From Thermocrispum municipale DSM 44069 (GTDB lineage: Bacteria > Actinomycetota > Actinomycetes > Mycobacteriales > Pseudonocardiaceae): a DNA stretch of 64,000 nucleotides. Shown piece by piece: positions 1 through 64,000 of the stretch (positions within the stretch are counted from its first letter, which is position 1; each line of letters starts with the position of its first letter). The notes below the pieces were generated by a model that was not told the origin of the DNA, ran no database searches, and saw only the letters and a list, made by a program, of their open reading frames with translations. A program made the translations under genes and the position numbers. The stretch lies in NCBI RefSeq assembly GCF_000427825.1, contig NZ_ATYT01000007.1, positions 186,001-250,000 of the forward strand, written 5' to 3'.

Positions 1-1006
1 GCTGGCCGCCGACCTGCCTGGCCAGTTTGATGCCGTCACCCCGCAGTGACTCGGGAGCCACCGAGCCCCAGTCGTCCTCGCTGAGCCCGAGCACTTCGTG
101 CACCAGCTCGGGGTCCCAGTCGTACGTACTGGTGGCGAGCACCACCGGACCCCGCAGTTCGACCACACCGTCCGGGGTCTGCGCCTTGAGACCGACGACT
201 TCGCCGTTGTCCTGGATCAGTTCGGTAACCCGGTGCTCGGTGCGAATGTCGATCAGCTCGTGACCGGCGGCGCGGCCGAGGAAGCCGGCCACCACACCGG
301 TGCCGTAGGTGAGCGGGTCGTCGTCCGAGCCCCGCTCGAACTCGGTGCCGTCGGTCAGGCCGAACGCAGGCAGGCCGGCGTGCGACTGCTTGGTCGCGGA
401 CTTCTCCTCGCCCGAGTCGTCGACGTAAGTGGCCCGGCGTCCCTTCTCCAGCAGTTCACGGTAGGTCTTGCCCACCGGGAAGTAGGGGCTGTAGCGGAGC
501 TTGGCCCGCCACGGACCGAGCACCGAGCCGTCGATGACTTCATTGGTCAGGTAGCGGCCTTCTGGCAGGGCTCCTTTGGCCTCGTTGTGGTAGTCGGCCA
601 GGCCGGGGATCACCGTCCAGCGGACGGCACCGTTGTCCTCGAAGTACTTCATCGCCCGCGGCGAGGTGTCGATCCAGCGCAGCAGCGCGTCTTCGTCGAG
701 GACCTCCGGTGCCAGGTGCGAGGCGACGTCCCGGATGTAGGTCTCGGTCAGTTCCTTGGAGTCACCGGTGATCCCCTCGCGGACGGCGACGTGGTTGGCC
801 CCGCACCACACCTGGCCCCCGGAGTACGCCGCGGCGCCCCCGACCAGCTCGGCGGCCTCCAGGACGATGGCGCGCCGCGCGTTGAGTGCGCACGTCAAGG
901 CGGTGGAGAGGCCGGACAGCCCAGCACCGACGACCAGGACCGGCGGCCAGTCCGCCGCGTCCCCACCCGAGGTGGTGCCACCGTGCTCGAGGGGCTTGTC
1001 CGCCAT
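1..1006 (-). CDS. FAD-dependent oxidoreductase of the 3-ketosteroid dehydrogenase / fumarate reductase type (3' part outside window)
   Basis: The frame is open from an ATG at 1006 (preceded by GGGAGAG) to the left edge, so the C-terminus is missing. Near the N-terminus lies an FAD-binding fingerprint, VLVVGAGLSGLSTA, followed by a GGAAAYSGGQVW segment. This layout is typical of FAD_binding_2 proteins such as 3-ketosteroid delta-1-dehydrogenases and related enone/flavin dehydrogenases. About 335 residues are visible. It would take part in dehydrogenation of a cyclic ketone or enone; the exact substrate cannot be read. A strong hairpin separates it from the upstream aldehyde dehydrogenase gene, so it probably has its own promoter. 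Confidence 0.8.
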   Translation of the reverse strand, partial: MADKPLEHGGTTSGGDAADWPPVLVVGAGLSGLSTALTCALNARRAIVLEAAELVGGAAAYSGGQVWCGANHVAVREGITGDSKELTETYIRDVASHLAPEVLDEDALLRWIDTSPRAMKYFEDNGAVRWTVIPGLADYHNEAKGALPEGRYLTNEVIDGSVLGPWRAKLRYSPYFPVGKTYRELLEKGRRATYVDDSGEEKSATKQSHAGLPAFGLTDGTEFERGSDDDPLTYGTGVVAGFLGRAAGHELIDIRTEHRVTELIQDNGEVVGLKAQTPDGVVELRGPVVLATSTYDWDPELVHEVLGLSEDDWGSVAPESLRGDGIKLARQVGGQ

Positions 1007-1058
1007 GCTCACTCTCCCTTGAGGGCCCATGGTCCACATCACACTGTCGAATGAAGAG

Positions 1059-1085
1059 TGAATATGATGATCAGCGTTGTGTCAA
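1059..1085 (-). promoter_or_regulatory. possible promoter of the FAD oxidoreductase gene
   Basis: Read on the minus strand there is a TTGACA box (1080-1085) and a TATTCA box (1059-1064) separated by 15 bases. The spacing is short for a housekeeping promoter. The same stretch contains TGATCATCATATT, a weak match to the ATTATCATGATAAT-like dyads found elsewhere in the first 22 kb. Confidence 0.3.
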
Positions 1086-1124
1086 TATCTCTGCGCATCA
1101 TTCGTGCCGTTGCCTGACAGCACG

Positions 1125-1151
1125 AGGGCCCGGAGGCGGCCTCCGGGCCCT
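1125..1151 (-). terminator. hairpin terminator after the aldehyde dehydrogenase operon
   Basis: Perfect 13-bp inverted repeat (left arm 1125-1137, right arm 1139-1151, sequence AGGGCCCGGAGGC and its complement). It lies 69 bases past the aldehyde dehydrogenase stop codon and before the next gene on the same strand. There is no T-tract, as is common in actinobacterial terminators. Confidence 0.7.
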
Positions 1152-1219
1152 GCGCGCTCGCTGCGGCACTACTCGACGGCAGGCGCGCGACATCACCAAT
1201 CGCCGCGCGGCCCGGCGAA

Positions 1220-2680
1220 TCAGCGCATGATGAGCTTGGTCTCGAGGAAGGCGCCGAGTCCTTCCACATTGCCCTCACGCCCGAGTCCGGACTGCTTGTA
1301 GCCGCCGAACGGCTGGGTGACACACATGTCCCACGTGTTCACACCGATCTGTCCGGTCCGGATCCGGCGGGCGATCTGCTCGGCAGTCTGGTTGTCCGCC
1401 GCGTAGACCGCGCCGGACAGTCCGTACTCGGTCGAGTTCGCGATCTCGATGGCTTCCTCGATGTCGTCGTAGGGCATCACCACAACAACCGGGCCGAAGA
1501 TCTCCTCCTGGGCGATCCGCATGTCGGGCGTGACGTCGGCGAAGATCGTCGGCTCGACGTAGCAACCGTCCTCCAGGCCCTCAGGCACCCCGCCACCGAT
1601 CACCAGCCGGGCGCCTTCCTCCTTGCCGATCCGGATGTACTCGAGCACCCGCTCCTGCTGCCGTTTCGCCGCCAGCGGGCCGATCGTGGTGCCTTCCTCG
1701 CGCGGATCACCGACCACCAAGCCGCGATACGCCTCCGCGAGGGCTTCGGTGACCTCGTCCTGCCGTGAGCGGGGAACGAGGATGCGGGTGAGCGCGGCGC
1801 ACACCTGACCGGAGTTGGCCACCCCGGCGAAGACCAGTGTCGGCAGCACGTTCTCCAGCGGGACGTCGTCGGTGATGATCGCGGCCGACTTACCGCCCAG
1901 CTCGAGGCTGACCCGGCCGATGCGGTCGGCGACGGCGGCCATGATCTTGCGGCCCGCCGCGGTCGAGCCGGTGAACGACACCTTGTCCACGTCACGATGC
2001 TCGACCAGGTACTGGCCGACCTCTCGCCCAGCGGGCAGCACGCTGACGACGCCTTCGGGAAGCCCGGCGGCCTCGATCGCCTCGGCCAGCATCATCACGC
2101 TGACCGGCCCTTCCGGCGCCGGCTTGAACACCACCGTGCACCCGGCCGCCAGCGCGGGACCAAGCTTCAGCGACGCCGTGGCGACCGGCCCGTTCCAGGG
2201 GATGATGATCGCCGCGACCCCCACGGGCTCCCGCACCAAACGGCCCTCGCCGCCCTCCCACGTGCGATCCTCCTCGAAGACGAACCGCTCGTGCAGCGTC
2301 GATGAGTCGCCCCACATCTTCCTGGCGTTGTCGTGGAAGGCCTGCGACACGGCCGCCGGGGCACCGATCTCGCGGGTGAAGGCGGCTGCCATCTCGGGGA
2401 TGCGTTTCACCACTTCCTCGCCGATGCGGGCCAGGTACTTCGCTCGCTCGGCGGGTGACATCCGTGGCCACGGTCCGTGGTCGAAGGCTTCCCGGGCGGC
2501 CGCGACCGCCTTGTCGACATCGGCTTGTCGAGCCTCGGGGACGGTGGCGACGACGGCGCCGTCGATCGGCGAGACCACCTCGATGACCTCGTCCGAGGAG
2601 GGCTCCACCCACTTGCCCCCGATGAAGAGCTTGTCGTAGCTGCGGAGTTCGTATGCGGCGGGCGCGCTGGTGACGGTCAT
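1220..2680 (-). CDS. NAD(P)-dependent aldehyde dehydrogenase
   Basis: Product of 486 residues, the usual size for this superfamily. Visible are the coenzyme-site Asn in PWNGPVA (N163), FTGSTAAG (237-243), the general-base Glu in LELGGKS (E260) and the catalytic Cys in SGQVCAA (C294). It oxidises an aldehyde to a carboxylic acid. The ATG at 2680 was chosen because AGGGAAGGGAAC precedes it and the conserved fold begins a few residues in; the frame is open further upstream but without homologous sequence. It is the last gene of a seven-gene minus-strand operon with a CoA ligase, MaoC proteins and a thioesterase, so it probably makes the acid that the ligase activates. Confidence 0.93.
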   Translation of the reverse strand: MTVTSAPAAYELRSYDKLFIGGKWVEPSSDEVIEVVSPIDGAVVATVPEARQADVDKAVAAAREAFDHGPWPRMSPAERAKYLARIGEEVVKRIPEMAAAFTREIGAPAAVSQAFHDNARKMWGDSSTLHERFVFEEDRTWEGGEGRLVREPVGVAAIIIPWNGPVATASLKLGPALAAGCTVVFKPAPEGPVSVMMLAEAIEAAGLPEGVVSVLPAGREVGQYLVEHRDVDKVSFTGSTAAGRKIMAAVADRIGRVSLELGGKSAAIITDDVPLENVLPTLVFAGVANSGQVCAALTRILVPRSRQDEVTEALAEAYRGLVVGDPREEGTTIGPLAAKRQQERVLEYIRIGKEEGARLVIGGGVPEGLEDGCYVEPTIFADVTPDMRIAQEEIFGPVVVVMPYDDIEEAIEIANSTEYGLSGAVYAADNQTAEQIARRIRTGQIGVNTWDMCVTQPFGGYKQSGLGREGNVEGLGAFLETKLIMR

Positions 2681-2724
2681 GAGTTCCCTTCCCTGCGTCG
2701 TGCTGACTGCTGCTGCATGCGAGG

Positions 2725-3240
2725 TCAAGAAGTCGCGCCGCTGTCCGCCAACGGCGTCACGGCACTGGCGCGCGGCGGCTCGCCGGGAAACCGCACCCGG
2801 TCGACGTCCGGCAAGGTCGCGGCATACTCGGTGGCCGAGGTGGCGTAGAGAAAACGAACCTCGCGACGGGTGAAAACCCACCGTCCTTCATGGCGCGCGT
2901 ACCGGTCGAAGTAGCGGTAGGCGGCCAGCAGGACCCCGCGGGAGGTGACCAGCTCAGCGTGCCCGCTCGACCGGCCTGTCGCCTCGTCGGCACCGACCAG
3001 GTCGACGACCACGGCGTGCGGGGTGTGGATCATGCGGCGGAAACCGCGCATCGACGCGCCCAGCATCTCGGCGATCTCCGGCCATCCGCGCGCGGTGTCG
3101 CCGTCGCGATCGAAGACGGCGCCGGGATGGAACATCGTCTCCAGAGCGCCGAGGTCGTGGTCGTCCACGGCCAGCGCGTACCGGGCCGTGAGATCACGTA
3201 GCGCCTCGCGGTCCAGCAGCTGGCGCACCGGGTCGGCCAC
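2725..3240 (-). CDS. NTF2/SnoaL-like protein
   Basis: A 171-residue protein beginning at a GTG three bases after the thioesterase stop codon. The pattern RDLTARYALAVDDHDLGALETMF, followed by a fold ending in a WVFTRREVRF strand, is typical of SnoaL_4/NTF2-like proteins. Members include ring-hydroxylating dioxygenase beta subunits, steroid isomerases and small dehydratases. Its position in an operon of acyl-CoA enzymes suggests an isomerase, dehydratase or accessory role, but no catalytic residue set can be assigned. It is one of four free-standing NTF2-like genes in the first 11 kb. Confidence 0.8.
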   Translation of the reverse strand: MADPVRQLLDREALRDLTARYALAVDDHDLGALETMFHPGAVFDRDGDTARGWPEIAEMLGASMRGFRRMIHTPHAVVVDLVGADEATGRSSGHAELVTSRGVLLAAYRYFDRYARHEGRWVFTRREVRFLYATSATEYAATLPDVDRVRFPGEPPRASAVTPLADSGATS

Positions 3241-3243
3241 CGT

Positions 3244-3690
3244 CTACACCTGCACGTCGAACCGCGGCTCGGGAAGCGAGTGCAGCGCCTTCAGCAACCG
3301 GTCCGGGATGGGTGCCTTGCTGAAGTCGTCGGGATTACGCGAGGCGAAGACCATCTGTCCCTTGGTCACCAGCGTCTCGCCCCTGGTGAACTCGAAGCCG
3401 ACGGCATACGAGCTGTTGCCGATGTGCTCGGCCACCGCCTGGCAGACGATCTCGTCGAAGACCTTCACGGTGTCCAGGTAGCGGCACCCGGAGCTGAGCC
3501 CCACGGTGACGATCCCCAGGTCGTCGGCCATCTGGCCGCTGCGGATGCCCTTCGAGTACAGCCACGTCGAGTAGCACCGCTCCATCCACCGGTAGTAGAT
3601 GTCGAAGTAGGCGATGCCCACGGTGTCGGTGTCGCCGTAGGCCAGCTGAAACGCCAACCGTCCCTCGCTGGGCTCGTGGACCAGGGCCAT
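3244..3690 (-). CDS. hotdog-fold acyl-CoA thioesterase
   Basis: A 148-residue protein of the 4-hydroxybenzoyl-CoA thioesterase / YbgC type. The N-terminal YGDTDTVGIAYFDIYYRW carries the Asp typical of the active site in this hotdog subfamily. It would hydrolyse a cytoplasmic acyl-CoA, either releasing product or recycling CoA. It starts at an ATG two bases after the MaoC stop codon and is followed three bases later by the NTF2-like gene, so translation is probably coupled. The substrate is unknown. Confidence 0.82.
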   Translation of the reverse strand: MALVHEPSEGRLAFQLAYGDTDTVGIAYFDIYYRWMERCYSTWLYSKGIRSGQMADDLGIVTVGLSSGCRYLDTVKVFDEIVCQAVAEHIGNSSYAVGFEFTRGETLVTKGQMVFASRNPDDFSKAPIPDRLLKALHSLPEPRFDVQV

Positions 3691-3692
3691 GC

Positions 3693-4133
3693 TCAGTGCT
3701 CCTCGATGATCACGTCGGCGGTGCCGGTGAGCACTTCCGCGCCGCCCAGCACCCGCAGGCTGATGTCACAAGTGGCTACTCGTCCGCGCTCGGTGTCGGT
3801 GATCGCGGTGACGACTCCCTGCGCACGCACCCGGTCGCCCGCGAGGACGTTGCCCCGGAAGCGGACCTGGAACGACAGCAGCCGGTCCCGGCCGCCCGCC
3901 CACCGGGCGAGCATCGTCTGCAGGTAGCCCATGTTCAGCGGGCCCTGGTTGACCGTGCGCTCCTGCATGCCGAGCGCGGCGAGCGAGCGGGGGTCGAAGT
4001 GGATCGGATTCGGGTCGGCGAGCAGGGCCGCCATCACCTTCATCTTCTCCGGGTCGACCGTCAGCTCCAGGGGCTCGATCTCCGTGCCGACCCGAACGTC
4101 CCGGGGCACCGCGCGTGCTTCCGCCGAGCTCAT
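3693..4133 (-). CDS. MaoC-like dehydratase, C-terminal-type hotdog subunit
   Basis: A 146-residue protein with DPNPIHFDPRSLAALG, the hydratase-2 type Asp/His active-site element (D...NPIHFD), near residues 40-55. It probably pairs with the adjacent upstream hotdog gene, whose stop overlaps this ATG (ATGA at 4130-4133). This two-subunit arrangement resembles heteromeric enoyl-CoA hydratases of actinobacterial steroid catabolism. The expected reaction is reversible hydration of an enoyl-CoA. The start at 4133 gives the family's normal length; a longer reading would run through the neighbouring gene in another frame. Confidence 0.83.
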   Translation of the reverse strand: MSSAEARAVPRDVRVGTEIEPLELTVDPEKMKVMAALLADPNPIHFDPRSLAALGMQERTVNQGPLNMGYLQTMLARWAGGRDRLLSFQVRFRGNVLAGDRVRAQGVVTAITDTERGRVATCDISLRVLGGAEVLTGTADVIIEEH

Positions 4134-4564
4134 GCCGGCCTCCGTGGGAAGACGATCGAGTTGAAGCAGCGGGCCACGTGGTCCTCCCCGAGGTGCAGGT
4201 CGAGCTCGTAGCCGACGATGTCCATGGTTCCGGCCCGGCGGCCCACCTTGCGCTCCGCCGAGACCACCCGCCCGGAGACGCGGTAGGTCGCGCCCATTCG
4301 CAGCGGGCGGTACATCGTGGTGCGGTGCTCGCCGAACATCGGACCGTCGTCGGCGGTGGCGTCGAACCAGCCGAAGAACTCGTCCCACGTCATCCCCCAC
4401 CCCGCGACGCCTGCCATCCAGGCGAGGACGGGGTGGGGCACCTCGTCGTACGGGTCGTCCAGCAGAGTGTCCGCGGTCAACCAGGCGCGCCACGGAGCGA
4501 CGGTGTACTCGCCTCCCGGGAACTCGCGCCCGATGAGATGCGCGTAGCCGTCCGGCTCAGACAT
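4130..4564 (-). CDS. MaoC-family N-terminal-domain protein (FAS1-like hotdog), partner hydratase subunit
   Basis: A 144-residue protein related to the N-terminal half of two-domain MaoC hydratases. It has the MYRPLRMGATYRVSGRVV segment usual for FAS1-like dehydratase domains and lacks the catalytic D..NPIH motif. It therefore probably serves as the structural half of a heteromer with the next gene, which carries that motif. Its start overlaps the end of the CoA ligase gene by 8 bp. Overlaps on both sides imply tight co-translation. Confidence 0.78.
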   Translation of the reverse strand: MSEPDGYAHLIGREFPGGEYTVAPWRAWLTADTLLDDPYDEVPHPVLAWMAGVAGWGMTWDEFFGWFDATADDGPMFGEHRTTMYRPLRMGATYRVSGRVVSAERKVGRRAGTMDIVGYELDLHLGEDHVARCFNSIVFPRRPA

Positions 4565-6110
4565 TCCGGTCGCGGTCCTCCCAGTACGGGGCTCGCAGTT
4601 CGCGCTTGAGGATCTTCCCGGTCGGCGCCTTCGGCAACTCCGCGACGAACTCCACCGAGCGTGGCTTCTGGTAGCTGGCCAGGTGCTTCTTGGCCTGGTC
4701 GATGATCTCCTGCTCGGTGGCCTGCTGGCCGGGCTTGAGCACCACGAAGCCCTTCACGCTCTCGCCCCACTCGTCGTCCGGCACGCCGATCACGGCGCAT
4801 TCCAGCACCGCCGGGTGGGTGGCGATGGCCTCTTCGACCTGCACCGAGTAGATGTTCTCGCCGCCAGAGATGATCATGTCCTTGGCCCGGTCGACGATGA
4901 ACACGTAGCTGTCCTCGTCCCATGTGGCCACGTCGCCGGTCCACATCCACCCGTCCCGCAGCGTCTTCGCGGTGAGGTCGGGGCGATTGAGATACCCGAT
5001 CATGTTGGCCGGGCTCTTGACGATGATCTCGCCGGGTGTCTTGCCGTCCTTGGGCACGTCCCTACCCTCAGGGTCGACCACCCGGACGCTGGTGACGAAG
5101 CCCTCGCGACCGCACGAGCGCAGCCGCTCCGGGTGGATCCCGCGCACGGCGTCGAGATGATCCTCCTGCGACAGGAACGTCATCGTCGTGCCCTCGGTCT
5201 GCCCGTAGCCCTGGATCAGCGTGCACGGGAACGAATCCAGCGCTTGCCGCACGATGTGCGAAGGCATCGGGCCGCCGCCGTACTGGATGTTGCGCAGGCT
5301 GGACAGGTCGTAGCTGGCGAAGTCCGGTTCGGCCATCATCCAGTTCAGCATGGTCGTCACGCCGAGGAACGCGGAGACCTTCTCGCTCTCGATCAGCTCG
5401 AGCGCCAGCTTGGGGGCGAAGTTCATCAGCACGAGCGGGCAGCCGTGCTTGAGGTAGTTCATCGCCAGCACGATCGGGATGTGGTACATCTGCCCGGTCA
5501 GCATGTACACGTCCGTCGGCACGATCCGTTCCGCGACGGTCTGGTTCAGCATCCCGGCCGCGGCGCTGCGGTGGGTGTGCAGCGCACCTTTCGACTCACC
5601 CGTCGTGCCACCGGTGTAGAGCAGGAAGAACGGATCGTCCTCCGCCACGTGCGCGCTCTGCTCCGGTTCGTCGTCGGACGAGCGGGCGATCAGGTCGTCG
5701 AGGCTGCCGTCGGACCCCGGCCCGAACGACAGGGACGCGGTCAGGTCCACCTCCCGCTCGATCTCTTTGGCCACCGGCACGAACTCGTCCTGCGTGATCA
5801 GCACCTTGGGCGCGGCGTCGGTGACCACCTTGATCAGCTCCGGGGTGGCCAGCCGCCAGTTCAGCGGCTGGGTGACCAGGCCGACCCGGCCCGCGGCGAA
5901 ATACAGTGCCTGGAACTCCACGCAGTTGCGGGAGAGCATCGCTACCTTGTCGCCTTTGGTGAGCCCGAGGTCGATGAGCCCGTTGGCCATGCGACGCACG
6001 AGTTCGTCCAGCTCGCGCCACGTGACGCGACGGTCGTTCGGGGCGTCGTAGATCGCCTGGCGAGCCGGCGTCAGACGGGCCCACTTGGCAGGAATGAGTC
6101 CTTGGTTCAT
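4557..6110 (-). CDS. acyl-CoA synthetase (AMP-forming, FadD-like)
   Basis: A 517-residue adenylate-forming ligase. The P-loop-like motif LLYTGGTTGESKG lies near residues 165-178. Further on are the GYGQTEG motif, WMWTGDVA, and the C-terminal PTGKILKREL lysine region. It activates a carboxylic acid to its CoA thioester using ATP. It lies upstream of a hydratase pair, thioesterase and aldehyde dehydrogenase, so it probably commits the oxidised substrate to beta-oxidation-like breakdown. Start ATG at 6110. The substrate specificity cannot be read from sequence. Confidence 0.92.
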   Translation of the reverse strand: MNQGLIPAKWARLTPARQAIYDAPNDRRVTWRELDELVRRMANGLIDLGLTKGDKVAMLSRNCVEFQALYFAAGRVGLVTQPLNWRLATPELIKVVTDAAPKVLITQDEFVPVAKEIEREVDLTASLSFGPGSDGSLDDLIARSSDDEPEQSAHVAEDDPFFLLYTGGTTGESKGALHTHRSAAAGMLNQTVAERIVPTDVYMLTGQMYHIPIVLAMNYLKHGCPLVLMNFAPKLALELIESEKVSAFLGVTTMLNWMMAEPDFASYDLSSLRNIQYGGGPMPSHIVRQALDSFPCTLIQGYGQTEGTTMTFLSQEDHLDAVRGIHPERLRSCGREGFVTSVRVVDPEGRDVPKDGKTPGEIIVKSPANMIGYLNRPDLTAKTLRDGWMWTGDVATWDEDSYVFIVDRAKDMIISGGENIYSVQVEEAIATHPAVLECAVIGVPDDEWGESVKGFVVLKPGQQATEQEIIDQAKKHLASYQKPRSVEFVAELPKAPTGKILKRELRAPYWEDRDRNV

Positions 6111-6146
6111 CGCTGGTCTCCGGATTCTGCCGCGGCGTGCGCCTGG

Positions 6147-6551
6147 TCAGTAGGACTTGTCGAGCTCGAGGTGCAGCTTCCGCAGCTTGAGTTCGCCTTC
6201 CTCCTCGACGATCTCGTTGCGGTAGACCCCGGCCGACAGCAGCGAGATCTCGCCGTTCTCGGTCGCGAGGAGGGTGAGGTAGTGCGTGGTGCGGATGACG
6301 TCGGGATCGGAGTCGTCGACGATCAAGTTGCTGTTGTTGTGCCGACGTTGATCGGTCTGCTGCGACAGCGAGTCGCGCATCAGCTTCATGATCGCGTCGC
6401 GTCCTTCGAACGTCACCGGGTCGCCGCCGGCGACCACCAGGCTGAAGACCGCGTCCTTGGTGAACACCGACTCCATCATTTCCAGGTCGGGCAGGTCGTA
6501 GGCCAGGGAGTAACGGTTGAGCAGGTTCTCGATGGCGGCGCGGTCGGGCAT
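6147..6551 (-). CDS. NTF2/SnoaL-like protein, first gene of the CoA-ligase operon
   Basis: A 134-residue protein starting MPDRAAIENLLNRYSLAYD, a typical SnoaL-like opening (paired Arg/Tyr, then LEMMESVFTKDAVF). It ends shortly after a strand-rich C-terminus and has no signal peptide or membrane segment. It lies 36 bases ahead of the CoA ligase in the same direction. The family includes small isomerases, dehydratases and cyclases, but no function is assigned here. The ATG is preceded by GAGGAGAC. Confidence 0.8.
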   Translation of the reverse strand: MPDRAAIENLLNRYSLAYDLPDLEMMESVFTKDAVFSLVVAGGDPVTFEGRDAIMKLMRDSLSQQTDQRRHNNSNLIVDDSDPDVIRTTHYLTLLATENGEISLLSAGVYRNEIVEEEGELKLRKLHLELDKSY

Positions 6552-6588
6552 GATGTCTCCTCACAGCCACAACGGGGATAATGCTGAG

Positions 6589-6604
6589 AACTATACATAT
6601 GGTT
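6589..6604. promoter_or_regulatory. imperfect palindrome upstream of the seven-gene operon
   Basis: AACTATACATATGGTT is a near-perfect palindrome (only one mirror pair of bases fails to match) 38 bases upstream of the first ATG of the operon. On the minus strand it contains TATAGT, a possible -10 box. It may be an operator overlapping the promoter. Confidence 0.4.
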
Positions 6605-6656
6605 TTGGTCACCGAGCAAGGCAAGATTTAACCGAATTGTCCGGTTCTTGCCCAGT

Positions 6657-7508
6657 TCACTGGATCGACGCGCCCCCGTCCACCGGGATCTGGCCGCCGG
6701 AGACGTAGTAGGACTCCGGCCCGGCGAGCCAGGCCACGGCGTTCGAGACGTGCTCGGGCTCGATCCACGCCTTGCCCATCGGGTTCAGGCCGGCGAAGGC
6801 CGCTTCGGCGTCCTCGGCCTTCGGCTCCTCCAGGTCCGGACGGAACAGCCGGTAGGTGCGGGTGTTCTTCACCATCGGGGTGTCGATCGAGTTGGGGTGG
6901 ATGGTGTTCACCCGGATGCCGTGCGGGCCCAGCTCGTTGGCGAGCACCTTCATCAGGCCGACGATCGCGTGTTTCGTGGTGGTGTACGCGGCCACGTTGG
7001 CCAGCCCCTTGAATCCGGCCAGCGAAGCGATGATGATCACCGAGCCGCCGGCCCCGGCGGCCAGCAGGTGCGGGGCCGCGGCCTTGTAGGTGTGCCACAC
7101 GCCTGTCACGTTGACGTCCATCAGCTCCCGCCAGGCGTCCTCGCTGACCTCGTGAGTGGCTTCCCCGAACGTGAAGATGCCCGCGTTGGCCACCACGATG
7201 TCCAACCTGCCGAACTTGTCGACACCCGCATTGACCGCGTCGGTCAAGGCGTCGATGTCCCGCACGTCGGCCTGGGCGGCGTGGATCCGGCCGCCGGCTT
7301 CCTCCACCAAGCGCACCGTCTCGGCCAGATCCTCCGGTGTCGCCAGGTCGTAGAAACCGTCCAGGCTGCCGATGTGCGCGCAGATGTCCACGGCGATGAT
7401 CGCCGCGCCGTCCCGGGCGAGCCGCAGTGCGTGACTACGGCCTTGCGCACGGGCCGCCCCGGTGATCAATGCAACCTTCCCTGCCAGCGGTGCCGCCGGT
7501 GCGCTCAT
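6657..7508 (-). CDS. mycofactocin-coupled SDR family oxidoreductase
   Basis: A 283-residue short-chain dehydrogenase. The N-terminal GAARAQGRSHALRLA and the insert after the second strand (VDICAH...FYDLATPEDLAE, about residues 40-65) are hallmarks of the mycofactocin-coupled SDR family (carveol-dehydrogenase-like). These hold NAD(H) without exchange and pass electrons to mycofactocin. The catalytic Ser, Tyr and Lys are present (IIIASLAGF, YTTTK). It oxidises an alcohol to a ketone or aldehyde. Its ATG lies 2 bases after the stop of the flavin monooxygenase gene, suggesting consecutive steps. Cofactor coupling is inferred from family and from the mft locus in this window. Confidence 0.9.
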   Translation of the reverse strand: MSAPAAPLAGKVALITGAARAQGRSHALRLARDGAAIIAVDICAHIGSLDGFYDLATPEDLAETVRLVEEAGGRIHAAQADVRDIDALTDAVNAGVDKFGRLDIVVANAGIFTFGEATHEVSEDAWRELMDVNVTGVWHTYKAAAPHLLAAGAGGSVIIIASLAGFKGLANVAAYTTTKHAIVGLMKVLANELGPHGIRVNTIHPNSIDTPMVKNTRTYRLFRPDLEEPKAEDAEAAFAGLNPMGKAWIEPEHVSNAVAWLAGPESYYVSGGQIPVDGGASIQ

Positions 7509-7510
7509 GG

Positions 7511-9280
7511 TCACTCCCCGCCTTTCGAAGTCGTCCGGGGCTCGAGCAGCCCCACCTCGTGCGCCTTGATCTGCAGCGCCAAGAACTTGCCGTAGAAGCG
7601 GGCCATCGCGAGGTTCCCGCCCATGAACCACAGGCCGTCCTGTCCCGAACGGCGCCAGACGCCTTGCAGCTCGCCCTCGTCGTCCAGTCCCCACACAGGC
7701 CCGCACCGGTCCGCGATCTCGTCACCGAGCAAGCGGCGGGCGGTCTCGACCATGCCCCGGTAGCCGGTGGCGAAGACGACGACATCGGCGTCCAGCGTGC
7801 TGCCGTCGGACAGCTCCAGCCCGGTCGGCGTGAACCGGGCGGGCTCGACCCCGGAGCGCAAGCCGATCTTTTCTTCCGCGATCAGCTCCGAGCAGCCCAC
7901 GTTGATGTAGTAGCCACCGCCTCGCTGCAAGAACAGCTGCAGCGCGCCGGTGCCGTTGATCCCGGACGACAGCAAGAAGCCCGCTTTCTCCAAGCCGGCC
8001 AGCAGCTCTTTGTCGTGCTCGGCCATCGCGGCCGTCGTGGCCTGGTGCATCTCCGGGGCGCACTTGAACGGGAACGAGGCGCTGAGCAGGTCGGCGACAT
8101 CGGTGGGCGGACCGGACCCGTCGTACATGCCGGTCATCGCGATGGCGGAACCGGCGAGGCTGACCACGTAGGTGGGCGAGCGCTGGATCATGGTCACCTG
8201 GGCGCCCTTCTCGTACAGCTCCTGGGCGAGGTCGTGCCCGCTGTTGCAGCTGCCGATGACGACCGCCTTCTGCCCCGCGAAATCGACCCCACGCGGGAAA
8301 TCCCGCGAGTGGCAGGCCAGCCCGCGGAAATCGTCTATCCCCGGCACGTCGGGCATGTTCGGCTCGGTTCCGCTGACTCCGGTGGCCAGGACCAGGTGGC
8401 GCGGGCGGACGGTGCGAAGGCTGCCGTCGGCACGCCGCACCGTGACGGCCCAACCGTCTCCGTCCCGCTTTGTCTCGGCGAGCTCGGATCCGGTCCAGAC
8501 ATTGAGTTCCATCGCGTGCGCGTAGAACTCCAGCCAGTCGGCGAGTTTGTCCTTGGGGGTGTAGACCGGCCAGTTCGGCGGGAACGGCAGGTAAGGCAGA
8601 TGGTCGTACCACACCGGGTCGTGCAGGACGAGCGAGTCGTAGCGGTTACGCCACCCGTCACCGATGCGCTCGTTGCGGTCCACCACCAGGGTCGGCACAC
8701 CGAGGCGGCCAAGCCGCGCCGCGAGGCCAAGGCCCGAATGGCCCGCCCCGACGATCAGCACCGCGGGCTCGCCGTCAGCGAACTCGCGTTGCCGCTCCCT
8801 GACCTCGGGCCAAGTGCGCCCCGGCCCCTCGAGACTGTTGAACGGGCGCCGCGCACCGACGAGCTCTTCGTGCCCGATCAGCTCGTCCATCGCGGTGAGC
8901 AGCGTCCACGCCCGCCACACCCCGTCGCGCTCCACGAGCCGCAGGACGCCGCGGCCCCGGGCGACCGCGGTGCGCAGCTCGAAGACGGCTTGCACCCACG
9001 GTTCGGCACCCGCCTCGACGAGCACCGGGCGGTCGGTCAGGGAGAAGGAAACAGAACCGGCACTGGACGCTCCGGCGATCCGGGCGGCGAGCGCGTCGTG
9101 CCCATGCGCGGTACGCAGATCCCAGGTGAACGCGAGCAGGTCGCGCCACCACGCGTCCGGATGGAACAGCTCGGCCGTCGCGTCGGCAGCACCGTCACCA
9201 AGGGCGCTCTGCAACCGGTCGAGCCACGTCTTCGCTGCGGCGTCCAGGTCCGGCAGGACCTTTTCGTCGATCGTCACCAC
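7511..9280 (-). CDS. flavin-containing monooxygenase with N-terminal NTF2-like domain
   Basis: About 589 residues. The first ~170 form an NTF2-like domain (TAELFHPDAWWRDLLAF). Then comes a two-dinucleotide flavoprotein: FAD motif LIVGAGHSGLGLAARLG, the NADPH-domain motif VVIGSCNSGHDLA, and a late VVFATGYRG, the ATG motif of FMO/Baeyer-Villiger families. It would insert oxygen into a ketone or heteroatom substrate using NADPH and O2. The frame begins with TTG at 9289, but GTG at 9280 is favoured because AGGA precedes it. The SDR gene follows after 2 bases, giving a likely alcohol-ketone-ester or hydroxylation pair. Confidence 0.85.
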   Translation of the reverse strand: MVTIDEKVLPDLDAAAKTWLDRLQSALGDGAADATAELFHPDAWWRDLLAFTWDLRTAHGHDALAARIAGASSAGSVSFSLTDRPVLVEAGAEPWVQAVFELRTAVARGRGVLRLVERDGVWRAWTLLTAMDELIGHEELVGARRPFNSLEGPGRTWPEVRERQREFADGEPAVLIVGAGHSGLGLAARLGRLGVPTLVVDRNERIGDGWRNRYDSLVLHDPVWYDHLPYLPFPPNWPVYTPKDKLADWLEFYAHAMELNVWTGSELAETKRDGDGWAVTVRRADGSLRTVRPRHLVLATGVSGTEPNMPDVPGIDDFRGLACHSRDFPRGVDFAGQKAVVIGSCNSGHDLAQELYEKGAQVTMIQRSPTYVVSLAGSAIAMTGMYDGSGPPTDVADLLSASFPFKCAPEMHQATTAAMAEHDKELLAGLEKAGFLLSSGINGTGALQLFLQRGGGYYINVGCSELIAEEKIGLRSGVEPARFTPTGLELSDGSTLDADVVVFATGYRGMVETARRLLGDEIADRCGPVWGLDDEGELQGVWRRSGQDGLWFMGGNLAMARFYGKFLALQIKAHEVGLLEPRTTSKGGE

Positions 9281-9301
9281 CGGCCCCAATCCTGATATCG
9301 G

Positions 9302-9313
9302 TAATCATGATTA
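9302..9313. promoter_or_regulatory. palindromic operator candidate upstream of the flavin monooxygenase
   Basis: TAATCATGATTA is a perfect 12-bp palindrome 22 bases upstream of the proposed start. It matches the ATTATCATGATAAT-like dyad seen at four other intergenic regions in region A. Confidence 0.5.
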
Positions 9314-9439
9314 TGGTCGGCAGTGAAGCAGATCACGACCGGCGCTGCAAGACTCCGTTTGGACGCTCAGCCAGCCGCGACGCCACAGCAACGGCCGCTG
9401 ACCAGCGGGGTCGCGATGATCAGCACGGACGCACGCCAG

Positions 9440-9670
9440 CCGGCACGATCAGCCCCAGCACACGCCGTTGGGCGCACTCAACCACGGTGCACACCCGGTC
9501 GCCATGATCCGAGCCGATGCACACCGGTCACCAGCCCAGAAGCACGCCCACCAGACACGGTCAACCCCCGCGCACGCCGATCGACACGGTCAACCCCAGG
9601 CCCACCCCAGGCCAGGAACGCTCAGCGCCCACACACGCCCGTCGTCGGCACGATCAACCCCGGCGCTCGC
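9440..9670. repeat. degenerate tandem repeat, unit about 29-33 bp
   Basis: This gene-free stretch between two minus-strand genes holds about eight degenerate units of the form GRCACGRTCAACCCC followed by GCRCACGCCG. The central TCA recurs at about 9449, 9478, 9508, 9528, 9561, 9590, 9622 and 9654. The last unit runs into the 3' end of the next gene. The part from 9281 to 9440 holds only the promoter dyad and unremarkable sequence. Confidence 0.6.
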
Positions 9671-10226
9671 CTGCATAGAAGGCCCGGAGCCAATCGAGGT
9701 CATGTCCGTGCAGGACCGAGGGCCAATCGGCCGGCCGCGGATCCCCGTAGAGGAGGCTCCGGTTCTCCGTCTTCAATGCCTCGGCATACGCCGCGACGGG
9801 CAGGTAGTACATGTAGCTCATGACCCGCTCGGCGATCCGCCAGCCGCGGCCGGTCCGCCGGTAAACGTCGTGGTAGCGCAGCGCTACCACCATCGTTTCC
9901 CCATTGCGAACCAACTCGGCGTGACCACTGACCAGCCCCCAGGCGACGTCGGGGTCGTGGTCGTCGAAGCGCGGGATCACCGAGTGGACGAAGTGGTGCG
10001 TGGCCCCGAGGGCGTCGAACCTGGCCTGGTAGGTGCGCGTGATCTCCTCCAGCCCATTGGCGTTGAACACGCCGTCGGCCGAGCCCAGGTGCGCGTCCTC
10101 GGTGAACAAGCTGTCCAGGCCGTCCAGGTCGCGCTCGTCCATCACGAACCCGTACAGGTGCGCGAGATCCCCAATGGCCAGCCGGTCCTCGATCCGGCGC
10201 AGTCTCCGCTCGAAGTCCTCGCTCAT
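9654..10226 (-). CDS. NTF2/SnoaL-like protein
   Basis: A 190-residue protein with the SnoaL_4 opening RRIEDRLAIGDLAHLYGFVMDERDLDGLDSLF and a central HHFVHSVIPRF strand. The start at 10226 is preceded by GGAGAGGAC. It is the third gene of an operon with an acyl-CoA dehydrogenase and another NTF2-like protein. The final codons are made of tandem-repeat sequence, suggesting that the repeat array has extended or replaced the original C-terminus. No catalytic assignment is possible. Confidence 0.78.
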   Translation of the reverse strand: MSEDFERRLRRIEDRLAIGDLAHLYGFVMDERDLDGLDSLFTEDAHLGSADGVFNANGLEEITRTYQARFDALGATHHFVHSVIPRFDDHDPDVAWGLVSGHAELVRNGETMVVALRYHDVYRRTGRGWRIAERVMSYMYYLPVAAYAEALKTENRSLLYGDPRPADWPSVLHGHDLDWLRAFYAGERRG

Positions 10227-10257
10227 CGGCGTCCGTCCTCTCCGTGTTCGGGTGGCG

Positions 10258-10731
10258 TCATCGAGGCAGCGGGCCGAACGAGGTGACGTCGGCGGGCAGC
10301 AGCGCGTCCGGGGGCACCACGGCGATCCCGCCGACGGAGATCCGTTTCGCCGCGAAGCGCCACCGGCCATCGACCCGCACGATGTCGTTGCGGTAACGGC
10401 CCCACACCTGGCGAGCCTCTCCGGTGCGATGCGTGGTGATCACCCAGAAGCACGCGTCCACCTGGTAGCGGCCACCTTCGAGCGGCGAGACCCGCAGGTT
10501 GGTGAGCATGTGCTGAGCGAGCTCGACGTCGGATGCCGCGAAGTCGCGATAGAGATCGAGAAAAGCCTCCCGGCCCTTCCGATTGCCCTGGACCCTGACC
10601 AACTCGACATCGTCGGTGACCAGGGCAGCGAGACCGTCCACATCCTTGGCGTCGACCAGCGCCTGATAGCGATGCATCAGGTCGGCCGCGGCGGAGTCGA
10701 CTTCGAGCCGGTGCAGCAGCTCCTCGTTCAT
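10258..10731 (-). CDS. NTF2/SnoaL-like protein
   Basis: A 157-residue protein. It opens with LEVDSAAADLMHRYQALVDAKDVDGLAALVTDDVEL and ends with a VDGRWRFAAKRISV strand, the classic NTF2-like layout with a substrate cavity. It lies 10 bases after the acyl-CoA dehydrogenase stop codon, so it is co-transcribed. It may act on the product of that dehydrogenase, for instance as an isomerase or hydratase, but this rests only on context. Confidence 0.8.
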   Translation of the reverse strand: MNEELLHRLEVDSAAADLMHRYQALVDAKDVDGLAALVTDDVELVRVQGNRKGREAFLDLYRDFAASDVELAQHMLTNLRVSPLEGGRYQVDACFWVITTHRTGEARQVWGRYRNDIVRVDGRWRFAAKRISVGGIAVVPPDALLPADVTSFGPLPR

Positions 10732-10741
10732 GGCGGCGGCC

Positions 10742-11902
10742 TCAGTAGCTTCGCGGCAGGCCGAGCACGTGCTCGGCGATGTAGTTGAGCACCATCTCCT
10801 GGCTGATCGGAGCGATGCGGTTCAGCCGCGCTTCGCGGAAGTAGCGCTCGACGTGATACTCGCGGGCGTAGCCGTAACCGCCGTGCACGTTGATGGCCAC
10901 GTCGGCCGCATGAAAACCGGCTTCGCTGGCCAGGAACTTGGCCTCATTGGCCTCGCGGCCGCACGGGATGTCGTTGTCGATCATCCACGCGGCCTTGTCA
11001 CAGATCGCGGTCGCGGCGTCCAGCCGGATCCGGGCCTCGGCGAGCTGACCGGAAATCAGCTGGTTCTTGCCGATCGGACGGCCGAAGACGACCCGCTCGT
11101 TGGCATAGTTCACCGCCCTGCGCAGCGCCGCTTCGCCCAGGCCGAGCGCGGCGTTGGCGGAGATGACCCGCTCGGCGTTCAGGCCGCCCAGGATCACCTT
11201 GAACCCCTCGCCCACTTCGCCGATGACGTCCTCGTCGGCGACGAACAGGTCGTCGATGAACAGCTCGTTGGTGTCCACCGCGTGCCTGCCCAGCTTGGGG
11301 ATCTCGCGGATGGTGACGTGCTCGGGGTCCAACGTGGCGAACATCAGGGTGAGACCGCGATGCGCCTTACCCTCCCGCGGCGAAGTACGGACCAGCAGGA
11401 ACATCCGCTCCGCCTCTTGCGCTTTGGTGATCCACACCTTCTTGCCCGAGACCAGCCAGCCGCCGTCGACCTTGCGGGCCTGGGTGGTGAGGTTCAGCGT
11501 GTCCGTACCGGCGTCCGGCTCGGTCACGGCGAACGAGACATGCAGGTCGCCCGCCGCGGCGCGCGGCAGGAAGCGCTTCTTGAGGTCTTCACTGCCGTGC
11601 CGGATCAGCGGTTCGAACCCGAAGATGCCGATGTGCACCGCGGAGCATCCGGCCATGCCCGCCCCGGAAGCGGAGATCTCCCGCTCGACGATCGCGGCTT
11701 CGCTGACGCCCAGCCCTCCCCCGCCGTACTCTTCGGGAATGGTCAGGCCGAGCCAGCCGGCGTCCGCCACCGCCCGGTAGAACTCCCACGGGAATTCGTG
11801 CTTCTCGTCCTTCTCCATCCAGTAGTCGTCACCGAAGCGAGCGCACATGGCTCGCACGGCCTCCCGGATGGACTCGTGGGTCTCGTCCACACCGAAGTCC
11901 AT
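10742..11902 (-). CDS. acyl-CoA dehydrogenase
   Basis: A 386-residue FAD enzyme of normal family length. Typical segments are IPEEYGGGGLG (N-terminal helical domain), FAVTEPDAGTDT (substrate/FAD region), the WVSGKKVWITKA-type middle, GRPIGKNQLI, and the C-terminal HGGYGYAREYHVERYFREAR. It introduces the alpha-beta double bond in an acyl-CoA. The ending PISQEMVLNYIAEHVLGLPRSY is shared with the dehydrogenase at 44245-45405, so the two are paralogues. The start was moved to the ATG at 11902, which follows GCAGGAGAC. Confidence 0.93.
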   Translation of the reverse strand: MDFGVDETHESIREAVRAMCARFGDDYWMEKDEKHEFPWEFYRAVADAGWLGLTIPEEYGGGGLGVSEAAIVEREISASGAGMAGCSAVHIGIFGFEPLIRHGSEDLKKRFLPRAAAGDLHVSFAVTEPDAGTDTLNLTTQARKVDGGWLVSGKKVWITKAQEAERMFLLVRTSPREGKAHRGLTLMFATLDPEHVTIREIPKLGRHAVDTNELFIDDLFVADEDVIGEVGEGFKVILGGLNAERVISANAALGLGEAALRRAVNYANERVVFGRPIGKNQLISGQLAEARIRLDAATAICDKAAWMIDNDIPCGREANEAKFLASEAGFHAADVAINVHGGYGYAREYHVERYFREARLNRIAPISQEMVLNYIAEHVLGLPRSY

Positions 11903-11930
11903 GGGCGTCTCCTGCTCTCGCGGCAAATTC

Positions 11931-11954
11931 TCTTATCACTATTATCACTAAGAG
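11931..11954. promoter_or_regulatory. direct/inverted repeat upstream of the acyl-CoA dehydrogenase operon
   Basis: TTATCACTATTATCACTAAG carries two copies of TTATCACTA spaced about 9 bases apart, and CTCTTA...TAAGAG arms flank it (from 11929). The second copy matches ATTATCACTAA at 21523-21533. It lies about 30-50 bases before the ATG and just past the MFS gene end. Confidence 0.45.
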
Positions 11955-11963
11955 GTCGGCGAG

Positions 11964-13232
11964 TCACCCCTCAGCGAGACTCCGCGCGAACCGCACCAAG
12001 GCCATCGCGGCCACGGTGGCCACCGCCATCGCCGCCCACGCCCAGCCGCGACCACCGGCGTCGGAGAGGACACCGAACACGCTCGGCCCCACCGCCGAGC
12101 CGAGGCCGCTGCCCAGCTGGATCGTGCCGCTGGCCGACCCCGGAGCCGAAACGCTGCGCACCACCGTGATGAGCAGCAGGGCGGGCCAAGTCCAAGCGGC
12201 GACCAGCGCGAGCACCACGCCCACCACCACCATCACTCGCCAGAACACCCCGGCACCGTCCGCAGCATCCAGGCCGACAACCCCAGCAGCCACGAGGGTC
12301 AGCGTGACGCTCGCAAGCAGCATCATCACGAGCAGCGGCTTCACGTCAGCGGCGGGCCGCGCGTCGAGATAACGCCCACCGGCCACCCGGATCAGGACGG
12401 CAAGCAAACTTCCGCCAGACACCACACCCGCCGCCACGACCGGCGAAAGCCCGGCGGAAACCAAGGTGAGTACCGCGAATCCAGTAATGGTCGCAACGGA
12501 GAAGGTGCCCAGCCCGGAAGCGATGACCAGCGGCGCCAGCGCCCGGCGCTCCGCCCGGCGAGCAGCCGGGGCCGGCCGGTCACGAGGCACCCCGTTCGAA
12601 CCAGGGCGATACGAGCGGATGCCGATCAGCAGCAGCACGGCCATCGGCAGCGCTCCGACGATCGCCATGGTCGCGCGCCAGTCAAGCAGGTGAGCCAGCC
12701 CGGGGAGGGTCGCACCGGCGGCCGCCATCAGCAGCGGCGGGGCCGTTTGCTTCATGCCGAGCATCGACGCATGACGCGCGGGCGGAACGAGCGCCATGAC
12801 GAGGAGATTGCTGGTCGGCGAGCAGAGGCCGTACCCGATCCCGCTGACGGCAACCACCAGCAACAGTGCGGGCCAGGAATCGACGAACAGCGCGCACGCC
12901 GCGAGACAGGCCGCCACCACGACCGAGCCCAGCCGCGCGCCGATCGGCCACCCCGCCCGGTCGATCCACCGCCCGGCCACCGGCGCGGCCAGAGCGGTCA
13001 CCGCCCAGAACCCGGAAACGACCAGGCCGAGGTCGGCATCGGTCATGGTCAGCTCGGCCGTGATGTCGACGGCCAGCACACCAAGGCACGTGGGGAGCGC
13101 GATCGCGGTGGCCAGCACCAGGAAAGCGAGCGATCCCGCCTTCCACCCACGGGACTCGCGAGCCGGACGCGGGGCCGAGCGGGGAACTGAGGAGCCTCCC
13201 GGGCAACGGGCCCGGGAGGCCTCGGGAGTCAT
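11964..13232 (-). CDS. MFS transporter
   Basis: A 422-residue major-facilitator protein with about 12 hydrophobic segments. The DADLGLVVSGFWAVTALAAPVAGRWIDRAG stretch has the family's loop 2-3 signature (GRWIDRAG). It probably imports or exports the pathway compound across the cytoplasmic membrane. It begins 22 bases after the ferredoxin stop codon and has no clear ribosome-binding site. A strong hairpin lies inside its first codons, so expression may be attenuated relative to the ferredoxin or the start may differ. Confidence 0.85.
   Translation of the reverse strand: MTPEASRARCPGGSSVPRSAPRPARESRGWKAGSLAFLVLATAIALPTCLGVLAVDITAELTMTDADLGLVVSGFWAVTALAAPVAGRWIDRAGWPIGARLGSVVVAACLAACALFVDSWPALLLVVAVSGIGYGLCSPTSNLLVMALVPPARHASMLGMKQTAPPLLMAAAGATLPGLAHLLDWRATMAIVGALPMAVLLLIGIRSYRPGSNGVPRDRPAPAARRAERRALAPLVIASGLGTFSVATITGFAVLTLVSAGLSPVVAAGVVSGGSLLAVLIRVAGGRYLDARPAADVKPLLVMMLLASVTLTLVAAGVVGLDAADGAGVFWRVMVVVGVVLALVAAWTWPALLLITVVRSVSAPGSASGTIQLGSGLGSAVGPSVFGVLSDAGGRGWAWAAMAVATVAAMALVRFARSLAEG
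13194..13220 (-). terminator. hairpin between the ferredoxin and MFS genes, inside the MFS 5' codons
   Basis: Ten-bp perfect arms (13194-13203 and 13211-13220, GCCTCCCGGG and complement) with a 7-base loop. It lies about 35 bases past the ferredoxin stop and within the first dozen codons proposed for the MFS gene. It may be a terminator or attenuator. Confidence 0.45.
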
Positions 13233-13254
13233 GTCGACAAAACGACCGACGCCG

Positions 13255-13452
13255 TCAGTCCTCGATGCGCAGCGCGATCTCCGGGCACGACTCGACGCCG
13301 AGCGCGGCCTTGTCCTCGAGGTCTTCGGGAATGTCGCCCTCGTACTTGACGATGACCTGGCCCTCGTCCTCGGTGACGTCGTAGACCTCCGGCGCCGACA
13401 TCCGGCACAGGCCGTGCCCCTGGCATTTGTCGAGGTCGGCGATAACTCTCAT
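13255..13452 (-). CDS. [3Fe-4S] ferredoxin, P450 redox partner
   Basis: A 65-residue acidic ferredoxin with Cys at 10, 16 and 56 (CQGHGLC then SCP), the pattern of single-cluster ferredoxins that serve actinobacterial P450s. It would carry electrons from the reductase encoded at 14879 to the P450 encoded at 13608, from which it is divergently transcribed. The ATG at 13452 is preceded by AGGAGGGTC. A dyad in the shared intergenic region suggests common control. Confidence 0.92.
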   Translation of the reverse strand: MRVIADLDKCQGHGLCRMSAPEVYDVTEDEGQVIVKYEGDIPEDLEDKAALGVESCPEIALRIED

Positions 13453-13547
13453 CAATGACCCTCCTGACTCGTCACACCACGGTGCCGGTCTCTCGCCCCG
13501 GGAGCAACGTCTCGCCGTCACTCTTTCTTGACTCCGGGCTGCGTATA

Positions 13548-13561
13548 ACCATTATCATGGT
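13548..13561. promoter_or_regulatory. operator candidate between the ferredoxin and P450 genes
   Basis: ACCATTATCATGGT has 5-bp perfect arms around a 4-base centre in the divergent intergenic region. It matches the ATTATCATGATAAT-like consensus of region A and could control both transcripts. Confidence 0.5.
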
Positions 13562-13607
13562 AGTTCCCGTCCTAGGGAACCCCTTGGCCTCGAGAAGGAT
13601 GGATTCG

Positions 13608-14882
13608 ATGTCCGACCAGCAGCGTTGTCCCGTAATCCACTTCGACCACCACTCGGCCGAGCATGCCAAGGACTACGTGACCATCTACCGTAAGCTCCGC
13701 GAGGAGGCCCCGGTCGCCTGGACCGAGTCCCATGGCGGCTACTGGGTTCTCTCCAGTTATCAGGCGGTGTTCGAGGCGTCCCGTGACGACGACACGTTCT
13801 CGTCCGGGCGGCACGACGAATACGGCGGCCCTGGCCTGTCGGTGACCATTCCCAAGGCGCCGACCGCGTTCCACATCCCGATCGAGCTCGACCCGCCGGA
13901 GTTCCGGCCCTACCGCAAAGCGGTCAACCAGGTCACGTCCCCCGCCGCGGTGGAGAAGCTCGACGAGACCATCAAGCACTACGTCACGGGGTTCATCGAC
14001 ACGATCATCGAGAAGGGTGAGGCGGACCTGGCCGTGGTGGCCGGGGTGCCCGCCGCGGTGACGATCGACTGGCTGGGCCTGGACCCCGCGCAGTACCAGC
14101 AGTACGTCGACGCGATGCACACGCTGGTCTCGGCGGCCCCGGGTTCGCCCGAGTACCAGCACGCCGCCGAAGTAGCGGTCCCGTGGGTGAGCAAGACGGT
14201 CCGCGAGCACATCGCCTACCGACGCCTGCACCCCGCCGACGACGCCACCACGCACTTCATCAACGCCGAGGTCAACGGTCGCAAGATGACCGACGACGAG
14301 ATCTACTCGATCCTCGAGCTGGTCATCTCGGGCGGCGTCGGCACCACGGCATCGCTGGTGACGCAGTCGCTGGTGTGGCTGTACCAGAACCCCGACGAGC
14401 GGCAGCGCTTGATCGACGACCCGTCGATGGTCGACATCGCGGTCGAGGAGTTCCTGCGCGTCTTCTCCCCCACCCAGGCACTGGCCCGTACCGTCATGAA
14501 GGACACCGAGTTCCACGGCTGCCCGCTGCGCAAGGGTGACCGTGCCCTGCTGTCCTGGGCGTCGGCGAACCGGGACGCCACACAGTTCGACAACCCCGAC
14601 AAGGTCGACATCACCCGGTGGCCGAACCGGCATGTCGCGTTCGGTCTCGGTATCCACCGCTGCGCCGGTTCCCACCTGGGCAAGGCGATGGCGCGCGAGA
14701 TGATCCGCCAGGTGCTGGCCCGCATGGGCGACTACGTCGTCGACATGGACAACGTGGTGACCTATCCCGACCAGGGCACCAACGCGGGGTACCACAGCAT
14801 CCCGGTGACGTTCACGCCCGGCGAGCGGCTGCTCGGCGACACGCCGCTGTTCCCCGACCACTACACCAGGTCCGGCAAGTGA
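13608..14882 (+). CDS. cytochrome P450 monooxygenase
   Basis: A 424-residue soluble bacterial P450. The haem-ligand motif FGLGIHRCAGSHLG gives Cys352, and EEFLR supplies the ExxR pair (E281, R284). The I-helix reads SGGVGTTASLV (242-250): the usual acidic residue before the TT is Gly245, which is uncommon. It would hydroxylate a small hydrophobic substrate, probably making the alcohol that the nearby SDRs oxidise. The ATG at 13608 has GAGAAGG at proper distance; an ATG at 13599 would be too close to it. The reductase gene overlaps its stop codon, and its ferredoxin is divergent. Confidence 0.94.
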   Translation: MSDQQRCPVIHFDHHSAEHAKDYVTIYRKLREEAPVAWTESHGGYWVLSSYQAVFEASRDDDTFSSGRHDEYGGPGLSVTIPKAPTAFHIPIELDPPEFRPYRKAVNQVTSPAAVEKLDETIKHYVTGFIDTIIEKGEADLAVVAGVPAAVTIDWLGLDPAQYQQYVDAMHTLVSAAPGSPEYQHAAEVAVPWVSKTVREHIAYRRLHPADDATTHFINAEVNGRKMTDDEIYSILELVISGGVGTTASLVTQSLVWLYQNPDERQRLIDDPSMVDIAVEEFLRVFSPTQALARTVMKDTEFHGCPLRKGDRALLSWASANRDATQFDNPDKVDITRWPNRHVAFGLGIHRCAGSHLGKAMAREMIRQVLARMGDYVVDMDNVVTYPDQGTNAGYHSIPVTFTPGERLLGDTPLFPDHYTRSGK

Positions 14883-16051
14883 CGGCCGGCGCAAGCGGCT
14901 CGACGGTGCTCGATCTCGAACGAGGGCACGTCGTGGTGGTTGGCGGCGGGCTGGCCACCGCCCGGTTCTGCGCCGTCCTGCGCCGCAAGAAGTTCACCGG
15001 CCGCATCACCGTGCTCAGCGCCGAGAACGTCCCGCCGTATGACCGACCACCGCTGTCCAAGGCGGTGCTGACCGGCGAGCGCGACGACTCCCCGCTGCCG
15101 TTCAACGCGGAGAGGCTGGAGGTCGACCTGCGCCTGGGCACCCGTGCGCTCGGATTGGACCCCGCTGCGCGCACGGTCCGAACCGACTCAGGCGACGTGC
15201 GGTACGACGCTCTGGTGATCGCGACCGGCGCCACTCCGGTGCGGTTGCCTGGCGCGGGACCGCAGCGAACTCTGCGCACCCTGGACGACGCGCTGGCGCT
15301 ACGGAAGGAGCTGCTGCCCGGTGCCCGCGTGGTGATCGTCGGCGCCAGCTGGATCGGCGCCGAAGTGGCCACCGCCGCGAAGGCAGCAGGCAGCGACGTG
15401 ACCTGTCTCGAGCTCGGCGCACAGCCGCTGTGTGGAGCGCTCGGGGAGAAGGTCGGCGCAGCCACCCGTCCGTGGTGGGAGGGCATCGACCTGCGCACGT
15501 CCACCGCGGTGAAGTCCGTGGAGGCCGACGGCGTGCACCTGGCCGACGGCACCGTCCTGGCGGCGGATGTCGTGGTGTCCGGCATCGGCGTGCGACCCGC
15601 TGTGGAGTGGCTCGCTGACTCGGGCATCGCCACTGACCGCGGGATCCTGACCGACACTCGGTGCCGCACCAACGTCCCCGGCGTGGTCGCGATCGGCGAC
15701 GTAGCGCAGCGTTGGACCGCCCACACCGGTTCGCACCGGTTGGTGGAGCACTGGGACGAGGCGAGCACGGCCGCGACCGCCGCCGTGGCGAGCCTGCTCG
15801 ACTGGGAGCAGGGGCCCGAACACGACCCAGTCCCCTATTTCTGGTCCGACCAGTTCGGGCGCAAGCTGCAGTACGTCGGCGTCCACGCACCCGGCGACGA
15901 GCTGACCGTCGAGACGGCGGACGACGGCACCCTGCGGAGGGCGATCTGGAGCCGGGACGGAGCCCTCACCGCCTGGCTCGGCGTCGACCTCAGCAAAGAC
16001 TTGGTGAAAGCCCGCACCGCGGTGGGCGGGCCCGTGTCCGCGTTGGCGTGA
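14879..16051 (+). CDS. NAD(P)H-dependent ferredoxin reductase (FAD)
   Basis: About 390 residues, of the putidaredoxin-reductase type. FAD motif VVVGGGLATARFCAVLRR, then YDRPPLSKAVL, the central RVVIVGASWIGAEVA for NAD(P), and GDVAQRW for flavin binding near the C-terminus. It feeds electrons to the [3Fe-4S] ferredoxin for the P450. Translation probably starts at GTG 14879, overlapping the P450 stop (GTGA). It is paralogous to the reductase at 41378-42598. Confidence 0.92.
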   Translation: MTAGASGSTVLDLERGHVVVVGGGLATARFCAVLRRKKFTGRITVLSAENVPPYDRPPLSKAVLTGERDDSPLPFNAERLEVDLRLGTRALGLDPAARTVRTDSGDVRYDALVIATGATPVRLPGAGPQRTLRTLDDALALRKELLPGARVVIVGASWIGAEVATAAKAAGSDVTCLELGAQPLCGALGEKVGAATRPWWEGIDLRTSTAVKSVEADGVHLADGTVLAADVVVSGIGVRPAVEWLADSGIATDRGILTDTRCRTNVPGVVAIGDVAQRWTAHTGSHRLVEHWDEASTAATAAVASLLDWEQGPEHDPVPYFWSDQFGRKLQYVGVHAPGDELTVETADDGTLRRAIWSRDGALTAWLGVDLSKDLVKARTAVGGPVSALA

Positions 16052-17322
16052 GCGCCGTGGGCGGGCCGGACCACGGCATGACGACCGAGCCCGCTGTCGC
16101 CGACACCACAGCCGAGCCCGTTCGACCGCGACCACGCGCTTTGTCCACCTGGCTGGCGCTGACCCTGGTCATCGCCACCGGCGTGAACCTGCGCGCGATC
16201 TTCGGGGTGACGCCGCCACTGGTGCCGGTGATCAGCGACGAACTCTCGCTCAGCGCCACCGCGGCGAGCCTGCTGACCTCGGTGCCGATCCTCGCCATGG
16301 CGATCTGCGCTCCCCTCGGGCACGCGCTCACGTCACGGCTCGGGACGGATCGCGCGATGATCGTGCTGCTTGCTTTCCTCGGCATCGCCGAGCTGTCCCG
16401 GCTGATGATGGATGCCGCGGTTCCGCTGATCGTCTCCGCCGGGCTCATCGGCGGGTCGCTGGGCGCGATCTCCACGCTCGTCCCGGCTTTCATCGCGCAC
16501 TACTTGCCCCGGCTGCGCGGCCTGGCCACCGGCGTCTACTCCACCTCGATGGCGCTTGGTGTCGGACTGGCCGCCGGGACCGCGCAGCCAGTGACCGACC
16601 ATCTCGGTGGCTGGCGGGTCGCGCTGGGGCTGTGGGGGGTGGCGGCCTTCGCCCTGGTGCTCGCGCTGGGCGCGGTGCGGGCCTCGGGCAGGGGGATGCC
16701 GCGCGCGGCCGGCGGGCACCACCGGGTCTCGCTCCCCCTTCGGGAAAAGCGCGCCTGGTTCGTCTCCGCCGTCTACTGCGTACCGATGTTCCTCGGGTTC
16801 GGCGTGATCGCCTGGCTGCCCAGCCACTTCATCGAGAACGGCATCTCACCCGGCCGCGCGGCCTTCTACCTCGTGCTGTTCCAGAGCATCCAGCTGGTGT
16901 CGATGCTGACGCTCACTCCGCTCACCGACCGCATCCCCGGTCGCCGCGGTGTCTTCGCCACGGTGATGGTCACCGCCACGCTCGGGCTGCTGCTGCTCAG
17001 CATGGAGCCCCACGGCCTGGCCGTGCCCGGCGCACTACTGGCCGGCTTCGGCATCGGCGGCGCGAGCAGTCTGGCCCTGGTGAAGGTGCAGGACGAGGCG
17101 ACTTCACCGCAGGACGCGACCCGGCTCAGCGCGATGTCCATGCTGTTGTCGTTCACCGCGGGGGCGGTGGGGCCGTTCCTGATGGGCGCACTGGCCGACC
17201 TGACCGGCACGCTCACGTGGAGCTTCTGGCTGTGCTTCGTGGTCAGCGCAGGCGGGATGCTGCTGCTCATCGGCATGCACCCGGCCGGCCACCGGGTGCC
17301 GTCGTCCCCTTCCACTTCCTAG
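16048..17322 (+). CDS. MFS transporter, CynX/NimT-like
   Basis: About 424 residues with roughly 12 membrane segments. The opening VNLRAIFGVTPPLVPVI resembles the cyanate/nitroimidazole (CynX/NimT) branch of the MFS. The start is a GTG overlapping the reductase stop (GTGA at 16048-16051); an in-frame ATG at 16078 is an alternative. Sharing an operon with the P450 and its reductase suggests uptake or efflux of the P450 substrate or product. Confidence 0.85.
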   Translation: MSAVGGPDHGMTTEPAVADTTAEPVRPRPRALSTWLALTLVIATGVNLRAIFGVTPPLVPVISDELSLSATAASLLTSVPILAMAICAPLGHALTSRLGTDRAMIVLLAFLGIAELSRLMMDAAVPLIVSAGLIGGSLGAISTLVPAFIAHYLPRLRGLATGVYSTSMALGVGLAAGTAQPVTDHLGGWRVALGLWGVAAFALVLALGAVRASGRGMPRAAGGHHRVSLPLREKRAWFVSAVYCVPMFLGFGVIAWLPSHFIENGISPGRAAFYLVLFQSIQLVSMLTLTPLTDRIPGRRGVFATVMVTATLGLLLLSMEPHGLAVPGALLAGFGIGGASSLALVKVQDEATSPQDATRLSAMSMLLSFTAGAVGPFLMGALADLTGTLTWSFWLCFVVSAGGMLLLIGMHPAGHRVPSSPSTS

Positions 17323-17325
17323 AAT

Positions 17326-17367
17326 TAATGTTCATGATTGTCCTAGACTTGGCCTGTCTTCGACAGG
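17326..17367. promoter_or_regulatory. promoter-region dyads upstream of the MaoC gene
   Basis: TAATGTTCATGATTGT (17326-17341) matches the region A dyad family. Twelve bases later CCTGTC-TTC-GACAGG (17353-17367) is a perfect hairpin or operator, ending 16 bases before the start codon. Confidence 0.45.
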
Positions 17368-17383
17368 TACGAGAGGAGCACCC

Positions 17384-17848
17384 ATGCCCGGCATGTGGTT
17401 CGAAGAGTTCGAGGAGGGCCAGGAGTTCAAGCACCCCTGGCGCCGCACCGTCACGGAGATGGACAACATCCTGTTCACGTCGCTGACGATGAACCCTGCG
17501 CCGATCCACCTCGACGCCGAGTACATGGCGACCCAGCCACACGGCCAACGGCTGGTGAACAGCTTGTTCACCGCGGGCCTGATCGGCGGCATGATCGTCT
17601 ACGACCTGACCATGGGCACGACGCTGGGCAACCTCGGCTACACCAAGTTCGACTTCCCCAATCCGGTCTTCCACGGCGACACGTTGCGCGCCGAGACCAC
17701 CATCCTGGGCAAGCGCGAGTCGAAGAGCCGCACCGACTCCGGCATCGTCTACTTCGAGCACCGTGGCTACAACCAGCGCGACGAGCTCGTGCACATCGCA
17801 CACCGAGCGGGACTGATGCTCAAACGCCCCGCCGACGCCGAGTCCTGA
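17384..17848 (+). CDS. MaoC-family dehydratase
   Basis: A 154-residue single-domain hotdog protein. MNPAPIHLDAEYMA matches the hydratase-2 motif with the Asp/His pair shifted as in mesaconyl-CoA hydratase-like members; the conserved HGDTLRAET strand follows. It probably hydrates an unsaturated acyl-CoA. The ATG is preceded by GAGAGGAGCA. It is monocistronic, bounded by its own promoter dyads and a bidirectional terminator. Confidence 0.85.
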   Translation: MPGMWFEEFEEGQEFKHPWRRTVTEMDNILFTSLTMNPAPIHLDAEYMATQPHGQRLVNSLFTAGLIGGMIVYDLTMGTTLGNLGYTKFDFPNPVFHGDTLRAETTILGKRESKSRTDSGIVYFEHRGYNQRDELVHIAHRAGLMLKRPADAES

Positions 17849-17852
17849 CACG

Positions 17853-17885
17853 GCGAGGGGCCGCCGGGTCTCGGCGGCCCCTCGC
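17853..17885. terminator. bidirectional terminator between convergent genes
   Basis: Perfect 13-bp inverted repeat (17853-17865 with 17873-17885, GCGAGGGGCCGCC and complement) with a 7-base loop. It lies between the ends of the plus-strand MaoC gene and the minus-strand luciferase-like gene, so it can serve both. Confidence 0.85.
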
Positions 17886-17918
17886 TGATTGCCTGACCAC
17901 GACGGGAAGCGAGGCCGG

Positions 17919-18962
17919 TCAGGCAGGCTGCTTCTGCGCCAGCTCGTCGAAGCCGATGCTCTCCAGGTCCTTCAGCGGTTCGACCACCTCGCGGCCGACC
18001 TGTTCGAGGTAAGCCGCAGTCTGCTCGGCGTCCATCCCCGGCCAGTGCGGGCGGACCAGCAGCGGCCCGATCGGCAGCCGGCTGGCGATGTCCCTGATCT
18101 GTTCGCGGACCTGCTCGCCGTTGCCCAGCAGAACGTGCTCCTTGACGTTCTCCAAAAAGTCCCGCTCGACTCGCTCCTTGTCGAGCAGCTGCATGCCTTG
18201 GCCCGCGTACGAGACGTACTTGACCCGGGCCACCTCGGCGAACTTGTGCAGCGCGTCCTCGGGGTCGGCGCCGAGCTGCAGCTCGCGACGGAGCGGGAAC
18301 TTGGTCAGCGGCAGGTTGTACTTCGCTCGCTCGTCGAGGTACGCGCCGACCAGGTCCTCGACCTGCTCGATGGTCTGCTGCGGGGTGATCGTCCAGACGT
18401 CGCCGTGCCGGGCCGCCCGCCGCACTCCCGTCTCCTTCATCGCACCCAGCCAGATCGGCGGACGTGGCTTCTGGATCGGATGCAGATGGGTCGGCCGGTC
18501 GTCGATGTGGAAGAACGTGCCGTGGTGGGTGACGCGGTCGGAAGTCCAGACCTTCGTCATTACTTCGATGAGCTCTTCCAGCAGCGAGTAGCGCCGCTTG
18601 AACGGCTTGTCGAACACCTCGTACTCGTGCGCGAGGTAACCGGTGCCGATGCCGACCACGAGCTTGCCCCGGGTCACCACGTCCAGGGTGGCCAGATCCT
18701 CGGCGAGCTGGACCGGATGATGCAGCGGCCCGATCAGCACCGTGGTGCCGAGCTTCACGCCGTCGTCGAGCTCGGCCGCCAGCCGCGCCAGCAACGGCAC
18801 CGGCTGGAACCAGCGGAACCCGTCGTAGAGATAGTGCTGGCCGATGGTCAGGTAGGTGAAGCCCGCCTTCTGCGCGGCCTCCACCTTGCGGAGCATCAGA
18901 TCGAGGTGCTCCTCCGGCGGCGTGGCGACCGGCTGGTCCCCCATCAGGATGCCGAATTCCAT
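17919..18962 (-). CDS. LLM-class flavin-dependent oxidoreductase
   Basis: A 347-residue luciferase-like TIM-barrel enzyme. It begins MEFGILMGDQP and has KLGTTVLIGPLHHPVQLAEDLATLD and KLVVGIGTGY, which are characteristic of the bacterial luciferase / F420-dependent family. It uses FMNH2 or F420 for oxygenation or hydride transfer. It is followed upstream on the same strand by a mycofactocin-type SDR gene 58 bases away, so the two may share a transcript. Flavin type and substrate cannot be decided from sequence alone. Confidence 0.88.
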   Translation of the reverse strand: MEFGILMGDQPVATPPEEHLDLMLRKVEAAQKAGFTYLTIGQHYLYDGFRWFQPVPLLARLAAELDDGVKLGTTVLIGPLHHPVQLAEDLATLDVVTRGKLVVGIGTGYLAHEYEVFDKPFKRRYSLLEELIEVMTKVWTSDRVTHHGTFFHIDDRPTHLHPIQKPRPPIWLGAMKETGVRRAARHGDVWTITPQQTIEQVEDLVGAYLDERAKYNLPLTKFPLRRELQLGADPEDALHKFAEVARVKYVSYAGQGMQLLDKERVERDFLENVKEHVLLGNGEQVREQIRDIASRLPIGPLLVRPHWPGMDAEQTAAYLEQVGREVVEPLKDLESIGFDELAQKQPA

Positions 18963-19020
18963 TGTCGTCTCTTTCCGGCCGGACCACCCGCGCCGGGCGG
19001 AGCGGCCTGATCTCGCGGCC

Positions 19021-19848
19021 TCAGACCAGCAGCGTTCCCATGTCCACCGCGAGCGTCTGCCCGGTCACGAACCGCGCCTCGTCGGAGCACAGCCAGGTCA
19101 CCGCGTTGGTGATCTCCTCGGGCTCGACGGGCCCGTGGTCCATGACGTTGGCCATCCAGCCGCCGGGGGCGTCGTCGGAGAGATCGGCGCCGAAGAACTC
19201 GTTGTCGATCATCTTCGTGCGCACCCCCGCCGGGATGACGGTGTTGACCCGGACGCCGTGCTTGCCCAGCACCATCGCGAAGTTGCGCATCAGCGCGAGA
19301 ATGCCGTGCTTGGCCGCGCCGTAGCCCATCTGGCCGGGGTTGAGCATCTCCGTCTTGTAGGCGACGCCGCGGAAGCTGGACGTCGATCCGGTGATGCAGA
19401 TGGCGCCGCCGCGACCGCGCTCGATCAGCCCCGGGGTGACCGCGCGCAGCAGGTAGTAGACGCCGTTGAGCATCGTGGCGACCGAGTCGTGCCATGCCTG
19501 GATGTCGTGCTTGCGCTCGCCGTAGCTGGCCATGATCCCGGCGTTGGCGAGCACGATGTCGATACCGCCGAAGCGTTCCTCGGTCGCGGCGACCGCAGCC
19601 TCGACGGCCGCCTGATCCCGGACGTCGCATTGGATCGCCAGCACCTCGGCGCCGAGCTCTTTGAGCTCCTGCTCGGTCTTGGCCAGATCTTCGGGCGTGG
19701 ACATCGGGTAGACGACGGTGTCGATCTGGTCGGCGATGTCGAGGATCGCGACGTTTGCGCCCTCTTTGGCCAGGCGTAGCGCGTGCGACCGGCCCTGCCC
19801 CCTGGCGCCGCCGGTGATGATGGCCGTCTTGCCCTCGAAACGTCGCAT
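19021..19848 (-). CDS. mycofactocin-coupled SDR family oxidoreductase
   Basis: A 275-residue SDR with GGARGQGRSHALRLA near the N-terminus and the family insert ILDIADQIDTVVYPMSTPEDLAK. Ser, Tyr and Lys of the active site are seen in CITGSTSSF and GYGAAK. This is the second member of the mycofactocin-coupled SDR group in region A. The ATG at 19848 follows GGGAGAAG; an in-frame GTG 12 bases earlier overlaps that site and is not favoured. It lies between the flavin oxidoreductase and an aldehyde dehydrogenase, fitting an alcohol-to-acid route. Confidence 0.9.
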   Translation of the reverse strand: MRRFEGKTAIITGGARGQGRSHALRLAKEGANVAILDIADQIDTVVYPMSTPEDLAKTEQELKELGAEVLAIQCDVRDQAAVEAAVAATEERFGGIDIVLANAGIMASYGERKHDIQAWHDSVATMLNGVYYLLRAVTPGLIERGRGGAICITGSTSSFRGVAYKTEMLNPGQMGYGAAKHGILALMRNFAMVLGKHGVRVNTVIPAGVRTKMIDNEFFGADLSDDAPGGWMANVMDHGPVEPEEITNAVTWLCSDEARFVTGQTLAVDMGTLLV

Positions 19849-19884
19849 GGCTTCTCCCACTTGTGCTGGTGCTCCTCGCGTGGC

Positions 19885-21384
<1,500 letters not shown>

Positions 21385-21452
21385 AGTGCGGATTCCTCGC
21401 CTTCTCGCGCTGCCCGGGGGAGCACGCTGTGCGCCACCCCTGACCATAGCAA

Positions 21453-21536
21453 TGATGTTCATAGTTGAGAAGGTTCTTGCGGCGCCCCTCAGCTTGACGA
21501 TCTCGCAACCTTTCGTAGGATTGATTATCACTAATA
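21453..21536. promoter_or_regulatory. two operator-like sites in the aldehyde dehydrogenase/korA divergent region
   Basis: TGATGTTCATAGTTGA (21453-21468) lies near the aldehyde dehydrogenase start and closely resembles the 17326 site. TGATTATCACTAATAG (21521-21536) lies near korA and resembles the 11939 site. Each is placed for one of the two divergent promoters. Confidence 0.45.
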
Positions 21537-21581
21537 GCACCGTAGGGGTGCCGGGGACTTCCCACCAAGCATCGGAGCGCC

Positions 21582-23516
21582 ATGACCCTCACTCCCGAGA
21601 AGCCGATCAAGCAGGTCGAGCGCGTGATCATCCGGTTCGCCGGGGACTCCGGGGACGGCATGCAACTCACCGGGGACCGGTTCACGCAGCAGACCGCGAT
21701 CTTCGGCAACGACCTCGCGACGTTCCCCAGCTTCCCGGCCGAGATCCGCTCGCCGCAGGGGACGATCCCCGGGGTGTCGTCGTTTCAGGTGCATTTCGCC
21801 AGCCGCGACATCCTCACCCCCGGCGACCACCCGGACGTGCTGGTCGCGATGAACCCGGCCGCCCTCAAGGCGAATGTGTCCGACCTGCGCGCGGGCGCGG
21901 TGATCATCGCGGACACCCACGAGTTCACCGCCCGCAACCTGACCAAGGCCGGCTATGACCACAACCCCCTCGAGGACGACTCGCTGGCCGACTTCCAGGT
22001 GCACCCGGTCGACCTTACGGGGATGACGATCGAGGCGGTCAAGGATTTCAGCCTCACTCGCAAAGAGGCCACCAGGTCGAAGAACATGTTCGCGCTCGGC
22101 CTGGTGTCGTGGCTGTACGGCAGGCCGGTCGAGCCGACGATCGACCACCTCACCAGGAAGTTCGCGGGCAAGCCGAATGTGCGCGACGCCAACATCGCGG
22201 CGTTCAAGGCGGGGGTCAACTTCGGCGAGACGGCCGAGGTGTTCGCGGTCTCCTACGAAGTGAAGCCGGCTCCGGTGCCCAAGGGCCGCTACCGGAACAT
22301 CACCGGCAACCTGGCCCTGTCCTACGGCATCGTCGCCGCCGGCCGGCTGGCGGATCTGCCGGTGTTCCTCGGCGCCTACCCGATCACGCCCGCGTCGGAC
22401 ATCCTCCACGAGCTGAGCAAGCACAAGGACTTCGGCGTCACGACATTCCAGGCCGAGGACGAGATCGCCGCGATCGGTGCGGCCCTCGGTGCGTCGTACG
22501 CGGGACACCTCGGTATCACCAGCACCTCGGGTCCGGGGATGTCGCTGAAGTCCGAGGCGGTGGGTCTCGCGGTGATGCTCGAGCTGCCGCTCGTGGTCGT
22601 CGACGTGCAGCGCGGCGGGCCGTCGACCGGGTTGCCGACCAAGACCGAGCAGGCCGATCTGCTTCAGGCGATGTTCGGCCGGAACGGGGAAGCGCCGCTG
22701 CCGGTGATCGCACCGCAGTCCCCCGCCGACTGCTTCGACGCCGCCCTCGAGGCGGTGCGGATCGCCGTCACGTTCCGCACCCCGGTCGTGCTGCTCTCCG
22801 ACGGCTACCTGGCCAATGGCTCCGAGCCGTGGCGGCTACCCGACGTCACGTCGCTCCCGCGCATCGAGCCGGGCTTCGCCACCGGGCCGAACCACAAGCT
22901 GGACGACGGGGACGAGGATTTCTTGCCGTACTTACGCGACGCCGAAACCCTGGCGAGACCGTGGGCGCCGCCCGGTAAGGCGGGCCTGGAGCACCGGATC
23001 GGCGGCCTGGAGAAGAGCGACGGCACCGGCAACATCTCTTACGACCCCGCCAACCACGAGCACATGGTCCGCGTCCGCCAGGCGAAGGTGGACCGCGTGG
23101 CCGAGACCGTGCCCGACCTTCAGGTCGACGACCCGTCCGGGCGCGCCCGGCTGCTGGTGATCGGCTGGGGCTCGACGTACGGCCCGATCGGTGCCGGGGT
23201 CCGCCGGGTGCGCCAGCGCGGATTCGACGTCGCCCAGGTGCACCTGCGGCACCTCAACCCGTTCCCGCGGAACCTGGGTGAGATCCTCGCCCGCTACGAC
23301 AAGGTCGTCGTGCCCGAGATGAACCTCGGACAGCTCGCGTTGCTGTTGCGCGCGAAGTACCTCATCGACGCCGAGTCGCGCACGAACGTTCGCGGCACAC
23401 CGTTCGGCGCCGAGGAGATGGAGGGCATCCTGCTGGCTGCGCTCACCGACCTCGGCATCGCCGATGCGTCCGACAACCCGATCGACGCCCGCGTCGCCGA
23501 GGAGGCACTGCGATGA
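21582..23516 (+). CDS. korA: 2-oxoacid:ferredoxin oxidoreductase, alpha (gamma-alpha fused) subunit
   Basis: A 644-residue protein with the gamma domain first (IIRFAGDSGDGMQLTGD, residues 15-31) and the pyrimidine-binding alpha domain after it (YPITPASDILHEL, then TSGPGMSLKSEAVGLA). With the next gene it forms a 2-oxoacid:ferredoxin oxidoreductase of the actinobacterial KorAB type, converting a 2-oxoacid and CoA to acyl-CoA, CO2 and reduced ferredoxin. CGGAG precedes the ATG. The substrate is probably 2-oxoglutarate by family, but a pathway-specific 2-oxoacid is possible. Confidence 0.92.
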   Translation: MTLTPEKPIKQVERVIIRFAGDSGDGMQLTGDRFTQQTAIFGNDLATFPSFPAEIRSPQGTIPGVSSFQVHFASRDILTPGDHPDVLVAMNPAALKANVSDLRAGAVIIADTHEFTARNLTKAGYDHNPLEDDSLADFQVHPVDLTGMTIEAVKDFSLTRKEATRSKNMFALGLVSWLYGRPVEPTIDHLTRKFAGKPNVRDANIAAFKAGVNFGETAEVFAVSYEVKPAPVPKGRYRNITGNLALSYGIVAAGRLADLPVFLGAYPITPASDILHELSKHKDFGVTTFQAEDEIAAIGAALGASYAGHLGITSTSGPGMSLKSEAVGLAVMLELPLVVVDVQRGGPSTGLPTKTEQADLLQAMFGRNGEAPLPVIAPQSPADCFDAALEAVRIAVTFRTPVVLLSDGYLANGSEPWRLPDVTSLPRIEPGFATGPNHKLDDGDEDFLPYLRDAETLARPWAPPGKAGLEHRIGGLEKSDGTGNISYDPANHEHMVRVRQAKVDRVAETVPDLQVDDPSGRARLLVIGWGSTYGPIGAGVRRVRQRGFDVAQVHLRHLNPFPRNLGEILARYDKVVVPEMNLGQLALLLRAKYLIDAESRTNVRGTPFGAEEMEGILLAALTDLGIADASDNPIDARVAEEALR

Positions 23517-24607
23517 CCACCCCGATCGACCTGGGGCTGCCGACGCCGGGCACGGCCGGTGTCCCCACCCTTGCCGAGGGCCAGCAGCTGACCGGTAAGG
23601 ACTTCACCAGCGACCAGGAGGTCCGCTGGTGTCCCGGTTGCGGCGACTATGCCGTGCTCAAGGCCGTACAGGGCTTCCTGCCCCAGCTCGGACTACGCCG
23701 GGAGAACATCGTCTTCGTCAGCGGCATCGGGTGTTCCAGCCGGTTCCCGTACTACCTCGACACGTACGGGATGCACTCCATCCACGGCCGCGCGCCCGCC
23801 ATCGCCACCGGCATCGCCACGGCACGCGAAGACCTGTCCGTGTGGGTCGTCACCGGTGACGGTGACGCGTTGTCGATCGGGGGCAACCACCTGATCCACG
23901 CGCTGCGGCGCAACGTCAACATGACGATCCTGCTGTTCAACAACCGTATCTACGGGCTCACCAAGGGCCAGTACTCCCCCACCTCGGAGGCAGGCAAGGT
24001 CACCAAGTCCACGCCGATGGGTTCGGTGGACCAGCCGCTGAATCCGGTCTCGCTCGCGCTGGGCGCAGAGGCGACGTTCGTCGCTCGCACCATCGACTCC
24101 GACCGCAAGCACCTCACCAGCGTGCTGTCCGCCGCCGCGGCCCACCGGGGCACCGCGCTGGTGGAGATCTACCAGAACTGTCCGATCTTCAATGACGGAG
24201 CGTTCGACGCGATCAAAGACAGGGACCGCAAGGCGGACGCGATCATCCCGCTGGAGCACGGCGAGCAGATCCGGTTCGGCCCGCCGGGCGAGGACGGGCG
24301 CGGCAGCAAGGCGTTGGTCCGCGACGAGGTGACCGGCGGGGTACGGGCCGCTTTCGCCGCCGATGTGCCGGACGAGGCGATCCTCGTCCACGACGCGCAC
24401 AACCCCGACCCGTCGACGGCGTTCGCCATCAGCCGGCTCACCGACACCGGCTATCTCAATCAGTCGCCCATCGGGATCTTCCGCCAGGTGGTCCGCCCGA
24501 CCTACGACGACCAGGTGCGGGAGCAGGCCGGCCCGCGGCGAGGGCTGGACGACCTGCAGGCCCTGATCGACGGCGGCGACGTGTGGACCGTGGAGGAAGA
24601 CCGATGA
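23513..24607 (+). CDS. korB: 2-oxoacid:ferredoxin oxidoreductase, beta subunit
   Basis: A 364-residue TPP-binding subunit. It has [11 protein letters not shown] with two cluster Cys, [12 protein letters not shown] with a further Cys, and the TPP/Mg site [12 protein letters not shown] ending in [11 protein letters not shown]. Its ATG overlaps the korA stop (ATGA), so subunits are made in equal amounts. A 7Fe ferredoxin gene follows with another 4-bp overlap, which supplies the electron acceptor. Confidence 0.93.
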
Positions 24608-24927
24608 CCTACGTGATCGCGCAGCCCTGCGTGGATCTCAAGGACCGCACCTGCGTCGACGAGTGCCCGGTGGACTGCATCTACGAGGGCGAACGGATGC
24701 TCTACATCCAGCCTGACGAGTGCGTCGACTGCGGTGCTTGCGAGCCGGTCTGCCCTGCGGAGGCGATCTTCTTCGAAGACGACGTGCCCGACGAGTGGGC
24801 GGACTACACCCAGGCGAATGCGGACTTCTTCGCCAAGCTGGGCTCGCCGGGCGGCGCGGGGAAGGTCGGCAAGGTGGCCGACGACCCGCAGTGGATCAAG
24901 GACCTGCCGCCACAGGAGCACGACTGA
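24604..24927 (+). CDS. fdxA: 7Fe ferredoxin (FdxA type)
   Basis: A 107-residue ferredoxin. [17 protein letters not shown] supplies ligands of the [3Fe-4S] and part of the [4Fe-4S] cluster, and [12 protein letters not shown] supplies the remaining four. The length and C-terminal tail match actinobacterial FdxA proteins. The ATG overlaps the korB stop and is preceded by GGAGGAAGA. It is the expected acceptor of electrons from KorAB. Its stop is 3 bases from the stop of the convergent fusion gene. Confidence 0.93.
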
Positions 24928-24930
24928 CCG

Positions 24931-27108
24931 CTAGCGGGCCCCCACCTCGGCGGCGAATTGGACCAGCCTGTCCCGCACCAGATCCGGACGCTCGTCGACG
25001 ATGAAGTGGCCGCAGTCGGCGACCCGCTCGAGCGTGTAGTCGTCCGCACGGGCAGTCTCCGCGGCCGCGAGCGACGGATGGATCGCCGGGTCGTCGACCC
25101 CGAACAGCGCACGGATCGGGACCTTCGCCCGTCGGCGCTCCGGACGCCGGGCCAATGCCGGGAACTCCTTCAGCACGAAGGTCCGGTAGGTGTCCCGCGC
25201 CGCTCTGGCCGTCACCGGCTGCCGGTAGGAGTCTGCGAAGATCCGCGCTTCGCCGGCGGGGACCCCGGCCTTCACCAGCATCCGGTGGACCACATCGGTG
25301 TGGCGGTGCAGCGGCACACCGGCCAGGCCGACCACCGGCTGGTAGGCGAACCGCCAGAGGTGTGGCAACACCGCGGTCGGCCGCTGCCACGGGTGGGCGA
25401 TGTTCAGCGCGAGCAAACCCGCCACGCGTTGCGGTGCGCGTAACGCGAGCAGGTAACCGATCCACCCGCCCCAGTCGTGTCCGACGACCACAGCCCGGCC
25501 GATACCGAGCTCGTCGAGCAGCGCCAGCACATCGCGGGCGACATCGTCCTTCGACCAGCGGTGCGGGGCCGGACCGGACCAGCCGTACCCGGGCAGGTCA
25601 GGCGCGATGATGCGCATACCGTCGGGAGGGTCAGTGAGCAGGTCGCGGTAGACGTAGTGATGCTGCGGCCAACCGTGCAGCGCGATCACCGGCGTGCCGG
25701 ATCCCGCTTCGGTGACGTGGAAACGCACTCCCCTGGCCACCACCGAGCGGCGATGCACTCCCGGGATCTTTGGGACCGACGGCTTCGTGCGACGGGTCCC
25801 CGAGCGGCGAAGAAGGCGCGCACCAACCGTGGGCGAGAGCAGCGAAGCCGGCTTCTTCGCCAACGTGAACACCTCCAGGAAGCGATCGCTGAGCACGGCG
25901 TCGCCGGCTACCGCGCCGAAGAACGCCGGACCGAGCCGCCCCACCGCCCGGATGGGCAGCGGCACGCCCTCGGCCCGCGGACCAATGATGGAGCTGTCCG
26001 CCACGGCCGCAAAGTTCCACGTCGCCTTGATCGGTTTCGCGGCGGCTCGGAAGAACCGGTGTGCCAGGTCGTGCGTTCCCTCACGCAGTGTGGCGGCAAG
26101 CGCGGATGCCTGCATGGCGGCGACCGTCATGCCCTGGCCGTAGGTCGGGTTCAGACTGCACACGCTGTCGCCGAGCACGACCAGGCCTTCCGGGAACTCG
26201 CGCATCTTGTCGTAGCGCCGCCACCGGCTCGCGGGGAACGTCCTCGCCTCCGGGTCGGTCAGCGGCTTGGCGGAACGCAGCGCATCGAGGACGTGCGGTG
26301 GCGCGAAGTCCGCGATGAACTCGAGCATGCCGTCCAGCTCCGCAGGCGGCTTGACGCCTCCCACGCCGAAGATCGACACGTCCCACATGTCGTCCTCGTG
26401 CCGGAACAGTGCCATGCCCTTCGGCCGCGTGGGCGTCGCGCTGATCAACACCATCTTCTCGGTCAGCGCGCACGGGTCGATCCACATCTGCAGACTCGAG
26501 TAGGCGCCCCTGACCTTGATGGTCGTCTCTTCCGGCCGCGGATAACCCGACTCCTCCAGCCAGGCCGGCGTGCGGGACCCACGACCGAGAGCGTCGACGA
26601 CGAGGTCGGCTTCGAGCTCCTGCGGTCCTTCGTCCGTGGTGAGCCGCACGCTGGTGACCCGGCCGGCGACGAACCGTAGGCCGTTGACCACACAGCGGTC
26701 GTTGATCGTCACATTGGGCAGACGGCGCAGATGCTCGCGTGTGCACAGCTCGAGCATCGGACGACTGGGTACGTAGAACTCCAGGCGAGGCCCCGGCGCC
26801 ACGCCCTTGAAGTGGTGTCCGAGCGGTTCGAAATGAATCTCGTCCGGGTCGTCACGAGCAACCGGGACGCCACGCGCGACGAGATCTTCCAGCAGTCCGG
26901 GAAAGAACCGGCCGAGAATTTGCCCGCCACGTGGCAACAGCGTGTGGCCGTGTCCGCCTTGCGGCACGCCCCGTCGCGGGCGAGCTTCGTCCACCAGCTC
27001 GTCGCGGTCCAGCACGGTCACGGCCGCGTAGTGGTCGGCGAGCACGCGGGCGGCGAGCAACCCGCCCATCCCGGCGCCGAGGACGATCGCGTGGTTCCGG
27101 CCTGTCAT
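24931..27108 (-). CDS. FAD-dependent monooxygenase fused to an epoxide-hydrolase-like alpha/beta hydrolase
   Basis: A 725-residue two-domain protein. Residues 1-430 are an aromatic-hydroxylase/epoxidase-type flavoprotein: GAGMGG at 11-16 and the second FAD motif LGDSVCSLNPTYGQGMT at 312-328. Residues 455-725 are an alpha/beta hydrolase with HGWP (478-481), nucleophile Asp545 in GHDWGG, an acid at D672/D673 and His701, the Asp-nucleophile set of epoxide hydrolases. One chain could therefore epoxidise a substrate and open the epoxide to a diol. The ATG at 27108 follows a perfect AGGAGG. It is divergent from a TetR gene with twin operators between them. Single enzyme activities are family-based; the coupled reaction is inference. 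Confidence 0.87.
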   Translation of the reverse strand: MTGRNHAIVLGAGMGGLLAARVLADHYAAVTVLDRDELVDEARPRRGVPQGGHGHTLLPRGGQILGRFFPGLLEDLVARGVPVARDDPDEIHFEPLGHHFKGVAPGPRLEFYVPSRPMLELCTREHLRRLPNVTINDRCVVNGLRFVAGRVTSVRLTTDEGPQELEADLVVDALGRGSRTPAWLEESGYPRPEETTIKVRGAYSSLQMWIDPCALTEKMVLISATPTRPKGMALFRHEDDMWDVSIFGVGGVKPPAELDGMLEFIADFAPPHVLDALRSAKPLTDPEARTFPASRWRRYDKMREFPEGLVVLGDSVCSLNPTYGQGMTVAAMQASALAATLREGTHDLAHRFFRAAAKPIKATWNFAAVADSSIIGPRAEGVPLPIRAVGRLGPAFFGAVAGDAVLSDRFLEVFTLAKKPASLLSPTVGARLLRRSGTRRTKPSVPKIPGVHRRSVVARGVRFHVTEAGSGTPVIALHGWPQHHYVYRDLLTDPPDGMRIIAPDLPGYGWSGPAPHRWSKDDVARDVLALLDELGIGRAVVVGHDWGGWIGYLLALRAPQRVAGLLALNIAHPWQRPTAVLPHLWRFAYQPVVGLAGVPLHRHTDVVHRMLVKAGVPAGEARIFADSYRQPVTARAARDTYRTFVLKEFPALARRPERRRAKVPIRALFGVDDPAIHPSLAAAETARADDYTLERVADCGHFIVDERPDLVRDRLVQFAAEVGAR

Positions 27109-27128
27109 GTCGGGCCTCCTAGCCGCAC

Positions 27129-27165
27129 ATAACTTTGTTACACCACGCCTGTATAACATAGTTAC
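27129..27165. promoter_or_regulatory. twin TetR operators between fusion gene and regulator
   Basis: Two copies of ATAACnnnGTTAC (27129-27141 and 27153-27165), 24 bases apart. Each is nearly palindromic. They lie between the two divergent starts and overlap a TATAACAT box, the standard layout of a self-regulating TetR system. Confidence 0.75.
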
Positions 27166-27181
27166 GCTAGGGTTGGCCACG

Positions 27182-27901
27182 ATGACGACGAAGGAACGGC
27201 TGATCGAGGCGGGCCTGCGGATGCTCGAGGCGGAGGGCCCCGAGGCGCTGAACGCCCGCAAGCTCGCCGCGGCCATCGGCGCCTCCACCATGACCGTGTA
27301 CACCCACTTCGGCGGCATGGCGGGCCTGTACGACGCGCTGATCCGGCGGGCGTTCCTGCAGTTCGGCGACGCGTTGGCCGAGGTGAAGCCGTCGGACGAC
27401 CCGGTGGCCGACGTCTTCGTGCTCGGGCTGACCTACCGCGAGTTCGCGCTGGCCAGCCCGCAGCGCTTCCGCTTCATGTTCGGCGTGACCGCGCCGGGAA
27501 GCGGGGCCGCGGTGGCGCAGGACCTGACGAACGAAGGCTCGCCGAGCGGCATGCCGGAGATGTCGGCGACGTTCGATCACCTGGTCGAGGCGGTGCGGCG
27601 CGCGCTGGAGGCCGGCCGGATCCGCGGCGACGACCCGGTGCCGATCGCCGGTCAGTTCTGGAGCATGATTCACGGATTCGTGTTGCTGGAGATGACCGGG
27701 TTCTTCGGCACGCGCGGAGAAGGCGTCCCCGCGGTCCTCGCGCCGTTGGCGTCCAACGTGTTGCTCGGGCTCGGCGACGACCCGGCAAAGTTGGAGAAGT
27801 CGGCGCAGAAGGGGTACGACTGGCTGGCGTCGCGCGAGCAGACTCCGACTATCCAGCCCACGATGAGCGTGCGCCGCGGCCGCCGTCCGCGGCGGGAGTG
27901 A
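27182..27901 (+). CDS. TetR-family transcriptional regulator
   Basis: A 239-residue regulator. The N-terminal helix-turn-helix is ALNARKLAAAIGASTMTVYTHFG (about residues 24-46), followed by an all-helical ligand domain. It is divergent from the epoxidase/hydrolase fusion and most likely represses both genes through the twin ATAACnnnGTTAC sites. There is no clear ribosome-binding site; the mRNA may be nearly leaderless. The inducer is unknown but is plausibly a substrate of the fusion enzyme. Confidence 0.88.
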   Translation: MTTKERLIEAGLRMLEAEGPEALNARKLAAAIGASTMTVYTHFGGMAGLYDALIRRAFLQFGDALAEVKPSDDPVADVFVLGLTYREFALASPQRFRFMFGVTAPGSGAAVAQDLTNEGSPSGMPEMSATFDHLVEAVRRALEAGRIRGDDPVPIAGQFWSMIHGFVLLEMTGFFGTRGEGVPAVLAPLASNVLLGLGDDPAKLEKSAQKGYDWLASREQTPTIQPTMSVRRGRRPRRE

Positions 27902-27976
27902 CTTGAGCGATCGAATGAGCGCACCGCGTCATGCATGGTGAGGCCGGCTCACCGGCCGCGGACGGGCTGCACCGGT

Positions 27977-27994
27977 GGCGGCTTACGCGCCGCC
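27977..27994. terminator. small hairpin between convergent genes
   Basis: GGCGGC (27977-27982) pairs with GCCGCC (27989-27994) around a 6-base loop, between the TetR gene end and the glycosyltransferase end. The stem is short and there is no T-tract. Confidence 0.4.
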
Positions 27995-28018
27995 GAGGCG
28001 TTTCACCACCAGAGCCGC

Positions 28019-29158
28019 TCATCCGCCGCAAAGACGCTCCACGGCGTCGGCCGCGCGCTTCGCGCCACCGGCGCGTCGGACCTCGTCGCGTAGCTCGGCG
28101 ACGCGGTCGGCCTTGCCCAGTGCGGTCACGACGGCTGCACGGAGACTGTCCGCGGTCAACGGCTCCTCCGGTTTCGTCCCGGCACCGATCTCGACCAGAG
28201 TGGATGCGTTCAAGAACTGGTCGACCGCCTGCGGCAGGACGACGGTGGGCACACCGAACCACAGCGACTCCCCCGCACTGGCCATGCCCGCGTGTGTGAT
28301 GAACACCGACGCGTGCTCGAGGACGTCCAGCTGCGGTTGGGTGCGCGCCGCCGTGACGCCGCCGGGCAGCGGGCCGAGCGATTCCGGGTCGACCTTCCCG
28401 GTGGCCAGCACCACCCGGTAGTCGCCCGACAATCCCTCGATGCATGCCTGATAGATGTCCGGCCGCTCGGTGTAGCTGGTGCCCAGCGCCAGATAGACCA
28501 GCGGCCGGTCGTCCCCCGGTTCCGGCTGCCAGCCCGTGCGCCGTGCCGGGTCCGGGCACGGGCCCGCGAACACGTAGCGGTCGGCCACCTTGTCGCGATT
28601 CGGTTGCAGGACCCTGGGGATGAGCACGACGCACGAATCGGGCTTGCCGAGGAAGTCGTCGGGGTCGATGGTCATGCCGCTGTCGGCCAGCCACGACCGC
28701 AACGTGGCGTAGTAGCGCTGCCCCGTTGGCGAGGCCTTCAGCTGCCGGGTGTGCTCGGCAAGCTCCTCCTCCATGCCCTCCCACGCGACGTATGCCGTCG
28801 ACAGCTGCACGGCAGGCACTCCCCAGTGGTGGGCAGCAACCCGGCCGGCATGGCCACCGATGTCGTAGAGCACCGCATCCGGCCGGTCGATGCCCTGCAG
28901 CATGGGCTCCAGGGCGGCCACCGCGTCGTCCAGGAAGATCTGCATCGCGGCGCCGGTGTCCTCCGGCCAGTGTTCGTCGGCGTCCGGCATGATCGAGTCG
29001 AGTCCGAGAACTTCGGCGCCGGTCGCCGCTACCAGATCGCGCAGCCGCTCCCCCACGACGTAGGTCACCCGGTGGCCGCGTGCGACGAGTTCGGCGATGA
29101 CCGGGAGTCCCGGATAGACGTGGCTCGGCGCGGTCACACCTGCCATGACGAGATGCAT
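28019..29158 (-). CDS. macrolide-type (MGT/UGT family) glycosyltransferase
   Basis: A 379-residue GT-B glycosyltransferase of the MGT/OleD type. It opens HLVMAGVTAPSHVYPGLPVIAEL, and the donor-site motif ITHAGMASAGESLWFGVPTVVLPQ lies near residue 290. Such enzymes attach a sugar from a nucleotide donor to small hydrophobic acceptors such as macrolides or flavonoids, often inactivating them. The ATG at 29158 is preceded by GAAGGAACC. It follows the acetyltransferase gene after 11 bases, so the two form an operon under the divergent TetR gene. Confidence 0.88.
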   Translation of the reverse strand: MHLVMAGVTAPSHVYPGLPVIAELVARGHRVTYVVGERLRDLVAATGAEVLGLDSIMPDADEHWPEDTGAAMQIFLDDAVAALEPMLQGIDRPDAVLYDIGGHAGRVAAHHWGVPAVQLSTAYVAWEGMEEELAEHTRQLKASPTGQRYYATLRSWLADSGMTIDPDDFLGKPDSCVVLIPRVLQPNRDKVADRYVFAGPCPDPARRTGWQPEPGDDRPLVYLALGTSYTERPDIYQACIEGLSGDYRVVLATGKVDPESLGPLPGGVTAARTQPQLDVLEHASVFITHAGMASAGESLWFGVPTVVLPQAVDQFLNASTLVEIGAGTKPEEPLTADSLRAAVVTALGKADRVAELRDEVRRAGGAKRAADAVERLCGG

Positions 29159-29169
29159 GGGGTTCCTTC

Positions 29170-29652
29170 TCACAGGTCGAGGGCCCAGTCCTGACCGACA
29201 AGATCATGCCCGAACATGTGTCCCGCTTCCTCCCCGACCAGCTGAAAGCCGCGCGACTGGTAGATCTTGCGCGCTGATGTCAACACCGAGACCGTCCACA
29301 GCTTCATGCGGCGGTAACCGACCTCCCGGGCGAACTCGATGCAGGTGTCGACGAGTCGGCCGCCGATTCCCCGACCGCGCGCAGCCGGATCGACGATCAG
29401 CAACCGCAGCTTCGCCGTTCCTTCTTCCTCGGCAGCGACACACGCGATGGAACCCACGCGTCGGCCGTCGACCTCCGCGATCCACGCCGCCTCTCGTTCC
29501 GGGTCGTAACTGTTGGCGAAGTCGGCGACGATCCGGGCCACCAGCCCCTCGTAGGAGATGTCCCAGCCGTACTCCTTGGCGTAGAGCTCGCCATTCGCCA
29601 GAACGATCCAGCCGAGGTCGCCCGGTTCGCCCAGCCGGCGGATCCTGTCCAT
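29170..29652 (-). CDS. GNAT-family N-acetyltransferase
   Basis: A 160-residue GNAT protein. The acetyl-CoA pyrophosphate loop is RGRGIGGRLVD (about 93-103), preceded by LRLLIVDPAA and followed by the YQSRGFQLVG strand. It transfers an acetyl group to an amine. Co-transcribed with the glycosyltransferase and divergent from a TetR gene with a clear operator, it may be part of a two-enzyme detoxification cassette. The acceptor is unknown. Confidence 0.87.
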   Translation of the reverse strand: MDRIRRLGEPGDLGWIVLANGELYAKEYGWDISYEGLVARIVADFANSYDPEREAAWIAEVDGRRVGSIACVAAEEEGTAKLRLLIVDPAARGRGIGGRLVDTCIEFAREVGYRRMKLWTVSVLTSARKIYQSRGFQLVGEEAGHMFGHDLVGQDWALDL

Positions 29653-29670
29653 ATCACTACACTCCGTTAC

Positions 29671-29686
29671 TGAAACGACTGTTTCA
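29671..29686. promoter_or_regulatory. TetR operator between the GNAT and TetR genes
   Basis: TGAAAC-GACT-GTTTCA is a perfect inverted repeat with a 4-base centre. It lies 18 bases from the GNAT start and 19 from the TetR start, so one bound dimer could block both promoters. Confidence 0.7.
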
Positions 29687-29705
29687 CTTGTGCCATGCTA
29701 AACCC

Positions 29706-30272
29706 ATGACCGATGCGACAGCCACCGATTTCGTCGACGGATCTCCGCGCAAGGCCGAGCTGCTCGAGCGCGCGTATCGGTACGCGCTGGAGCATGGTGT
29801 CGCGAACCTGTCGCTGCGCCCGTTGGCTTCCGCGATCGGGTCGAGCCCGCGCGTCCTGCTGTATCTGTTCGGCAGCAAGGACGGTCTCGTGCGAGCGCTG
29901 CTGGCCAGGGCGCGAGCGGAAGAGCTGGCACTACTCGAAGAATTGCGCAGCAACCCAGGATCGGATCTGAAGGACGTCGTCGCGCGGATCTGGGAGTGGC
30001 TGGCGGCAGAGGAACGGCGCGGACTGCTGTCGCTGTGGGTCGAGGGTTACGCGCACTCGCTGATCGACCCGGACGGCCCGTGGGCGGGCTTCGCCAAGGC
30101 CACGGTCGACGACTGGCTCGCGCTGCTCGCCGAGCACCAGCACGACACCGATCAGGCCTTGGCGCAGCGCACGGAAGCCCTCGCGCTCCTGCGCGGAGCC
30201 TTGCTCGATCTACTGGCGACCGGCGACCGCGAGCGCACCACCGCGACCATCCGGGCGTGGATGGCCCAGTAG
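29706..30272 (+). CDS. TetR-family transcriptional regulator
   Basis: A 188-residue regulator with SLRPLASAIGSSPRVLLYLFGSKDGLVRALL as its DNA-binding region and a short helical C-terminus. The ATG at 29706 has no Shine-Dalgarno sequence; its mRNA is probably leaderless. It is divergent from the GNAT-glycosyltransferase operon, with the TGAAACGACTGTTTCA palindrome between. It is the likely repressor of that operon and of itself. Confidence 0.87.
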   Translation: MTDATATDFVDGSPRKAELLERAYRYALEHGVANLSLRPLASAIGSSPRVLLYLFGSKDGLVRALLARARAEELALLEELRSNPGSDLKDVVARIWEWLAAEERRGLLSLWVEGYAHSLIDPDGPWAGFAKATVDDWLALLAEHQHDTDQALAQRTEALALLRGALLDLLATGDRERTTATIRAWMAQ

Positions 30273-30471
30273 CCGCTCGCGTCAGCCACCAGACAAGCCT
30301 CGGACCGTTCGCTTGAGCGCTCGACGGCGACGGTGGCTCGAGGCGCAGGGCGAGCCGATCGGCAATGACCCACGACCGTGGCGACCTGCATTCACCGAAC
30401 CCACCTCGAGCAGGGGAGATCCCCGGGCGCGCAGCCCGCTCACACCCCGAAGGCTCGATTCGGTCTTCCAT

Positions 30472-30488
30472 TTGACACCAAGTGCCAA
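30472..30488 (+). promoter_or_regulatory. mftA promoter/operator, candidate MftR site
   Basis: TTGACACCAAGTGCCAA is an inverted repeat (TTGxCAC / GTGxCAA arms, 3-base centre) 40 bases before mftA. Its core TGACACCAAGTGCCA (30473-30487) matches TGACACCGAATGCCA at the mftR promoter in 13 of 15 positions. The TTGACA could also be the -35 box. The remainder of 30273-30471 holds nothing recognised. Confidence 0.65.
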
Positions 30489-30527
30489 TATTCTCGGATG
30501 CACGTGACCGACGTCGAGGAGGACGCC

Positions 30528-30635
30528 ATGAGCAACGAGGACGTGCAGACCGTCGCTGTCGAAAACACCGCCGAGGTCGAGGAAGACGTCCTGGTCGAGG
30601 ACGTGTCGATCGACGGTATGTGCGGTGTCTACTGA
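30528..30635 (+). CDS. mftA: mycofactocin precursor peptide MftA
   Basis: A 35-residue RiPP precursor. It has an acidic leader and the invariant ending IDGMCGVY, whose last Val-Tyr pair is decarboxylated and cross-linked by MftC to form the cofactor core. The ATG at 30528 is preceded by GAGGAGGAC; an in-frame ATG at 30498 lacks such a site and lies next to the operator. The mftB GTG lies inside the last codons of mftA. The family assignment is firm because of the C-terminus and the full set of mft genes that follow. Confidence 0.96.
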   Translation: MSNEDVQTVAVENTAEVEEDVLVEDVSIDGMCGVY

Positions 30636-30918
30636 TCTGGATCCCCGGCGGCCCTATCGGCTCAGCCCGACGGTCTCCCTGCGCCCGGAACCGTTCGGTG
30701 CGCTGGTCTACGACTTCGCCACGCGCCGGTTGTCTTTCTTGAAGACACCGACGTTGACGCAGATCGTGCGTGACCTGGACCAGTATCCGGACGTCGACAC
30801 CGCGATGGCCGCCGCAGGTGTGCCCGCCGGCGAGCACGACCAGTACCTGAAGGCGCTGGACCGGTTGCTCGCGGCGGGCACGATCCACCCGCTGCCCCCG
30901 GACGAAGGACCCCCATGA
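30625..30918 (+). CDS. mftB: mycofactocin peptide chaperone MftB
   Basis: A 97-residue PqqD-like RiPP recognition element. It contains SLRPEPFGALVYDFATRRLSFLK and a helical C-terminal half ending LKALDRLLAAGTIHPL, matching MftB. It binds the MftA leader and presents it to the radical SAM enzyme. It starts at GTG 30625, overlapping the mftA end by 11 bases, and itself overlaps mftC by 4 bases. Confidence 0.95.
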   Translation: MSTDLDPRRPYRLSPTVSLRPEPFGALVYDFATRRLSFLKTPTLTQIVRDLDQYPDVDTAMAAAGVPAGEHDQYLKALDRLLAAGTIHPLPPDEGPP

Positions 30919-32132
30919 AACTGGTCGACCACTTCCAGCACGGACTCGATGCGCCGATCTGCCTGACGTGGGAGCTGACCTACGCCTGCAACCTGGCGTG
31001 CACGCACTGCCTGTCGTCGTCGGGACGACGCGACCCGCGCGAACTGTCCACCGAAGAGTGCAAACGCGTCATCGACGAGCTGCAGCGCATGCAGGTCTTC
31101 TACGTCAACATCGGCGGCGGTGAACCGACCGTGCGCTCGGACTTCTGGGAGCTGCTGGAATACGCCATCGACCACCAGGTCGGGGTGAAGTTCTCCACCA
31201 ACGGCGTGCGCATCAGCCAGGAGCGCGCACGGCAGCTGGCCGCCATGGACTACGTGGACATCCAGGTGTCGCTGGACGGCGCCACGCCCGAGGTCAACGA
31301 CGCGGTGCGCGGTCCCGGATCGTTCGACACCGCGTGGCGTGCCATGGAGAACCTCGCCGAGGCCGGATTCACCGGCTTCAAGATCAGCGTGGTGATGACC
31401 CGGCACAACGTCGACCAGCTCGACCAGTTCAAACGCATCGCCGACCACTTCGATGCCCAGCTGCGCATCACCCGGCTGCGGCCGTCCGGACGTGGCGCGG
31501 ACGTCTGGGACGAGCTGCACCCGACCCAGGAGCAGCAGCGACAGCTGTACGAGTGGCTGTTGGGCAACGGTGAGAACGTGCTGACCGGCGACTCGTTCTT
31601 CCACCTCAACGCGCTGGGCTCGGCCCCGCTTCCCGGGCTGAATTTGTGCGGTGCGGGCCGCGTTGTGTGCTTGATCGACCCGATCGGCGACGTCTACGCC
31701 TGCCCGTTCGCCATCCACGACGAGTTCCTGGCCGGCAACGTGCGCGGCCCCGGTGGCTTCACCGAGGTGTGGCGGACATCGGCGTTGTTCGAGCAGTTGC
31801 GGCAACCGCAGACCGGTGGCGCGTGCACGTCGTGTTCGGCCTACGACTCCTGCCGGGGCGGGTGCATGGCGGCGAAGTTCTTCACCGGATTGCCGCTCGA
31901 CGGCCCGGACCCGGAGTGCGTCAAAGGCAACGCCGAGCAGGCGCTCGAGTTGGCCGGCGCAGGTGCCGCACCGAAGCCGGACAAAGACCACTCGCGCCGC
32001 ACCGCGCCACGCCGACGCTCCGCGGTCCCGGTGTCCATCGGCTGGGGGCCTCCCGACGATCGGATTCCCGATCGTGCGTGTGACACCAGCCCGCTCGCCG
32101 GCTTCTCACTACCCGAACCCCGGAGGACCTGA
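30915..32132 (+). CDS. mftC: mycofactocin radical SAM maturase MftC
   Basis: A 405-residue radical SAM/SPASM protein. The CNLACTHC motif (Cys25, 29, 32) binds the SAM cluster. The SPASM region has a Cys-rich end (CGAGRVVCLIDPIGDVYAC, then CTSCSAYDSCRGGC) for auxiliary clusters. It decarboxylates the C-terminal Tyr of MftA and forms the Val-Tyr carbon-carbon bond. Its last ~55 residues, beyond the SPASM cysteines, are Arg/Pro-rich and look unstructured. The stop overlaps the mftD start (TGATG). Confidence 0.97.
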   Translation: MKLVDHFQHGLDAPICLTWELTYACNLACTHCLSSSGRRDPRELSTEECKRVIDELQRMQVFYVNIGGGEPTVRSDFWELLEYAIDHQVGVKFSTNGVRISQERARQLAAMDYVDIQVSLDGATPEVNDAVRGPGSFDTAWRAMENLAEAGFTGFKISVVMTRHNVDQLDQFKRIADHFDAQLRITRLRPSGRGADVWDELHPTQEQQRQLYEWLLGNGENVLTGDSFFHLNALGSAPLPGLNLCGAGRVVCLIDPIGDVYACPFAIHDEFLAGNVRGPGGFTEVWRTSALFEQLRQPQTGGACTSCSAYDSCRGGCMAAKFFTGLPLDGPDPECVKGNAEQALELAGAGAAPKPDKDHSRRTAPRRRSAVPVSIGWGPPDDRIPDRACDTSPLAGFSLPEPRRT

Positions 32133-33304
32133 TGGCCAGCACCAGACACTGGTTCGAAACCGTCGCCGAGGCCCAGCAGCGGGCCAAGAAGCGGCTACCC
32201 AAGTCGGTGTACCTTGCCCTGCTCGCCGGGTCGGAAGCGGGCGTGACGCTGTCGGACAACACCGCCGCGTTCGCCGAGCTCGGGCTGCGGCCGCACATCG
32301 CCGACCAGCCCGCCAAGCGCGAGCTGTCGACCACGGTGCTCGGCCAGGAGATCTCGCTGCCGGTGATCTGCTCCCCCACCGGCGTGCAGGCGGTCGACCC
32401 GGCGGGCGAGGTCGCCGTTGCCCGCGCGGCCGCCACGTCCGGCACGGCCATCGGCCTGTCGTCGTTCGCGTCGAAGCCGGTCGAGGAAGTCGTCGCGGCG
32501 AACCCGAAGACGTTCTTCCAGATCTACTGGCAGGGCGACCGCGATGACATGCTGCGGCGGCTGGACCGGGCCAAGAAGGCGGGAGCGGTCGGGCTGATCG
32601 TGACATTGGACTGGGTGTTCGCCACCCAGCGCGACTGGGGCAGCCCGCCACTGCCGGAGAAGCTCGACTTCAAGACGATGCTGTCGTTCGCCCCGCAGGT
32701 GTCGGTGCGGCCGGGCTGGCTGCTGCGCTATCTGCGGGCTCGCAGGCTGCCGGATCTCACCACGCCGAACCTGGCCGAGCGGGGACAGAAGGGCCCGACG
32801 TTCTTCGGCGCCTACGGCGAGTGGATGCAGACCCCGCCGCCGAGCTGGTCCGACCTGCAGTGGCTGCGGGAGCAGTGGGACGGCCCGTTCATGATCAAGG
32901 GCGTGCACCGGCCCGACGACGCGCGGCGAGCGATCGACATCGGCGCTACGGCGATCTCGGTGTCCAACCACGGCGGTAACAACCTGGACAGCACGCCCGC
33001 GTCGATCCGAGCGCTGCCCGGTGTGGTCAAGGCCGTGGACGGGCAGATCGAGGTCTTGCTGGACGGCGGCATCCGGCGCGGCAGCGACGTGGTCAAGGCA
33101 CTCGCACTGGGCGCCCGCGCGGTGATGATCGGCAGGGCGTACCTGTGGGGCATGGCGGCCAACGGGGAGCGCGGCGTGCACAACGTGCTGGAAATCCTGC
33201 GCCAGGGCATCGACTCCACGCTGTACGGCCTCGGCAAGGCGTCGGTGCACGACCTGACGCCGGACGACGTGCTGATCCCGGACGGGTTCACCCGGGGCAT
33301 GTAG
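32132..33304 (+). CDS. mftD: mycofactocin biosynthesis FMN-dependent deaminase MftD
   Basis: A 390-residue member of the L-lactate dehydrogenase / glycolate oxidase FMN family. The barrel opening EISLPVICSPTGVQ and the catalytic His in VSNHGGNNLD are evident, with LLDGGIRRGSDVVKAL for FMN phosphate binding. In the mycofactocin pathway it oxidatively deaminates the released cyclised dipeptide to premycofactocin. CGGAGGACC precedes the ATG. Assignment rests on family plus position between mftC and mftF. Confidence 0.96.
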   Translation: MASTRHWFETVAEAQQRAKKRLPKSVYLALLAGSEAGVTLSDNTAAFAELGLRPHIADQPAKRELSTTVLGQEISLPVICSPTGVQAVDPAGEVAVARAAATSGTAIGLSSFASKPVEEVVAANPKTFFQIYWQGDRDDMLRRLDRAKKAGAVGLIVTLDWVFATQRDWGSPPLPEKLDFKTMLSFAPQVSVRPGWLLRYLRARRLPDLTTPNLAERGQKGPTFFGAYGEWMQTPPPSWSDLQWLREQWDGPFMIKGVHRPDDARRAIDIGATAISVSNHGGNNLDSTPASIRALPGVVKAVDGQIEVLLDGGIRRGSDVVKALALGARAVMIGRAYLWGMAANGERGVHNVLEILRQGIDSTLYGLGKASVHDLTPDDVLIPDGFTRGM

Positions 33305-34638
33305 TGCCGGTGGTTCAGGCGGGCACCAGGCTCACCCTGGATGCCAACGCGCGCCGCTTTCGCGGGGACCGGGTCCTGCTCGGCGGTTCGCCGTTACGCC
33401 TGATCCGCCTCAGCTCGACGGGCGCAGGCTACCTGCGGGACTGGGTGGCCGGCCAGCCCGTCGGAGACCGCTCCGGTGAGCGGCGGCTGGCGGAGAGGCT
33501 GGTCGCCGCCGGGCTCATGCACCCACGGCCCAGCGGCGGGCACTACTCCGCGCGCGACGTCACGCTCGTCGTGCCGGTCAAGGACGACGCTTCGGGTGCT
33601 GCGGCGGTGGGTACGGCGAGCGAAGGGTTGAACAGGGTCGTCGTCGACGATGGATCAGCTGCTCCCCTGCCGGATGCCGCGGTCCGCCACGACCGCCCAC
33701 GAGGACCTGCGGCCGCCCGCAACTCCGGCTGGCGGCTGGCGAACTCCGACCTCGTGGCGTTCCTGGACGCGGATACACGTCCTGAACCGGATTGGCTCGA
33801 GGCCGTGCTACCGCACTTCGAGGACCCCCAGGTCGCCGCCGTCGCACCGCGAGTACGCAGCGTTCCAGGCCAAGGCGCCCTCGCTGAGTACGAAGCAGAT
33901 CGCTCCAGCTTGGACATGGGTGCCGATCCCGGTCGGGTGCTGCCGTTGAGTCGCATCGGTTATGTCCCGACCGCGGCGCTGGTCGTCCGGCGGTCCGCGC
34001 TGGTCACGGTCGACGGGTTCGACGAAGCGCTCCGCTACGGAGAAGACGTCGACTTCGTCTGGCGCCTGATCGATGCCGGTTACGACGTCCGCTACGAGCC
34101 GGAGTCGACCGTGTGGCATGTACCGCGACCAGATGTGCGGTCCTGGCTACGCCAGCGCTTCGACTACGGCACGTCCGCCGCCCCCTTGGCGCGCCGTCAC
34201 CCGGACCGGCTCGCCTGCGCGCGATTGTCCGCGTCCAGTGCACTCGAATGGGGCCTGACCGTGGGTGGTTTGCCGAGGGCAGCGGTAGTGGCCGCCGCTG
34301 CCGGCGCCACTCGCATGATCCGGCGGCTGCGCCGTCGCGGAATTCCCGGCGACGAATCGGTGAAATTGGTGCTCGATGCATCGGCCGCTACCGCAGGGAT
34401 GCTCGCCGCGGCCGTCCGACGGGGGTGGTGGCCGCTGACTCTGCTGTCCCGTCGCGGCAGGCGCGTGCTGCTGGCCAGCCTGCTGCCGTGCCTGGTCGAG
34501 GCCGTCAGGCAGCGCAAGACGCCGGGCTGGGCCGCTTTACGGATAGCCGACGACATCGCCTACGGCATTGGCGTCTGGGTCGGTTGTGCGCGGGAACGCA
34601 CGGCCAAGCCACTCCTGGCGCAGCGGATTCGCTCCTAA
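33304..34638 (+). CDS. mftF: mycofactocin glycosyltransferase MftF
   Basis: A 444-residue GT-A (family 2-like) glycosyltransferase. It has LVVPVKDD, VVVDDGSAAP, FLDADTRPEPDWLEA (DxD metal site) and the FDEALRYGEDVDFVWR acceptor region, with an N-terminal PqqD-like stretch (about the first 75 residues) as in other MftF proteins. It extends the cofactor with a glucose chain. Translation starts at GTG 33304, using the final G of the mftD stop (TAGTG). Its TAA overlaps the stop of the convergent mftE. Confidence 0.94.
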   Translation: MPVVQAGTRLTLDANARRFRGDRVLLGGSPLRLIRLSSTGAGYLRDWVAGQPVGDRSGERRLAERLVAAGLMHPRPSGGHYSARDVTLVVPVKDDASGAAAVGTASEGLNRVVVDDGSAAPLPDAAVRHDRPRGPAAARNSGWRLANSDLVAFLDADTRPEPDWLEAVLPHFEDPQVAAVAPRVRSVPGQGALAEYEADRSSLDMGADPGRVLPLSRIGYVPTAALVVRRSALVTVDGFDEALRYGEDVDFVWRLIDAGYDVRYEPESTVWHVPRPDVRSWLRQRFDYGTSAAPLARRHPDRLACARLSASSALEWGLTVGGLPRAAVVAAAAGATRMIRRLRRRGIPGDESVKLVLDASAATAGMLAAAVRRGWWPLTLLSRRGRRVLLASLLPCLVEAVRQRKTPGWAALRIADDIAYGIGVWVGCARERTAKPLLAQRIRS

Positions 34639-35315
34639 CTCTCAGCCATCCATGTGGCGACAGCATCGACCAACGAGTCCGTCCAGCGCTCGAGCACGGC
34701 GGCGCCGTCGTCGGCACTGGCGCGCGTGGGATCGCCAAGGACTCCGTTCGGGCTGACCGCGGCCACGCCGCCCCGGCGAAGGTCGTCGATGATGTCCGGC
34801 AACGGTGCCGTCACGCCGGGCTCGGCCGCGTCGAGTGCGACTCCGGGATGCTCGAGGCTCAACAACACCGAGGTCTCGGTGTGGCCTGCGTGGGTGTCGT
34901 CCGCACGGCCGGCCGGGGCCCAGGCCATCACGGTGCGACCTTCGGCCCGCAGTGTCCGGACGGCTTCGCGCAGCGGCTGGGCGTTGCCGCCGTGCCCGTT
35001 GACCAGGACCACCCCGGCGAAGTCGTCAGCCGACCGGACCAGTTCGACGACCAGCCCGGTCAGCATGGCCTGGCCGATCGACAGTGTCCCGGCAAACCCC
35101 GCGTGCTCTCCGCTCGACCCGTACGGAATTGGCGGCGCCACCACCACGTCCGGGATGCGATCGGCGAGCCGTCGGCACAGCTGTGTGGCGATCACGGTGT
35201 CGGTGCTCAGCGGCAGGTGGGGACCATGCTGCTCGGTAGCGCCCAATGGGACGGCCAGCAGCGTGCGCGCGGCGCGGTCGGTCAGTTGCGGTGAGCGAAG
35301 TTCGCCGAGGTTCAC
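34635..35315 (-). CDS. mftE: mycofactocin precursor peptide peptidase MftE (creatininase family)
   Basis: A 226-residue creatininase-fold protein. Metal ligands are evident in LGATEQHGPHLPLSTDT, in LVNGHGGNAQPL and in HAGHTETSVLL. It cleaves modified MftA to release the cyclised Val-Tyr product. Unlike the classical mft order it is on the minus strand, behind an SDR gene, with a GTG start overlapping the SDR stop. Its stop codon overlaps that of mftF by two bases, so transcription of the two halves of the pathway is convergent. Confidence 0.94.
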   Translation of the reverse strand: MNLGELRSPQLTDRAARTLLAVPLGATEQHGPHLPLSTDTVIATQLCRRLADRIPDVVVAPPIPYGSSGEHAGFAGTLSIGQAMLTGLVVELVRSADDFAGVVLVNGHGGNAQPLREAVRTLRAEGRTVMAWAPAGRADDTHAGHTETSVLLSLEHPGVALDAAEPGVTAPLPDIIDDLRRGGVAAVSPNGVLGDPTRASADDGAAVLERWTDSLVDAVATWMAES

Positions 35316-36115
35316 GCCGTGAAACCTCCGTCCGCGTGCAGCACGGTCCCGGTGAGCGCCGAGGAATCCGGCGAGCAGAGCCAGCTCACCGCCGCGGCCA
35401 CTTCGTCGGGGTCAAGGAGGCCGGTGAGCTGATGGGTGGCGAATTCGTCGGCCGAGGGCAGGTCGTAGAGCTGGGCGGATGCCTCGAGCATGGCCGTACG
35501 GGTGGAGCCCGGTGACACGGCCGTGACGCAGATGCCGGTGCCTGCCAGATCGTGGGCGAGTCCTTTGACCAGGCCGACGACGGCGTGCTTCGCGGCGTTG
35601 TACCCGGCTAGATGGAGCAGGCCGCGGTGCGCCGCGCTGGAGGCTACCGCCACGAATCGGCCGCTCCGTGGTTCTTCCTGGCGCAGCAGGGCGGGGATGG
35701 CGGCCCTGGCCAGGTTCGCCACCCCGGTCACGCAGACACCGAAGAGGGCTTCCCACTCGGTCGCGGGCGCCTCCCACAGCGGCTTACCGCCCGCGATGAC
35801 ACCGGCGGCGGCCACGGCCGCATCGAGACCGCCGAAGCGTTGTTCCGCGAGGGCGACGGCTTCTCGTAGCGCATCGACGTCTTGCACGTCAGCGACGAAA
35901 TCGAGCACCGCATCCGGGTGTCCGGCCGCGAGCGATTCGAGGTCCGCTCGCGTCGCCAGCGGATACGGCACCCGAGGGTCGTCCGCGCAGCGGTCGACCG
36001 CGACCACCCGCCATCCGTTGCCAACCAGGCGTCGGACCGTTGCGGCTCCGATGCCCCGCGCAGCACCCGTCACGACGGCGACCCGTCGCTGTGCGCTCGC
36101 TGGCTCGTCGGTCAC
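35312..36115 (-). CDS. mycofactocin-locus SDR family oxidoreductase
   Basis: A 267-residue SDR with TGAARGIGAATVRRL, an insert-like YPLATRADLESLA, and the Ser/Tyr/Lys set in VASSAAHRG and GYNAAK. It resembles the SDR subfamily that sits next to mft genes in actinobacteria and is taken to use mycofactocin. The start is GTG 36115, preceded by AAGGGGCAG. It is the first gene of a two-gene operon with mftE and shares its promoter region with mftR. The exact substrate is unknown; a general regeneration or alcohol-oxidising role is possible. Confidence 0.88.
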   Translation of the reverse strand: MTDEPASAQRRVAVVTGAARGIGAATVRRLVGNGWRVVAVDRCADDPRVPYPLATRADLESLAAGHPDAVLDFVADVQDVDALREAVALAEQRFGGLDAAVAAAGVIAGGKPLWEAPATEWEALFGVCVTGVANLARAAIPALLRQEEPRSGRFVAVASSAAHRGLLHLAGYNAAKHAVVGLVKGLAHDLAGTGICVTAVSPGSTRTAMLEASAQLYDLPSADEFATHQLTGLLDPDEVAAAVSWLCSPDSSALTGTVLHADGGFTA

Positions 36116-36152
36116 GTCGCTGCCCCTTGACCCCTCGGGAATACGATGATCG

Positions 36153-36167
36153 TGACACCGAATGCCA
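36153..36167. promoter_or_regulatory. candidate MftR operator at the mftR/SDR-mftE divergent promoter
   Basis: TGACACCGAATGCCA repeats 13 of 15 bases of the element before mftA. It lies between the divergent starts of mftR and the SDR gene. An adjacent short palindrome ACGATGATCGT (36143-36153) touches it. Confidence 0.65.
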
Positions 36168-36179
36168 CGGGAAAGAAGC

Positions 36180-36788
36180 ATGGGTCGACAACCGTCCGGA
36201 AACGGCGCGCGGCGTGGCCGTCGCCCAGCCACCAGTCGCGCTGAGCTGGAGCGGGTCGCGTTCGACCTGTTCTCGACGCGGGGCTTCGACGCGACAACCA
36301 TCGACGACATCGCCGCCGCCGCGAACATCGGCCGCCGGACGTTCTTCCGCTACTTCGACTCGAAGAACGACGTCGTGTGGGGCAATTTCACCGAGCAGTT
36401 GGAGTCGATGCGCAGCCGCTTCGCCGAGTGCCCGCCCGAGCAGCCGCTGATGGAAGCCATCCGCGACGTCGTGGTGGACTTCAACCGCTTCGACCCCGCG
36501 GTCGTGCCGTGGCACCGCAGGCGCATGGAGCTGATCCTGCGCGTCCCCGCCCTGCAGGCGCATTCGACGCTGCGTTATGCGGATTGGCGGACGGTCGTGG
36601 CGGAGTTCGTCGCCCGGCGGCTCGGGGTGGACTCCGACGCCCTGGAACCCCGGGCGATCTCGCACGCCACGCTCGGCGTCTGCATCGCCGCCTACGAGCA
36701 CTGGCTCATCCATCCGGAAGCCGAATTGGGTGACGTCCTGCACCGGATGCTCACCGAGCTGGCCTCCGGCTTCGGCGCGCGGGTGTGA
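36180..36788 (+). CDS. mftR: mycofactocin system TetR-family regulator MftR
   Basis: A 202-residue TetR protein. The N-terminal GRRPATSRAELERVAFDLF and the DNA-binding region TTIDDIAAAANIGRRTFFRYF followed by SKNDVVWG are diagnostic for MftR. It is known as the repressor of mft genes, with long-chain acyl-CoA reported as ligand in mycobacteria. The ATG at 36180 follows GGGAAAGAA. The in-frame ATG at 36162 lies inside the proposed operator and is rejected. Its own promoter and that of mftA carry the same 15-base element. Confidence 0.94.
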   Translation: MGRQPSGNGARRGRRPATSRAELERVAFDLFSTRGFDATTIDDIAAAANIGRRTFFRYFDSKNDVVWGNFTEQLESMRSRFAECPPEQPLMEAIRDVVVDFNRFDPAVVPWHRRRMELILRVPALQAHSTLRYADWRTVVAEFVARRLGVDSDALEPRAISHATLGVCIAAYEHWLIHPEAELGDVLHRMLTELASGFGARV

Positions 36789-36936
36789 CGCTCTACCTGC
36801 TTGCCTCGCCAGTGGCGCCCGATCAGCAATCGACAGCGCACCCGGGCACGGCCGGCGTCTTCCGACGGCTGTTGCCATGTGCGGCTTCACCCGTCGGACG
36901 GCAGCGTCACGGGCACCCGTCTGCAAAGATCCACTG

Positions 36937-37473
36937 GTGCGTAATCCGACCGTCCGTGCTCACCCGCCAGGCGTGGTCGTCGCCGCCGCGTTGCTGGTCG
37001 CGTGCAGCGTCGTCGGCGGCATGTGGGGTGCCGCCGCATACGACGCGATCCGGGTCAGCATCGTGGACATGTCGCTGGCCTATGAGCTCGGACATCTCGG
37101 TGAGCTGACCGACGCCTCCGGCGACCCCATGCCACGCGGCCTGGATCGCGACACCCTCCTCGTCATGGCCATCGCCGGGTTCATCACTTGGATGATCGCT
37201 TACGCGGCCACCGTCGCGTCCCGGCGGCGCATCGGGGACCCGAACGCGATCTCGTTCACGCTCGGCATCGCGTTCCCTGCGGCCGCCGTGGGATTCTTCT
37301 GGCTCGCCGGCGACTGGCCGCAGGCCGGACAGGGCGATTGGAACGCAGCGGAGCGGCTCATTCAGCATGGGGACGTCTGGGTCCCGTTGCTCATGCTCGC
37401 CGCCGGTTTCCTGCTGCTCCGCTGGTGGTCACGCTCCGAACCGGCGCCCGACAAGGTCGACGACGACGCGTAG
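36937..37473 (+). CDS. membrane protein of unknown function (4 TM)
   Basis: About 178 residues from GTG 36937; an in-frame ATG at 36877 would add 20. Four hydrophobic segments are visible, roughly VVVAAALLVACSVVGG, LLVMAIAGFITWMIAY, FTLGIAFPAAAVGFFWL and WVPLLMLAAGFLLLRW, with a soluble loop after the first. No family is recognised. It lies 148 bases after mftR and ahead of a decayed ATPase gene, so it may be a neutral neighbour rather than part of the mft system. It is not a GMC oxidoreductase, so it cannot be mftG. Confidence 0.6.
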   Translation: MRNPTVRAHPPGVVVAAALLVACSVVGGMWGAAAYDAIRVSIVDMSLAYELGHLGELTDASGDPMPRGLDRDTLLVMAIAGFITWMIAYAATVASRRRIGDPNAISFTLGIAFPAAAVGFFWLAGDWPQAGQGDWNAAERLIQHGDVWVPLLMLAAGFLLLRWWSRSEPAPDKVDDDA

Positions 37474-37599
37474 TCGCAGACGTCCTGACGTCGAACCGGC
37501 GCCCGCCCCTTCACGCGACCCAGCGACAGCCGACCGACATCACGGTCGGCATCCCCGTTGCCTGCGCAGATCCGTGGCGGCGACGACCGACGCGAGCGC

Positions 37600-38263
37600 G
37601 AGAATCCGACGTCGCCGCGGTGGCCAGGCTCTACGGTCGTCTCCTCAAGGCACTGGGCGTCCTGCCGAACGGAAAACTCGAGGTAGTCGCCCGACGCGAT
37701 CTAGTAGGCCCATACATCGGGCGCACCGCGACCGTCTTCGAGGGGGCTCACGGCGGCGTGCTGTTCATCGAGGAGGCCTACCCCCTGACTCGAACCGGAG
37801 GCACGAACGCCGACTTCGGGCAAAAAGCGATCGACACGCTGGTCGAGCCCATGGAGGACCACCGCGCCGAAGTGGCGGTCATCGTGCCCGGTTACACCGC
37901 TGAGATGCGGCAGTTCCTGGACAACAATCTTGGCCTGACCTCTCGTTTCGCCCGCACGCTGGAATTCGAGAACTACACCCCCGAGCACTTGTCGCCATCA
38001 GCAAGCGCATCGCCGACGCGGCGAATTACCGGCTGGACGAGGGTGCCAAAGGCGGGCTACTCGATAGGTTCAGCCGTATCGACCGGGATCAGAACTTCGG
38101 CCACACACGGGAAGCCCGGAAACCGCTGGAACGGGTACGGAAGTGTCAGGCGTCGCGGCTGCGCACACTGAATCGCCGGCCGACCAGGGATGATTTGTGC
38201 ACGCTGACGATCGATGATCTGAACACGGCACTGGAAAGCGACGAGCTCGTCGGCCACGAATAA
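37600..38263 (+). pseudogene. remnant of a CbxX/CfqX-type AAA+ ATPase
   Basis: The reading VARLYGRLLKALGVLPNGKL...RRDLVGPYIGRTA...GGVLFIEEAYPLTR...AIDTLVEPMEDHR...VIVPGYTAEM is clearly the core of a CbxX/CfqX (SpoVK-like) AAA+ ATPase with Walker B-like FIEEAY. The Walker A loop that should precede VARLYG is missing. Around 37989-37992 one base appears lost: similarity continues in another frame (AISKRIADAANYRLDEGAKG through to a TAA at 38261). The Asp of FIDEAY is also Glu. A 5'-truncated, frameshifted gene is the best reading; no intact copy is in the window. Confidence 0.75.
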
Positions 38264-38518
38264 GCCCGGCGAAACCGTGCGCAATATCGCTACGCCCGAC
38301 CGACCAGCCGGCCCAGCTATTGACCGCACGGACGGTTTATTCTCGATTTCTAATACACTTTAATTTTCGCCGCAATGCTTTGCGGGTCCGGCACGACGGG
38401 AACACCGGCAAATCGAAACCAGCCGCGATCGACGGCACCGCGGCCACCGAGGGGTGCCTGTTCGGGCAACATCCCACGGTGCGCCACGGACGGTAACCTC
38501 ACCAGCTAAGATCGATTC

Positions 38519-39223
38519 GTGCCTAGAAAAACCCCGAGCCGTGAGCACGCCGAGACCTCCGGCACCAAGTCCGCGCGTACCCGCCAGCGGATCCTGGATG
38601 CCGCGGCGCACGTGCTCAGCCGCAAGGGGTTCGCGGGCACGCGCCTGACCGACGTCGCCGAGGTCGCCGAGCTGCAGGCTCCTGCGATCTACTACTACTT
38701 CCCCTCCAGGGAAGACCTCATCGAAGAGGTCATGTGGTCGGGCATCGCACACATGATCGACCATGTGCAGCAGCAGCTGGACGCACTGCCCGACGACACC
38801 CCGGCGCTGGACCGCATCGAGGTCGCCGTCGAGGCGCATCTGCGCTATCAGCTGGAGATTTCCGACTACACCACGGCGTCGATCCGCAACTCCGGCCAGG
38901 TACCGGAGAACATCAGAGCCCGGTTCAGCACCGAGGCGAACCGGTACGGCGACATCTGGCGCAAGCTCTTCCAAGAGGCCAAGCGCGAAGGCTCCATCCG
39001 TCCGGAACTCGACCTGCGCGCCGCCCGCATGCTCGTGCTCGGCGCGCTGAACTGGGCCGCCGAGTGGTGGAACCCCCGCCGCGGCACGCTCGACCAGGTC
39101 ATTCGCACCGCGAAGTCACTCATCCGGGCCGGCCTGAGCTCCGCGGACGAGGCGGACACCCCGGAGCCCCCGACGCAGCGATCCCGCGGCCGAGCCAAGA
39201 AGTCCGCGAAGGCCGCGAGCTGA
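38519..39223 (+). CDS. TetR-family transcriptional regulator (paralogue of 60161-60784)
   Basis: A 234-residue regulator. RLTDVAEVAELQAPAIYYYFPSREDLIEEVM is the DNA-binding part, and the C-terminal tail is Arg/Lys-rich. It matches the regulator at 60161-60784 over almost its whole length (shared runs such as LDLRAARMLV and IEVAVxAHL). The start is GTG 38519 with no Shine-Dalgarno sequence. The gene-free 38264-38518 upstream carries TTCTAAT...TTAATTTT (38349-38369), an AT-rich dyad like those at the region C promoters. It probably controls region C together with its paralogue. Confidence 0.88.
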   Translation: MPRKTPSREHAETSGTKSARTRQRILDAAAHVLSRKGFAGTRLTDVAEVAELQAPAIYYYFPSREDLIEEVMWSGIAHMIDHVQQQLDALPDDTPALDRIEVAVEAHLRYQLEISDYTTASIRNSGQVPENIRARFSTEANRYGDIWRKLFQEAKREGSIRPELDLRAARMLVLGALNWAAEWWNPRRGTLDQVIRTAKSLIRAGLSSADEADTPEPPTQRSRGRAKKSAKAAS

Positions 39224-39231
39224 CCAGCGAC

Positions 39232-39248
39232 CGGGCGTGACACGCCCG
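39232..39248 (+). terminator. hairpin terminator after the TetR gene
   Basis: CGGGCG-TGACA-CGCCCG directly after the stop codon (39221-39223); the perfect pairing can extend into the loop. No T-tract. Confidence 0.6.
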
Positions 39249-39555
39249 ACCGCGCCCTGAGCTCCAGCATCCTGGATCGCTCCATCACGCCGAGTCCACG
39301 GCTTTCGTACGCGAACCGAGCCTCCGACGGCACCTCGGCCGCGCCACCACACGCTGATCACTCGATCGTGTGAGGATCTGGAATTTAATTTAGTCTATAT
39401 TATAGGCTCCGCCGACAACGCAGGGATGCAGCAGGCCCTCGACGAGGTGCCGCGCCGGCGGGCGAGCGAAGCGACGGCGACGACCACAGCGCACCCGAGG
39501 GGCGGGCACGCCTGCGCTCTTTGCCAGTGAAAGTCCATCCGACCCGAGGAAGCCA
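39249..39555. other. non-coding stretch with AT-rich promoter of the secreted hydrolase
   Basis: No credible gene. GGAATTTAATTTAGTC then TATATTATAGG (39380-39408) form a sharply AT-rich patch that may hold the hydrolase promoter and an operator like those at 46632 and 59267. GAGGAAG at 39546-39552 is the ribosome-binding site of the next gene. Confidence 0.45.
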
Positions 39556-40860
39556 ATGAGGAAAATACCCCGACGACGTGGTGGCATTCTTCTCGGCGTG
39601 GCCGCGCTGTTAGGCGTGTTCTTCGCCATTCCGGCCGATGCGTCGGCGGAGCCCACGAAATGCCGCGCGGTGGAAGTTCCGTTCACCGTTGCCGGTCAAA
39701 CCGGCCCCATTGCCGGGACGCTGTGCACCCCACCCGGCGCGAACACGATTCAGATTCTTGTGCACGGCTGGACGTACGACCAGCACTATTTCGACTGGCC
39801 GGTCAAGCCGGAAACGTATTCGTACGCGCGTAAGGCCAACGAGGCCGGTTACGCCACGTTGGCGATCGACCGCCTCGGTGCGGGTGCGTCGATGCGGCCG
39901 CCGAGCTTGTTCACCACGTTCAACAACAACGCCGAGGCGCTGCACGAGGTGGTCACCGCCGTGCGGGACGGCTCGCTGGGCAAGAAGTACGACAAGGTCG
40001 TCACGGTGGGCCACAGCCTCGGCTCGCTGACCGTGGCCCAGGAAGCCGGCCAGTTCAAGGACGTCGATGCCATCATCACGACCGGGTTCGTCCACACCAT
40101 CAACTACGTCAACGTGATCGCCGAGGTGTTGGGCAGGGATCACTTCGCGATGGGCGACCCGAAGTTCGCCGGAGTGGTCAAGGATCCGCTCTACATGACC
40201 AACATCCCCGGCACCCGGCACACGTTCTTCTACGAGCCGAACACCGACCCGGCGGTGATCGAGGCGGACGAACGCCTGAAGGGCACGGCGAGCCTGGTGG
40301 ACTTCGCCACCGGCGCGGGCTTCAACCTGGTCAACGTCGACCGTGACCTGAACATCCCGGTCATGGTGGTCACCGGAGACAAGGACCGGCTGTTCTGCGG
40401 GCTCGCGTCCGTCGACTGCAGCTCGGCGAAGAACCTGATCGAGCACGAGCGCGAGTGGTACGGCCCGGACGCCACCATCGAGGCGTACGTGCCCCGCAAC
40501 ACCGGGCACAACACCGCGCTGGAGAAGACGGCTCCGCAGTCGGCCGCACGCATGATCGACTTCGTCGAACGGCACGTCGGCCATGGCACCGGTGTCACCG
40601 GCGCGGCACCTGGCAAGCGGCCGGAGATTCCGAGCCCGCCGCCGACCAAGCCGTCGCCGGTCGCGGCGGTGGCGGCGACTGCGTTCGAGAAGGCGGTCCT
40701 GCCGGTGGCGAACGCCTACGTGGAAGCGGTGAAGAACGTGCCTGGCCTGGGTGACACGTCGAACCCGGTCCCCGGCGCGGACAAGCTGTTGGCCACGGTG
40801 GCGAACAACGCCCACAAGATTCTCGGCACCCTACCCGCCGAGTTGATTGGCGCACCGTAA
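39556..40860 (+). CDS. secreted alpha/beta hydrolase (esterase/lipase-like)
   Basis: A 434-residue protein with a signal peptide (MRKIPRRRGG, a hydrophobic core, cleavage expected after ADASA near residue 31). The fold shows an oxyanion HGWTYDQ at 70-76, nucleophile Ser154 in VGHSLGSL, a DKD acid late in the domain and His in NTGHNTAL. A Pro-rich linker follows, then a ~70-residue C-terminal helical tail. It probably hydrolyses an ester outside the cell, possibly releasing the acid used by region C. It is monocistronic, with a strong terminator after it. Confidence 0.85.
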   Translation: MRKIPRRRGGILLGVAALLGVFFAIPADASAEPTKCRAVEVPFTVAGQTGPIAGTLCTPPGANTIQILVHGWTYDQHYFDWPVKPETYSYARKANEAGYATLAIDRLGAGASMRPPSLFTTFNNNAEALHEVVTAVRDGSLGKKYDKVVTVGHSLGSLTVAQEAGQFKDVDAIITTGFVHTINYVNVIAEVLGRDHFAMGDPKFAGVVKDPLYMTNIPGTRHTFFYEPNTDPAVIEADERLKGTASLVDFATGAGFNLVNVDRDLNIPVMVVTGDKDRLFCGLASVDCSSAKNLIEHEREWYGPDATIEAYVPRNTGHNTALEKTAPQSAARMIDFVERHVGHGTGVTGAAPGKRPEIPSPPPTKPSPVAAVAATAFEKAVLPVANAYVEAVKNVPGLGDTSNPVPGADKLLATVANNAHKILGTLPAELIGAP

Positions 40861-40878
40861 CCGCGCTCCCTGGAAAAA

Positions 40879-40918
40879 GCTTCGGCGCCGGTGGCTCCTC
40901 TGCCGCCGGCGCCGAAGC
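40879..40918 (+). terminator. terminator after the secreted hydrolase gene
   Basis: Perfect 13-bp arms, GCTTCGGCGCCGG (40879-40891) with CCGGCGCCGAAGC (40906-40918), and a 14-base loop, 18 bases past the stop codon. Confidence 0.8.
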
Positions 40919-41049
40919 CTTGTGTGGGGTCGAGCAGGGTTCGCGACGCGAACCGAGGTGATGGCGAGTGGGCTCGCGGCGGACGCTGCGGAATGTGTGG
41001 CCCACTGACGCCGCGGCTGATGACGGACTAATGCCCGCGTGCTCAGGTC

Positions 41050-41320
41050 AGCCGGCGCGACTGGTAGCGGGCTGGTGCCCGCCTGCTCGGTCATCCGACA
41101 CGGCTGGTAGCAGGCTGTCGGCGCGTGCGGACGTCAAGCGGCGCGGCTGGTAGCGGCCAAGGCGCTGCGCGCGGACACCAGCCATCCCGGCCGACCAGCG
41201 ACCGGCGCCGCATGCTCCGATCGAACGGCGCGGCTGGTAGCGGACCGGCGTCGCGTGGGACATCAGCCGGCGACCGACAGCGGACCGGCGGCGCTTGCGC
41301 AGATCTGGCGGCGCCACGCG
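41050..41320. repeat. degenerate tandem repeat, unit about 43 bp
   Basis: The 517-base gap 40861-41377 holds the terminator and then this array. GGCGCGRCTGGTAGCGG recurs with CTGGTAGC at 41061, 41104, 41147 and 41234 (steps 43, 43 and 87). More decayed units lie near 41190 and 41277. A minus-strand frame through it would read repeated YQPRR, an artefact of the repeat. No gene is supported. Confidence 0.65.
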
Positions 41321-41377
41321 GAGCCGCGTCGTGCGGACGGTCGACGAGGCAGCTGGTCGTCGTCCCCGCTGTCCCGG

Positions 41378-42598
41378 TCAGGCGGATGCCGCGACGGCTC
41401 GCCGCTGCTCGGCGAAGGCCACAGCGTCCGCCCAGCTTGCACCCTTCATGATCAGCCCGCGGAACTTCATGATGACGTTCTGCCCGTTGATCGTCAGCGC
41501 CCCGACCAGCCGGTCGCCCTCCCGGTACAGCGCCACGACGCGACGATCACGGGCCGGATCGCCCTCGACGATGCGCACTTCCTCGGCCGCCGGAATGCCG
41601 ACGAACTGAATGCGGCTGTCGTACCAGTCCGACCAGAAGTACGGGACCGTCCGATACGGCTTCGCCTCCGCCGGGTGTACCGCGTTGCGGGCGGCCACCG
41701 CCGCCTGTTCGGCCGCGCTGGTCCAGTGCTCCAACCGCATCGCGCGATCGAACAGCGGGTTGTGCCAACGGGCGACGTCGCCTGCGGCGTAGATGCCGTC
41801 CCCGGCGCACAGGTATTCGTCACAGACCACGCCGTCGTCCAGAGCCAGCCCCGAACCGGCCAGCCACTCGGTGTTCGGCTCCGCACCGATTCCCACGACG
41901 ACCAGGTCCGCATCGATCGCCGTGCCGTCGGACAGCACGACTCGTTCGACGCGCCCCTCCCCCTCGATCCGTTCGACGCCCACACCGCAGCGCAGATCGG
42001 TGCCGTGCCGGTGGTGCAGCTTTGCGCAGACACGCCCCATCTCGTCGCCGACCGCCCGGGCCAGTGGAGTCGGCTGGGCCTCGACCACGGTCACCTCGAG
42101 TCCGCGTTTGCGCGCGCCGGACGCCACCTCCGAGCCGATGAACCCGCAGCCGACGACCACCGTTCTGGCGCCCGCGTCGAGGGCCCCGCGCACAGCCATC
42201 GCGTCATCCAGGGTGCGGAGAGTGTGGACACCGGCCAGCCCCGCCACTCCGGGCAGCCGTCGAGCCGTGGCACCCGTCGCGATCACCAGCGCGTCGTAGT
42301 CGAGACGGCTCTCGCCGAGGAGAACCTGCTTGTTCGCGGTGTCCAACCCCGTGGCGGAGGCTCCCAGCAGCAGCTCGACGCCCAGGTCGTCGCGTAGCTT
42401 CTCCTCCGTACGGAAGTACGGCGCCTTCGGCTCCACGCCGTCGAGGTAGGCCTTCGACAGCGGCGGCCGGTCGTACGGCAGATGGTGCTCGGCCCCGACC
42501 ATCGTGATCGTGCCGGAGAAACCAGCCTTTCGAGCGGCTTCCGCGGCACGCAGCCCGGCCAGCGATGCGCCGATCACGACGAGGTTCTGCGGTGACAT
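41378..42598 (-). CDS. NAD(P)H-dependent ferredoxin reductase (FAD)
   Basis: A 406-residue reductase of the same family as that at 14879-16051. LVVIGASLAGLRAAEAARK, YDRPPLSKAYLDG, the NAD(P) site TVVVGCGFIGSEVA and YAAGDVARW are evident. It reduces the ferredoxin whose stop is one base before its ATG (TGACATG). Electrons may go to the Rieske dioxygenase of region C, or to the flavoprotein or a P450 elsewhere. It is the last gene of the five-gene operon that begins at 46607. Confidence 0.92.
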   Translation of the reverse strand: MSPQNLVVIGASLAGLRAAEAARKAGFSGTITMVGAEHHLPYDRPPLSKAYLDGVEPKAPYFRTEEKLRDDLGVELLLGASATGLDTANKQVLLGESRLDYDALVIATGATARRLPGVAGLAGVHTLRTLDDAMAVRGALDAGARTVVVGCGFIGSEVASGARKRGLEVTVVEAQPTPLARAVGDEMGRVCAKLHHRHGTDLRCGVGVERIEGEGRVERVVLSDGTAIDADLVVVGIGAEPNTEWLAGSGLALDDGVVCDEYLCAGDGIYAAGDVARWHNPLFDRAMRLEHWTSAAEQAAVAARNAVHPAEAKPYRTVPYFWSDWYDSRIQFVGIPAAEEVRIVEGDPARDRRVVALYREGDRLVGALTINGQNVIMKFRGLIMKGASWADAVAFAEQRRAVAASA

Positions 42599-42599
42599 G

Positions 42600-42794
42600 T
42601 CAGTCCTGGTGCAGCCGGAGCGCTTCGGTCGGGCAGCCGTCCACGGCCGCTTCGATGTCGGCAAGCTGTCCCGGCGGAACTTCGTCGGTCTTGAGCACCA
42701 GGTCGCCGTCGTCGTCGATTTCGAACACGTCGGGGGCCAGCGACTCGCAGATGCCCAACCCGGTGCACTTGCTGCGGTCAACGGAGATCTTCAC
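42600..42794 (-). CDS. [3Fe-4S] ferredoxin
   Basis: A 64-residue ferredoxin with Cys at 10, 16 and 54 (CTGLGIC, then GCP). The residue between the first two Cys is Leu where the other ferredoxin in this window has His. It starts at GTG 42794 after AAAGGAG. Coupled to the reductase gene downstream, it forms a two-component electron chain. No Rieske-type [2Fe-2S] ferredoxin is present in the window, so this protein is the best local partner of the ring-hydroxylating dioxygenase. Confidence 0.92.
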   Translation of the reverse strand: MKISVDRSKCTGLGICESLAPDVFEIDDDGDLVLKTDEVPPGQLADIEAAVDGCPTEALRLHQD

Positions 42795-42908
42795 AAGCCT
42801 TCACTCCTTTCGGATTCGGACGTGGTCACGCGTGGAGATGGCGCGTGCGGCCAGCACAGGCCGAGCCCGCGGCGCCACTGGCGGGGGCCGCAGGCGTAGC
42901 GACACGAC

Positions 42909-44225
42909 TCAGGCGTGCGCGCCGACCGGGAAACGCTCGGCGATCTGCTCCACCACGAGCTTCGCCGTCTCCGCGCAAGCGGTCGTCCCGCCGTTGGCGT
43001 ACTCCTTCACGCCGTCGCCGACGTTCCACAAATTCGCGATCGGGGTGGTGTTGGGCAGGTCGAACCCGGCGACCGCACGCTGCGGCGGCCAGTCGTCCTT
43101 GGTCACCGCCCACGACAAGATGCGTGCCCGGTCGAAACCCGGGATCTGCTCCCGCAGATCGGTGAGCAGCAGCTCCTTCTCCGCCTCTTCGTCGAACGCC
43201 CCGACCGCCGGCTTCGGCACCGATGTGCCGACGTAGAGGTTCCATCCCTCCGGCGCCATCTCCGGGCAGGTGTCGGTGAAGTTGGCGACGTAGCAGAGCC
43301 GACGCGTGTTGGCGAAGCTCAGCATCCCCGGCACGTCGACCAGTCGCTCCTGGCTGGCGAAGTTGACCGTGATCATCGCGCACGGACGATCGCCGCGGCG
43401 CACCTGCTCCAGGTAGTCGCCGGGCAGATGCTCCTGGCCCACCAGCTGCACGGTCGCGGCCGGGCCGACGTCACTCACCGCGATGCGCGTAGCGACCTCG
43501 ATCTGCTCCCCGTCCCGCTCGACGACAGCGCCGGTGACCTTGCCCTCCGCCACCGTCAACGCCTTGACCTCGGACGACAGCCAGATCTCGCCGCCTTTCG
43601 CGGTGATCGCCTCGGCCAGCGAACGCCAGATACCGATCGTCCCCTCGGGACAGAACCCGAACTTCTTGAACGCGCTCTTGCGCGTGAAATACGTCAGGAA
43701 CACCCGCGCGGGCAGCTCCTCCGAACCCACCGCGAAGACCGAGCCGCACATGTTGCGGAAGATTCCGTGCACGTTCTCGTTCTTGGTGAACTTCCGGACC
43801 CAGTCCGCGGTCGACAGCTCGTGGTCCGGCAGCCCGTCGTCGCTGCGGGCCGCGCCGAGACCGTTGAGCAGCTTGGCGCCCTGGCGGGTCAGTTTGGACA
43901 GCAGGAAACCCCAGCCGCCGCCGGTGACGTCGATGTCCTTGCCCCCGATGCGATACAGGATCGGCGGCTTCGGCCGTCGGACGTCGAACTTCGCGCCGAC
44001 CTCTTCGAACGTCTGCTGGGTGATCCCGTCGACCTCGATCACGATCGCACCGTTGTTGACCTTGAACCCGTCGATGTCCCTGGTGGACGCGCGCCCACCG
44101 AGGTGCTCGAGGCGTTCCACCACCAGCGTGCGGTACCCGAGGTTGGTCAGCCGGGCGGCGGCGAACAGTCCGCCCGCGCCCGCACCGACCACGAGCGCGT
44201 CGAAAGTCCTGTCTGTGCTGGTCAT
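42909..44225 (-). CDS. phytoene-desaturase-like NAD(P)/FAD-dependent oxidoreductase
   Basis: A 438-residue flavoprotein. It begins with FDALVVGAGAGGLFAAARLTNLG and has the amine-oxidase/phytoene-desaturase layout (LVVERLEHLGGRAST). The C-terminal NLWNVGDGVKEYANGGTTAC closes the FAD site. It would dehydrogenate or isomerise a cyclic or polyene substrate. The ATG at 44225 is preceded by GGAAAGGCGAG; a TTG one codon earlier is unlikely. It lies in an operon between the acyl-CoA dehydrogenase and the ferredoxin. Confidence 0.85.
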   Translation of the reverse strand: MTSTDRTFDALVVGAGAGGLFAAARLTNLGYRTLVVERLEHLGGRASTRDIDGFKVNNGAIVIEVDGITQQTFEEVGAKFDVRRPKPPILYRIGGKDIDVTGGGWGFLLSKLTRQGAKLLNGLGAARSDDGLPDHELSTADWVRKFTKNENVHGIFRNMCGSVFAVGSEELPARVFLTYFTRKSAFKKFGFCPEGTIGIWRSLAEAITAKGGEIWLSSEVKALTVAEGKVTGAVVERDGEQIEVATRIAVSDVGPAATVQLVGQEHLPGDYLEQVRRGDRPCAMITVNFASQERLVDVPGMLSFANTRRLCYVANFTDTCPEMAPEGWNLYVGTSVPKPAVGAFDEEAEKELLLTDLREQIPGFDRARILSWAVTKDDWPPQRAVAGFDLPNTTPIANLWNVGDGVKEYANGGTTACAETAKLVVEQIAERFPVGAHA

Positions 44226-44244
44226 CAACTCGCCTTTCCGCCGG

Positions 44245-45405
44245 TCAGTAGGAGTCCGGCAATCGGAGGCTGTGCTGGGCGACGTAGTTGAGCACCATTT
44301 CCCTGCTGACCGGGGCGGTCCGCATGAGCCGGATGACGAACCACAGGTCGGCCAGCCCGTACTCGCGGGAGAGCCCGTTGCCGCCGTGCGTCTGGATGGC
44401 TTGGTCGAGTGCCTTCAAACCGGCCTCGGCCGCCGCGAACTTGGCGATGTTGGCCGCTTCGGCGGCATCGGCGTCGGCGTCGAACAGTTCGGCCGCTCGC
44501 ATCATGACCAGGCGCGCCATCTCGACGGCGATGTAGGACTCCGCGAGCGGGTGCGCGATACCTTGGTGTGCACCGATCGGCGTGGACCACACTTGCCGCT
44601 GCCTGGCGTACTCGCCGGCCTTGCCGACGGCGTAGCGCCCAACGCCGGTGCACAGGGCCGCCGCCAGGATCCGCTCCGGGTTCAACCCGGCGAACACCTG
44701 TCGCAGGCCGGCGCCGGCCTTCCCGATCAAGCTGTCCGGCCCCAGCCGTACGTTGTCGAGGAACACGGTGAACTGGCGGTCCGGTGACGTCAGCGCGGTG
44801 TCGATGCGCTGCAGCGTCAACCCGGGCGAATCGAGCGGAACCACGAACAGCGACAACGCCTTGCGCTCGTCGGTCGCCAGGTCGCCGTCCCGCGCGACCA
44901 GCAGCAACGCATCGCACTCGTCGGCGGCGGAGATGTAGTACTTTCCGCCGGAGACGACCCACCCGTCGCCTTCCTTGCGTGCGGTGGTGGACACGTTGTG
45001 GCTGTTGGACCCCGCGTCAGGTTCGGTCAGCGCGAACGCCATCTTCAGCGAGCCGTCGGCGATGCCCGGCAGCCACTTCGCCTTCATCTCCGGCGAGCCG
45101 TGCTTGTTCAGGATCGAACCGCAGATCGCGGGCGAGATGACCGTGATGAGCAACGGCATGCCGTGTGCCGCCAGCTCCTCGATGACGATGGCGAGCTCGG
45201 ACATGCCCGCACCACCGCCGCCGTACTCCTCCGGCAGGTGCACGCCCAGCAGGCCCGCCTGGCCGAGCTCGCTCCACAGCTCGTCGATGTGCTCACCGCG
45301 CCGCGAACGCTCGGCGTAGTACTCGTGCCCGTACTTCGAGGCGATCTTCGCCACGCTCTCCCGCAGCAAGCGGTGGTCGTCGTTGTCGATGACGAGGCCC
45401 GTCAT
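44245..45405 (-). CDS. acyl-CoA dehydrogenase
   Basis: A 386-residue FAD enzyme. HLPEEYGGGGAGMSEL, FALTEPDAGSNS, WVVSGGKYYISAADE and the C-terminal QTHGGNGLSREYGLADLW are typical. The ending VSREMVLNYVAQH parallels that of the enzyme at 10742-11902. It desaturates an acyl-CoA between the CoA ligase and crotonase steps of region C. It starts 2 bases after the stop codon of the NTF2-crotonase fusion gene. Confidence 0.93.
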   Translation of the reverse strand: MTGLVIDNDDHRLLRESVAKIASKYGHEYYAERSRRGEHIDELWSELGQAGLLGVHLPEEYGGGGAGMSELAIVIEELAAHGMPLLITVISPAICGSILNKHGSPEMKAKWLPGIADGSLKMAFALTEPDAGSNSHNVSTTARKEGDGWVVSGGKYYISAADECDALLLVARDGDLATDERKALSLFVVPLDSPGLTLQRIDTALTSPDRQFTVFLDNVRLGPDSLIGKAGAGLRQVFAGLNPERILAAALCTGVGRYAVGKAGEYARQRQVWSTPIGAHQGIAHPLAESYIAVEMARLVMMRAAELFDADADAAEAANIAKFAAAEAGLKALDQAIQTHGGNGLSREYGLADLWFVIRLMRTAPVSREMVLNYVAQHSLRLPDSY

Positions 45406-45407
45406 GA

Positions 45408-46607
45408 TTACCGTCCCCTGAATGTCGGAGTGGATTTCGTCAGGAAGGCGGCCACGCCCTCCCGCGCATCGGCGGTGGTGGCGGTGCGTGTGATCGCCTC
45501 GGTCTCGGCGGCGAGCTGCTCAGGCAGCGTCGCCGACCAGGAGCCGGCCAGCAGCCTGCGCATGGCTCCGTAGGCCTCGGTGGGCCCTTCGGCCAGCCGT
45601 TGCGCGGTGGCCCGAGCTCGGTCCTCGAGTTCGCCGGGCGCGACGACGTCGGTGACCAGGCCCCACTCGGCAGCCTCCTGCGCGTTCAGCACGCGCTGTT
45701 CGAGATACATCTGCTTCGCGCGGCGCAGGCCGATGAGCCTGGGCAGGAACCACGAGTTGCCGCCGTCCCCGGACAGTCCGAGCGCGGCGAATCCGGTGGC
45801 GAACTTGGTGCCTTCGGCGGCGAACGCGATGTCGGCCACGCAGACCAGGCCAAGCCCACCGCCAGCCACCGCACCGTGCGCGGCCGTCACGACCGGAGCC
45901 TTCAACTCGCTGAAGATACGCAGCGCTTCGTGGTACGGCGTGGTCATCCGGCGCAAGACCGCGGGCAGGTCTTTCGTGGCATGGTTGCCGATCTCCGCGA
46001 TGTCCCCGCCGACGGTGAGCGCGGGTCCCTCACCGGTGATGAGCAGAGTCCTCAGCTCGGGCGTCGCGGCGCAGCGCAACGCGACTTCGTACAGCTCGTC
46101 GGCCGCCTGCTGGTTCAACGCGTTGCGGGCTTCCGGGCGGTTCAGGCGGATCTCGCCGAGGCCGTCGGTGACGGTGAAGTCCACGGTTCGCAGCACCTGG
46201 CCCGGCCGGTCCAGCGCCTCGTTCCACCGCGCACTGTCGGTGAGCTGGACGAGTTCACGAATGCGGCCGTCCGCGAAAGACACCACGTGCATGAACTCGG
46301 CGTCGAGCGGGGCGTCGCCTGCGCGGGCCTTGCCGGTGTAGCGCCCGCGCACCAGCAACCGTCCGTCCTCGAGGAAACCGAACTCCTCCGGCTCGGCGCG
46401 CGCGACGAAACTCGAGCCGATCCGCCCCCAGAACTCCCGGCGCATCGCCTGCGGACCCTGGTAATCACCGCCGAGCCCGAGCGGGAGCCCCTCGGTGGTG
46501 TGGCCCGTGAAGCTGGGATGCAGCACCTCCTCGAGCGCCTGGCGGTCGCCCGACGCCAGTGCCCGATACAGCCGTCTGGCCAGCTCTTCCGCTGCCGCCC
46601 GGTCCAC
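45408..46607 (-). CDS. fusion of NTF2/SnoaL-like domain with crotonase (enoyl-CoA hydratase family)
   Basis: About 399 residues. The first ~130 are SnoaL-like (LARRLYRALASGDRQALEEVLHPSF), and the rest is a crotonase (IRLNRPEARNALNQQ, oxyanion TVGGDIAEI, AAHGAVAGGGLGL). Where hydratases carry a second Glu it has LGLSGDGG with Asp, as in isomerase or hydrolase members. The GTG at 46607 is favoured over one at 46616 because GGAGGTGA lies 5 bases before it. The fusion suggests two consecutive steps on one CoA intermediate. It is first in its operon, behind a strong dyad. Confidence 0.85.
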   Translation of the reverse strand: MDRAAAEELARRLYRALASGDRQALEEVLHPSFTGHTTEGLPLGLGGDYQGPQAMRREFWGRIGSSFVARAEPEEFGFLEDGRLLVRGRYTGKARAGDAPLDAEFMHVVSFADGRIRELVQLTDSARWNEALDRPGQVLRTVDFTVTDGLGEIRLNRPEARNALNQQAADELYEVALRCAATPELRTLLITGEGPALTVGGDIAEIGNHATKDLPAVLRRMTTPYHEALRIFSELKAPVVTAAHGAVAGGGLGLVCVADIAFAAEGTKFATGFAALGLSGDGGNSWFLPRLIGLRRAKQMYLEQRVLNAQEAAEWGLVTDVVAPGELEDRARATAQRLAEGPTEAYGAMRRLLAGSWSATLPEQLAAETEAITRTATTADAREGVAAFLTKSTPTFRGR

Positions 46608-46631
46608 CGGCCTCACCTCCCGCGATTCGTC

Positions 46632-46654
46632 TTCTAATTTAACGTAAATAAGAA
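46632..46654. promoter_or_regulatory. operator-like dyad upstream of the NTF2-crotonase operon
   Basis: Arms TTCTAATTTA (46632-46641) and TAAATAAGAA (46645-46654) match in 9 of 10 positions around ACG. The rest of 46608-46863 has only a weak GGGCCGG...CCGGCCC hairpin (46809-46845) downstream of the SDR gene. Confidence 0.6.
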
Positions 46655-46863
46655 ACTGTGGCTAGGGTGGCACCCTTCACAGCACGCTACGGTCACCCAC
46701 TCGGACCCAATTTTGAAGACAGGATCGAGTACGCGCAGGAAGAAACTGCAGCCGAGACGTCGACCGCGCGCTACCGGAAGGGCCGAGGGCGCGTCGAACA
46801 CGCACCAAGGGCCGGCCACCGGCACCGCAACCCGGCAGCCGGCCCGTCGACCGTCAGCCCCGA

Positions 46864-47625
46864 TCAGCGCGGCGCCATGCGGATGGCCCCGTCGAGCCGG
46901 ATCGTCTCCCCGTTCAGCATCGGGTTCTCCACGATGTGCCTGGCCAGCGCCGCGTATTCCGCCGGGTCGCCGAGCCGCGACGGGTGCGGCACCTGGGCAC
47001 CCAGCGACGCGATCGCCTCCTCCGGCAGCGTCGCGAACAGCGGCGTGTGGAACAGCCCCGGCGCGATCGTCACCACCCGGATCTGCAGGCTCGCCAAGTC
47101 ACGGGCGATCGGCAGCGTCATGCCGACGATCCCGCCCTTGGACGCCGAATACGCCGCCTGCCCGATCTGCCCGTCGAATGCGGCCACCGACGCGGTGTTG
47201 ATGACGACGCCGCGCTCCTCACCTACCGGATCGGTCTTGGCGATGCGCTCCGCGCCCAGCCGGATCACGTTGAACGTGCCGACCAGGTTCACGTTGATCA
47301 CCTTGGTGAACTCGGCCAGCGGGAAGGCGCCCTTCTTGCCGACGGTCTTGATGGCGCTGCCGATGCCGGCACAGTTCACCACGATCCGCAGCGTGCCCAG
47401 TTGCTCGGCCGCGTCCAGTGCCTTCGACACCTGCTGTTCGTCGGTCACGTCGGCCGCGGCGAAGGTCACCCCGTCGCCCAGCTCCTCGGCAATCGCCTCG
47501 CCCTGCGACGAGGGCAGGTCCACGATGACGACCTTGGCGCCTGCACCGTGCAGCTCCTTGACCGTTGCCAGCCCGAGCCCCGACGCGCCACCGGTCACCA
47601 GCGCGACCGCGTTACCGACCTGCAT
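46864..47625 (-). CDS. SDR family 3-hydroxyacyl-CoA dehydrogenase
   Basis: A 253-residue SDR of the HSD10 / type II 3-hydroxyacyl-CoA dehydrogenase group. [18 protein letters not shown] and [12 protein letters not shown] show NAD preference (Asp after the second strand). The catalytic set is INTASVAAF and YSASK, and [22 protein letters not shown] is typical of this group. It oxidises a 3-hydroxyacyl-CoA. It is the last gene of the nine-gene operon starting at 56459, next to the thiolase expected to use its product. The ATG follows GAAAGGAGC. Confidence 0.9.
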
Positions 47626-47644
47626 ACGCCCGCTCCTTTCTTCG

Positions 47645-48832
47645 TCAGCCTCGGTCGGATCCGACCACCGACACGAACGACACGCAACTGCCTGGACGGC
47701 CGCCCAGGTTGTGGGTGAGCGCCAGGTGCGGGTCGTCCAGCTGCCGCTCGCCCGCCTGGCCACGGAACTGCAGCCAGCATTCGTAGAGCATGCGCAGGCC
47801 GCTGGCGCCGACCGGATGACCGAACGACTTCAACCCGCCGTCGGTATTGACCGGCAGCCTCCCGCCGAGCTCGAACGCGCCGTCGAGGATGTCCTTCCAC
47901 GCCTGCCCGCGCTCGGCGAAGCCCATGTCCTCCATGAGTACCAGCTCGGTGGGCGTGAAGCAGTCGTGCACCTCGGCCAGCGAGATCTCGCTGCGTGGAT
48001 CGGTCACCCCGGCCTGCTCGTAGGCGTCCTGGGCGCTGCGCACGACCTCGGGGAACGTCGTGTAGTCGTAGTCCGGATCGGCGGCGCCGCGAGCCGGGCC
48101 GGCGACCAGCGACAGCCCCTTGACGTACATCGGCCGGTCGGTGTAGTTGTGCGCTTCCTCGGCGCGGACGATGAGCGCGGCCGCCGCGCCGTCGGACACC
48201 CCGGAGCAGTCGAACACGCCCAGGCGGCCCGCCACCTTGGGCGCTGCCTCGATCTTCTCCTTGGTCACCTGCGACTGGAACTGCGCTTTGGGATTGCGCG
48301 CGCCGTTGCTGTGGTTCTTCCATGCCACGTGGGTCATCGCGGCCCGCATGTCCGCGGGGTCGACGCCGTAGCGTGCGCAGTACGCCGGGTCCAGCAGCGA
48401 GAAGGCCGCGGGCGCGGTCAGGCTCAGCTCCGCGGCCGTGCCGTCTCCCGGCGGGTCGGAGCGCAACAGGCCGGAGTAGCCGGAATCCTTCAGCTTCTCC
48501 ACCCCGACCGCGACCACCCGGTCGTAGGCGCCGGAGGCCACCGCGTAGCAGGCGTTGCGGAACGCCTCGGAGCCCGTCGCACAGTAGTTCTCCACTCGCG
48601 TCACCGGCTTGTAGTCCAGCGCCAGCGCCTTGCTCAACGTGAGCCCGGACTGGCCGGAGGCCAGCGTGCCGAGCCAGTACGCCTCGATGTCGTCCCGGCT
48701 CACCGAGGTGGAGTCGAACAGTTCCTTGGTCGCGTCGACCAGCAGGTCCTCCGCCGAGGAAGACCAGTGCTCGCCGAAGCGAGTGCACCCCATGGCGACG
48801 ACGGCGACCTTGTCGCGGATTCCCTTGCTCAT
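47645..48832 (-). CDS. thiolase-like acyltransferase (SCP-x thiolase / Ltp type)
   Basis: A 395-residue thiolase-fold protein. The nucleophile Cys84 is in [13 protein letters not shown], and the later motifs [12 protein letters not shown] and [11 protein letters not shown] (catalytic His) place it in the lipid-transfer-protein thiolase group. Such proteins with a DUF35 partner catalyse thiolysis or retro-aldol cleavage of branched or ring-derived acyl-CoA. Its ATG overlaps the stop of the HMGS-like/DUF35 gene (ATGA), a linkage seen for Ltp2-ChsH2-type pairs. The exact reaction is inferred. Confidence 0.87.
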
Positions 48833-50223
48833 ACCGCACCTCCGACGGGCGTGCTGCGTTCCGGTGCGAGCACCCGCGCCTTCCAGAAGTAGTTGTGCAC
48901 GCCTCTGGCGGTGTACAGGCGCCGGAACGACAAGTCGACGCGTGTTCCCACCGCGAGGTCGTCCGGCTGGGCGTCGGCGACCTCCAGCGTGTATCGACCG
49001 CCGCCGTCGAAATCGACGATGGCTTCGATCAGGGGCGGTGACGGCGAGTAGGCCAGCCGGTCGACGGTGTACGTCGCCACTGTTCCGGTAGCCGCAGCCA
49101 GCGAACGTGCCTCCATCTCATCCATCGCACCGCAGTTCTTGCACACCCGCATCGGCGGCAGATGCGTGAACCCGCAGCGCGAGCACACGCTCCCGGTGAA
49201 CGAGAACTTCCAATCGGCTGCGCGGGCGCTCGGTGGGCCGGCGGGCCGGTCCGGCTCCGGGCGGCGCGGCGGCTCCCGCTCCAGCCACCCACGCCAGCTC
49301 AGATAAGTCGCGTACGCAACGTCGATGCCGCCGCCCAGCTGGTCGGCCACTGTGCGCTGCTGCCGTTTGCGCACCAGGTTCTCGGTGGCCCGCAGCAGGA
49401 CGGCGTCACACCCGTCGGCGGCGGACAGCACGAGGATCGTCTCCCCCGGCATGGCCCGATCCAGCATCGACGCCAGGCCGAGCCCGAAGTCCGCGGCACC
49501 GGAGTGACCGAGCGGCGAGGTGGCCGCCCCGGAGAAAAGTCGCGCAGCCTGTTTGCGGACGCCGGGATTGGGTGAGACGACCACCATGTGGTCGACGGCT
49601 TCCAGTCCGGCCTCAGCCAGCATCTCCCCGGCCGCCCGCTTCAGCAGCGGCACGTAGTGCTCGACACCGAACCGCTCCTCCCACCCCTCGCCCGCAAGTT
49701 GGCCGGGCGCCCGCCACCGGTCCAAGATCTCGGTCGACCACGAACGCTCGGCGAGGACGTCGGCGATCGCCCCTTTCGGGTCTCCGAACAGCAGGGCGAC
49801 CGCACCGTCACCGCCGGTCCGCTCGTCCGACGACCCCGGCCGGCCGACCCGCACGTCCGCCGACACCGCGAGCCCGCCGTCGGCCTTGGCCGCGCGCCAG
49901 GCAGCCATGCCGGACCGCGCCGAGCCGGCCAGGTCGGCGGCGAACGCCTCCGGCGGCAAGCCCAGTGCGGCGTGGATGGCCGAAGCATTGGTCTTGTCGA
50001 GATACGCGGGCGAGGTGGTGGCGAAATAGATGCTGCGCGGCGTCGCCGGATACGACCGCAGCAACGCGGCGGCGGCCTCCACAGCCATCGTCGTGCTGTC
50101 CTCGTCGAACGAAGCCACCACGCGGGAACCGCGACCCGACCCCGTCCCGAGGGTGCTCGCCACCTCGGACAACTGGAGCCGGTGCTTCGGCAGGTACGTG
50201 GCGTAGGCGACGAGCGCGGTCAT
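48829..50223 (-). CDS. HMG-CoA-synthase-like protein fused to DUF35 OB-fold/zinc ribbon
   Basis: A 464-residue protein. The first ~320 residues are a ketoacyl-synthase/HMG-CoA synthase fold (LPPEAFAADLAGSARSGMAAWRAA, later GHSGAADFGLGLASML). The C-terminal ~140 are a DUF35 domain with rubredoxin-like zinc ribbon (CSRCGFTH...CKNCG). The position that holds the nucleophile Cys in HMG-CoA synthases is not Cys here (AGSARSG, 99-105), so a classical condensing role is doubtful. Overlaps with thiolase genes on both sides suggest a complex with them. It may act as an acyl-CoA-binding scaffold. Confidence 0.8.
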   Translation of the reverse strand: MTALVAYATYLPKHRLQLSEVASTLGTGSGRGSRVVASFDEDSTTMAVEAAAALLRSYPATPRSIYFATTSPAYLDKTNASAIHAALGLPPEAFAADLAGSARSGMAAWRAAKADGGLAVSADVRVGRPGSSDERTGGDGAVALLFGDPKGAIADVLAERSWSTEILDRWRAPGQLAGEGWEERFGVEHYVPLLKRAAGEMLAEAGLEAVDHMVVVSPNPGVRKQAARLFSGAATSPLGHSGAADFGLGLASMLDRAMPGETILVLSAADGCDAVLLRATENLVRKRQQRTVADQLGGGIDVAYATYLSWRGWLEREPPRRPEPDRPAGPPSARAADWKFSFTGSVCSRCGFTHLPPMRVCKNCGAMDEMEARSLAAATGTVATYTVDRLAYSPSPPLIEAIVDFDGGGRYTLEVADAQPDDLAVGTRVDLSFRRLYTARGVHNYFWKARVLAPERSTPVGGAV

Positions 50224-51428
50224 GCCACCCCCTCGATGAGCGCGGCCATCCCCTGACCACCGCCGATGCACATCGTCTCCAGCGCGAGCCTGCCGCCGCG
50301 GCGGTGCAGCTCGTGCAGCATGGTGGTCAGGATTCGCACGCCGGTCGCGCCGATCGGGTGACCGAGCGAGATGCCCGAGCCGTTGACGTTCAGCCGGTCG
50401 GCGATCTCCTCTTCCTTGACGCCCCAGCCCTTCAGCACGCCGAGCACCTGGCCGGCGAACGCCTCGTTGATCTCGATCAGGTCGACCTCGTCGAACGACA
50501 CCCCGGTGCGGTCGAACAGCTTCGCCACCGCGGGCACCGGGCCCAGGCCCATGGTCGCCGGATCGCAACCCACGGCCGTCCACGCCCGCAGGAAACCGAG
50601 CGGCTGCAGGTTCAGCTCGTCCAGGACGTCCTCCGCCACGATCAGGCACGCCGCGGCGGCGTCGTTCTGCTGGCTCGCGTTGCCCGCGGTGACCGTGCCG
50701 CCCGGGATGATCGGCCGCAGCTTGGCCAACCTCTCCGGGGTCGAGTCGGGCCGGATGCCTTCGTCCTGGGCGAAAACGACCGGGTCCCCCTTGCGCTGCG
50801 GCACCTCCACCGGCACGACTTCGTCGGCGAACTTGCCCGCCTGCCATGCGGCGGCCGCCCGCTGATGGCTGCGCGCGGCGAACGCGTCGGCCTCGTCGCG
50901 GGTGATGCCGTAGCGACTGATGACGTTCTCGGCGGTCTCGATCATGCCGCTGATCGGACCGAACCGCCATTCCGGTTGGGAACGCTCCCGGCCCCGATCA
51001 AGGCGGTCGTAGAAGGTCACGTTGCCCGCGCGCCTGCCCCACCGCAGATCGGTCGTGTAGTGCTCGATGTTGCTCATGCTCTCCACGCCGCCCGCGATGA
51101 CCACGTCGGCGTTGCCGGTCTGCACCATCATCGCGGCGGTGGCCACCGCCTGCAGCCCGCCCCCGCACCGTCGGTCGGTCTGCAGACCCGGGACCTCGAT
51201 GGGCAGCCCGGCGTGCAGCGCGACCCACCGCCCGATGCACGGCGCCTCGGAGTTGGCGTACGACTGCGCGAACACCACGTCCTCGACCCGGCCGGGGTCG
51301 ACGTCGGTGCGCGTCATCAGCTCCTTGACCACGTGCGCGGCCAGGTCCTCGGCGGGAACCGGGCGCAGCGTGCCGCCGAAAGCACCCACGGGTGTGCGCA
51401 GCGGACTGACGATCGCCGCTCGCCTCAT
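50220..51428 (-). CDS. thiolase (acetyl-CoA acetyltransferase family)
   Basis: A 402-residue classical thiolase. The acyl-accepting Cys88 lies in QTDRRCGGGLQAV; NEAFAG, the His in SLGHPIGATG and the second Cys in MCIGGGQG complete the active site. It cleaves a 3-oxoacyl-CoA with CoA to acetyl-CoA and a shortened acyl-CoA. Starts and stops overlap by 4 bases with both neighbouring genes. Sequence is typical with nothing missing. Confidence 0.94.
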   Translation of the reverse strand: MRRAAIVSPLRTPVGAFGGTLRPVPAEDLAAHVVKELMTRTDVDPGRVEDVVFAQSYANSEAPCIGRWVALHAGLPIEVPGLQTDRRCGGGLQAVATAAMMVQTGNADVVIAGGVESMSNIEHYTTDLRWGRRAGNVTFYDRLDRGRERSQPEWRFGPISGMIETAENVISRYGITRDEADAFAARSHQRAAAAWQAGKFADEVVPVEVPQRKGDPVVFAQDEGIRPDSTPERLAKLRPIIPGGTVTAGNASQQNDAAAACLIVAEDVLDELNLQPLGFLRAWTAVGCDPATMGLGPVPAVAKLFDRTGVSFDEVDLIEINEAFAGQVLGVLKGWGVKEEEIADRLNVNGSGISLGHPIGATGVRILTTMLHELHRRGGRLALETMCIGGGQGMAALIEGVA

Positions 51429-52705
51429 ACCAGCACTCCACTTCGTCGCAAAGATTCTTCCGCAGCTTCTGCCAGCGCCGTGCGGTGATCGGGATGCGCG
51501 ATGGCCAGCATCCGCTCGTACCGGGCGCGCAACGGCTGACCACGCAGGTCGGCCACCCCGTACTCGGTCACGACCACACCGGCGTCCGCCCGCGCCGTGC
51601 TCACCGGCCCGGACACACTCGGCACGATCCGGCTTGTGCCGTTCGCCGTGGACGGCAGCACGACCAGCGGCAAACCGCCTTTCGACCGAGCTGCCCCACG
51701 CAGGAAGTCGACCGCACCGCCGACGGCTCCGACGTAGTCGCCCGCGGCCACCTCGGCGTTGACCTGTCCGGACAGATCCACCTCCACGGCCGAATTGATC
51801 GCCACGAACCGGTCGTGTGCGGCCAGCACCGAGGCGTCATGGGTGTAGCCGGAGTCCCGCAGCTGCACGGCCGGGTTGCGGTGCGCGAACGCGAACACCC
51901 GCCGCGTGCCCATCAGCATCCCGGCCACGGACACGCCCCGGTCGATGCTCTTGCGGGCGTTGGTGATCACGCCGGCATCCATCAGGTCCGCGGCGGCGTC
52001 GTTCAACTGTCCGGAGTGGACGCCCAGGTCGCGACGGTCGGCGAGCTGAGCCAGCACGGCCGCAGGCAACGCGCCGATCCCGAACTGCAGCGTCGCACCG
52101 TCGTCGATCAACGCCGCCGCGTTGGCAGCCACCTGCTGCATGACCGGACTCGGCGCCGGGGTGGCCGATTCCGCTGGCGGCCGGGACGTGGGCACGACGA
52201 CATCCAGATCGTCATCGGTCAGCCAGCGCGTGCACCGCGTCTGCGGCACTTGGTCGTTGACCTCGGCGATGACCACGCGGGCGGTGTCGATGGCCGCCGA
52301 GTAGTAGTCGTCGCCGATGCCTAGCGAGTACCGCCCCTGCTCGTCGGGAGCGGACACCTGCACCAGGACGACGTCTGCGCGCAACGGACCTTCGGTCAAC
52401 AGAGTCGGCAACGTCGAGTAGTGCACGGGCGCGACGTCCATCGCGCCGGCTCGCAGCATCCGTCGGTTGCTTCCGCTGCCGCAGTAGGAGACGAACGAGA
52501 TCGCGTCGGCGAACTCCGGCCGCAGCGTCCGGGTGACCGGGATGCCGACGAAACACCGGATCGGCGCCACCTGGTGTCGCTGCCGCATCAGCTCCTCGGT
52601 CAGGGTCACCGGCTCGGCGCACGTCTGGCCCCAGACCACGGTGTCCCCTGGCCGGACGAACTCGGCGAAGTCGAGCTCGTCCGGCCGCACGATCACCGGC
52701 GGCAT
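51425..52705 (-). CDS. acetyl-CoA hydrolase/CoA-transferase family protein
   Basis: A 426-residue class I CoA-transferase, similar to 4-hydroxybutyrate CoA-transferases. The Glu in NSAVEVDLSGQVNAE is the usual CoA-bearing residue; GIGALPAAVLAQL and VVTEYGVADLRGQ are typical family segments. It would exchange CoA between acids or hydrolyse acetyl-CoA. In the operon it offers a second way, besides the ligase, to activate the acid or recover CoA from end products. Confidence 0.88.
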   Translation of the reverse strand: MPPVIVRPDELDFAEFVRPGDTVVWGQTCAEPVTLTEELMRQRHQVAPIRCFVGIPVTRTLRPEFADAISFVSYCGSGSNRRMLRAGAMDVAPVHYSTLPTLLTEGPLRADVVLVQVSAPDEQGRYSLGIGDDYYSAAIDTARVVIAEVNDQVPQTRCTRWLTDDDLDVVVPTSRPPAESATPAPSPVMQQVAANAAALIDDGATLQFGIGALPAAVLAQLADRRDLGVHSGQLNDAAADLMDAGVITNARKSIDRGVSVAGMLMGTRRVFAFAHRNPAVQLRDSGYTHDASVLAAHDRFVAINSAVEVDLSGQVNAEVAAGDYVGAVGGAVDFLRGAARSKGGLPLVVLPSTANGTSRIVPSVSGPVSTARADAGVVVTEYGVADLRGQPLRARYERMLAIAHPDHRTALAEAAEESLRRSGVLV

Positions 52706-52709
52706 ACGC

Positions 52710-52964
52710 TCATTTGTCCTCTCGCCAGCGATGCGCCGAGGGGTCCAGCAGCTGCCGCAGGTGCCCGTCCGGCAACCAGACGACGGTCTCCAGCTCCAGC
52801 GCGTCGAGGTAGCGCACCCGACCGGTCCGCAGGTCCTCCAGCTTCAACCGTGGGCCGTTGCCCTCGTGGTCGACGCTCACCGCGACCTCGGCGAACTCGC
52901 TGCCGACCACCTCGGGCGAGGAAGGACCGACCACCACGCCGGGGCGATCCTGTTCGTCACTCAT
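52710..52964 (-). CDS. small conserved acidic protein of unknown function
   Basis: An 84-residue protein, start ATG at 52964 preceded by GGGGAGGAC, with no signal peptide or membrane segment. The C-terminal half (RTGRVRYLDALELETVVWLPDGHLRQLLDPSAHRW) looks well conserved in character. I recall similar small proteins next to actinobacterial ring-hydroxylating dioxygenase genes, but no function can be assigned. It lies directly after the dioxygenase beta gene and before the CoA-transferase, so an accessory role to the dioxygenase is possible. Confidence 0.7.
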   Translation of the reverse strand: MSDEQDRPGVVVGPSSPEVVGSEFAEVAVSVDHEGNGPRLKLEDLRTGRVRYLDALELETVVWLPDGHLRQLLDPSAHRWREDK

Positions 52965-52974
52965 CGGTCCTCCC

Positions 52975-53466
52975 CTAGATCAAGAACGCCAGCGTCGGCA
53001 ACGGCTGGTCCTTGTTCACCAAGCTGACCTTCTTGTACGCCAGGCGGATCTCGCCGTCCACCACACGCAACTTGTAGGTGACGCGCCCGGCCCAGATCTC
53101 CATGCCCCGCGTCCGGGACTCGACGAGCACGAAGTTCGCGCCGACCACGGTGTCGGAGCCCTCGGTGCCGAGAATCTCGACGTTGGAGATCACCCGCCGC
53201 AAGTTCGACGGCGGCGACTGCGAATAGCGCTTGCCGGTGCGTAGCTGCTTGAGCCGCGTGGCGATGCGGTTGCGGTTGTCGTAGATGACCGACACCTGGC
53301 TGCGCGGGTCGGCCGCGTCGTCACCCGCGGGCACCCAGTAGAGCGCGTCGTCGGTCCATAACGCCTCCCACGCGTCGTAGTCGTGCTCGTCGGCGTAGCG
53401 CGCTTCCCGGTACAGGAACTGCTCGATCTGCCGCAGGTCCAGCCCCGCATCGGCTACCGCGGTCAC
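52975..53466 (-). CDS. aromatic-ring-hydroxylating dioxygenase, beta subunit
   Basis: A 163-residue NTF2-fold subunit: IEQFLYREARYADEHDYDAWEALW and the middle VSVIYDNRNRIATRLKQL are hallmarks of dioxygenase beta subunits. It has a structural role in the alpha3beta3 enzyme. The start is GTG 53466 overlapping the alpha-subunit stop (GTGA). A much longer reading exists upstream but overlaps the alpha gene in another frame and is rejected. Confidence 0.92.
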   Translation of the reverse strand: MTAVADAGLDLRQIEQFLYREARYADEHDYDAWEALWTDDALYWVPAGDDAADPRSQVSVIYDNRNRIATRLKQLRTGKRYSQSPPSNLRRVISNVEILGTEGSDTVVGANFVLVESRTRGMEIWAGRVTYKLRVVDGEIRLAYKKVSLVNKDQPLPTLAFLI

Positions 53467-54746
53467 TTGTCGTCCTCCATCAACGTCTTGTAGTGCGACC
53501 AGAAACCCCGCATCCCGGTCTCGTCGGTGGCGGTGCCCACGCGCAGCCCCCGTTCGTCGACCCGCTCCCGGTGCATGCCGCGACGGATCTCCAGCCACTC
53601 GGGCCGCAGCTGCTCGGCGCCGACCTGGTTCCGCTCGTACATCTCGGTGTCGTCGGCCAGCAACATGCCCGCGGGCCCGACCGAGCCGATCGACTGCGAG
53701 ATCATCCGCCGGTTCAACTCCGGCGCGCCCTTGAGCTGGACCGCGGTCGAGTGCTGGACGCACTCGTCGACCGACAGCGGCTGGATGACGAAGACCTGGA
53801 TCTCCGCGATGAACAGGTTCGGGAAGATCATCACGTGCGGGGCGCCCTCGACGAGGATCTGCTCCGCCTCGTCGCCGTAGGCCTGGCGCATCTTCGCCAC
53901 GTAATCCGGCACGCGGTCGGGGGTCGTGCCGAACCACCGCATCGGCTCACCGTGCCTGCGGAACTCCGGGCGCAGGTCGTTCTCGCTGTGCCCGTTGCCG
54001 AGATCGCGGGTGACCGCGGTGGACTTCTCGCTGTACAGCGCGCCGATCGGGCTGCCGGTGACGCTGAAGATCGAGCCGTGCACGAACTGCGGGTGGTAGC
54101 CGTCGGTCTCGTTCTCGGCGAGCAGCTTCCAGTTCGCTCGCGTGCGGTGCTTGAGCCAGCCCGCGTTGAGCTCGACCTCGCCTTCCGGGGACAGCCGGCA
54201 CAACCGGTCGATCTCCCCGGCGGCCGCGCCGAGGTGCTCGGTCAGCGTCGGCCCGTCCTCGGCGAAGCTGCCGAACACGAAACCCCGGTACGACTCGACC
54301 CGCGGCACCGTCGCCATGCCGAGATTCAGCTTCCCGCGACCGCCGTAACCCTGGTGGTACGGATACCCGAGCAGCTCGCCGTTGTTCCGGAACGTCCACC
54401 CGTGGTACGGGCAGCGGAACGAGTTCGAGTTGCCCCGCTCGTCCTCACACACCAGGTTCGCGCGGTGTGCGCACCGGTTCACCAGCAGGTGGACCTGACC
54501 TTCCCGGTCACGGGTCATCACCAGGTCCTGCGGTCCGATGTTCTTGCGCACGTAGTCGCCCGGTTGCGGCACTTCGCTCTCGTGGCCCACGTAGACCCAG
54601 GTTCGATACCAGATCCGCTCGAGCTCCTCGGCGAAGATCCTCGGGTCGGTGTAGAGGCTTCCGTGCACCCGTTCCGGCTGGATCAAGGCCGAGTAGTCGG
54701 GTCGATCCGTGCCTGCTTGGGGCACTGTGGCAGTCACGCAGTCCAT
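53463..54746 (-). CDS. aromatic-ring-hydroxylating dioxygenase, alpha subunit (Rieske)
   Basis: A 427-residue oxygenase subunit. The Rieske [2Fe-2S] ligands are in NRCAHRA (Cys92, His94) and CPYHGW (Cys112, His115). The mononuclear iron site is NETDGYHPQFVH (His218, His223, with bridging Asp215). It adds O2 to an aromatic ring or hydroxylates an alicyclic ring, giving a cis-diol or alcohol. It lies downstream of the CoA ligase and is co-translated with the beta subunit. Substrate unknown; the operon suggests an aromatic or cyclic carboxylate or its CoA ester. Start ATG 54746. Confidence 0.94.
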   Translation of the reverse strand: MDCVTATVPQAGTDRPDYSALIQPERVHGSLYTDPRIFAEELERIWYRTWVYVGHESEVPQPGDYVRKNIGPQDLVMTRDREGQVHLLVNRCAHRANLVCEDERGNSNSFRCPYHGWTFRNNGELLGYPYHQGYGGRGKLNLGMATVPRVESYRGFVFGSFAEDGPTLTEHLGAAAGEIDRLCRLSPEGEVELNAGWLKHRTRANWKLLAENETDGYHPQFVHGSIFSVTGSPIGALYSEKSTAVTRDLGNGHSENDLRPEFRRHGEPMRWFGTTPDRVPDYVAKMRQAYGDEAEQILVEGAPHVMIFPNLFIAEIQVFVIQPLSVDECVQHSTAVQLKGAPELNRRMISQSIGSVGPAGMLLADDTEMYERNQVGAEQLRPEWLEIRRGMHRERVDERGLRVGTATDETGMRGFWSHYKTLMEDDK

Positions 54747-54755
54747 CCCCTTCGG

Positions 54756-56459
54756 TCAGTTGTCCTTGGTCGCCGCCAGCTGCTCTTGCGCCCACTTCAC
54801 CAGCCGGAACTTCTGCACCTTGCCGGTCGGCGTGGTGGGCAGCTGGGCCGAGTCGAGGAACAGCACGTACTTGGGCACCTTGAAGCGGGCCAGCTTCTCC
54901 TTGCAGAGCGTGATGACCTCGTCGGCGGTGATGGATTCGCCGGGGGCTCGCACGATGCAGACACAGCCCGCGTCGCCCCAGCGCTCGTCCGGGATGCCCA
55001 CCGCGTACACCTGACTGATCGCCGGGTGCTTGCTCAGCAGGTCCTCGATCTCCTTGGGCATCACCAGCTCGCCGCCGCTCTTGTACAGCTCCTTGCTGCG
55101 GCCGGTGATCTCCAGGTAGCCGTCCTCACGCACCCGGCCCAGGTCGCCGGAACGGATCCACCCGTCCTGAATGGCGGCGGCGGTCTCGTCCGGCTTGTTG
55201 AAGAACCCGAGCATGTTCGTCGGGCCCTTGGAGGCCAGTTCGCCTTCGGTGTGCGGCGGCAGGTCCTCCCCGGTCACCGGGTCCACCGTCTTGTAGACCG
55301 TCAGCGCGTCCTGGCCCGGCACGCCCGCGCTGCCGGCCAGCTTCGGCTTGCCCACCGTGCTGGCCGTGTAGAACAGGTCGTCCTCGGGCTGAGTCATCGT
55401 CATGGCGCCACCGCACTCGGTCATGCCGTAGCCGGTGACGATCTCGTCGACGCCGAGCTCGTCGCGCACCCGCTCCCACAGCCACACCGGCGCGGGCGCG
55501 GCGCCGGACAGGATCGCCGACAGCGAGCTCAGGTCGAACTCCTTGCGCCGCGGATGCTCCAGCAGCGGGACCGTCATGGTCGGCACGCACAGAATGTCGG
55601 TCGCCTTGTGCCGTTGAATGCCCTCGAAGTAGCGGACCGGGTCGAACGCGGTCTGCGGGATGATCGCGCCGCCCACCACCATCGCGGCGAGCATGCCCTC
55701 GACGTAGCCGAACATGTGGTAGCAGGGCAACGAGAACAGGATTCGGCGCCCGTCCTCGAACGCCCGGGTCAATGCCGAGGCGTAACCGGTGCGCTGCACC
55801 GCGTCGTGCGTGACCTGAACGCCCTTGGGCGAGCCCGTGGTGCCCGACGTGTAGAGGATGTCGCCGATGTCGTCCGGCTGCGCCTCGTCGCTCGCTGCGC
55901 CCGGATTCTGCTCGCCGAGTTCGGCCAGCCCGGTCACGTCGAGGACGCCGTCGCGCTGCCGCTGGTCGGTGGAGAAGAGCACGACCTTGCGCAGGTTCGG
56001 CAATTCGTCCGACTGCCCCTGTTCCCAGCCCGGCGCGATCTCGTCGAGCATGGCCAGGTAGTCGAGGTCGCCGAAGCCGGTCATGGTGATCAGCACCGAG
56101 CACTCCGACTGCCGCAGCACGTACTTCAGCTCGTCGGTGCGGTACAGGTAGTTGAACGGGATGGCCACCGCGCCTGCTTTGGCGATCGCGAACTTCACCG
56201 GCGCGAATTCCAGGTAGTTGGCCATCAGGATGCCCACGTGGTCACCCGGGCGCACGCCGAGCGCGGCCAGCCCGTCGGCCAGCTTGCTCGCCCACTCCGC
56301 GGTCTCGGCGTAGCTGATCGTCCGCTCGTCGGTGATGACGAAGGGCCGGTCGGCGAACTGGCTGGTGCAGTAGTCGAGCCACCCGCCGAGGGTGCGCGGC
56401 ACCCATTCGGAAAAGTTTGCCCGGAGCCTAGAGCGTCGTTGCTCGATGTCGGTCGCCAC
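54756..56459 (-). CDS. AMP-dependent CoA ligase (benzoate/cyclic-acid CoA ligase-like)
   Basis: A 567-residue adenylate-forming enzyme. ILYTSGTTGSPKG near residues 203-215, GYGMTECGGAMTM, WIRSGDLGRV and the C-terminal PTTPTGKVQKFRL are all evident. It activates a carboxylic acid to its CoA ester. GTG 56459 is used as start because AAGGAGG lies at correct distance. It is the first gene of the nine-gene operon, directly behind the TTAATC...GATTAA dyad, so it sets entry into the region C pathway. Confidence 0.92.
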   Translation of the reverse strand: MATDIEQRRSRLRANFSEWVPRTLGGWLDYCTSQFADRPFVITDERTISYAETAEWASKLADGLAALGVRPGDHVGILMANYLEFAPVKFAIAKAGAVAIPFNYLYRTDELKYVLRQSECSVLITMTGFGDLDYLAMLDEIAPGWEQGQSDELPNLRKVVLFSTDQRQRDGVLDVTGLAELGEQNPGAASDEAQPDDIGDILYTSGTTGSPKGVQVTHDAVQRTGYASALTRAFEDGRRILFSLPCYHMFGYVEGMLAAMVVGGAIIPQTAFDPVRYFEGIQRHKATDILCVPTMTVPLLEHPRRKEFDLSSLSAILSGAAPAPVWLWERVRDELGVDEIVTGYGMTECGGAMTMTQPEDDLFYTASTVGKPKLAGSAGVPGQDALTVYKTVDPVTGEDLPPHTEGELASKGPTNMLGFFNKPDETAAAIQDGWIRSGDLGRVREDGYLEITGRSKELYKSGGELVMPKEIEDLLSKHPAISQVYAVGIPDERWGDAGCVCIVRAPGESITADEVITLCKEKLARFKVPKYVLFLDSAQLPTTPTGKVQKFRLVKWAQEQLAATKDN

Positions 56460-56474
56460 GGCAGGCCTCCTTCC

Positions 56475-56493
56475 TTAATCGTAGTTAGATTAA
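56475..56493. promoter_or_regulatory. operator-like inverted repeat before the CoA ligase operon
   Basis: TTAATC (56475-56480) and GATTAA (56488-56493) are perfect arms around a 7-base centre. The repeat starts only 16 bases before the start codon, suited to repression. Confidence 0.6.
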
Positions 56494-56782
56494 CTGATCC
56501 ACCTACGGGGCACAACCAACACGAACACCCCTTCTCCGCTTGTCGAGTCCTCGCTTACGAGCAGCCGTTCACCCTGCCGCGAATGCGTGCAAAACGGGCA
56601 AGTTGAACACGAAAAGATCGCTCGAGCGCGACATCGGCGTGAGCCGCGCCACGAACCGTCCGCGCCAGCACCGCCGGACGCTCACGACACCCTGCCGCCC
56701 TCGAACGGTTACCCATGGCCACGGCACCTAATTCAAAGTAGAAAACGATCTCGATGCCCGCCGGACGCGAGCCCGGCGAGCC
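56494..56782. other. gene-free stretch between the CoA ligase and crotonase genes
   Basis: Apart from the dyad at its left end and a probable promoter, nothing is recognised in 56494-56782. It includes the region downstream of the crotonase operon, but no strong hairpin is evident. Confidence 0.5.
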
Positions 56783-57556
56783 TCACCGCCCGTGGAAGTT
56801 CGGCCGCCGCCGTCGGTGGAAGGCGGCCACCCCTTCGGCGAAGTCCTCGGTGTCGAACAGCCGAGCCTGTACCTCGGTTTCCTCGTCGAGCACCCGCCAC
56901 GGGTCCCGGGGCCACGCCGCGAACATCGCCTTGATCTCGGCCAGCGCCAGCGGCGGTCCGTCCGCCATCGCGGCCGCGTCCGCGAGCGCATCCGGCAACG
57001 CCTCCCCCGGTTCGGCGAGACCGTCCACCAACCCGATGTCCTTGGCCTGCTGGGCGGACAGCCTGCGCGGCAACAGCATCAGTTGCCGGGCAGCCGCGGG
57101 CCCGATCCGGGCGGGCAGTGACGCGAAGATGCCCATGTCACCGGCCAGGCCGACACCGGTGAACGCGGTACTGAACGTGCTGTCCGAAGCCGCGACCACC
57201 CGATCGCAAGCGATCGCGAGCGCGGCGCCCGCCCCGAAGGCATAGCCCTCGACCGCCGCGATCACCGGTTTCGGTCCGCGCCAGATCTCCTTGATCACGC
57301 GCTGCGCGGCCTTCGACCGGGGCAGCGTCTCCTCGCGCGGCATCCGCCGCATGGTGGAGATGTCGCCGCCGGAACAGAACGTGCCGCCCGCTCCGGTGAG
57401 CACCACCACACGCACGCCGGGGTCCGCCATCGCGGCTTCCACCGCGTCCCCCAGCTCGACGCGCAGTTCGAGATCGATCGCGTTGCGCTTGCTCGGGCGG
57501 TTCAACGTGATCACCCGCACCGGCCCGCGATCCTCGGTCAGCACACAGTCGGCCAT
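56783..57556 (-). CDS. crotonase-family protein (enoyl-CoA hydratase/isomerase)
   Basis: A 257-residue crotonase. VITLNRPSKRNAIDLEL and FCSGGDISTMRRM (oxyanion loop) are typical. The two Glu of classical hydratases are not present: the first is Ala (GAGAALAIACD), and the second site reads VGLAGDMG with Asp. This is closer to isomerase or ring-hydrolase members. It is the third of three crotonase genes in a row, starting 2 bases after the preceding stop. Confidence 0.88.
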   Translation of the reverse strand: MADCVLTEDRGPVRVITLNRPSKRNAIDLELRVELGDAVEAAMADPGVRVVVLTGAGGTFCSGGDISTMRRMPREETLPRSKAAQRVIKEIWRGPKPVIAAVEGYAFGAGAALAIACDRVVAASDSTFSTAFTGVGLAGDMGIFASLPARIGPAAARQLMLLPRRLSAQQAKDIGLVDGLAEPGEALPDALADAAAMADGPPLALAEIKAMFAAWPRDPWRVLDEETEVQARLFDTEDFAEGVAAFHRRRRPNFHGR

Positions 57557-57558
57557 CG

Positions 57559-58368
57559 TTACTTCCCGGTGAATCGCGGGGGCCGGCGTTCGATCACCGC
57601 AGCCAGGCCCTCCAACGCATCGGCCGTACCGGACAGCTCGGCCACCGTACGCGCCTCCTCGGGCAGCTGCTCCTCCAGCGACGAGCCGACACCCCGCCAC
57701 ACCAGGCGCTTGGTCGCCGCGATGGCCTGCGACGGCAGGGCGGCGATCGTCCGCGCGAGCGCCAGCGCTTCGTCGAAGACCGACTCGTCCGGGACGACCT
57801 TGGTGAGCAGTCCGACTTCCAGGGCTTGCGCCGCGGTCAACGTCGGGTTCGTCAGCAGGATCTCCATGGCCTTGCGCAGCCCGACGAGCCTGCTGAGGGT
57901 CACCGTCGCGCCGGCGTCGGGCGCCATCCCGACCCGGACCGCACCGGAGAAGAACTTCGCCCCCTCGGCCGCGACCACCAAATCGGCGGCGCACACCAGG
58001 CCGAACCCGCCACCACCCGCGGCGAACCCGTGCACCGCGGCAATCACCGGCGGCTTGAGCTGCACCAGCGCCGACACCGCCATCTGCAGCCGTGCGGTGG
58101 CTTCCCGCAGGTAGTCCGGCAACCCGTCGCCCTTGCTGGCGAAGTCGCGTACGTCGCCACCCGCACAGAAGTTCTTGCCCTCGCCGGAGAGGATCACGGC
58201 CCGCACCGTCGGGTCGCCGTGAATGCGCATGACGGCCGCGTGCAGCGCCTCGAGCAGCTCGACGTTCATGCCGTTGGCGGCATCCGGACGGTTGAGGCGC
58301 ACTCGGGCGATGCCGTCGGGCTCGTACGACAGCAACACCGGGCCGGCACCGATCACTTCCTCGGTCAT
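57559..58368 (-). CDS. crotonase-family protein (enoyl-CoA hydratase/isomerase)
   Basis: A 269-residue crotonase. VRLNRPDAANGMNVELLEAL, FCAGGDVRDFASK and the helix VHGFAAGGGGFGLVCAADL are evident. At the second acid position it has VGMAPDAGAT, the Asp form found in PaaG-like isomerases and related enzymes. Its ATG lies one base after the stop of the preceding crotonase gene (TGACATG). It may shift a double bond or open a ring CoA intermediate in region C. Confidence 0.89.
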   Translation of the reverse strand: MTEEVIGAGPVLLSYEPDGIARVRLNRPDAANGMNVELLEALHAAVMRIHGDPTVRAVILSGEGKNFCAGGDVRDFASKGDGLPDYLREATARLQMAVSALVQLKPPVIAAVHGFAAGGGGFGLVCAADLVVAAEGAKFFSGAVRVGMAPDAGATVTLSRLVGLRKAMEILLTNPTLTAAQALEVGLLTKVVPDESVFDEALALARTIAALPSQAIAATKRLVWRGVGSSLEEQLPEEARTVAELSGTADALEGLAAVIERRPPRFTGK

Positions 58369-58369
58369 G

Positions 58370-59176
58370 TCAGGCTCCCTTGCCTTCGGTGAACGAGGCG
58401 ATCCCGCTGCCTGCCGCATCGCCTCCCACGTGCTCGACGACGGCGTTCAGCTCCATTGCCAGACCGTCGGCCTCCGCCATGGTCAAGCCCCGACGCACCA
58501 GCCGCTTGATCTTGCCGAGAGCGGCCCGGTCCTTCTCGGCCAAGCGCGCCACGAACGCGTCGACGCCGTCGGCGAACTCCTCGGTTTCGAAACTGCGATA
58601 AGCCAGGCCCCACTCCGCGGCCTGCCGCCCGGTGATCCGTTCGCCGGACAGGATGTGTCCGAGGGCGCGCTGTCTGCCGATCAGTCGCGGCAGCCGTTGC
58701 GACCCGCCACCGCCCGGGATCTGGCCGAAGTTGGCGTGGTTGTCGGCGAGCTTGGCGTCGGCCCGCACCAGCGCGATGTCGCTGGCCTGCATCAGCTCGA
58801 AGCCGCCCGCCATGGCGTAGCCCTCGACCACCGCGACCACCGGAACGGGCAGTTCGGCGATGGTGTTGCAGGCACGGTGGAAGTTCTCGAACAGCGGCCG
58901 CAGCGCGTCCGGGCCGGACTCGCGCAGACGGGCCAGTTCCTTGAAGTCGCCGCCGACCGAGAAGTTGCCGCCCGCGCCGCGGATGACGATCACGGTCGCC
59001 GTCCTGGCCAGGCTGCGCAGCGCCCGCTCGAGCTGCTCGCCCAACTCGACCGTGATGGCGTTCATCGCCTCCGGCCGGTTCAGCACGATGTGCCCGACCG
59101 GCCCGTCCTCGCCGGTGGTTACCACGGCCACGGCGCCCCCAGGAGGGCTCGCACGTCCGATTCCGACACCAGTCAT
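58370..59176 (-). CDS. crotonase-family protein (enoyl-CoA hydratase family)
   Basis: A 268-residue crotonase. IVLNRPEAMNAITVELGEQ, FSVGGDFKELARL and VVEGYAMAGGFELMQASD show the oxyanion hole and the first catalytic Glu (GGFELM). The second acid is replaced (NHANFGQIPGGGGSQRLPR). The last part is otherwise the classical hydratase pattern. ATG 59176 follows AGGAGG. It heads the three-crotonase operon and is divergent from the BadH-like SDR. Confidence 0.89.
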   Translation of the reverse strand: MTGVGIGRASPPGGAVAVVTTGEDGPVGHIVLNRPEAMNAITVELGEQLERALRSLARTATVIVIRGAGGNFSVGGDFKELARLRESGPDALRPLFENFHRACNTIAELPVPVVAVVEGYAMAGGFELMQASDIALVRADAKLADNHANFGQIPGGGGSQRLPRLIGRQRALGHILSGERITGRQAAEWGLAYRSFETEEFADGVDAFVARLAEKDRAALGKIKRLVRRGLTMAEADGLAMELNAVVEHVGGDAAGSGIASFTEGKGA

Positions 59177-59266
59177 CGCCTCCTGCGCCCCGATCCGGGC
59201 GAGCGTTCCCCGTCGGTACTTGCGCGCATCCGCACGCTCGTCCTCATTTGCCGCACGGTCATGAAT

Positions 59267-59287
59267 TTCGAATTGAAGATAAATTAG
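59267..59287. promoter_or_regulatory. operator-like site in the crotonase/SDR divergent region
   Basis: Read on the minus strand, CTAATTTATCTTCAATTCGAA (given here as CTAATTTA then TCTTCAATTCGAA) matches the 46634-46654 site CTAATTTA then ACGTAAATAAGAA in 15 of 21 positions. It lies between two divergent starts. Confidence 0.5.
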
Positions 59288-59333
59288 GTAGGATGCGACC
59301 GTCAACCACGGCCGCCCAGCATGGAGGGCAGGA

Positions 59334-60131
59334 ATGGATCTCGGCCTGCGGGAAGCTCGGGTACTCGTCACCGGCGGGGCCGCCAACATCGGTCGCGGCA
59401 TCGTGCACGGGTTCGCCGAGGAAGGCGCTCGCGTGGCCATCTGCGACATCGACGGCGAACAGGCCGGCCGGGTGCGCAAGGAAGCCCTGGAGCGGGGCGC
59501 CGCGGCGGCCGAGGTCGTCCAGCAGGACCTCACCGAGGAGGGCGCGGGTGCTCGCGTCGTCGGCCGGGTGCTCGAGCTGTGGGACGGCATCGACGTGCTG
59601 GTGAACAACGCGGGCTGGAGCGTGCCCGGATTCATCGCCGAGGACACCGATCGGGCGCGTTGGCAACGCCTGGTCGAGGTCAACCTGTACGGCACCATCG
59701 AGTGCACGCAGGCCGCCATCGGCCCGATGCGCGAAGCGGGACAGGGTTCGATCGTGTTCATCTCCAGCGACGCGGCCTTCGGCGAGATCCGGCAAGGGGT
59801 CTACGGCGCCACCAAAGCTGCCGTGCTCGCGCTGGCCAGGACCGTGGCGAAAGAACACGGCAGGCACGGCATCCGGTCCAACGTGGTGTGCCCGGGCCTG
59901 GTCCTGCCGGAGGACGACGACGCGATCGGGTCGACCAGCCTGTGGGCGGTCGGGCAGGACTCGGTGTTCGACGCCGACCAGATCGACTACATCCGCAAGC
60001 AGATCCCGCTACGTCGCCTCACCACGGCACAGGACATCGCCGCGTCCGTCGTCTGGGTTTCCTCGGAGCGCGCCGCGCGGCAGGTGACCGGGCAGGTGTT
60101 CTCGGTCAGCGGCGGATATTCCATGCCCTGA
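59334..60131 (+). CDS. SDR family oxidoreductase (BadH-like)
   Basis: A 265-residue SDR. VLVTGGAANIGRGIVHGFAEEGARVAICDID has the nucleotide-binding motif with Asp for NAD preference. Ser, Tyr and Lys are in FISSDAAFG and VYGATK, and the C-terminus ends VTGQVFSVSGGYSMP. It resembles 2-hydroxycyclohexanecarboxyl-CoA dehydrogenase (BadH) and 3-oxoacyl reductases. With the crotonases it could oxidise a ring hydroxyl of a cyclic acyl-CoA before ring cleavage. Preceded by GGAGGGCAGGA. The TetR gene follows after 29 bases. Confidence 0.87.
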   Translation: MDLGLREARVLVTGGAANIGRGIVHGFAEEGARVAICDIDGEQAGRVRKEALERGAAAAEVVQQDLTEEGAGARVVGRVLELWDGIDVLVNNAGWSVPGFIAEDTDRARWQRLVEVNLYGTIECTQAAIGPMREAGQGSIVFISSDAAFGEIRQGVYGATKAAVLALARTVAKEHGRHGIRSNVVCPGLVLPEDDDAIGSTSLWAVGQDSVFDADQIDYIRKQIPLRRLTTAQDIAASVVWVSSERAARQVTGQVFSVSGGYSMP

Positions 60132-60160
60132 GGCATGCCACGAGGCGATGGGACGGTCAG

Positions 60161-60784
60161 GTGGCAACCAAGAACGACAACGGCACCAAGGACACCAAGA
60201 ACGCTGCCGGAACGACGCGGGATCGCATTCTGCAAGCCGCGGCCGCCCTGCTGAGCAAGAAGGGCTACTCGGCAACGCGGTTGGTGGACATCGCCGAGCT
60301 CGCGTCGGTGCGTGCGCCCGCGCTGTACTACTACTTCGACTCGCGGGAAGAGCTGATCGCCGAGGTCATGGCGACCGGTCAGCGCAGGCTACGAGAGCAC
60401 GTGGAAGGCGCGCTCGCGGCGCTGGACGACCAGACCCCGCCGATGGATCGCATCGAGGTCGCCGTGCAGGCCCACCTGCAGGTGGAGTTGACGTTGTCCG
60501 ACTTCGCCACCGCGGTCACGCGCAATCTCGGTCAGCTTCCCGACGAGGTGCGGGACCGGCTGCGGTCGGAAGGAGCCGAATACATCGATCTCTGGCGCCG
60601 GCTGCTGGAGCAGGCCCGCAAGGCCGGGGCGATCCGGCCCGACCTGGACCTGCGCGCCGCGCGCATGCTGGTGATGGGTGCGCTGAACTGGACCACGGAA
60701 TGGTGGGACCCCCGCCAGGGATCCCTCGACGCGGTCATCGACACCGCGAAGAGCCTGGTGCGGCACGGATTGACGAGCGGCTGA
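60161..60784 (+). CDS. TetR-family transcriptional regulator (paralogue of 38519-39223)
   Basis: A 207-residue regulator starting at GTG 60161. RLVDIAELASVRAPALYYYFDSREELIAEVM is the DNA-binding part. It shares long stretches with the regulator at 38519-39223 (for instance IEVAVQAHL, DLDLRAARMLVMGALNW, and the EWWDPRQGSLD end). The two bracket region C. It is probably co-transcribed with the BadH-like SDR and may repress through the AT-rich dyads at 46632, 56475 and 59267. Confidence 0.88.
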   Translation: MATKNDNGTKDTKNAAGTTRDRILQAAAALLSKKGYSATRLVDIAELASVRAPALYYYFDSREELIAEVMATGQRRLREHVEGALAALDDQTPPMDRIEVAVQAHLQVELTLSDFATAVTRNLGQLPDEVRDRLRSEGAEYIDLWRRLLEQARKAGAIRPDLDLRAARMLVMGALNWTTEWWDPRQGSLDAVIDTAKSLVRHGLTSG

Positions 60785-60973
60785 CCGACACTTTTTCACC
60801 TCATCGAGCGACAACCCCATGCAGGCCGCCGTCCGTGCAGGCGGCATACAGCCATCAGCGATCAAAGGGATTGTCGTGTCCAACACCGCCGAACGCCGCT
60901 GCGCGTGCTGATCGGAGGTCCCTGATGGGGATTCGACTGGCCGGCAGCGCCGACGACACCGCACACTGTCGCC

Positions 60974-61606
60974 GTGACAACCTCCAGACCACGGTCCGAG
61001 TTCGACTCAGCCTACGCCGAGGGCAGCACCCCGCCCTGGGACATCGGCGAGCCGCAACCGGCCATCGTGCAGCTGGAACGAACTGGGCAGATCAGTGGCC
61101 GGGTCCTGGACGCGGGCTGCGGGACTGGTGAACACGCCATCTACCTCGCCCAGCGGGGCTATGACGCGCTGGGCATCGACTTCGCGCCACGCGCGATCGC
61201 GCTGGCAGACCAGAAGGCGGCAGCCCGCAACGCCCCGGCGCAGTTCGCAGTCGCCGACGCGCTCGAGCTGACCGGTCCGCCGCGGTTCGACACGGTTGTC
61301 GACTGCGGCCTCTTCCACGTCTTCGGGGCACAGGACCAGGCGAAATACGTCGCGAACCTGCACGCTGTGTGCCGTCCCGGCGCACTCGTGCACGTGCTGG
61401 CCCTGTCGAACCGCGGCCCCGGAATCGGCCCGGCCATGAGCGACGAGCCGCTGCGGGAGGCTTTCATCGAAGGCTGGCGGCTGCGGGTGCAGGAAAGCAC
61501 GCTTCGCGTCCTCGTGCCGCCGGACACCGATCCGGCCTGGGGGCTGACGCCGAACCAACCCGCGGACATCCCCGCCTGGCTCGCCACCGCCGAGCACGTG
61601 GGTTGA
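60974..61606 (+). CDS. class I SAM-dependent methyltransferase
   Basis: A 210-residue methyltransferase. VLDAGCGTGEHAIYLAQRGYDALGIDFA (motif I to II) and the post-motif FDTVVDCGLFHVF are typical of the Methyltransf_25 group. The start is GTG 60974 without a strong ribosome-binding site. The preceding 60785-60973 has only a weak 6-bp hairpin. It is a close paralogue of the next gene. Acceptor unknown. Confidence 0.88.
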   Translation: MTTSRPRSEFDSAYAEGSTPPWDIGEPQPAIVQLERTGQISGRVLDAGCGTGEHAIYLAQRGYDALGIDFAPRAIALADQKAAARNAPAQFAVADALELTGPPRFDTVVDCGLFHVFGAQDQAKYVANLHAVCRPGALVHVLALSNRGPGIGPAMSDEPLREAFIEGWRLRVQESTLRVLVPPDTDPAWGLTPNQPADIPAWLATAEHVG

Positions 61607-61666
61607 GCGCTACGCGACGGAGATATTCGGTGGCCCGCCGCGACGGCGGTACCGCAGACTGACAGC

Positions 61667-62302
61667 GTGACAGCATCTATCCCGCAGTCGGATTTCGACT
61701 CCGCCTACGCAGCCGGTTCCCCACCGTGGGTCATCGACGAGCCGCAACCGACCATCGTGCAGCTGGAACGGGATGGCCGGATCACCGGTCAGGTACTGGA
61801 CGCCGGCTGCGGCACCGGTGAACACACCATCTACCTGGCGCAGCGCGGATACGACGTACTCGGCATCGACTTCTCACCGACGGCGATCGCCCGGGCGTCG
61901 GAGCAGGCGAGAACACTGGGGGTTCCGGCGAAGTTCGAGGTCGCGGACGTGATGGACCTGTCCGGGCCGCCCCGCTTCGACACGATCGTCGACAGCGCGC
62001 TGTTCCACGTGTTCGGTCAGCGCGAGGAACGACTGCGGTACGCCGCAAACCTGCACGCCGTGTGTCGCCCCGGCGGTCGGGTGTACGTGCTGGCTCTCTC
62101 CGATGCCGGGCCTGGTCTCGGGCCACAGATTCCCGACGACTACATCCGGGACGCGTTCACCGACGGCTGGCGGCTGCTTGACCTGCAGGAAAGCCGGTAC
62201 CGGGTGATCGTGCCGCCGTACGTCGACCCGGCACTGGGCCTCACGCCGAACGAGTCCGCGGACATGCTCGCGTGGCTGGCGACCGTGGAACGGCGAGACT
62301 GA
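61667..62302 (+). CDS. class I SAM-dependent methyltransferase, tandem paralogue
   Basis: A 211-residue methyltransferase sharing SDFDSAYA, VLDAGCGTGEH, FDTIVDSALFHVF and LTPNESADMLAWLATVE with the gene 60 bases before it, so a tandem duplication is clear. Start GTG 61667. Changes cluster in the acceptor half, which may mean different substrates. It ends 1 base before the ECF41-type promoter, so it belongs to a different transcript from the sigma factor. Confidence 0.88.
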   Translation: MTASIPQSDFDSAYAAGSPPWVIDEPQPTIVQLERDGRITGQVLDAGCGTGEHTIYLAQRGYDVLGIDFSPTAIARASEQARTLGVPAKFEVADVMDLSGPPRFDTIVDSALFHVFGQREERLRYAANLHAVCRPGGRVYVLALSDAGPGLGPQIPDDYIRDAFTDGWRLLDLQESRYRVIVPPYVDPALGLTPNESADMLAWLATVERRD

Positions 62303-62303
62303 G

Positions 62304-62330
62304 TGTCACATCGGCGTGCCGGCCGGTGTC
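62304..62330 (+). promoter_or_regulatory. ECF41-type promoter
   Basis: TGTCACA (62304-62310), then 16 bases, then TGTC (62327-62330). ECF41 sigma factors recognise TGTCACA and CGTC boxes with about this spacing in front of their linked gene. Initiation near 62337 would leave a ~25-base leader with AGGAGG before the ATG. Confidence 0.7.
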
Positions 62331-62362
62331 TTCTTGTCGAACCCGGATACAGGAGGACGAAG

Positions 62363-62959
62363 ATGACCGGCACTGCCAGACTCCCCCAAGCCGAAATCAC
62401 CGGACTCAGCGGCTGGCTCGTCAAGTCGATGGCCAAGCGCATGATGGGCGGCGACATACCCGAAGGCGTCGGCGTCATGTGGCACAGCCCGAAGGTCGTC
62501 AAGGACACCAGCATGTTCGGCCGGAAGGCGAACAAGTGGCCGAACGTGCCGTCCGACTTGAAGGCGTTGTCGCACATGGTCGCCGCGTCGACCATCGGTT
62601 GCACGTGGTGCCTGGACTTCGGCTACTACCAGTCGCAGCATGAGGGCTTGGACCTCGCCAAAGCCAGGGAAGTGCCGCGCTGGCGCGCCTCGACGGTCTT
62701 CACTCCGCTGGAGCGTCGGGTGATGGCCTACGCCGAGGCCATGTGCCAGCTGCCGCTCGCGGTGACCGACGACATGGTCGACGAGCTGCAGGCCGACCTC
62801 GGCCCGGCGGGTGTGCTCGAGCTGACCGCGTGGATCGCCTGCGCGAACATGACCGCGCGCATGGGCGTAGCGCTCGGGCTCGAGGCCGCTGGGATGTCCG
62901 CACACTGCGGCTTGCCGCCGCTGGCCGAGCGGGAAGAGCGGGAGGTCGAGCGAGCGTGA
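62363..62959 (+). CDS. carboxymuconolactone decarboxylase / AhpD-like family protein
   Basis: A 198-residue AhpD-like protein. The redox pair is CTWC in TIGCTWCLDFGY (about residues 77-88), followed by a His-containing helix, as in CMD-domain peroxidase-type proteins. This protein class is the C of the COE genes linked to ECF41 sigma factors. The ATG at 62363 follows AGGAGGACGAAG. Its stop overlaps the sigma factor GTG (GTGA). It is the likely target and perhaps the effector of that sigma factor. Confidence 0.9.
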   Translation: MTGTARLPQAEITGLSGWLVKSMAKRMMGGDIPEGVGVMWHSPKVVKDTSMFGRKANKWPNVPSDLKALSHMVAASTIGCTWCLDFGYYQSQHEGLDLAKAREVPRWRASTVFTPLERRVMAYAEAMCQLPLAVTDDMVDELQADLGPAGVLELTAWIACANMTARMGVALGLEAAGMSAHCGLPPLAEREEREVERA

Positions 62960-63846
62960 CCGACAATCCGTTCGTCACCCACCGCAGCCTGCTGTTCACC
63001 GTGGCCTACGAGCTGCTCGGCACCGCGGCCGACGCCGAGGACGTGGTGCAGGAGACCTGGCTGCGGTGGAACGCGGCGGACCAGGACGCGGTGCGCGATC
63101 CGCGCGCGTACCTGGTCCGCACGGTGACCAGGCAGGCCCTCAACCGGTTGCGCACGCTCGCTCGCAGGCGCGAGGAATATGTCGGCAGCTGGCTGCCGGA
63201 ACCCGTGCTGACCAGCCCGGACGTCGCCGATGACGTCGAACTCGCCGAAAGCGTGTCGATGGCGATGTTGACCGTGTTGGAGACGCTGACGCCGACCGAG
63301 CGGGCGGTGTTCGTGCTGCGCGAGATCTTCGCCGAACCGTTCGAGGAGATCGCCAAGGCGCTGGACAAGTCGCCCGCGGCGGTCCGGCAGATCGCGCATC
63401 GGGCCCGGTCGCATGTGGCGGCCCGGCGCCCGCGCCGCGCGGTCAGCCGCAGCGAGCAGCAGGAGGTGGTCGAACGGTTTCGCGTCGCGATGGCCACCGG
63501 CGACATCGACGGACTGATGGAGGTGCTCGCCCCGGACGTGGTGCTGGTGTCCGACGGCGGCGGTGTGGTGAAGGCCTTCCTCCGGCCGATCGTCGGGATC
63601 GACGCGGTGGCCCGGGTGGTGGCCGCGTTCCCGAAGAAGCTGCCCAACGGCCGGGTCGAGGAGCTGGTGCTCAACGGCGCGCCCGCGCTGCGGCTGTACG
63701 TCGACGACACCCCCGACGGCACGTTCAGCTTCCGCATCGAGAACGGCCGGATCACGCACATCTACGGCGTGCGCAACCCGCACAAGATGGGCAAGCTCAG
63801 CGAGCCCGTGCCGCTGACCCGCCAGGGAGAGGCTCAGCCCAGGTAG
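62956..63846 (+). CDS. ECF41-family RNA polymerase sigma factor with SnoaL-like C-terminal domain
   Basis: A 296-residue sigma factor. Region 2 is LLFTVAYELLGTAADAEDVVQETWLRW (residues 11-37), region 4 is TPTERAVFVLREIFAEPFEEIAKALDKSPAAVRQIAHRAR. The C-terminal ~120 residues form a SnoaL-like domain with the conserved DGGGVVKAF, which in ECF41 proteins controls activity in place of an anti-sigma factor. It starts at GTG 62956 inside the CMD gene's end. It probably autoregulates through the promoter at 62304. Confidence 0.93.
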   Translation: MTDNPFVTHRSLLFTVAYELLGTAADAEDVVQETWLRWNAADQDAVRDPRAYLVRTVTRQALNRLRTLARRREEYVGSWLPEPVLTSPDVADDVELAESVSMAMLTVLETLTPTERAVFVLREIFAEPFEEIAKALDKSPAAVRQIAHRARSHVAARRPRRAVSRSEQQEVVERFRVAMATGDIDGLMEVLAPDVVLVSDGGGVVKAFLRPIVGIDAVARVVAAFPKKLPNGRVEELVLNGAPALRLYVDDTPDGTFSFRIENGRITHIYGVRNPHKMGKLSEPVPLTRQGEAQPR

Positions 63847-64000
63847 CGCACCGGCAGCGGCCGCTCCACCACGTCGTCGCCGTCGCGTGCGACGGCGAAC
63901 GCCTGACCGTTCGGCCGCTCGCTGACCGCTTCGACGAGTTCGCCGCCGCGCCAGATGAGCGCGACGCCGTCGTCGGCGGCGTGGCCCGCGGGAAGCTCGC
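63834..64000 (-). CDS. C-terminal fragment of an unidentified protein (5' part outside window)
   Basis: A frame open from the right edge to a TGA at 63834-63836 gives the last ~54 residues, containing ALIWRGGELVEAVSERPNGQ and ending RPLPVRYLG. It overlaps the end of the convergent sigma factor gene by 13 bases. Codon use fits a real gene. No family can be named from this piece. Confidence 0.6.
   Translation of the reverse strand, partial: ELPAGHAADDGVALIWRGGELVEAVSERPNGQAFAVARDGDDVVERPLPVRYLG

Follow-up and report, generated by a model that had tools for sequence, protein, structure and literature searches.

We found that the split mycofactocin (mft) cluster of Thermocrispum municipale carries two closely similar 15-bp elements, one in each of its promoter regions, and the data as a whole are best explained if both are operators of the TetR-family repressor MftR, a reading that we consider probable from the sequence comparisons described below. 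The upstream element (site 1) lies before mftA, the first gene of mftABCDF, and the second (site 2) lies between the divergent genes mftR and SDR, the latter heading the SDR-mftE operon. Here, the window is the whole 64,000-nucleotide stretch of DNA analyzed.

Gene identities were assigned with NCBIfam models and their curated cut-offs, and MftA, MftB, MftC, MftD, MftF, MftE, the SDR oxidoreductase, and MftR all pass (Table 1). Reading frames abut or overlap in each block, leaving the mftA promoter and the SDR–mftR gap, which bears out the preliminary description of this DNA, where only two promoter regions had been recognized in the locus. The start codon of mftR is likely the ATG at 36180 and not the first in-frame ATG at 36162, inside the operator, because the order of operator, GGGAA-rich or purine-rich stretch, and ATG recurs in the sister genome (G001), in Prauserella shujinwangii (G021), and in G018.

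Table 1. Features of the mycofactocin locus, in window coordinates.
Feature	Position	Strand	Basis and remarks
-35-like box TTCCAT, mftA promoter	30466..30471	+	Upstream operator flank conserved in relatives, 17 bp before TANNNT; putative -35 role
MftR operator 1 (Omft, predicted), TGACACCAAGTGCCA	30473..30487	+	Core of TTGACAC-CAA-GTGCCAA; matches M. smegmatis Omft
-10-like box TATTCT, mftA promoter	30489..30494	+	Starts one base past operator core
mftA, mycofactocin precursor peptide, first of mftABCDF	30528..30635	+	TIGR03969, 51.2 bits (cut-off 25)
mftB, mftC, mftD, mftF, remainder of first operon	30625..34638	+	TIGR03967, TIGR03962, TIGR03966, TIGR03965, all above cut-off; ORFs overlap or abut
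mftE, second gene of SDR-mftE operon, convergent with mftF	34635..35315	-	TIGR03964, 275.7 bits (cut-off 172)
Mycofactocin-coupled SDR oxidoreductase, first in SDR-mftE operon	35312..36115	-	TIGR04504, 390 bits (cut-off 250)
-10-like box TACGAT toward mftR	36142..36147	+	Sequence; kept in sister genome G001; putative role
MftR operator 2 (predicted), TGACACCGAATGCCA (TGGCATTCGGTGTCA read toward SDR)	36153..36167	.	Common to the divergent mftR and SDR-mftE promoters; 19.2 bits
mftR ribosome-binding site GGGAAAG	36169..36175	+	Sequence
mftR, TetR-family repressor	36180..36788	+	TIGR03968, 274 bits (cut-off 224.9); relatives of structures 2RAE and 8X0A

The two 15-mers are identical at 13 of 15 bases, with mismatches at positions 8 and 10, as had been noticed earlier, and the pattern combining them, TGACACCNANTGCCA, occurs twice in the organism's own 4.52-Mb genome, at sites 1 and 2 (control, 0). 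Site 1, 41–55 bp before mftA, is part of a longer inverted repeat, TTGACAC-CAA-GTGCCAA with one mismatched pair, in line with the TTGxCAC / GTGxCAA repeat first reported for it; site 2, between the divergent SDR and mftR genes, is likewise palindromic (GTGACAC-CGA-ATGCCAC), a property that had gone unmentioned.

In Mycolicibacterium smegmatis, Mendauletova and Latham obtained a DNase footprint of MftR on the 27-bp sequence TCCATTCTGGCACTCGATGCCATATAT upstream of mftA and described the core T-N2-GGCA-N5-TGCC-N2-A across 83 mycobacterial species (PMC8728441). The mftA site of the window, TTCCATTTGACACCAAGTGCCAATATT, aligns with this operator, flanks included, once a gap of one base is placed between TTCCAT and the core. 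GACA-N5-TGCC is present at both of our sites, the change from GGCA to GACA being one base off the published core; GACA also occurs naturally in the mftA operators of relatives. Weighing against our reading, the same paper reports that M. smegmatis MftR still bound when single bases of the palindrome were changed (PMC8728441). The outer T..A pair of the published core has no base-for-base match at site 2.

A loose search of the window alone gave four matches with at most three mismatches versus 4.9 expected, and because this is weak and non-significant evidence, we built an independent matrix test. Sequences upstream of mftA were sampled from 80 named mftC loci and from the MftR loci of 60 related genomes, and the matrix on these regions, with the window's own site excluded, located the element before mftA in 83 of 98 relatives. 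The core matrix (15 columns, symmetric, from the mftA promoters of these 83 relatives, again leaving out the window's own site) ranked site 2 first (19.2 bits) and site 1 second (18.4 bits) in the 64,000-position window, and the 27-nt matrix gave 36.7 bits for site 1 and −4.9 for site 2. The number of matches of at least 19.16 bits expected by chance is 1.4e-5 in the SDR–mftR gap of about 64 bp, 0.014 in the window, and 1.0 in the genome; about one site of this strength is thus expected per genome, so that the location of site 2 matters.

The third-best match in the window, at 15652 (CGACACTCGGTGCCG, 16.9 bits), was rejected since it lies within a ferredoxin-reductase-like reading frame. Most matches elsewhere in the genome are intragenic, and the genome-wide search gave no other convincing promoter site: an intergenic match before a SNO/PdxT gene (L179) lies in locally repeated sequence, some 130 bp away from that gene, and a match near a response regulator (L126) was also judged unconvincing. 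No operator for the window's other mycofactocin-dependent SDR genes, whose 5′ ends are close to 7487 and 19860, appears among the top matrix matches, and no mftG-type GMC oxidoreductase scored above the cut-off in the same genome.

In 67 of 82 mftA promoters, a single base separates the operator core from a TANNNT box that follows it, and TTCCAT sits 17 bp ahead of this box, which places the operator in the spacer between the −35-like and −10-like boxes. In divergent clusters, the TTCCAT letters overlap the ribosome-binding site of mftR on the opposite strand and their conservation is therefore ambiguous; in the window, G001, and G018, mftR does not diverge from mftA, and the letters are nevertheless retained. 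The conserved TACGAT box at site 2 points toward mftR, and five bases lie between its end and the operator. Because a sigma-70 consensus scan detected no promoter at site 1 or site 2, these box assignments are based on conservation only.

On these data, the mftA element is very probably an MftR operator, and the following model of regulation can be proposed, in which we infer MftR binding, repression, the transcription starts, the ligand, and the history of the split. An MftR dimer would read the palindrome (T/G)TGRCAY-N3-RTGYCA through its recognition helix. Since the operator occupies the 17-bp gap between the −35-like and −10-like boxes, MftR bound at mftA would act sterically, keeping RNA polymerase off and mftABCDF silent. 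At site 2, where the operator directly follows the −10-like box of mftR and covers the promoter region of the divergent SDR-mftE operon, bound MftR would repress this operon and autoregulate mftR. Release of MftR by a ligand, long-chain acyl-CoA in M. smegmatis and possibly another compound here, would then turn on both halves together. In the usual layout, mftR is divergent from mftA and one operator is shared; here, mftR stands beside SDR-mftE and each unit would have an operator of its own.

The identification of site 2 as an MftR operator, which we regard as likely, relies on the core match and the context, since site 2 has other flanks than site 1 and is weak in the sister species. The main competing explanation, to which we assign a low but appreciable probability, is that only the mftA site works, site 2 being a decaying remnant or a chance match and SDR-mftE being expressed independently. 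Site 2 indeed lacks the TTCCAT and ATTA sequences that flank the mftA operator, promoter flanks being found at site 1 only; these flanks carry the mftA promoter boxes, so that the absence at site 2 of the flanks of the 27-bp footprint need not exclude MftR binding. The sister genome has the same rearranged cluster as the window and conserves site 1 (TGACACCAAGTGTCA), whereas its second site, CGACAACGAGTGCCA, keeps GACA-N5-TGCCA and scores 11.2 bits, with three changes in 15 bases, not fewer than in the adjacent DNA. Given this weak version and the lack of excess conservation, conservation alone does not prove site 2. In addition, the mftR of G005 has no operator in front although the mftA of that genome has one. 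Against this explanation, no other position of the window matches the core as well as site 2, chance would produce such a site in the SDR–mftR gap with a probability of about 1e-5, and a 20.4-bit site occupies the same place between SDR and mftR in P. shujinwangii (L051, the same genome as G021), where one contig carries mftABCD(F) and a second one mftE-mftF-SDR|mftR, with an identical 15-mer at the mftA and SDR|mftR promoters.

The multi-promoter pattern of predicted operators is repeated in other split clusters, which supports the earlier proposal that one TetR protein controls all the mft genes despite their separation. Operators precede both mftR/mftB and mftA in G018, are found at mftA|mftR and at mftD in G050, and at mftD|mftR in G039, whose mftA is without one. 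Separate mftD units have an operator in five of eight cases versus none of 48 for mftD within an operon (background windows, 28/4764). Two Actinomadura loci (L097 and L109) have sites of 21–22 bits near SDR genes of lower similarity. The rule of one operator per split unit is not universal, because separated mftE and mftF genes had sites in 0 of 31 cases and separated SDR genes in only two of 18, the window and P. shujinwangii; many of the remaining genes may belong to longer operons that start with non-mft genes. In related genomes that have MftR, the element is conserved in the orthologous promoters.

We observed a close association between the operator and MftR: a site of at least 9 bits is present in all 49 loci with a local mftR versus one of 11 genomes without MftR (Fisher p = 5.6e-8, uncorrected for relatedness). 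Among the genomes without a local mftR, six with MftR had no site at the mftA examined; in three of these (Thermocatellispora, Hoyosella, and Nocardia wallacei), another mft cluster, next to mftR, carries a full or weak operator. Symmetric TGCAC..GTGCA operators are found where MftR Arg57 is replaced by His or Gly (4/4 versus 0/61, the highest-ranking of 202 columns), and operators of the GTCAC..GTGAC type go with loss of Arg52 (6/9 versus 1/56), the latter switch occurring in Nocardia mikamii (L044), within the window's own MftR clade. Operator half-site variants thus appear to track changes in the recognition helix, which is suggestive and short of formal phylogenetic proof, as the covariation comprises only two or three independent changes on the MftR tree and a phylogeny-aware sign test cannot reach significance. 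The window MftR has the standard helix GRRTFFRYF and sites of the standard class.

This association bears on a second alternative, that a different TetR regulator, such as an MftR-like paralogue, is the main reader of the element, instead of MftR or alongside it. In other genomes, MftR paralogues below the cut-off (L029, L046, and L051) do have near-identical palindromes, such as CGGCACTCAGTGCCA, near their own genes; however, genomes without MftR have mostly lost the operators, whose sequence varies with the recognition helix of MftR, and the window's own genome shows no site of this kind in any clear promoter apart from the mft ones, which makes this alternative improbable. Least probable of all is that the shared letters are core promoter sequence, for although the conserved block takes in the −35-like and −10-like boxes around the palindrome, the conserved core is the palindrome in the spacer, which is usually unconstrained in promoters, and it matches the footprinted MftR site and tracks the presence of MftR.

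Returning to MftR as the regulator of both sites, we compared its residues with those of the M. smegmatis protein, using a constant offset of 5 checked on the QD and FD-x-H motifs of the Rhodococcus rows. Arg29, Asp38, and Arg48 are required for operator binding in M. smegmatis, Met127 affects DNA binding, and replacement of His68 or Asp16 abolishes detectable oleoyl-CoA binding (PMC8728441). The first three are conserved in the window MftR as Arg34, Asp43, and Arg53, while Met127 is replaced by Arg132, which counts against operator binding. In both the window and G001, His68 and Asp16 are replaced by Gln73 and Ala21, and most relatives have Gln, Glu, or other residues there. Because of these two replacements, acyl-CoA induction should not be assumed for the window MftR on the basis of its sequence, and a different ligand contact is possible; the repressor function transfers from M. 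smegmatis better than the ligand.

The mftA operator was already known in mycobacteria and is found here outside them, which extends the repressor–operator pair to other actinobacteria; beyond the literature that we found are the operator per split unit, the recognition-helix covariation, and the absent acyl-CoA residues. A broader proposal, which we put forward tentatively and hold to be somewhat doubtful, is that MftR co-evolves with its operator under a specificity code (TGCAC half-sites going with Arg57 to His or Gly, GTCAC half-sites with loss of Arg52), that operators accompany each split mft unit, and that the lineage of the window kept the operator and changed the effector. The results provide a simple rule for spotting MftR-controlled units in split clusters and predict which bases each MftR variant would read and that this lineage may respond to a signal other than acyl-CoA, which is relevant to the question of when cells make mycofactocin, a redox cofactor.

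Three known systems are comparable to the locus. Like the MftR–Omft pair of M. smegmatis, it combines a TIGR03968 TetR repressor, with equivalents of the DNA-contact residues, and a GRCA-N5-TGCC palindrome with TCCATT and ATAT-type flanks before mftA; it differs in the split into mftABCDF and SDR-mftE, in the position of mftR away from mftA, in the second operator, and in the replaced acyl-CoA residues. The usual divergent mftR|mftA arrangement of Pseudonocardiaceae (Prauserella rugosa, L033; Saccharomonospora, L039) has the same operator class before mftA, but there one operator is common to mftR and mftA. The split cluster of P. shujinwangii likewise has two operators, one per unit, and its SDR and mftR genes diverge, the operator preceding mftR by about 20 bp; its halves lie on different contigs and its operators are identical at 15 of 15 bases, whereas the halves in the window are adjacent and their sites differ at two bases.

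Operator half-sites change in step with changes in the recognition helix of MftR among the relatives' loci (L044 versus L033–L041; L107, L111, L155, and L157), and in Nocardia mikamii (L044), compared with L033–L041, the switch of helix and half-site occurs inside the window's own clade. MftR-like palindromes also adjoin genes of TetR paralogues that score under the MftR cut-off, in some cases in several copies, hinting at possible cross-talk with MftR or at a sister regulon.

No MftR operator was found, among the top matrix matches in the window, at either of two further genes for mycofactocin-coupled SDR proteins, so the users of the cofactor seem to be regulated separately. The third-ranked operator match in the window (15652–15666) falls within a ferredoxin-reductase-like reading frame that has a cytochrome P450-like ORF on one side and a transporter-like ORF on the other; this match is probably due to chance. 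Abutting the mftA promoter on its upstream side (30447–30463), a small hairpin with TCTTCCATTT behind it resembles a terminator, in line with the end of a transcript from the upstream TetR-like gene.

Further SDR genes in the window and MftR-like palindromes beside TetR paralogue genes in relatives' loci
Feature	Position	Family model
Mycofactocin-coupled SDR	6663–7487	TIGR03971, above cut-off
Mycofactocin-coupled SDR	19030–19839	TIGR03971, above cut-off
MftR-like palindromes	L029: 1405, 2189	
MftR-like palindromes	L046: 1934, 1976, 2215	
MftR-like palindrome	L051: 18605	

Prauserella shujinwangii (L051/L150) carries two mftF-like genes, one behind mftD and the other within the mftE-SDR block; the window locus resembles both of these blocks placed side by side, but with a single mftF.

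In M. smegmatis MftR, a His and an Asp are required for oleoyl-CoA binding (PMC8728441). Because that position is occupied by His in only 14 of the 69 aligned MftR proteins, acyl-CoA sensing may be restricted to part of the family; in the MftR of the window, Gln73 and Ala21 (mftR, 36240–36440) stand where the M. smegmatis protein has His and Asp.
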